DNA of 20,768 bases from IMG/VR virus record IMGVR_UViG_3300009002_000062, positions 1 to 20,768 of that record; one strand, written 5' to 3'. Below are positions 1-20,768 of this stretch, piece after piece. Position numbers and translations under genes: made by a program. The notes under the pieces were generated by a model. The model saw only the letters and a list, made by a program, of their open reading frames with translations. It had not been told where the DNA came from and made no database searches. This stretch comes from a virus. Each line of letters begins with the position of its first letter. The first letter of the stretch is position 1.

Positions 1-147
1 AACCGTAACTTGGGTTGCATAGGACACCATATCAGGACGTTTACCAAAAGTCTTCTCAACTTCTGCAATCACAACATCCCGTTTCTCATTGAAATTACTC
101 TCCGCAATCTCTTGACACTCAAAATTGAATTGTCCAATTTTACTCAT
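1..147 (-). CDS. Small unknown protein, 3' part cut off by window edge
   Basis: A leftward reading frame opens with ATG at 147-145 and runs off the left end of the window, giving the first 49 residues (MSKIGQFNFECQEIAESNFN...). An AAGGAAAG Shine-Dalgarno-like stretch lies about 5 nt upstream of the ATG, inside the end of the preceding gene; the two genes overlap by 8 nt (ATGAGTAA), which supports a translationally coupled real gene. The visible part is hydrophilic with several Glu and Lys and shows no motif I recognise. It is the last visible member of the small-gene cassette driven from the promoter at 776-804. Function unknown. Confidence 0.7.
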   Translation of the reverse strand, partial: MSKIGQFNFECQEIAESNFNEKRDVVIAEVEKTFGKRPDMVSYATQVTV

Positions 148-307
148 ATCTACTTTCCTTATTTAAATCAATTGCACCCCAACCCATTATTACAAGTCCT
201 AAGAGTGCGATACCAAGACTGTCCAAAGGTATTGCCACTTCAGTGTTAGTTTCAATTCCACCAACACCACCCATCACTAAGATGATTCCAATCAATACTC
301 TAATCAT
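140..307 (-). CDS. Tiny two-helix membrane protein (55 aa)
   Basis: This 55-aa protein has two hydrophobic stretches, about residues 2-18 (rich in Ile, Val, Gly) and 31-46 (LGIALLGLVIMGWGAI), joined by a short acidic/polar loop (IETNTEVAIPLD), and a charged C-terminus (DLNKESRYE). It is predicted to be an inner-membrane hairpin protein. Its ATG overlaps the stop codon of the upstream gene (TAATG), with GAGG about 8 nt upstream, and its own stop overlaps the next start by 8 nt, so coupled translation is likely. Very small membrane proteins of this kind are common in marine T4-like phages, usually without known function. No specific role can be assigned. Confidence 0.75.
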   Translation of the reverse strand: MIRVLIGIILVMGGVGGIETNTEVAIPLDSLGIALLGLVIMGWGAIDLNKESRYE

Positions 308-654
308 TACGCAACCTCACTATAGTCGGGTGCAATACCGTTTTCAATAATTGTTGCAACAACTTCTGTTGCATCCCAGTCAAAACCACCAATGTTCCAC
401 TGGCATTCCTCAGTAGGGATTCTACCGTACTTCCATGCATAGATGGAAACCTGTTTGTAGACCCAGTCTTCACCGTCTTCGATTTTGACATGTAGAACCC
501 ACTCACAAGATACCTTCTCATATGGGTCTGCATCTGTATAAGACGGTTTACCGAAAAGATTCAAAAGGGTATCGTAGGTGGTGGTAATCTCACCCTGTCT
601 AGATGAACCACTCTTATTGAATGACTCATACACACCATATTCTAATATATTCAT
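307..654 (-). CDS. Conserved-type hypothetical phage protein (115 aa)
   Basis: A 115-aa soluble, acidic protein rich in aromatic residues, with several Trp near the C-terminal half (CEWVLHV, YAWKYG, CQWNIGGFDWD). The start at 654 overlaps the stop of the 31-aa membrane gene (ATGA), and TTTTAGGAG lies 7-8 nt upstream, a good ribosome binding site that fixes this start. The stop TAA overlaps the next ATG by 1 nt. I see no catalytic motif. The pattern SGSSRQGEI followed by TYDTLLNLFGKPSYTDADPYEK seems familiar from hypothetical proteins of marine T4-like phages, but I cannot name a function; a search is needed to confirm this. Confidence 0.8.
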   Translation of the reverse strand: MNILEYGVYESFNKSGSSRQGEITTTYDTLLNLFGKPSYTDADPYEKVSCEWVLHVKIEDGEDWVYKQVSIYAWKYGRIPTEECQWNIGGFDWDATEVVATIIENGIAPDYSEVA

Positions 655-746
655 AATAATTCTCCTAAAAGTAACACAATAGTCATAATGACTAGAGGTT
701 GAACAAAGTCCCCATCCAACAATCCATGTTTCTGTAAAAATTTCAT
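651..746 (-). CDS. 31-aa single-helix membrane peptide
   Basis: A short gene of 32 codons begins with ATG at 746-744 after an excellent AAGGAGAG Shine-Dalgarno, 4-5 nt away. It encodes MKFLQKHGLLDGDFVQPLVI followed by MTIVLLLGELL. Residues about 16-31 form a hydrophobic segment, long enough for one membrane helix. Its TGA overlaps the start of the next gene in an ATGA junction, a typical coupling signal. It is the first gene after the consensus promoter at 776-804, with a predicted leader of about 23 nt. The strong ribosome binding site, promoter and coupling make it more than a chance frame. Function unknown. Confidence 0.7.
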   Translation of the reverse strand: MKFLQKHGLLDGDFVQPLVIMTIVLLLGELL

Positions 747-775
747 TCTCTCTCCTTTTCTCATTTTATACACTT

Positions 776-804
776 ATTATAACAACAAGAACAGGTTTTG
801 TCAA
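776..804 (-). promoter_or_regulatory. Consensus sigma70-type promoter, leftward
   Basis: Read on the minus strand: TTGACA (804-799), a 17-nt spacer, then TATAAT (781-776); all 12 positions match consensus. A run of seven A residues lies just upstream of the -35 (AATTCAAAAAAAGAC), resembling an UP element. It sits in the gap between the gene ending at 818 and the 31-aa gene starting at 746 and should drive the left-end cassette of small genes. Confidence 0.88.
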
Positions 805-817
805 GTCTTTTTTTGAA

Positions 818-1123
818 TTATTTTCCAATACTTTTGACTTCGTCACGAGGAATGACTTGGTAACTACCCTTGTTATATCCAATCGCAACTGTGAAGTTCT
901 TAGACTCCTCAATCTTATATGATTGGTCTTTTGCGGGTGTATATCCCATCCCTGTAGAACTCATGGACGGATACTTCTCACGATGGTCATCACCATCACG
1001 TCCTAATGAATAATTGTCTAAGGGTTTGAATTTGGGTTTGTAAGGTTTCGCCTTCTTCCATGCATTGGTCTTACGTTTGCGTCCGTGCATATCGTACTTC
1101 ATTGAACCGTGAAATGTTTGCAT
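818..1123 (-). CDS. Basic hypothetical phage protein (101 aa)
   Basis: A 101-aa protein with a strongly basic N-terminal half (MKYDMHGRKRKTNAWKKAKP, then YKPKFKPLDNYS) and a more neutral C-terminal part. The frame is open to 1159, but the start at 1123 is preferred because GGAG lies 5 nt upstream of that ATG, while nothing resembling a binding site precedes the earlier ATG, which falls in the poly-U end of the non-coding RNA region. The opening FHGSMKYDMHGRKRKTNAWK looks like a recurrent small protein of marine T4-like phages, but I know no function. The basic charge would fit nucleic-acid binding (inference). It lies downstream of the promoter at 1424-1452 with a leader of about 300 nt. Confidence 0.78.
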   Translation of the reverse strand: MQTFHGSMKYDMHGRKRKTNAWKKAKPYKPKFKPLDNYSLGRDGDDHREKYPSMSSTGMGYTPAKDQSYKIEESKNFTVAIGYNKGSYQVIPRDEVKSIGK

Positions 1124-1417
1124 CACTACTCCATTCATTATAAAAAAAGGGACACCCATGATAGGGAATGAGAGCTACTGGAGTGACCAACTTAATGGTA
1201 TGTAACCTCGACATCTCATCCCCTAGGGCGGAATCTGCCTCATCCTATTGTCACACTGTGACTCAATGAGTTTAGTTCTCTCGATTTTGTTTTTTTACCT
1301 TTTCCACTTTGTATCGACTCTACCAATGGTATGTTAATCATTCGCAATAGAGTCTGTCGCTTATCACCTGAAAGTCACAAACTTCCCTAGGCGAGTGGTC
1401 ACGTTTTCCCAATCGAT
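1124..1417 (-). ncRNA. Structured non-coding leader or small RNA
   Basis: About 300 nt between the promoter at 1424-1452 and the ATG at 1123 hold no convincing gene but several inverted repeats, read on the minus strand: a compound hairpin (1393-1365) with CGCCT/AGGTG outside and GGAAGT/ACTTTC inside; a 7-bp stem GACTCTA/TAGAGTC on the transcript (1354-1348 with 1322-1316); CTCAT/ATGAG (1270-1266 with 1243-1239) enclosing GTCAC-AGT-GTGAC; and a 12-bp stem with one G-U pair (1225-1214 with 1173-1162). A GGGTGTCCC element followed by seven U residues (1157-1142) could end a free RNA of about 275 nt; its 3-bp stem is weak, so read-through into the 101-aa gene is likely. It is not a tRNA: no T-loop or acceptor pairing is seen. 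It matches no riboswitch I can recognise by eye. Confidence 0.55.
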
Positions 1418-1423
1418 ATGTGT

Positions 1424-1452
1424 ATAATACATGACTCAACAGGGTTTGTCAA
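1424..1452 (-). promoter_or_regulatory. Sigma70-type promoter for the structured RNA region
   Basis: Minus strand: TTGACA (1452-1447), 17-nt spacer, TATTAT (1429-1424, one mismatch). Seven A residues precede the -35. It lies just after the stop of the SGNH-like gene (1471) and points into the 300-nt non-coding structured stretch. The 15-nt block GTCAAGTCTTTTTTT (plus strand) is shared exactly with the promoter at 776-804. Confidence 0.82.
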
Positions 1453-1470
1453 GTCTTTTTTTCACTTTTT

Positions 1471-2334
1471 TTAAAGTTTTTTGAATATTTCTTCGAGGGA
1501 CTCTGCATAGAGTCGATGTGTGAGTTCTTTCGGATGACCGAACTCTGCGATGTCATCGTTTTCTTTAGCGATTTCATACATAGTCCAGTGGTCATTATCA
1601 TCCCGTACCGCTTGACCTGTATGAATTTTTACACGTCCATCAGGGAGACCTATCCCTTTTCTATGAAGTTTAGGATTAGAAAATGTCTTTTCCATAATTT
1701 CAATCCACCTAATACCAAGAGTACATTCGGGTCTTAGATGATTTTTGATTCTATCATGGACATACCTTCTCCATTCCATAGTATCATTTTTATCAGCGGT
1801 TCTGTAGAACGCATCCAATAATTGATTTGACATTGCAGTATGAAATACAGATTGTACAATCTTAATTCCTCTTGCATCACACAATTGTTGAATTGCAGAC
1901 ATATAAGATAATGTCTGAATGATACCTGTTTGATTATTGTTTACAAGAGTACCCCACATACCCGCAACATCCTTATTCTCTTTATTGAGATAGTTATATC
2001 TAACGGGTGAGAACTGTGACATATTCTGTTCTCTTTGGATTTTCATATCCCGTTCGGCATTCTTGTATTTGGATTCGAAGAGTTCAATCCGTTTCCATGC
2101 AGACCAAACAATAACAATCGCATCGGGTTGATTGTCAGATAGGTACAATAAAAGGTCACGGAATATTTTTGCATTACCGTTACCACACATCGCTAGGTTT
2201 TCGTGTTCCATACCCAACTTACGTGCGAGGATACTACCAAATGTGTTTTGGAAATGAGAAGGGGGATTGTCTTGAAACCCCACCAACTCATCTCCCCACA
2301 CGAAACTACATCCTATGGTTGCAAGTGTTGTCAC
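1471..2334 (-). CDS. SGNH/GDSL-hydrolase-like protein (287 aa)
   Basis: The N-terminus carries IGCSFVWGDEL (residues 7-17), the block I serine motif of SGNH hydrolases with Ser10 as the likely nucleophile. GNGNAKI (51-57) fits a later glycine/asparagine block, and a C-terminal GHPKELTHRLYAE (266-278) fits the block V histidine region (His267 or His273). SGNH enzymes hydrolyse esters, for example acetyl groups on sugars or lipids; the substrate cannot be told here, though phage or host surface glycans are plausible. The start is GTG at 2334, with GGAGAT about 6 nt upstream and a 4-nt GTGA overlap with the stop of the preceding gene; no in-frame ATG nearby has a comparable site. It closes the unit from the 3150-3178 promoter. 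Confidence 0.75.
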   Translation of the reverse strand: MTTLATIGCSFVWGDELVGFQDNPPSHFQNTFGSILARKLGMEHENLAMCGNGNAKIFRDLLLYLSDNQPDAIVIVWSAWKRIELFESKYKNAERDMKIQREQNMSQFSPVRYNYLNKENKDVAGMWGTLVNNNQTGIIQTLSYMSAIQQLCDARGIKIVQSVFHTAMSNQLLDAFYRTADKNDTMEWRRYVHDRIKNHLRPECTLGIRWIEIMEKTFSNPKLHRKGIGLPDGRVKIHTGQAVRDDNDHWTMYEIAKENDDIAEFGHPKELTHRLYAESLEEIFKKL

Positions 2335-2528
2335 GTATTATCTCCATCTGAATACTTTACATCATTCTTATCAAACACTTTAAAATGTTTTCTGATACGT
2401 TTGTTGTAAGATTTCTTAATCTTTTTCACAACTCCTGGCTTGTTTAGGTACTTATACCATTTACGTGCCTTTGTAAGTGCGTCAAATTCATATCCGTTTT
2501 TTAAAGGAATACGTTCCTTCTTCTTCAT
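2331..2528 (-). CDS. Very basic small protein (65 aa)
   Basis: A 65-aa highly basic protein (MKKKERIPLKNGYEFDALTK..., then KKIKKSYNKRIRKHFKVF). The frame is open to 2576, but ATG at 2528 has AGAGG 5-6 nt upstream and lies 1 nt after the stop of the DUF3310 gene, so this start is preferred. A run of Lys and Arg in the second half suggests nucleic-acid contact (inference); no known fold is recognised. Its TGA overlaps the GTG start of the SGNH-like gene by 4 nt, indicating coupled translation. Confidence 0.72.
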   Translation of the reverse strand: MKKKERIPLKNGYEFDALTKARKWYKYLNKPGVVKKIKKSYNKRIRKHFKVFDKNDVKYSDGDNT

Positions 2529-2529
2529 A

Positions 2530-2814
2530 CTAACCTCTATCGTAGTGGTCGTGTACGTGTAATTGAATGATTGCATAATGTAGAACCTTCATCAAGTCCT
2601 TACGATTATACCCATCCTTGTTTCCATAACGTTGTGCATACTTAAGAATGTTTCCAATACAGAACCCGTCTCCATGTCCACCATCAATGATGAACTCAGT
2701 TGCTTGAAACTTATTCTTAGAATAATGTTCACCATACGTGTTATCAACATACGACTTTAATTCTGCAATTGTATTGCCTTCATTATACTTATAGTCTACT
2801 TCACTTTTAGGCAT
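2530..2814 (-). CDS. DUF3310-family phage protein (94 aa)
   Basis: The C-terminal two-thirds, EFIIDGGHGDGFCIGNILKY followed by AQRYGNKDGYNRKDLMKVLHYAI, matches the usual pattern of DUF3310 (a glycine-containing turn, then GNxxKYxxRxxxK and a DLxKxxxYA helix), a small helical domain common in phages and also found near the C-terminus of T7-type gp1.7-like proteins. The start at 2814 follows AGGAG with 6-nt spacing. The gene ends 1 nt before the next ATG. The biochemical role of stand-alone members is not settled; a nucleotide-metabolism link is only suggested by family context. Confidence 0.75.
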   Translation of the reverse strand: MPKSEVDYKYNEGNTIAELKSYVDNTYGEHYSKNKFQATEFIIDGGHGDGFCIGNILKYAQRYGNKDGYNRKDLMKVLHYAIIQLHVHDHYDRG

Positions 2815-2822
2815 TACAACTC

Positions 2823-3122
2823 CTATGTAATAATGGTCTGTTTTGGTTCGAGAATTGTTTTCTCACCTGTTGCTCTTAAGAACGCATCCTTTACATCGGG
2901 GTTTGTCATTAGACATACAACCACTTGATTGAACACCGCAGTCTTTGGATTTTCAATACCCGTTGCTGCAAGACCCTTTGCAAATCCCATCTTACCTGAG
3001 TTAGGGTCTGATAGAACCATCCTTGGGTTCTCTAGTCCAATACTTCCATTATCTTGAGAAAGTAGTTTACCAACATACTCTCCACTAATTGTCACTACTG
3101 TGACCACATCACCTTTTTTCAT
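2823..3122 (-). CDS. Small beta-rich unknown, possibly Sm-like (99 aa)
   Basis: A 99-aa protein opening MKKGDVVTVVTISGEYVGKL, a strand-turn-strand pattern reminiscent of Sm/SH3-type small barrels (MKxGDxVxxxxxxGxxxxGKL), followed by a Gly/Ala-rich middle and a helical C-terminus (NPDVKDAFLRATG). The Sm-like reading is inference from pattern only. ATG at 3122 is chosen because GGAG lies 6 nt upstream; the frame is open to a TTG at 3134 without a better site. It is the first gene after the consensus promoter at 3150-3178, with a leader of about 20 nt. Confidence 0.75.
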   Translation of the reverse strand: MKKGDVVTVVTISGEYVGKLLSQDNGSIGLENPRMVLSDPNSGKMGFAKGLAATGIENPKTAVFNQVVVCLMTNPDVKDAFLRATGEKTILEPKQTIIT

Positions 3123-3149
3123 TCGTTTCTCCAATTTTGAATTTGTACC

Positions 3150-3178
3150 ATTATACTATAATACACAGTGTTTGTCAA
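3150..3178 (-). promoter_or_regulatory. Consensus sigma70-type promoter, leftward
   Basis: Minus strand: TTGACA (3178-3173), 17-nt spacer, TATAAT (3155-3150), matching consensus at all positions. It lies 5 nt past the stop of the oxygenase gene at 3184. The stretch from within the spacer to the initially transcribed bases (ATAGTATAATGGTACA) is identical to that of the promoter at 11015-11043, suggesting duplicated promoter cassettes. Confidence 0.9.
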
Positions 3179-3183
3179 GGTTT

Positions 3184-3846
3184 TTATTGCATTACTTCTT
3201 CGATGCATAAGTCCCTCATTTCGATTGCCTTTTCATTTTGGTCATCGTAAATACTTTTGTTTGAGAACTTATATGCAAGAGTCAATCTATCACATCCCGC
3301 ATATGCAGAATGCCAACAGTGTTGAAACTCTTCTTCTTTCCTACCAAAATAATAATGTCTACATTGCCATCCGACTACATCGGTAATAGTATGTATTGTA
3401 TCTGTTGTTTTGTCATACCACCTAAAGTAACCATCACCGTGTTTACTGTAGGTAAACAACACTTGATATGCATTCGCATTCCAATTAGTGTGCCATCCTA
3501 CATGACCACCTTTTGGATAGTAAGATAATAATGCACTTGAATGTGCTCCTATCTCATTTGCAAAGTCAAACTTTACTTTGTCTCGGAAAGGTGTCCATAT
3601 CTCAGGGTCTTTTTTGACCATTAATGATATGGGTTGTGCAAAGTATTCTTCAGGAAAACCTTCGTGGTCTTCCCAATTATGAAGTTTTTCTTTCAACGCA
3701 AGGTCACTACAATACTCTTCTCCCCTCGTATAGGAATCATCATTTCGTGTAGATACGTACTTATTCTTTTTATAATCCATAGAAAAGAATTCGTCCGAAA
3801 TACTATTCAGACGTTTCATGAATTCTTTTCCTATTACTACTTCCAT
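3184..3846 (-). CDS. 2OG-Fe(II) oxygenase-like protein (220 aa)
   Basis: The core GGHVGWHTNWNANAYQVLFTY (split here as GGHVGWHTNW and NANAYQVLFTYS, residues 113-134) and the distal HCWHSAYAGCDRLTLAYKF (176-194) fit the double-stranded beta-helix of 2-oxoglutarate/Fe(II) dioxygenases: a proximal HxD-type site, a distal His (H179) and a downstream Arg (R187) for 2OG. Here the proximal motif reads H119-T-N121, so the usual acidic iron ligand is Asn. Such proteins hydroxylate proteins, nucleic acids or small molecules; the target is unknown. The start at 3846 (TAATG overlap with the ThyX stop) is preferred to an upstream ATG at 3900 that would invade ThyX by 54 nt. It ends the uvsX-gp41-thyX unit. 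Confidence 0.72.
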   Translation of the reverse strand: MEVVIGKEFMKRLNSISDEFFSMDYKKNKYVSTRNDDSYTRGEEYCSDLALKEKLHNWEDHEGFPEEYFAQPISLMVKKDPEIWTPFRDKVKFDFANEIGAHSSALLSYYPKGGHVGWHTNWNANAYQVLFTYSKHGDGYFRWYDKTTDTIHTITDVVGWQCRHYYFGRKEEEFQHCWHSAYAGCDRLTLAYKFSNKSIYDDQNEKAIEMRDLCIEEVMQ

Positions 3847-4505
3847 TAGTCTTCTAACGCTTCTGCAATAGAGGGGAAATGAACCTTGATAATTTCCCAA
3901 CAGTCATCTGCAATCTTGATATGTTCTTTCTGAGTACCATGTCCACGTCTTAGTTCACAATAGTGAATCCATGAACGTAGAGAACCTGCCATATAAAGAA
4001 CTGATTCTGTATTACCTTCAGGGAGAACTGCACGTGCCTGTTCCTTTGCAATACCCTTCTTGATTGCCCAGTTGTATGCTTCTCTTGATTTAAGAACAAC
4101 TTCTTCTTGTTGTTTTCTCCAATCACGATGAAGGTCTAGGTTCTGAGTCTCAATAGAGTTTTGTCTATTCTTATCATCCTGTAAACGTGCATCTTTAAAA
4201 TGTACCGCACCTTCTTCGGGTGAAGCATAACGTTGAGAGAACTCTTGGAATGCAAACGAACGATGACGGATAATCTGTCTTGCGATATCACGGGTCGTAG
4301 TAATCTCCATTGTCATATGAACCATCTCTAATGGACTCCAATGATTTTCACGAATAAGATATCGTACAAGTCCCTTCGATGTCTTCTTATTATTTTGGTT
4401 TGCGGGATTACTCACTCTAGCTGCATATGCAATAAGTTCTTCTGCGGTATTACAATCTGTAATAGAAGACGGTTTACTAAGAGCGATTAAGTTAACGTTT
4501 GACAT
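3846..4505 (-). CDS. thyX: Flavin-dependent thymidylate synthase ThyX
   Basis: ThyX makes dTMP from dUMP using methylenetetrahydrofolate and FAD/NADPH. The family signature RHRxxSxNExSxRY is present as RHRSFAFQEFSQRY at residues 80-93, with conservative changes at two positions (Ala for Ser, Gln for Asn). The C-terminal LRSWIHYCELRRGHGTQKE segment is also typical. The length of 219 aa is normal for the family. The start overlaps the end of the AspH-like gene by 14 nt, with GGAG about 10 nt upstream. Together with the dCMP deaminase at 17884-18336 it gives the phage a complete dCMP to dUMP to dTMP route for DNA synthesis. It is very unlikely to be anything else. Confidence 0.97.
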   Translation of the reverse strand: MSNVNLIALSKPSSITDCNTAEELIAYAARVSNPANQNNKKTSKGLVRYLIRENHWSPLEMVHMTMEITTTRDIARQIIRHRSFAFQEFSQRYASPEEGAVHFKDARLQDDKNRQNSIETQNLDLHRDWRKQQEEVVLKSREAYNWAIKKGIAKEQARAVLPEGNTESVLYMAGSLRSWIHYCELRRGHGTQKEHIKIADDCWEIIKVHFPSIAEALED

Positions 4506-5247
4506 TCTGTATTTTCTCCATCAGTTCGTCATAAGATAATGATGCAAAGTCAATGTTTAGATTGACCCTCCATCGTTTGGGTTGTTGTTCTCTTTCTACG
4601 GAATGCCATATATAATGATTAAATGTTGTCCATTCCATTTCACGTAGTTGAACCTGTGTTGCAACTTTCAGTTTAGAATAATCGGGTATGCGATATATAT
4701 CATGAACTTTAAATGGTTCTGTTTCATCATACCATGTAGTTTTTTCTTCATTACCTTGAAGTAAACAAAAGAGAGATGAGTTACGTGCATGTCCCTTATG
4801 AGGATATAACATAGTACCTTCGTTCTGTATCTGTACGATAGGGTCAATCTCTTCGATAGGAATATCTAACATCTCACTGACTTGTTTTGACAATGGGTCT
4901 GCAATTCGTTTTGGTAATCTGTATTGGTCAATCACAATCTCGGTTACACCATCTGCGGGTGTACCAAGTTCACGTGCCATAATCAATCTACGTCTTACGA
5001 ACTCACGTGCATCACGTGTAGTACCACCATGTTCTTTTACTACCTGTTCGATAATTTTAGGGGTACTATTATATGCAATCTTTCTCCACGGTCTATCAAT
5101 AAACTCTAACTCAGGGTCAAGTCTTAATGCCATCGCAAGGAGTTCATCTAGAGTTTCTTGAGGTACAAGGTCTATCCCTGTAGGATAGAAGAACTGTTTA
5201 TTATGTTCCCATCTCTTAAACAAAATTTTCATCATTGATTCACGCAT
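4492..5247 (-). CDS. Aspartyl/asparaginyl hydroxylase-like protein (251 aa)
   Basis: The second half carries MLYPHKGHARNSSLFCLLQG (residues 146-165), then MEWTTFNHYIWHSVE (204-218) and RWRVNLNIDF (226-235). This resembles the beta-helix core of aspartate/asparagine beta-hydroxylases, in which a PHxG-type His and a distal His (here H150 and H215) hold iron without a carboxylate ligand and an Arg binds 2-oxoglutarate. The N-terminal half (about 1-135) is helical and unrecognised. Substrate unknown. The ATG at 5247 has GGAG 6 nt upstream and follows the gp41 stop by 2 nt. An alternative is a related cupin-fold protein without catalysis. Confidence 0.6.
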   Translation of the reverse strand: MRESMMKILFKRWEHNKQFFYPTGIDLVPQETLDELLAMALRLDPELEFIDRPWRKIAYNSTPKIIEQVVKEHGGTTRDAREFVRRRLIMARELGTPADGVTEIVIDQYRLPKRIADPLSKQVSEMLDIPIEEIDPIVQIQNEGTMLYPHKGHARNSSLFCLLQGNEEKTTWYDETEPFKVHDIYRIPDYSKLKVATQVQLREMEWTTFNHYIWHSVEREQQPKRWRVNLNIDFASLSYDELMEKIQNVKR

Positions 5248-5249
5248 TA

Positions 5250-6626
5250 CTACTCCATCTTGAAGTTTTTAAATCTCTCACCCGACTTAGAGTTATCAAA
5301 CACGGGCGTGTCATCACTACTGATTTGTTCATCGGGGTCATTATCATCTTCTAGTCGCATCTTACTACGGTCAACCTTAAGAGTAAATCTCTGATTAGAG
5401 GTTGGGTCGTTGTATCTGTTCTTTAATTGTTTTACCAATATCTTACCTAGGTTATTTAGTTCATCGTTAGATATCAATGCGAACATCAAGTCTGCGGTTG
5501 CGGGTAGTCCGAATGATTCAGAAGTATCTTCCAATCCAACATCATCATTACCATATCCACTACGAGTGGTTTGTGTTGCAGAAACAATTGGTACATTGAA
5601 CTCAACTGCAAGACCTCTTAGTTCTTCTGCAATACTCTTGATGTAAGTATAAGAGTTGATTGCACCACCCATACCCTTCATACGAGATGAGGCACAGATG
5701 TTTAGATAGTCAATAAAGATAATCTCAGGTACAAAGTTCTTCTTGAGTTTTAGTTCATTCAACAATGCACGGAAGTGGGCAGTATGTGCCTGACCTGTAG
5801 GATACTCTTTAATAATGAGTTTACCTTGGGTCTTCTCTGCAACACCTTTGACCCTGTCAGTAAACATATCTTTAGATAGGTTCTCCAGTTGGTCAATAGG
5901 GACGTTCAATAGGTTTGCATCAATACGTTCTGCAATACGTTCTTCTGCCATCTCCATAGTAATGTACAATGCATTACGTCCTTGGACTAAAGCATTTGCA
6001 GCGACATGACACATGAACAATGACTTACCAACACCCGTACCCGCAAGTGCGATGTTCAAGGTCTTGTTAGGTAAACCACCTTTGGTAATCTTGTTGAAAA
6101 ATTCTAGGTCGAACGGGATACGTTCTTCTTGCATATGATAGAACTCAAAACGTTCATTTGCGTTCTCAATAAAATCATGACCAATATTTGTATCGAACGT
6201 CACACCAAGTGCTTTTGATAATACTTCGGGGATTGCATTCTTTTGTAGGTTCGCATGTTTACCATCAATAATAGAGATGGACTCCATTACTGCATTGAAC
6301 ACCGCACGGTCTTGACACCACTTCTCAGTAGACTCGACCAACCATTCTAGATTTTCTTTCTCGTATTTAAAGATGGTAGGAAGTAAATCCATTGCTTGAC
6401 CATAGTCTGCATCAGATAACCTACCACCTTCATCAACTTCAATCTTGAATGCTTCCATAGTAGGAAGTGCATTGAACTTAGATACGAATTTAGTGACCTC
6501 TTTAAATAGGTCTTTATACACCCCTTCGAAATAAGTGGGTGCAAGGAAGGGTAATACTTTTCGGGTATATTCCTCGTTAGTTAGTAGATTCCGTAGAATC
6601 GTTGTTTGTAAGTTTATATTCATCAT
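5250..6626 (-). CDS. 41: Replicative DnaB-type helicase gp41
   Basis: T4 gp41 is the hexameric 5'-3' helicase that unwinds the fork and stimulates the primase. This 458-aa protein has a helical N-terminal domain (about 1-150) and a RecA-like motor domain with Walker A GTGVGKS (196-202), the DnaB-type segment YITMEMAEERIAERID (221-236), Walker B EIIFIDYLNI (301-310), and SATQTTRSG (349-357) as the sensor loop, with LKNRYNDP near the end. The length is close to that of T4 gp41 (about 475 aa). ATG at 6626 has GAGAGAGG 4-5 nt upstream, inside the 3' end of the preceding gene (50-nt overlap). The uvsX-unknown-41 order matches that of T4 (uvsX-40-41). Confidence 0.95.
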   Translation of the reverse strand: MMNINLQTTILRNLLTNEEYTRKVLPFLAPTYFEGVYKDLFKEVTKFVSKFNALPTMEAFKIEVDEGGRLSDADYGQAMDLLPTIFKYEKENLEWLVESTEKWCQDRAVFNAVMESISIIDGKHANLQKNAIPEVLSKALGVTFDTNIGHDFIENANERFEFYHMQEERIPFDLEFFNKITKGGLPNKTLNIALAGTGVGKSLFMCHVAANALVQGRNALYITMEMAEERIAERIDANLLNVPIDQLENLSKDMFTDRVKGVAEKTQGKLIIKEYPTGQAHTAHFRALLNELKLKKNFVPEIIFIDYLNICASSRMKGMGGAINSYTYIKSIAEELRGLAVEFNVPIVSATQTTRSGYGNDDVGLEDTSESFGLPATADLMFALISNDELNNLGKILVKQLKNRYNDPTSNQRFTLKVDRSKMRLEDDNDPDEQISSDDTPVFDNSKSGERFKNFKME

Positions 6627-6990
6627 AATCCTCTCTCAATGCCTCACCGACATATTGTTCACCTGTATCTTTATCCGTCATAATTGTAGAACCATTAGAT
6701 AAGGATTCTGTAATTACACTTTCTAGTATATTACCACAGTATGCAGTAAATGTCAAGTCCTCAAGTGATAAATCTGCATCGGGTGTACTGACAATTTCAA
6801 AACTAAACTTAAGTTCTTCATTTTCATTATCAAGACTGATAGTACCAAATCGTATCACAGTTTCGGGATATTCCTCCATGAGTCGGACATCCCATCCATC
6901 ATCAATATTATCTGAGGGAATCAATTCATAGTGGATTCCCTCATTTAGTGTATTGAGACTCAGCGGTAATTCTTTATTAGAGTTCGACAT
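6577..6990 (-). CDS. Acidic unknown in the gp40 position (137 aa)
   Basis: A 137-aa very acidic protein (MSNSNKELPLSLNTLNEGIH..., ending EYKLTNNDSTESTN) without transmembrane segments or motifs I recognise. It lies between uvsX and gp41, the place of gene 40 in T4, but I see no sequence reason to call it gp40. ATG at 6990 overlaps the UvsX stop by 14 nt (ATGTCGAACTCTAA); an ATG four codons earlier at 7002 is possible. Its 3' end overlaps gp41 by 50 nt and contains the gp41 ribosome binding site. Its coding region also contains a possible weak promoter (6728-6756). Confidence 0.78.
   Translation of the reverse strand: MSNSNKELPLSLNTLNEGIHYELIPSDNIDDGWDVRLMEEYPETVIRFGTISLDNENEELKFSFEIVSTPDADLSLEDLTFTAYCGNILESVITESLSNGSTIMTDKDTGEQYVGEALREDYDEYKLTNNDSTESTN
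6728..6756 (-). promoter_or_regulatory. Possible weak intragenic promoter ahead of gp41
   Basis: Minus strand: TTGACA (6756-6751), 17-nt spacer, TAATAT (6733-6728, two mismatches to the -10 consensus). It lies inside the 137-aa gene, about 100 nt upstream of the gp41 start. The spacing equals that of the strong promoters of this window, but the -10 is poor, so this may be chance. Confidence 0.35.
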
Positions 6991-8029
6991 CTGCAATCGC
7001 ATCCATATCTACTTTAGTTGCAAGACCCATTGAGTATTGAGATTTTAAGAAATCTGCAAAGTCAGTATTGTCAAACACTGGTTTCCAAAAATCTTCTTCG
7101 AGTGTATCGGCAAGTCTTACTTTACCTCCAACCATCTCTCCAGTTTCTTTATCAACGACACTGTACCAACCATTGGAAGGCTTAACAACATAACCCCCAA
7201 CAATAGCGACATCCAACAAACCACTAAAACGATGTACACCACCTTCCCAAGACACAGTGATAGGAATTTTTGACTTCTCTTTAACATAACGACTTTTCTC
7301 CACGTTAATGATAAAGCGGTAACCTTTCACTTCAGTACCAACCTTATCCTGCTGTCTTCCAAGAATCCAAATGTTGTCTGCGGAATAGTAGATACCTGTA
7401 CCACCTCCAACAATGTCTTTAGGGAATAGACCAATTTCTTTATAAGTGTGGTTGACGGCAAGCATTGGAATATTCTTCATTGTAAGATATGGGGTACACA
7501 TCCTGAAGAGACCCTTCAACGCTTTTGCACGGGACATATCAGCAACCGACTTCTCGTTAATCGCATCTTCCAATTCCTTCTTGGATGCGAGGTTACCTAT
7601 GGAGTCAATGACTACTATTACATCATCCGCTCTATCAAGATTTTCAAGTTGACCCACTAGGTCAAACTTAAGTTCTTCGACATTTGCGATTGGAGTATGT
7701 AACACCCGTTCGGTGTCTATACCGAATTGTTCAAAGTAAGATTGCGGCGAACCAAACTCACTATCGTAGAACAACATGACAGCATCTTTCTTCGCTTTCA
7801 TATAAGCACCCGCCATTAGTAGTGCGAACGAAGTTTTAAAATGCTTGGAAGGGCCTGCGAGGACGGTCAATCCTGGCGTGACACCACCGTCAATACTACC
7901 CGACAATGCAACGTTAACCATTGGCACGTCTGTCGGAACCATATCTTTTTCAGTGAAGAACTTACTATTCGCAAGTACTTCGGTAGTTTTGATTTTACTG
8001 TTTTTCTTCAGTTTGTCCATTATCGACAT
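6977..8029 (-). CDS. uvsX: UvsX RecA-like recombinase
   Basis: UvsX is the T4-type strand-exchange protein used in recombination-dependent replication and repair. The Walker A region reads LAGPSKHFKTSFALL (P-loop GPSKHFKT, residues 59-66), the Phe-containing variant characteristic of UvsX rather than RecA (T4 has GPSKSFKS). FYDSEFG (87-93) and the Walker B strand VIVVIDSIGNLASKKEL follow, then AVNHTYKEIG and VVGGGTGIYYSADNIWIL, typical of RecA-fold loops. At 350 aa it is shorter than T4 UvsX (about 390). ATG at 8029 has GGAGAAATGA just upstream. It overlaps the dehydrogenase gene by 35 nt and is probably driven by the intragenic promoter at 8194-8222. Confidence 0.95.
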   Translation of the reverse strand: MSIMDKLKKNSKIKTTEVLANSKFFTEKDMVPTDVPMVNVALSGSIDGGVTPGLTVLAGPSKHFKTSFALLMAGAYMKAKKDAVMLFYDSEFGSPQSYFEQFGIDTERVLHTPIANVEELKFDLVGQLENLDRADDVIVVIDSIGNLASKKELEDAINEKSVADMSRAKALKGLFRMCTPYLTMKNIPMLAVNHTYKEIGLFPKDIVGGGTGIYYSADNIWILGRQQDKVGTEVKGYRFIINVEKSRYVKEKSKIPITVSWEGGVHRFSGLLDVAIVGGYVVKPSNGWYSVVDKETGEMVGGKVRLADTLEEDFWKPVFDNTDFADFLKSQYSMGLATKVDMDAIADVEL

Positions 8030-9098
8030 TCATTTCTCCTTCAAATAAGTCTTCATCTGACTCTACATTATCTGTACTAACCTCTTGCACTCTTTCAGTG
8101 ATGGGGTCAGTTTCTTCTTTGGGTTTACCAAACGTGATATTGTTTGCTTTTTCCCTATCATCCAAATCATAGACTGTTCTATAATTTTTATTTATTATAT
8201 CAACTTCTGCAAGTAATGTCAAGTTCTTTTTATCAAAATTATTAAATGCAACTAAGTCTTTAGGGAAACATGCACCACCAAATCCTCGTTTACCATCATA
8301 ACCTGGCACACGTGTATGACCTACACCGATACGAGAATCCATACCAATAGTGTTCGCAACCGATGGCCAGTTACATCCAAATTCTGCGACTGTATCATAG
8401 AGTTGATTAAAGAATGTTACTTTGGTTGCAAGGAATGAGTTCACCCCATACTTGACGAATGCAGCTTCAGGTGCAGACAAATGTACAAACTTATCTGTAG
8501 TACATAGAGAGAACATAGAATAAATCTGTTCGATGTCTGAAGTACATTGTGGATGACCACCCAATACATGATAAGGTGCATTCACAAATTGTTCTTTTGC
8601 ATTTGACTCAGTAAGAAACTCAGGATTATAACAAAGACGTTTCATATCATTTTCATAAACAGAGTTTGCAATCCTATCAATAACATCGGGAGTGATTGTT
8701 GATTTGATAATAACAGCACCCTCGGTATCCTCGAAACATCTTAGGGTTGCATCCTCTACAATAGATGCATCAACAAATCCAGTCTCAGGGTTCATAGGTG
8801 TTGGGGCACAAATAAATGTAAGGTGAGGACTCCATGCAATGAGGTCATCAAGTGTTGTACCATGTTTGGGGTCAACATAAAACTTCTGTACATCAGGATG
8901 GGTGAATGCATAATCTACTGCACCACCAACAAACCCGTGTCCCACGATACCAATCTTAAGAACACCCATTTGTTCGGGATGTTCGGATGTTTGTTCCGGC
9001 ACCAATCTATCGACAGGGTTTTGACCTTCAAGATTGTTTGGGTCGTTAGGTTTCATTGGGTTTTCCCAATTACCTTCTAATGTTTGTTTTCTATTCAT
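7995..9098 (-). CDS. UDP-glucose/GDP-mannose dehydrogenase-like protein (367 aa)
   Basis: Family members oxidise a nucleotide sugar twice to the uronic acid with NAD+, for example UDP-glucose to UDP-glucuronate. Seen: the Rossmann motif KIGIVGHGFVGGA (48-60), the conserved NPEFLTESNA (158-167), the Lys in FVKYGVNSFLATKVTF (214-229) and the catalytic-cysteine motif GFGGACFPKD (272-281, Cys277). An extra N-terminal tail of about 45 residues precedes the Rossmann fold. After the active-site region only about 85 residues remain, ending in an acidic low-complexity tail, so the usual third (UDP-binding) domain appears absent. ATG at 9098 directly follows the epimerase stop, with AAGG 8 nt upstream. 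A full promoter lies inside its 3' part. Substrate is inferred from the epimerase neighbour. Confidence 0.82.
   Translation of the reverse strand: MNRKQTLEGNWENPMKPNDPNNLEGQNPVDRLVPEQTSEHPEQMGVLKIGIVGHGFVGGAVDYAFTHPDVQKFYVDPKHGTTLDDLIAWSPHLTFICAPTPMNPETGFVDASIVEDATLRCFEDTEGAVIIKSTITPDVIDRIANSVYENDMKRLCYNPEFLTESNAKEQFVNAPYHVLGGHPQCTSDIEQIYSMFSLCTTDKFVHLSAPEAAFVKYGVNSFLATKVTFFNQLYDTVAEFGCNWPSVANTIGMDSRIGVGHTRVPGYDGKRGFGGACFPKDLVAFNNFDKKNLTLLAEVDIINKNYRTVYDLDDREKANNITFGKPKEETDPITERVQEVSTDNVESDEDLFEGEMNVDNGQTEEKQ
8194..8222 (-). promoter_or_regulatory. Consensus promoter inside the dehydrogenase gene, for uvsX
   Basis: Minus strand: TTGACA (8222-8217), 17-nt spacer, TATAAT (8199-8194), a perfect match. 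It is embedded in codons for NLTLLAEVDIINKN of the dehydrogenase, 165 nt before the UvsX start. No other promoter is seen between the one at 11015-11043 and uvsX, so this is the likely source of the uvsX-gp41-thyX transcript. Confidence 0.8.
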
Positions 9099-10037
9099 TT
9101 AATTTACCTTATAAAAATGTTTATACCAGTCTACGAATGCTCGTACACCTACTTCAATATTAGTCTTAGGTTTATACCCTAATCCTTCCAGTTTCTCAGT
9201 ATTACTCCAAGTCTCCAGCGTGTCTGCGGGATGTCTTGGTGCAAGTTTGATGATAGGTTGTCTACCAAGTTCTTTACCTATACATTCGATGAAATGCATT
9301 AACTCTACTTGTTTCCCTCGACCTATATTATATATCTCACCACTAGGAATGTCACTTAACATCGCAATCTTAATTCCTTCAATGATATCCGCAATGTAGG
9401 TAAAGTCTCGTTTCATATCACCATAGTTGAATGCTTCAATCTCTTCACCCGCAATAATCTTTTGGGTGAATTGAAAGAGTGCCATATCAGGTCTCCCCCA
9501 AGGGCCGTATACTGTGAAGAACCTTAGTCCTACATTGTTAAGACCACTAATCTTAAATTGACATTCGTTCACACGTTTAGTGTACGCATAGGCGTTTAAT
9601 TGGTGACCCGTAACATCTTCTTCTGTCCATCCATCCTTTGGAATAGGTGTTCCACCATAGATAGAACTTGTAGATGCATATAGAACCTTACCAACATTAT
9701 ACAACTTACAACACTGGATTAGATTTTGTGTTGCATCAATATTGTCTTGATGATATAAAACTTCTTTACCAACTGAATCACGAACACCAGCACGAGCACC
9801 TAGGTGAACTACAATGTCAGGTTGATACTCATTAAAGAAAGTGTCAAGTGCATCGAAGTCTTTCATATCGACATTTTCTACCATATGGTCGAATGCATCA
9901 ATACGTGCATGTTTTAGTGCGGGGTCGTAATAGTCATTGAAACTATCTAGTCCAATAACGTCTAGTCCTTCACCTAGTAAATCTAAACAAAGGTGACTAC
10001 CAATGAACCCTGCGGCTCCTGTTACACAAATTCTCAT
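9099..10037 (-). CDS. NAD-dependent epimerase, UDP-glucuronate 4-epimerase-like (312 aa)
   Basis: An extended short-chain dehydrogenase/epimerase: the nucleotide-binding motif VTGAAGFIGSHL (5-16), the segment GLDSFNDYYDPALKHARI (29-46), very like that of UDP-glucuronate 4-epimerases, the catalytic ASTSSIYGG (121-129), and YAYTK (Tyr150, Lys154). RFFTVYGPWGRPDMA is also typical of that subgroup. The reaction would interconvert UDP-glucuronate and UDP-galacturonate in the cytoplasm. It ends exactly where the dehydrogenase gene begins, and that neighbour could supply its substrate. The start at 10037 directly follows the upstream stop (gap 0). GalE or WcaG-type activity is a possible alternative. 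Confidence 0.85.
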   Translation of the reverse strand: MRICVTGAAGFIGSHLCLDLLGEGLDVIGLDSFNDYYDPALKHARIDAFDHMVENVDMKDFDALDTFFNEYQPDIVVHLGARAGVRDSVGKEVLYHQDNIDATQNLIQCCKLYNVGKVLYASTSSIYGGTPIPKDGWTEEDVTGHQLNAYAYTKRVNECQFKISGLNNVGLRFFTVYGPWGRPDMALFQFTQKIIAGEEIEAFNYGDMKRDFTYIADIIEGIKIAMLSDIPSGEIYNIGRGKQVELMHFIECIGKELGRQPIIKLAPRHPADTLETWSNTEKLEGLGYKPKTNIEVGVRAFVDWYKHFYKVN

Positions 10038-11006
10038 TTATCCATTCCTGTAAATATATTCTAATGCCCTATCTGCCTCTTTATCTAGGGGTCTGTTATC
10101 GTACCAGTTTCCGTTATCAACATCGAACTGTTTACACAACTCTGCGACTTGGTGTGCATTCATAGGGTATCCACGTTTTACTGCATTACCCGATACCGCA
10201 ACCATAATCTGATACATCTTATGATACCATCCTGTACCTGTAATTCTTTGATATTCGATACCAAGTTGTTTAGGCCAGAACGGACAGTCACGATAAGAAG
10301 TCCACGAAAAGTCTGTGTTCTCTAATGAATTCTTACGATGTTCCATCACTGCTTTCTGTAACTCAGGTGGTAATCTATCAATGAATGTTTTACCTTGAGG
10401 TTCAACATAAGAATGTTTCTCCATCAACATTTCAGGGTCGGTGATTATACCTTTGTTTGTAAATATAAAATTGAGTGCATCAGGATATACTGCGGGGACG
10501 TAGTACATACGTGATACATCTTTTGTTTGTTTGTCTCCTAGTTCATCAAACTCACGATTGAGTGCGAACCAAAAGTGTGGTAGTACCTTTACGTCTACTT
10601 GTTTTGTAAGAGGGAATACTAATCTGAACTTTGGTTGTTCAAGTCGAGATGATGCGGTAGAGTAACAAATGTAGTAATACTCTCCGAACTTTTCTTCGAG
10701 TACTCGTTGAAGATGTCGTACCAATTCGTCTCCACTGGCATAGTCCAGTATATCAGGTAGAATAAAATCATCAACGTCAAGAGCAGCCCAACCACCCCAG
10801 TTAGTAACATTCTTATTACTTCTCGTAGTGTCTTTGATATAACAACTAGGACTAATAAGAACACTAGAATTATTTCCACCCTTCTGACCCTCCTTGCGAG
10901 ACATACCATACAACAAACCTTCGAACGCATCTAGACCATCGATTTCCATATTTCGATGGGTCTGATTGTCGTAGGTATTTTTGAATATTGTAAGTGAGTA
11001 TTTCAT
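10038..11006 (-). CDS. AEP-primase-like replication protein (322 aa)
   Basis: The pattern GGWAALDVDDF (71-81, with D77 and D79), then YYICYSTASSRLEQPKFRLV (110-129) and KQTKDVSRMYYVPA (159-172), resembles phage members of the archaeo-eukaryotic primase superfamily: a DxD metal site, a TxSS...PKFRLVFPL strand, and a DxSRxxYxP segment. The C-terminal part (WYHKMYQIMVAVSGNAVKRG) resembles a helical primase C-terminal domain. This is a fold-level guess by eye. No T4 gp61-type primase is seen in the window, so this protein could be the primase or accessory to it. ATG at 11006 lies only about 8 nt after the -10 of its promoter, implying a nearly leaderless mRNA. Confidence 0.6.
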   Translation of the reverse strand: MKYSLTIFKNTYDNQTHRNMEIDGLDAFEGLLYGMSRKEGQKGGNNSSVLISPSCYIKDTTRSNKNVTNWGGWAALDVDDFILPDILDYASGDELVRHLQRVLEEKFGEYYYICYSTASSRLEQPKFRLVFPLTKQVDVKVLPHFWFALNREFDELGDKQTKDVSRMYYVPAVYPDALNFIFTNKGIITDPEMLMEKHSYVEPQGKTFIDRLPPELQKAVMEHRKNSLENTDFSWTSYRDCPFWPKQLGIEYQRITGTGWYHKMYQIMVAVSGNAVKRGYPMNAHQVAELCKQFDVDNGNWYDNRPLDKEADRALEYIYRNG

Positions 11007-11014
11007 TGTGTACC

Positions 11015-11043
11015 ATTATACTATATTAGACAGGTATTGTCAA
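11015..11043 (-). promoter_or_regulatory. Consensus promoter for the AEP-like/epimerase/dehydrogenase unit
   Basis: Minus strand: TTGACA (11043-11038), 17-nt spacer, TATAAT (11020-11015); perfect match. The -10 is followed by GGTACACA and then the ATG at 11006, so the expected start of transcription falls 1-3 nt before the start codon. Confidence 0.88.
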
Positions 11044-11051
11044 GGATTATT

Positions 11052-11273
11052 TTAATGAAATACGTGTTTGACGCCTTCGACTACCATGTAATCAATTTCC
11101 ATCTCACCAATGATTGTGATACCTGTTCTCTCAAGTACCATATCACACATGGTGTCCCACTTCTCTTCACCCGTAATATCCTTATACAGACCTAACTGCA
11201 TCTCTTTGTAGTTGAGTGGTATCTCCATCGGAATTCCCGTGGCGATGTGTGTTCCTATTAATCCATTTTTCAT
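11052..11273 (-). CDS. Small unknown protein (73 aa)
   Basis: A 73-aa protein (MKNGLIGTHIATGIPMEIPL..., ending MEIDYMVVEGVKHVFH) with no motif I recognise; neutral to slightly acidic, probably soluble. The frame is open to an ATG at 11297, but that codon would coincide with the predicted transcription start of the promoter at 11304-11332; the ATG at 11273 has GAGAG 7 nt upstream, so it is preferred. It is the only gene of its unit before the next promoter at 11015-11043. Function unknown. Confidence 0.68.
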   Translation of the reverse strand: MKNGLIGTHIATGIPMEIPLNYKEMQLGLYKDITGEEKWDTMCDMVLERTGITIIGEMEIDYMVVEGVKHVFH

Positions 11274-11303
11274 TTCATTTCTCTCATTATTTAACATACA
11301 CCT

Positions 11304-11332
11304 ATTATAACAAGAACAACAGTATTTGTCAA
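11304..11332 (-). promoter_or_regulatory. Consensus promoter overlapping a stop codon
   Basis: Minus strand: TTGACA (11332-11327), 17-nt spacer, TATAAT (11309-11304); perfect match. The TGA of the -35 box is the stop codon (11331-11329) of the methyltransferase-like gene. It drives the 73-aa gene. Confidence 0.88.
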
Positions 11333-11895
11333 CCCTTTACACGAAATAAAGTAATAGAATTTACACGACTTTTACCTTTGTTAACTCCCGTGTATTGCCA
11401 TTCTTTTACCTGTTCTAGTCTATGCATATATGGTGCAATACCTTCTTGTACTTCTTGTTGGTCTGCATTATCAAACAGTATCCACTTGACACCCATTGTC
11501 AAACATAATGCGACATCCATCATCACAGGTTTTTTGTGGTGACTACCATCAACGAATGCAAAGTCAAACGTCCAATCACAGATGTATTCAAATATCTCAG
11601 GGGACTTAACACCTATAACTTTTACATACCTATACTTTCTCTCCACCCTCAATACCGTATCTCGATACATAGGATGATTTGGACAACACGATATAATATC
11701 AGTGCCAGGCATTATCTCTGCAAGATAAGATGTGGAGTGACCCGCATAGTATCCTATCTCTAGAATCCTCTCAGGGTTACACTCAGATTTAACATATCTG
11801 AATACATCTAGAACTTCATCGGTAGGTGGAAGATATCCCCAACCCTTATCAGTACTGAAGTCTAGATGTGGAAACAAGTCTTCGTTAGTTTTCAT
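11329..11895 (-). CDS. Class I SAM methyltransferase-like protein (188 aa)
   Basis: Residues 44-60 (ILEIGYYAGHSTSYLAE) match motif I of class I S-adenosylmethionine methyltransferases (E-I-G-x-x-x-G-x-S). FDFAFVDGSHHKKPVMMDV (110-128) fits the strand-4 motif of Methyltransf_24-type enzymes, in which a DGxH follows. The substrate is unknown: sugar, lipid or nucleic acid are all possible. The neighbourhood of glycosyltransferase and nucleotide-sugar genes would fit a glycan role, but this is inference. ATG at 11895 overlaps the upstream stop (TAATG) and is preferred; an ATG at 11907 would overlap more. Its TGA stop is part of the -35 box of the next promoter. Confidence 0.72.
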   Translation of the reverse strand: MKTNEDLFPHLDFSTDKGWGYLPPTDEVLDVFRYVKSECNPERILEIGYYAGHSTSYLAEIMPGTDIISCCPNHPMYRDTVLRVERKYRYVKVIGVKSPEIFEYICDWTFDFAFVDGSHHKKPVMMDVALCLTMGVKWILFDNADQQEVQEGIAPYMHRLEQVKEWQYTGVNKGKSRVNSITLFRVKG

Positions 11896-12335
11896 TACCC
11901 ATTCCATTTATAATAATATTTTATAGCACTATTTAGAGTGTTTAGATTTTCGTTAAACCCATTAGAACCATATGCGATATTACAATGTTGACATATCCAT
12001 TCTCTAGGTTCACCCGTGACGTGGTCGTGGTCAAGAACAAATGGAGACTTATTCTGCCACCCATTATGTTCACCCTTCAGTTCTTCCTCATTCCTATTAC
12101 AGATAGGACATGTATGATTATCAGGACACTTACCCGCAAGTTGTTTTGCAAGTCTCGTTTGTTTGTTTAACTTATTCTTACAACAAGAACATTCATTACG
12201 TCTATTCTGTCGGGTATGTGCAAAGTTTTCTTTCTTACCACTTCTTAATCCAAACTCATGAATGTGTTTTTCTGTACCACAAAGTGAACACACCTTGGTC
12301 TCAATATCATCCACCTCTCCCCATAATGTCATCAT
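11895..12335 (-). CDS. Endonuclease VII/HNH-like nuclease (146 aa)
   Basis: The C-terminal half has CPIC (76-79), [15 protein letters not shown] (99-113), CQHC (115-118) and a final helix [14 protein letters not shown]. This is the zinc-bound beta-beta-alpha metal nuclease pattern of recombination endonuclease VII (T4 gp49), which resolves branched DNA, and of related HNH enzymes. An unusual N-terminal second zinc-binding motif is present (CSLC at 16-19 and CSCC at 49-52). The start at 12335 (ATGA overlap with the polymerase stop) is preferred to an ATG at 12377 that would overlap by 46 nt; GGAGG is 11 nt upstream. It could be a gp49-type resolvase or a free-standing homing-type HNH enzyme beside the polymerase gene. 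Confidence 0.78.
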
Positions 12336-14803
12336 CCAAAGAAGTCCTCCAATGATGCACGGGGTTCCGCACTCCAACCAACCGCATCAAGGATTGGTTC
12401 AAGGGGGTCAAGGAATGTTTTCTTGAACATCTTATCATAATCAATATACTGTTGCAGTCCCAACTCACGAGGTAAGTTTTGTGGATATGAGATAATGTTT
12501 TCTTTTATCGGGTTAGGGACTTTGAGATATACGAATTTAATCTTCTCACCATTCTTGATAATCTCATGACGCAATCCTTTTGACTTTACGTTATGATTGT
12601 ACAACAATGCACCACGAACATGGATAGGTGTACCCTTACTATAGATGGTCTTTGCGTCCCTCCACTTCTTGATATTAGATACACCACGAGGGAACGAGAT
12701 ATCTTCTGCGGGAAGTTTGTTGAACTGACTGCGGAAGTTTCTTATATACTTTTGTGTCTCACCCTCAGTCCCTTTCACCACAATACCAAACATCTCTTTC
12801 ATCTTGTCACGAACAACCATAGGTGTTGATGACTTGACCGCTTCGATACCCATTAGTTTGAGTTTGGGTTTTGCATACTGGACACCTTCGTTGTTGTGAA
12901 CATTCAGAATGTATCTCTTCTTCGCAACCCATATTGCTTTGTCTGCAATAACCTCACGTCCCATCTCCATACGGTTTTCGTATGCACCTGTATAGTCTGC
13001 GAGTTCTTGATACGTCTCGGTCAATACTTTCTCGAAGTGGGTCTTACATATCTTGTCTAGAAACTTGACAGGGTTCTTGGGGTTTGTTTTGGAAACAAGA
13101 GATGACATATTAACATACAAGGACTCAGTATCGATTGCGATAACATAGTCCTTGTTAGTACCAAGGAGTTTGTTCATCTCGTCATTCATCTTCCTCTCTG
13201 CCCATAGGATGGATAACTGACCCGCAAGTGTAACGGACTCTGCAACACGTTGGTCAAAGTATCTGAACCACCTGTTACCCAATGCACCATAAAGAGAGTT
13301 CATCAAAATCTTGATAGACATCTGTTGATTGTCTAGGGTTGATATCTTGTTTCTCAATGCGTGGGTTGGTGCGGTCTCATACTCTTGTTGTGCTTCCAAC
13401 ATTTGTTTTTTGATAACTTTACGTTCATCATAGTACTCACGAATGATAGAGGGGATGACACCTGTACGGTCTTTCTTGAATCGAACTCCACTAGGTGCAG
13501 TTGCAAAATCTTCTTTGCGGGTCACCTCGGTCTGTTTGTATAACATGCGACCAACGTCAGTATCAACCAAACCATCGGTGACGGTTTCGGGGGACATGTT
13601 GTATTGTACAAGGATGTTAGGATATAGAGAGTTCAAGTCAAAGGAAGTCACCCAGTCATGTGAACCTACTTGGGGTTCTTTCACATAACCACCCGCATAT
13701 TCACCCTTGGGTTTCTCGACTTTCTGTGGGATTGCAATCTTACGTTTGTTCAACATACGATAGATGATTGCATCCCAAATCGCAGTAGTACCCATGACAT
13801 CATTATAGTTAACACCACCACGATATGCCATAGTCAATGCAAGGTCAATCAGACCTAGGTTTTCATCTAACTTTGCAACCAACTCAACGTCTTTGATATT
13901 GTAGTCAATAAACTTTTGGTGGTCATTCTTGTAGAGTGTGTGTAGGTTACCGTGTTCTTCATACGAGAGTTTACGTTCACCGAGTATCACGTGTGCGATA
14001 TGGTCAAGTCGATAACTCTCTTGTTGACCTAGGGTGTTGTAAGTAAACTTCTTGAACAGGTCATAGTAATCTAGAGATGCGATACCCATAATGTCATAAG
14101 TATTTGAATCAGGGATAAAGACATTACCACGCACAACTTTGGGGGTGACCTTTCCCCACGGGGATAGTCTTGAAACCTCTTCTTCTCCGAAACATTTACG
14201 GATACGGTTCACGAGGTAAGGGATATCAAAGTTCTTAGTATTCCAACCCGTGACGATATCAGGGTCAAGAGACGTGTGCCAGTACTCAACAAACTTATGT
14301 AATAGTGCAGTTTCACTTTCACATTTTACATAGATTACATTTTCGGGGGACTCATATTCACCAAGACCAAACACAATGTATTTGTCACTGCGGGTAGACT
14401 TTAGTGCAATAGAGATTACAGGATAGTTTGCTTTGTCGGGTTCAGGGAATCCATCATCGGACTGCACCTCAATATCAATAGTCACGATGTTCATGACCTC
14501 ACGATTATAAGAGATTGTGTCAGGATACTTTTGTGCAATGAACTGATAGATGTAATTATTCATACCGAACACTTCCATGTTCTGTACGTTCTCATACCGT
14601 TTCGTGAAGTCAGTCGCATCACGCATAGTATCAAACTCTAGGGAATCAACTGACTGCCCTTGTAGATTTTTCCACGAACCCTTCTCACTTCGGACGAATA
14701 GTGTGGGTTTGAATGGTATCTTTTTATGAACCCTCTCAGTCCCGTTGTATCCTCGGTATAGTAGGTTGTTACCAAAACGCTCGACAGTAGTGTAGAAATC
14801 CAT
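12332..14803 (-). CDS. 43: Family B DNA polymerase gp43
   Basis: The replicative polymerase, with 3'-5' exonuclease and polymerase domains in 823 aa (T4 gp43 is about 900). Exonuclease: ExoI TIDIEVQS (108-115, D110/E112), Exo[15 protein letters not shown] (185-197), Exo[12 protein letters not shown] (301-309). Polymerase: motif [12 protein letters not shown] (387-397, D389), motif [14 protein letters not shown] (498-510), motif [11 protein letters not shown] (555-564) and a KKRY motif (628-631). Motif C reads DTE where DTD is the rule. The C-terminal SLEDFFG looks like a clamp-binding tail for gp45. ATG at 14803 has AAAAAAGGA 7 nt upstream. A 5-codon frame (MKKGI) lies between promoter and start. 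It is the first real gene after the promoter at 14831-14859. Confidence 0.97.
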
Positions 14804-14830
14804 ATTATATTCCTTTTTTCATTTGTACCC

Positions 14831-14859
14831 ATTATATACTACCCCGCAGACAATGTCAA
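14831..14859 (-). promoter_or_regulatory. Consensus promoter for DNA polymerase gp43
   Basis: Minus strand: TTGACA (14859-14854), 17-nt spacer, TATAAT (14836-14831); perfect match. The TGA in TTGACA (14858-14856) is the stop codon of the glycosyltransferase-like gene. Downstream GGGTACAAATG resembles the starts after the promoters at 3150-3178 and 11015-11043. Confidence 0.9.
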
Positions 14860-15656
14860 GGAATAACTTTAAAAGCTTTAGTTCTTTTCCAAGGATTTTC
14901 TATGAATATTTCATCATAGTTGTGGTGGTTCTGTGTGACCTTTAGTGACTTACTTACCACTTGGGTCGAAGGCATTCTGAACTCAGGATGGGGGTCATTT
15001 GAGTCTTCGGGTCTGAAGTTATATGTCTTGAACATATCTTGTGAAGTTTTACCAAACCCTATGTGTTCCATGTCTTTATAATGGGTCATGTAGGTAAAGT
15101 GTTTATTCAGATAATTTCTCTTCGCAAGATAGTTATCTGCATACGTCTTAAACATTCTCTCTGCAACACCATAAGGGCCGCAGTTGATTGGTAATTGATG
15201 TTCGGTAAGTAATTCCCAACACCAGTTTGCAGTATGCTTGTTATAAGAATAACATGACATGAAGAGTCCTAGGTTTGCATAACATAAATCATGTTGTTGC
15301 ATTCTATCAATACACTTCTCAAACATACCCAAGTCTGTTAGATATGCGTCATGTTCTAAGATAAGGAAACGTTCATCTGTCTCACCTTGTTGTTTCATTA
15401 ACAACCAATGAGAGATATTTCCACTACGTTCAGTAGGTGTTATAGTTCCTTCACCCTTCTTTTCCATTTCAACTAGGGTCTTATCCCAATTGAAATCGTC
15501 CTCATATTGCCATAAGGTAAATGGTGTTACACATTGAACAGGGATTATTTCTGAAATTATACCCGCTTCAATTGCGGGTGCAAAGGATTCCTGAGAGATA
15601 CGACTGTACTCTACAGAAACTTTACTATTGAAATCTACTATTTGGTATGCTATCAT
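14856..15656 (-). CDS. Glycosyltransferase-like protein, GT25-type (266 aa)
   Basis: RFLILEHDAYLTDL (96-109) resembles the hhxEDDA-type metal/nucleotide-sugar site of family 25 glycosyltransferases (here EHDA), preceded by SGNISHWLLMKQ (78-89), which fits the donor-fold helix of that family. The rest (two Cys/Trp-rich segments, PYGVAERMFKTY) is unassigned. It would transfer a sugar to an unknown acceptor, possibly on a phage or host surface glycan or modified DNA. ATG at 15656 has no normal binding site; a G6/C5-6 hairpin ends 11 nt upstream. Its TGA stop forms part of the -35 box of the gp43 promoter. The assignment rests on short motifs and could be wrong. Confidence 0.55.
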   Translation of the reverse strand: MIAYQIVDFNSKVSVEYSRISQESFAPAIEAGIISEIIPVQCVTPFTLWQYEDDFNWDKTLVEMEKKGEGTITPTERSGNISHWLLMKQQGETDERFLILEHDAYLTDLGMFEKCIDRMQQHDLCYANLGLFMSCYSYNKHTANWCWELLTEHQLPINCGPYGVAERMFKTYADNYLAKRNYLNKHFTYMTHYKDMEHIGFGKTSQDMFKTYNFRPEDSNDPHPEFRMPSTQVVSKSLKVTQNHHNYDEIFIENPWKRTKAFKVIP

Positions 15657-15667
15657 AATAATATGTA

Positions 15668-15685
15668 GGGGGAAATTAATCCCCC
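15668..15685 (-). terminator. GC hairpin between two genes, terminator-like
   Basis: A 6-bp stem GGGGGA/TCCCCC with a 6-nt loop lies between the 37-aa gene and the glycosyltransferase-like gene. On the minus strand it is followed by TACATATTATTATG, AT-rich but without a true U-tract, and ends 11 nt before the ATG. It may be a weak terminator or an element controlling translation start or RNA stability of the downstream gene. Confidence 0.45.
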
Positions 15686-15706
15686 CACACCTAGTTTTTA
15701 GATGTT

Positions 15707-15820
15707 TTATGCAAGTGGTTGAGTGAGTGGATGTAACGCAATCGCCATAAGTGCGATGGTTCCTCCAATAACTGCAACACAGTATAACGCATCTATACGT
15801 TCCACAATGTACTGTTTCAT
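15707..15820 (-). CDS. 37-aa single-helix membrane protein
   Basis: A 38-codon gene with ATG at 15820, preceded by GAGGAAGAA (GAGG 5 nt away), encodes MKQYIVERIDALYCVAVIGG then TIALMAIALHPLTQPLA. Residues about 12-29 form one membrane helix with a GG pair and a charged N-terminus, suggesting an inner-membrane peptide. It follows Hsp20 by 16 nt and is followed by the GC hairpin at 15668-15685. Tiny membrane peptides of this layout are frequent in marine T4-like phages. No function can be named. Confidence 0.68.
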   Translation of the reverse strand: MKQYIVERIDALYCVAVIGGTIALMAIALHPLTQPLA

Positions 15821-15836
15821 TTCTTCCTCGTTTAAA

Positions 15837-16247
15837 TTAAGTAATTTTAATTTGTCGAGGACGCTTCTCTTCGGGGATTTCTAACTTCAATACTATTGCA
15901 AGAATACCGTCCTTGAGAGTTGCTCCGTTTACTTGGACATACTCGGATAGACGGAAGGTGCGTTTAAACTTCTTGGTACTAATACCACGATGTATAACTT
16001 CTCTTCCATTACTTTTATGTTCCCCCGCAATCATAACAGAACGTTCCTTCTGTTCGACTGTGACTTCTCCTTTACCGAATCCAGCGACTGCAACTTCAAT
16101 CATGAACGTATCATCCGTAACCTTCACAATATTGTGAGGTGGATAATGGTCGTGTGCGTGAATAGTTGCGTGTTCAAGTTCACTGAACAAGTGGTCAAAC
16201 CCAATAAAAGATGCACGTGGGAATAGCGTGTTGCCTATTTTTGTCAT
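15837..16247 (-). CDS. hsp20: Hsp20/alpha-crystallin small heat-shock protein (136 aa)
   Basis: An ATP-independent holdase chaperone family. The alpha-crystallin domain spans about residues 38-130: NIVKVTDDTFMIEVAVAGFG, then EVTVEQKERSVMIAGEHKS, FKRTFRLSEYVQVNGATLKD and GILAIVLKLEIPEE. The C-terminal IKI (133-135) is the IxI-type motif used in oligomer assembly. The start has AGGAG 7 nt upstream. T4-like cyanophages commonly carry such a gene, and its place between the clamp-loader block and gp43 fits them. It is the first leftward gene after the divergent intergenic region 16248-16385; a weak promoter is seen there. Confidence 0.93.
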   Translation of the reverse strand: MTKIGNTLFPRASFIGFDHLFSELEHATIHAHDHYPPHNIVKVTDDTFMIEVAVAGFGKGEVTVEQKERSVMIAGEHKSNGREVIHRGISTKKFKRTFRLSEYVQVNGATLKDGILAIVLKLEIPEEKRPRQIKIT

Positions 16248-16307
16248 ATCATTTCTCCTATGATTATAGCAAGATTAATGTAACCCGATTATTCGGCATT
16301 ACTATAC

Positions 16308-16337
16308 TATATATAAGTATTATATTTTAAAAGTCAA
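16308..16337 (-). promoter_or_regulatory. Possible promoter for hsp20
   Basis: Minus strand: TTGACT (16337-16332), 18-nt spacer, TATATA (16313-16308). It is weaker than the other promoters, and the region is very AT-rich, so the -10 could be misplaced. A small palindrome, CCGA-ATAA-TCGG, lies in the hsp20 leader (about 16284-16295). Confidence 0.4.
16312..16319 (+). promoter_or_regulatory. Possible T4-type late promoter for the rightward gene
   Basis: TATAAGTA differs at one position from the T4 late promoter TATAAATA and lies 67 nt upstream of the only rightward gene. The surrounding sequence is AT-rich, so chance is possible. Confidence 0.35.
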
Positions 16338-16385
16338 CCCCTATAGTAAAAAAAAGGACTTTATTTTAACAAACTGGTAAATAAC

Positions 16386-16520
16386 ATGGCGAAAAACGCA
16401 TTTAAATCTACACACGAACCTACGAAGAAAGGTACTTCTATTGGTCGTAGTCCCAAATCAATGGCGACTATGAACAAGTCTAAAAAGAGAAGTTTCAAGA
16501 AGTATAGAGGACAGGGTTAA
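16386..16520 (+). CDS. 44-aa very basic protein, only rightward gene
   Basis: A 45-codon gene encodes MAKNAFKSTHEPTKKGTSIG, RSPKSMATMNKSKKRSFKKY and RGQG. Lys and Arg make up about a third of the residues, giving a strongly positive peptide that probably binds nucleic acid (inference). The ending KKRSFKKYRGQG and the central TSIGRSPKS look familiar from small basic proteins of marine T4-like phages. No strong Shine-Dalgarno is seen, only GG about 10 nt upstream. Its TAA interlocks with the TAA of the convergent oxygenase gene in the shared tetranucleotide TTAA (16517-16520). All other supported genes of the window point leftward. Confidence 0.72.
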   Translation: MAKNAFKSTHEPTKKGTSIGRSPKSMATMNKSKKRSFKKYRGQG

Positions 16521-17104
16521 ATATACTCTGCGGGGTCAAAGTCCCCTTCTACACCAAATGAAAACGTCACCCTCGAAACTGTCGGTTCGAGTTTATGCCA
16601 TGTGCCTCTAGGAATCCAAACAAAGTTTCCTGCTTGCATGGTCATGACCGTATCGTCATTAGAGGGTTCTTCGGCAGCACCGATTGTTATTTTGCATTCG
16701 TTTATGACTTGTATTAAGAACACGTCCATTGAATCTTTGTGTCTCGGATATGAACCTGAGTATTGACCAAACCCACAGAATGCAATGTTTGTGATTTGTT
16801 GTGGCCCTTTCTCATACTCGTCTTTATGCAACTTATCTTTATGATTGTCGATAAAGAACTTCTGCATATCTTTTACAACACCCTTTGCGAACAGGGGTGC
16901 AGAACCTCTTTGATGGAATGCGTTAAGACCTAATCTCTGTTTCTCTCGGTTCCAATCATAGTCTTCTCTACGGTGAGTATCCACCATATCCATGACTTGA
17001 GTCCAACTCCAGTCGTTTAAACTAGGGTCGTCTAGTCTTCCCCGAATGATTTTCTTATTACGAATACGGTCTTCGTTATTCTCGAAGACACTCAATACAG
17101 TCAT
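16517..17104 (-). CDS. JmjC/cupin-like 2-oxoglutarate oxygenase (195 aa)
   Basis: The C-terminal half holds YPRHKDSMDVFLIQVINEC (119-137) and MQAGNFVWIPRGTWHKLEPT (156-175). Together these match the JmjC-type ribosomal-oxygenase/cupin_4 pattern: an HxD metal motif (H122, D124) followed by DVFLIQ, then a glycine turn, IPRGTWH and distal iron ligand H170. Known relatives hydroxylate ribosomal proteins; the target here is unknown. FCGFGQYSGSYP precedes the HxD strand as in that family. The protein is shorter than bacterial members and lacks their C-terminal domains. ATG directly follows the RegA stop, with GGGA about 8 nt upstream. A non-enzymatic cupin is the alternative. Confidence 0.68.
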   Translation of the reverse strand: MTVLSVFENNEDRIRNKKIIRGRLDDPSLNDWSWTQVMDMVDTHRREDYDWNREKQRLGLNAFHQRGSAPLFAKGVVKDMQKFFIDNHKDKLHKDEYEKGPQQITNIAFCGFGQYSGSYPRHKDSMDVFLIQVINECKITIGAAEEPSNDDTVMTMQAGNFVWIPRGTWHKLEPTVSRVTFSFGVEGDFDPAEYI

Positions 17105-17476
17105 TTACTTATTCCCGATACTATACTTCGGACAAAGTTCCCATTCTTCTTTTTCTTTAAATCCGATAATTTTGATTGTTCGTAGAGGAGCACATTCAAC
17201 TGCAACTTCTTTATTCTGAATGTCTACAAGACCCCAGTCTGCAAGAAGTGTTGCAATCGTATTACGTCTTTGAACATCGGTATCTTCTAGATTAGCTTTC
17301 TTACCATCCAACATAAAGAGTTCTTTGAAATGTACAATGAAGTATCTACCTTGTTTATGCAAGATATGACACGATTGAAACAGTTTCTTTTCTTTACGGG
17401 ATGCGACACCAATTCGGGTCAACGTCTCACGAACTTTGAGAAAGTCATCGGGTTCCGATAGACTGATTTCTAACAT
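17105..17476 (-). CDS. regA: RegA translational repressor
   Basis: RegA binds the start regions of early phage mRNAs, including its own and those of replication genes, and represses translation. MLEISLSEPDDFLKVRETLT aligns with the start of T4 RegA (MIEITLKKPEDFLKVKETLT); SCHILHKQGRYFIVHFKELF and the end EWELCPKYSIGNK also match. ATG at 17476 gives 123 aa, against 122 for T4, so it is preferred although no Shine-Dalgarno precedes it. A GTG at 17518, overlapping the gp62 end, would add 14 residues. The gp62-regA order is conserved with T4. Confidence 0.93.
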   Translation of the reverse strand: MLEISLSEPDDFLKVRETLTRIGVASRKEKKLFQSCHILHKQGRYFIVHFKELFMLDGKKANLEDTDVQRRNTIATLLADWGLVDIQNKEVAVECAPLRTIKIIGFKEKEEWELCPKYSIGNK

Positions 17477-17504
17477 AGTCGCTGGAGACCATGTTGTTAT
17501 TAAA

Positions 17505-17882
17505 TTATTTTCTTCCACCTTTATTCACCTTATTTCTTAATGTTATTATATGTGACGGTGTAAGAAGAGGAAGAACTTGTCTTGCCTTTTCGTTGCTATA
17601 TCCATAGTATTCTTTCACCACGTCAACATCATTCTGTACTTCGGGTTTCACCCACTTTGAGAAACGTTTTCGTTTCCTAACTATATTTATAAGAAATGAA
17701 TATTGTAGACGTGAGTCTAGGTGGTGGTATCGGTTCATCTCATTTGCAATACCCACGGTATCACTAAAGTAAGATAGAGAACGGTTTACCATGAAAGAGT
17801 TATAGGACTTCTCATCTTCAGGAGATTCCATTATATCTTTCTTGGTATAATTTACACTGTTTACATAATCAAAGGGGTTCAT
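17505..17882 (-). CDS. 62: Clamp loader small subunit gp62
   Basis: T4 gp62 joins four gp44 subunits to load the gp45 clamp. This 125-aa protein, with FDYVNSVNYTKKDIM near its start and SRLQYSFLINIVRKRKRFSK in the middle, fits gp62 by position directly upstream of regA and by general character. It is shorter than T4 gp62 (187 aa), as I would expect for marine relatives. ATG at 17882 lies 1 nt after the dCMP deaminase stop, with AAGG 8-9 nt upstream. It is separated from gp44 by three genes and has its own consensus promoter inside the deaminase gene (17906-17934). Confidence 0.82.
   Translation of the reverse strand: MNPFDYVNSVNYTKKDIMESPEDEKSYNSFMVNRSLSYFSDTVGIANEMNRYHHLDSRLQYSFLINIVRKRKRFSKWVKPEVQNDVDVVKEYYGYSNEKARQVLPLLTPSHIITLRNKVNKGGRK
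17684..17691 (-). promoter_or_regulatory. Exact T4-type late promoter word inside gp62
   Basis: On the minus strand the sequence is TATAAATATAG, containing an exact TATAAATA. It lies in gp62 codons (LINIV), about 200 nt before regA. Such an 8-mer can occur by chance in AT-rich coding DNA, so this is only a candidate for late transcription of regA and the oxygenase gene. Confidence 0.3.
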
Positions 17883-17883
17883 A

Positions 17884-18336
17884 TTATACCTTCATCTTTT
17901 CAACGATTATACCACACTTACGAAGGAATGTCAACCCATCATTTGAGCGATACTCTTCTTTATAAAACACACTCTTTATTCCTGATTGGTATATCAACTT
18001 AGAACAATCAAAACAGGGTGCGTGTGTGGTGTATAGACTGGCATCTTCTGCACTCTCAGGGGAACGTGCCATCTTTGCGATTGCGTTTGTTTCTGCATGG
18101 AGTACTTCGGGTTTGGTCTTTAGTTGATATTTTGCTTCACTTGACCTATTACCGTAATCATACAGAACTCTATCTTCACACTTATTATCCCATCCACTTG
18201 GCATACCATTATACCCAACAGACACGATGCGATTGTCTTTTACAATCACACAACCAACTTGAAGTCTTTTCGCAGAAGATAATTGTGCGAAACTTCCGGC
18301 GGTTGTCATATATGCCTTATCCCATTTATTGGTCAT
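17884..18336 (-). CDS. cd: dCMP deaminase
   Basis: Converts dCMP to dUMP, feeding ThyX (3846-4505). Zinc motifs: HAETNAIAKMA (80-90, with His80 and Glu82) and APCFDCSKLI (106-115, Cys108 and Cys111). The segment VGCVIVKDNRIVSVGYNGMP (27-46) is typical of the deoxycytidylate deaminase family. ATG at 18336 gives 150 aa starting MTNKWDKAYM; alternatives at 18342 or 18378 overlap the preceding gene more and have no better binding site. The 3' end of the gene doubles as the promoter for gp62. It sits between the two clamp loader genes, unlike the adjacent arrangement in T4. Confidence 0.95.
   Translation of the reverse strand: MTNKWDKAYMTTAGSFAQLSSAKRLQVGCVIVKDNRIVSVGYNGMPSGWDNKCEDRVLYDYGNRSSEAKYQLKTKPEVLHAETNAIAKMARSPESAEDASLYTTHAPCFDCSKLIYQSGIKSVFYKEEYRSNDGLTFLRKCGIIVEKMKV
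17906..17934 (-). promoter_or_regulatory. Consensus promoter inside dCMP deaminase gene, for gp62-regA
   Basis: Minus strand: TTGACA (17934-17929), 17-nt spacer, TATAAT (17911-17906); perfect match. It is embedded in codons for LTFLRKCGII, and the predicted RNA start (about 17899) precedes the gp62 ATG by about 17 nt. Confidence 0.85.
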
Positions 18337-18520
18337 AGTCATCAAACATATCTGTTTGGACAGGTCTATAAGAACCATCCGCTTGTCTAATTAGAGTTTC
18401 GGGTATGTGGATATGTTCTGCATCTGTCATACATATATTCATTACTTCAGCAATAACCTTTAGGGGTACTACACATCCATTGTCGTCTAACACTGTTTTT
18501 ATTCTTTGAAAAGTTGTCAT
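18326..18520 (-). CDS. Small unknown protein (64 aa)
   Basis: A 64-aa protein (MTTFQRIKTVLDDNGCVVPL..., ending PVQTDMFDDYDQ) with a basic start and an acidic tail; no motif recognised. The ATG at 18520 has AGGA 4-5 nt upstream and overlaps the stop of the preceding membrane protein (ATGA), so it is chosen over the open frame to 18601. Its end overlaps the dCMP deaminase start by 11 nt. It belongs to the gp44 transcription unit. Function unknown. Confidence 0.7.
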   Translation of the reverse strand: MTTFQRIKTVLDDNGCVVPLKVIAEVMNICMTDAEHIHIPETLIRQADGSYRPVQTDMFDDYDQ

Positions 18521-18699
18521 AGTCCTATTAATCCCCATCCGTGATTTTGTATTGCATTTAAAATAATGAACCAACATGTTAACATATGGGTCACCCACCA
18601 AATTGTACGGATGACTGCAATACCATCCGCTTGTCCGTCTTCACCTACCTTTTCACCTAGGGACTTTGCCCATAGTCTCCAGTATTTATTAACCATCAT
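18517..18699 (-). CDS. Small membrane protein next to gp44 (60 aa)
   Basis: A 60-aa protein with a charged N-terminal half (NKYWRLWAKSLGEKVGEDGQ) and one hydrophobic Trp-rich segment (IRTIWWVTHMLTCWFIILNA, about 30-49). It is predicted to be a single-pass membrane protein with the N-terminal half in the cytoplasm. ATG at 18699 overlaps the gp44 stop (ATGA); a second ATG is one codon later. The VNKYWRLWAKSLGEK and IRTIWWVTH pattern seems familiar as a hypothetical protein beside gp44 in marine T4-like phages. A role tethering replication to the membrane would be pure speculation. Confidence 0.72.
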   Translation of the reverse strand: MMVNKYWRLWAKSLGEKVGEDGQADGIAVIRTIWWVTHMLTCWFIILNAIQNHGWGLIGL

Positions 18700-19631
18700 T
18701 TGAAATCCACATTTGCCATACATTCAGTAAGACATGCAACAAGATTAAGTTCATGGTCTGCAACAAAAGCATTCTTATGTTGATAGTCCGCAAGTATTAA
18801 TACCAGTTGGGGGATTGATTGTGGTTGAACCTTACCGTCCATAGTATCATAGATACCACGGAAAACTGCAGCGGGTTCCACGTCCATATTGTTTACTACC
18901 CAACCTCTCATCTTTTTGAAGTCCTGTGACTTGAGATGTTTGTATAGGTCTGAGTATTGGTCATTGTCTTTCACCAGTACACTACTGTTGATAGTACCAC
19001 CAATTGAACCTCGTTGTGCCTCATTTAGTATACGTCTCCAGTCGGGTGCATACTTACTTATAAGACCCGCAAGGACTTCGTTATTGTATTCAACACCTTC
19101 ACCCTCTAGGATGATTTGCATTCTCTTCATGAACTGACCACATAGTTCTACCATACCTTTCTTGGTAGTATTGAACTCATAGACACCACAACGAGAGTGT
19201 AGTGGTTCGATGATACGGTTCTTGAAGTTACATGTGAGAATGAATCGACAGTTCTGAGAGAACTCTTCGATGAAACCACGCAATGCGGGTTGTGTCGATT
19301 GAGGATTAAGGTAGTCCGCTTCGTCAAGGATTACCACCTTGTAACCGCCAGAAAGGGAGACGGACGAAGCGAACTGTTTGATTTTACCACGTAGAGTATC
19401 GATGTTTCCTTCTTCGGAACCATTGATAACAATGTAGTCAAGTTCTAGTTCATCACAAATTGCACGTGCGATAGTAGTTTTACCTGTACCCGCAGTACCC
19501 GTGAATAACATGTTTGGTATTTCACCTGAGTCTACAATCTTTTGGAATGTATCTTTTAGGTCTTTAGAAAGTACGGTTGATGTGATTTGTCGTGGTCGAT
19601 ATTTCTCAACCCATAGGAAGTCTTTAGACAT
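18696..19631 (-). CDS. 44: Clamp loader ATPase large subunit gp44
   Basis: AAA+ ATPase that, with gp62, opens and loads the gp45 clamp. Seen: WVEKYRPRQ (7-15, the usual clamp-loader start), Walker A GTAGTGKT (45-52), Walker B VVILDEADYL (99-108), the SRC motif LHSRCGVYEF (144-153) with the arginine finger, and sensor ILTCNFKNRI (131-140). At 311 aa it is nearly the length of T4 gp44 (319). ATG at 19631 has GGAG 5 nt upstream. It has its own promoter at 19667-19695, directly after a hairpin that may separate it from the gp45 unit. Confidence 0.97.
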   Translation of the reverse strand: MSKDFLWVEKYRPRQITSTVLSKDLKDTFQKIVDSGEIPNMLFTGTAGTGKTTIARAICDELELDYIVINGSEEGNIDTLRGKIKQFASSVSLSGGYKVVILDEADYLNPQSTQPALRGFIEEFSQNCRFILTCNFKNRIIEPLHSRCGVYEFNTTKKGMVELCGQFMKRMQIILEGEGVEYNNEVLAGLISKYAPDWRRILNEAQRGSIGGTINSSVLVKDNDQYSDLYKHLKSQDFKKMRGWVVNNMDVEPAAVFRGIYDTMDGKVQPQSIPQLVLILADYQHKNAFVADHELNLVACLTECMANVDFK

Positions 19632-19666
19632 AGTGTCTCCATAATAAAGTGTTTCTATTAATATAC

Positions 19667-19695
19667 ATTGTACATTATATGAAACGTTTTGTCAA
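19667..19695 (-). promoter_or_regulatory. Sigma70-type promoter for gp44
   Basis: Minus strand: TTGACA (19695-19690), 17-nt spacer, TACAAT (19672-19667, one mismatch). A TATAAT word also occurs inside the spacer at too short a distance. It lies 35 nt upstream of the gp44 start. Confidence 0.78.
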
Positions 19696-19703
19696 GTAAA
19701 ATG

Positions 19704-19727
19704 TGGTGGTTTTTAGGATAACCACCA
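19704..19727 (-). terminator. Hairpin terminator after the gp45 unit
   Basis: Minus strand: an 8-bp perfect stem TGGTGGTT/AACCACCA with an 8-nt loop, followed by CATTTTACTT. The T-run is short, so it may be a partial terminator. It lies between the stop of the 72-aa gene (19750) and the gp44 promoter. Confidence 0.6.
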
Positions 19728-19749
19728 ACCTTATTAACAGGAAGTATTA

Positions 19750-19968
19750 CTACTTCTCTGAGGATTCTGAATCAAGAGAACCTTGGTGAGTTTCGCACAA
19801 CTGGACGATACGTACTGCATCATCTCTTAGTTGACCGATTGTCGAGAGTTCTTCTCCCTTGAATCCACCACGTTGTACGACAGTATCAATTACTGCAACC
19901 GTTGAACGTGCAACTCGGTTGGAAACCTCATAGATTTCTTCGTGATTATTTTCTGCTTTTGCCATCAT
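19750..19968 (-). CDS. Small hypothetical protein following gp45 (72 aa)
   Basis: A 72-aa helical protein (EIYEVSNRVARSTVAVIDTV, then QRGGFKGEELSTIGQLRDDA and VRIVQLCETHQGS). No catalytic motif is seen. The EVSNRVARSTVAV and FKGEELSTIGQLRD stretches look like a small protein found after gp45 in marine T4-like phages (from memory, unconfirmed). The first ATG (19968) overlaps the gp45 stop as TAATG; the ATG one codon later (19965) is better spaced from GGAG and equally possible. Being co-transcribed with the clamp, it may work with the clamp or its loader, but this is only context. Confidence 0.8.
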   Translation of the reverse strand: MMAKAENNHEEIYEVSNRVARSTVAVIDTVVQRGGFKGEELSTIGQLRDDAVRIVQLCETHQGSLDSESSEK

Positions 19969-20645
19969 TATTCTCCATAGTTAGATGATTTTTCAAGTGC
20001 AATATAGTATTCAATTGCAGACTGTTGTGACTTCCATCTCGAAATAAGTTTCGAGGAAATAGAAACTGCAAAGTCTTCATTGATTACTTTAATGTTGTTT
20101 ACGTTAACAATAAAGTTAAAGTCCACTCCTTCGGGGTAAGACCCCTCTACATCAATAGAGAATGCGTTTGATGTCGCATCCTTAGAGTCAACAACCGCAA
20201 GATTGATAGACCCACCACTTGGTGAGATACTAATCTCCGTATGACCTAGAACAGCAGCAGCCTTCTTAACTCTATTCAATGTGTCATTATCTATAACAAA
20301 GTTAACTTCCGCTTCAGGCATGACAATGTCTTTACCTGGCGATGTCAACATTTCTGTATCAGAGAAGAAGTACTTTACGTTACTTCTACCTGTGTTGTCA
20401 TAGACTTTGACGAAGTCTTTTTCAAACTTCAAGGTTGGTTTGTCCACAAGGGACAGAACATTCAGAAACTCGTTAAGGTCGTAGATACCAAAGTTCTGAG
20501 GAAATGTTTCATCCACAGTTGTAGTACTCAACACATTACGTGCGACTGAAATAGTCTTTAATGTATTCCCTTCCGAGAATACGAGGTTGGGGTTAATCGT
20601 TGCATAGTTCTTTAGAACGTTCAACGTGTTATCAGTTAGTTCCAT
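19968..20645 (-). CDS. 45: Sliding clamp gp45
   Basis: Trimeric ring clamp that holds gp43 on DNA and, in T4, also supports late transcription. The 225-aa protein (T4: 228) starts MELTDNTLNVLKNYATINPN and shows the alternating strand pattern of clamps, with LVFSEGNTLKTISVARNVLS and FGIYDLNEFLNVLSLVDKP, the latter typical of T4-like clamps. The frame is open for another 19 codons to 20702, but ATG at 20645 follows AGGAGAT with 6-7 nt spacing and lies downstream of the promoter at 20674-20702, so it is the real start. It heads the unit ending at the hairpin 19704-19727. Confidence 0.95.
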   Translation of the reverse strand: MELTDNTLNVLKNYATINPNLVFSEGNTLKTISVARNVLSTTTVDETFPQNFGIYDLNEFLNVLSLVDKPTLKFEKDFVKVYDNTGRSNVKYFFSDTEMLTSPGKDIVMPEAEVNFVIDNDTLNRVKKAAAVLGHTEISISPSGGSINLAVVDSKDATSNAFSIDVEGSYPEGVDFNFIVNVNNIKVINEDFAVSISSKLISRWKSQQSAIEYYIALEKSSNYGE

Positions 20646-20673
20646 AATATATCTCCTGTTAATATGAACACCT

Positions 20674-20702
20674 ATAATACCAAACTTTACACATAAAGTC
20701 AA
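20674..20702 (-). promoter_or_regulatory. Sigma70-type promoter for gp45
   Basis: Minus strand: TTGACT (20702-20697), 17-nt spacer, TATTAT (20679-20674), one mismatch in each box. AT-rich DNA lies upstream. The predicted leader is about 22 nt, with AGGAGAT before the gp45 ATG. Confidence 0.75.
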
Positions 20703-20715
20703 GTACTATTTTACT

Positions 20716-20768
20716 TTATTTTACTAAAGTTTCTTTCCTTAACGAATTCAATCTTTCGATTGAAGGAT
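20716..20768 (-). CDS. Possible 3' end of a gene upstream of gp45
   Basis: At the right edge one minus-strand frame reads PSIERLNSLRKETLVK and stops at TAA (20718-20716), 14 nt before the gp45 promoter. A second frame (SFNRKIEFVKERNFSKIK, stop at 20711) is also open over this short stretch, so the choice is uncertain. Only 16 to 18 residues are visible and nothing can be said about function. Confidence 0.35.
   Translation of the reverse strand, partial: PSIERLNSLRKETLVK

Follow-up and report, generated by a model that had tools for sequence, protein, structure and literature searches.

A candidate structured non-coding RNA with its own promoter at two loci in marine T4-like phages

Introduction

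What is transcribed from a near-consensus promoter when no gene follows it for about 280 nt? The window (the whole stretch analysed, a 20.8-kb IMG/VR virus record of 20,768 nt) carries T4-like replication genes, and its main genes are all on the minus strand. A sequence-only reading had proposed that a promoter near one end drives a structured non-coding RNA (ncRNA) of about 280 nt, and had offered as functions a phage sRNA, a 5' leader or riboswitch of the downstream 101-aa basic protein, and a packaging or decoy RNA. For marine T4-like phages, few structured ncRNAs with strong comparative backing are on record. The locus was followed up by homologue searches, comparative folding, analysis of gene context and comparison with known RNAs.

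A predicted transcription unit without a gene

Both the promoter and the scarcity of genes behind it were borne out (Table 1). No ORF was intact or conserved across five distinct RNA sequences; a GTG frame of 10–12 codons (VTTRLGKFVT) over hairpin P3 was open in four of the five and frameshifted in L026. No tRNA or tmRNA was found in the window by ARAGORN. The inverted repeats that had been named were all present, namely 1214–1225 with 1162–1173 (12 bp, P6b), 1348–1354 with 1316–1322 (7 bp, P4a) and 1365–1393 (P3), as were the GGG/CCC element and the seven U (GGGUGUCCC-U7). The promoter position was kept in all five distinct sequences (alignment A5), with TTGCCA or TTGACA, a 17-nt spacer and TATTAT, TATAGT or TATAAT, which suggests that the ncRNA has a promoter of its own.

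Table 1. Coordinates of the predicted RNA and adjoining features in the window
Feature	Positions	Strand	Remarks
Predicted sigma-70-type promoter	1424..1452	-	TTGACA-17-TATTAT, 11/12; predicted start near 1417
Predicted structured ncRNA, about 276 nt	1142..1417	-	Folding, alignment, covariation
Domain I	1281..1416	-	Closed by P1
Three-way junction, P2 + P3 + P4	1304..1398	-	P2 = 1398–1395 with 1307–1304; folding, covariation, R1/R3 models
P3 hairpin (two-tier hairpin of the sequence-only reading)	1364..1394	-	Apical AAGUUUGUGACUU invariant in 5/5
P4 hairpin	1316..1354	-	GACUCUA/UAGAGUC and AAUG/CAUU; invariant loop GAUUAACA
P5 hairpin, domain II	1231..1278	-	Hairpin retained, sequence mostly replaced between lineages
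P6, domain III	1153..1230	-	5 + 12 bp stem
U7 tract	1142..1148	-	4 nt beyond P6 stem
101-aa basic protein gene	818..1123	-	Downstream of RNA, not part of RNA

In the window lineage the RNA is flanked by a 287-aa gene and by the 101-aa gene; the latter begins 18 nt past the U7 tract and has no visible promoter of its own in the window. Because a gap separates the U tract from the stem and no other promoter is seen there, readthrough into the 101-aa gene is likely in this lineage; the tract is probably a leaky terminator, and the ncRNA probably also serves as leader of that gene.

Nine minus-strand promoters were recognised in the window (at 19695, 17934, 14859, 11332, 11043, 8222, 3178, 1452 and 804), each of which combines TTGACA, a spacer of exactly 17 nt and TATAAT or a single-mismatch form of it; seven of them match at 12/12. 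This set is unusually uniform and near-perfectly host-type for a T4-like phage. The eight others stand immediately 5' of a gene or within the upstream gene; a gene-free leader of about 280 nt follows the promoter at 1452 only.

Homologous RNAs in related phages

The RNA was found in eight IMG/VR contigs of marine T4-like phages besides the window record, with one copy per contig searched, giving five distinct sequences in two lineages. Searches with the 101-aa protein led to L001, the same phage as the window (99.9%), and to L002 and L003 (as whole contigs, L024 and L026), which carry the RNA and are about 82% identical to the window over the surrounding DNA; against that background, the copies of domain I in the window and in L024 show only 4 differences in about 139 positions. 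R1, a covariance model built on domain I, was run over whole related contigs and matched a 149-kb contig at E = 1.5e-17, a distant copy lying far from the 101-aa gene of the same contig (14.8 kb versus about 86 kb). A loop-anchored pattern search retrieved L041, L042, L043, L044 and L045, of which L041–L044 are nearly one phage (99.9% identical) and L045 is 86–93% identical to L041. RNA and promoter of the window and L041 align at 80% over 222 nt despite their different loci.

The closest annotated genome to the window is that of phage C48C1 (DNA polymerase 61%, UvsX/RecA-like protein 79%), whose record gives no host. The R3 model found no match in ten reference phage genomes (C48C1, pelagiphages, cyanophages and others); matches in HTVC008M at E about 1 were discarded as chance. 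Comparison of the RNA by blastn with phages and plasmids returned chance matches of 20–30 nt only, and a pattern scan of bacterial and archaeal genomes gave 16 stretches, none of them confirmed by R1 or R3. Candidates L037–L040 and L046–L049 were likewise set aside as chance pattern matches. Under strict filters, R3 matched none of 197 genomes from the same order as a Pelagibacteraceae genome, none of 274 from the same class as a Pseudoalteromonas genome and none of four single genomes, a result that does not decide against a homologue in the actual host. Mimicry of a known host RNA is thus without support, since no homologue was seen in the bacterial genomes, plasmids and isolated phages tried.

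Secondary structure and its comparative support

Domain I is closed by P1 (1416–1411 with 1286–1281), in which the 5' end pairs with the linker. P1 (helix 1) is 100% paired across the alignment, and two of its pairs changed on both sides (U-A/C-G and C-G/U-A). P2 is invariant, so covariation says nothing on it, and some outer pairs of P3 are disturbed in L041 and L045. Covariation was seen in P4 (helices 4 and 5; U-A to C-G and A-U to C-G) and in P5 (helix 7), where GUCAC/GUGAC became GUUAC/GUAAC and P5c adds a C-G to U-A change. In P6 (helices 8 and 9) five pairs changed on both sides; the small apical hairpin, compared by eye, reads ACCA/UGGU, ACAC/GUGU or ACUC/GAGU. In the sister lineage P6 makes a predicted intrinsic-terminator stem, with a GGGGGUUUUUUUU end in L036. 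P1, and P5 as a conserved hairpin, had escaped the sequence-only reading. Two further pairings were rejected: UUUGUGACU of P3 with AGUCACA of P5, which competes for a strand of the local, covarying P5 hairpin (C-G to U-A), and 5' GGGA with 3' UCCC, for which L041 offers no pairing partner at the corresponding place and which was left out of the consensus.

Folding energies were compared with those of shuffled sequences. As a single sequence the whole stretch was only modestly better than shuffles on the minus strand (z = -1.66, a level reached by 9/200 shuffles; on the plus strand, z = -0.46), too little to decide the matter by itself. The excess was clearer for the two main domains (z = -2.9, 0/200, and z = -2.5, 4/200) and far beyond chance for the five-sequence alignment (energy -106.4; shuffles -72.9 on average, with sd 5.2; z = -6.5, 0/200). 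The compensatory changes that had been looked to in related phages were also present. The proposed helices paired in 94.2% of cells of A5, with 11 pairs changing on both sides and 19 double-change cells, counts that come from five distinct sequences in two lineages and hence represent few independent events. In a control with partners slid by 1–3 columns, 34.7–46.4% of cells paired, with 0–2 both-side pairs and 0–3 double changes. Covariation was distributed over P1, P4, P5, P6a and P6b, a pattern over several helices that is hard to explain otherwise than by RNA structure.

The invariant stretches, comprising the P3 apex, the P3/P4 junction (UAAGCGAC), the P4 loop and UUGGGAA near the 5' end, all lie inside the folded domain, and the A-rich linker is deleted in L045. 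By eye, a kissing contact between the P3 loop (UGUG) and the P4 loop (CAUA/CACA) is possible and kept in all five sequences, with little variation at these positions. Invariant loops and junction in a folded core, together with a dispensable linker and a freely changing P5, favour a folded recognition surface over an antisense seed. An antisense-type small RNA, whose unpaired stretches base-pair to mRNAs of the phage or the host, would be a sub-case of a standalone RNA and would suit a unit with promoter and terminator whose A-rich linker and loops are unpaired. We regard it as somewhat unlikely, however: the conserved letters sit in structured loops and junction, the linker can be lost, and a rough duplex screen of 12 genes that L041 has in common with the window revealed no target whose site occurs in both.

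Two genomic settings

In L041–L045 the neighbours of the RNA are a 267-aa gene and the gene of DNA polymerase gp43. Sequence comparison established the following order at this second locus: a predicted promoter (TTGACA-17-TATAAT, 12/12), the RNA, CCCCC...GGGGGUUUUUUUU, a further predicted promoter (TTGACT-17-TATAAT) and gp43. The putative terminator is strong in L041 and L045 (P6 stem GGGGG plus U8); that of the window lineage is weaker. In the window, no RNA precedes gp43, which is served by a promoter of its own placed immediately behind the upstream gene. Nor does the RNA accompany the 101-aa gene of L009–L012, whose own promoter stands 54 nt before it; L011 shares a contig with RNA copy L044. 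The 101-aa homologues L004–L014 and L021 have other sequence upstream in place of the RNA, several of them with a promoter 54–55 nt before the start. Each of the two genes thus occurs both beside the RNA and without it, and the RNA can accompany either of them. The conserved unit is promoter-RNA-terminator.

In L013, L014 and L021 a small ORF (MTKHELLSIHLNNSDLNLTNLSN...) with its own promoter takes the place of the RNA, in the stretch from about 280 to 55 nt ahead of the 101-aa homologue, as if the site before this gene were an exchange point for small cassettes.

A 5' leader (attenuator or riboswitch), sensing something and controlling the downstream gene in cis, would account for a three-way junction followed by a terminator-like hairpin, which is riboswitch-like anatomy, and for the RNA of the window, L024 and L026, which directly precedes a 101-aa gene lacking its own promoter. 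Such a role is nevertheless improbable, and the proposal as made for the 101-aa gene is not supported by the second locus: the RNA is not confined to the 5' UTR of one gene or pathway, gp43 is separated from it by a strong terminator and a promoter, and the 101-aa homologues L004–L014 and L021 have other sequence upstream. Nor was a riboswitch matched in Rfam or an alternative antiterminator helix identified. The presence of a promoter and a terminator at the second locus, with a separate promoter for gp43, points to a standalone unit.

Proposed mode of action

Our preferred reading, held at a probability of roughly 0.7, is that of a discrete, early-transcribed, structured phage ncRNA that most likely acts in trans; a phage sRNA is the best fit among the functions that had been offered. 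Action in trans is favoured because the promoter-RNA-terminator unit has been kept although it stands at two different genome sites; this separates the ncRNA from cis regulation and points to a trans role early in infection. From the sequences compared, we infer the following course. Host RNA polymerase would initiate at the consensus promoter early in infection, and the transcript of about 280 nt would fold into the closed three-way-junction domain (P1–P4), the variable hairpin P5 and the long terminator hairpin P6. Transcription would stop at the U tract and a discrete RNA be released, the folded core of which may be recognised by a host or phage protein or RNA, the ncRNA serving as regulator or decoy. 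Given a defined transcription unit, a covariation-backed fold and exact invariant loops, the partner can be sought directly. More tentatively, and with the odds against it, the RNA could represent a functional class of its own, in which a compact, structured molecule produced as infection begins binds and redirects a machine of the host or a component of its defence, and which marine T4-like phages carry as a movable cassette of promoter, RNA and terminator.

Relation to known RNAs

No Rfam 15 family matched the window at the gathering threshold, and in E-value mode the best sub-threshold matches to the RNAs of the window, L041 and L045 had E = 2 or worse. No description of the RNA was found in the open-access literature, the coverage of which was incomplete. 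Judged by these comparisons, it is a real new RNA family, absent from Rfam, of a known kind (phage-encoded small structured RNA).

Phage T4 stable RNAs C and D are small, stable RNAs without an established function located in the tRNA cluster; by description, the window RNA resembles them as a small RNA of a T4-type phage but has no tRNA nearby. The phi29 pRNA, which has an Rfam family, is likewise a phage-encoded structured RNA but belongs to another phage type, and no Rfam match was obtained here. A packaging or virion-associated RNA would be expected to be phage-encoded, compact and structured, as this one is, but the reading is very improbable: Rfam reported no match, the RNA is absent from the complete relative C48C1, and to our knowledge T4-like phages package without a known RNA. 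That there is no RNA at all, but a fortuitous cluster of inverted repeats or the remnant of a gene, would agree with the mild single-sequence z-score and is equally remote, being already contradicted by the covariation, the alignment z-score and a promoter-linked unit conserved at two loci.

The ncRNAs reported in T4-like cyanophages for the most part act in cis or run antisense to a photosynthesis gene. The preferred standalone ncRNA shares their setting in marine T4-like phages but has its own promoter and predicted terminator, and no Rfam match. The cyanophage ncRNAs so reported are CFrI, PhotoRC-II, wcaG and the glutamine riboswitch (PMC9964418). GOLLD and ROOL resemble the window RNA in being phage-encoded, structured and non-coding with no established function, and a GOLLD RNA was originally discovered in marine material (PMC12286853). 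Lengths above 800 nt are common among GOLLD RNAs, and GOLLD and ROOL often lie near tRNA islands (PMC12286853), unlike the window RNA, which at about 280 nt, with no tRNA in the window and no match in Rfam, does not belong to either family.

Other features of the replication module

In the motif C region the window gp43 (12332–14803, minus strand) has DTES, against DTDS (IAIDTDSVYMRM) in the sister lineage L041; the D-to-E change, at a normally catalytic aspartate, may be genuine or may stem from a sequencing error. Genes for a UDP-glucose dehydrogenase and a nucleotide-sugar epimerase (7995–10037, minus strand) lie inside the replication module, as in C48C1 and L041.
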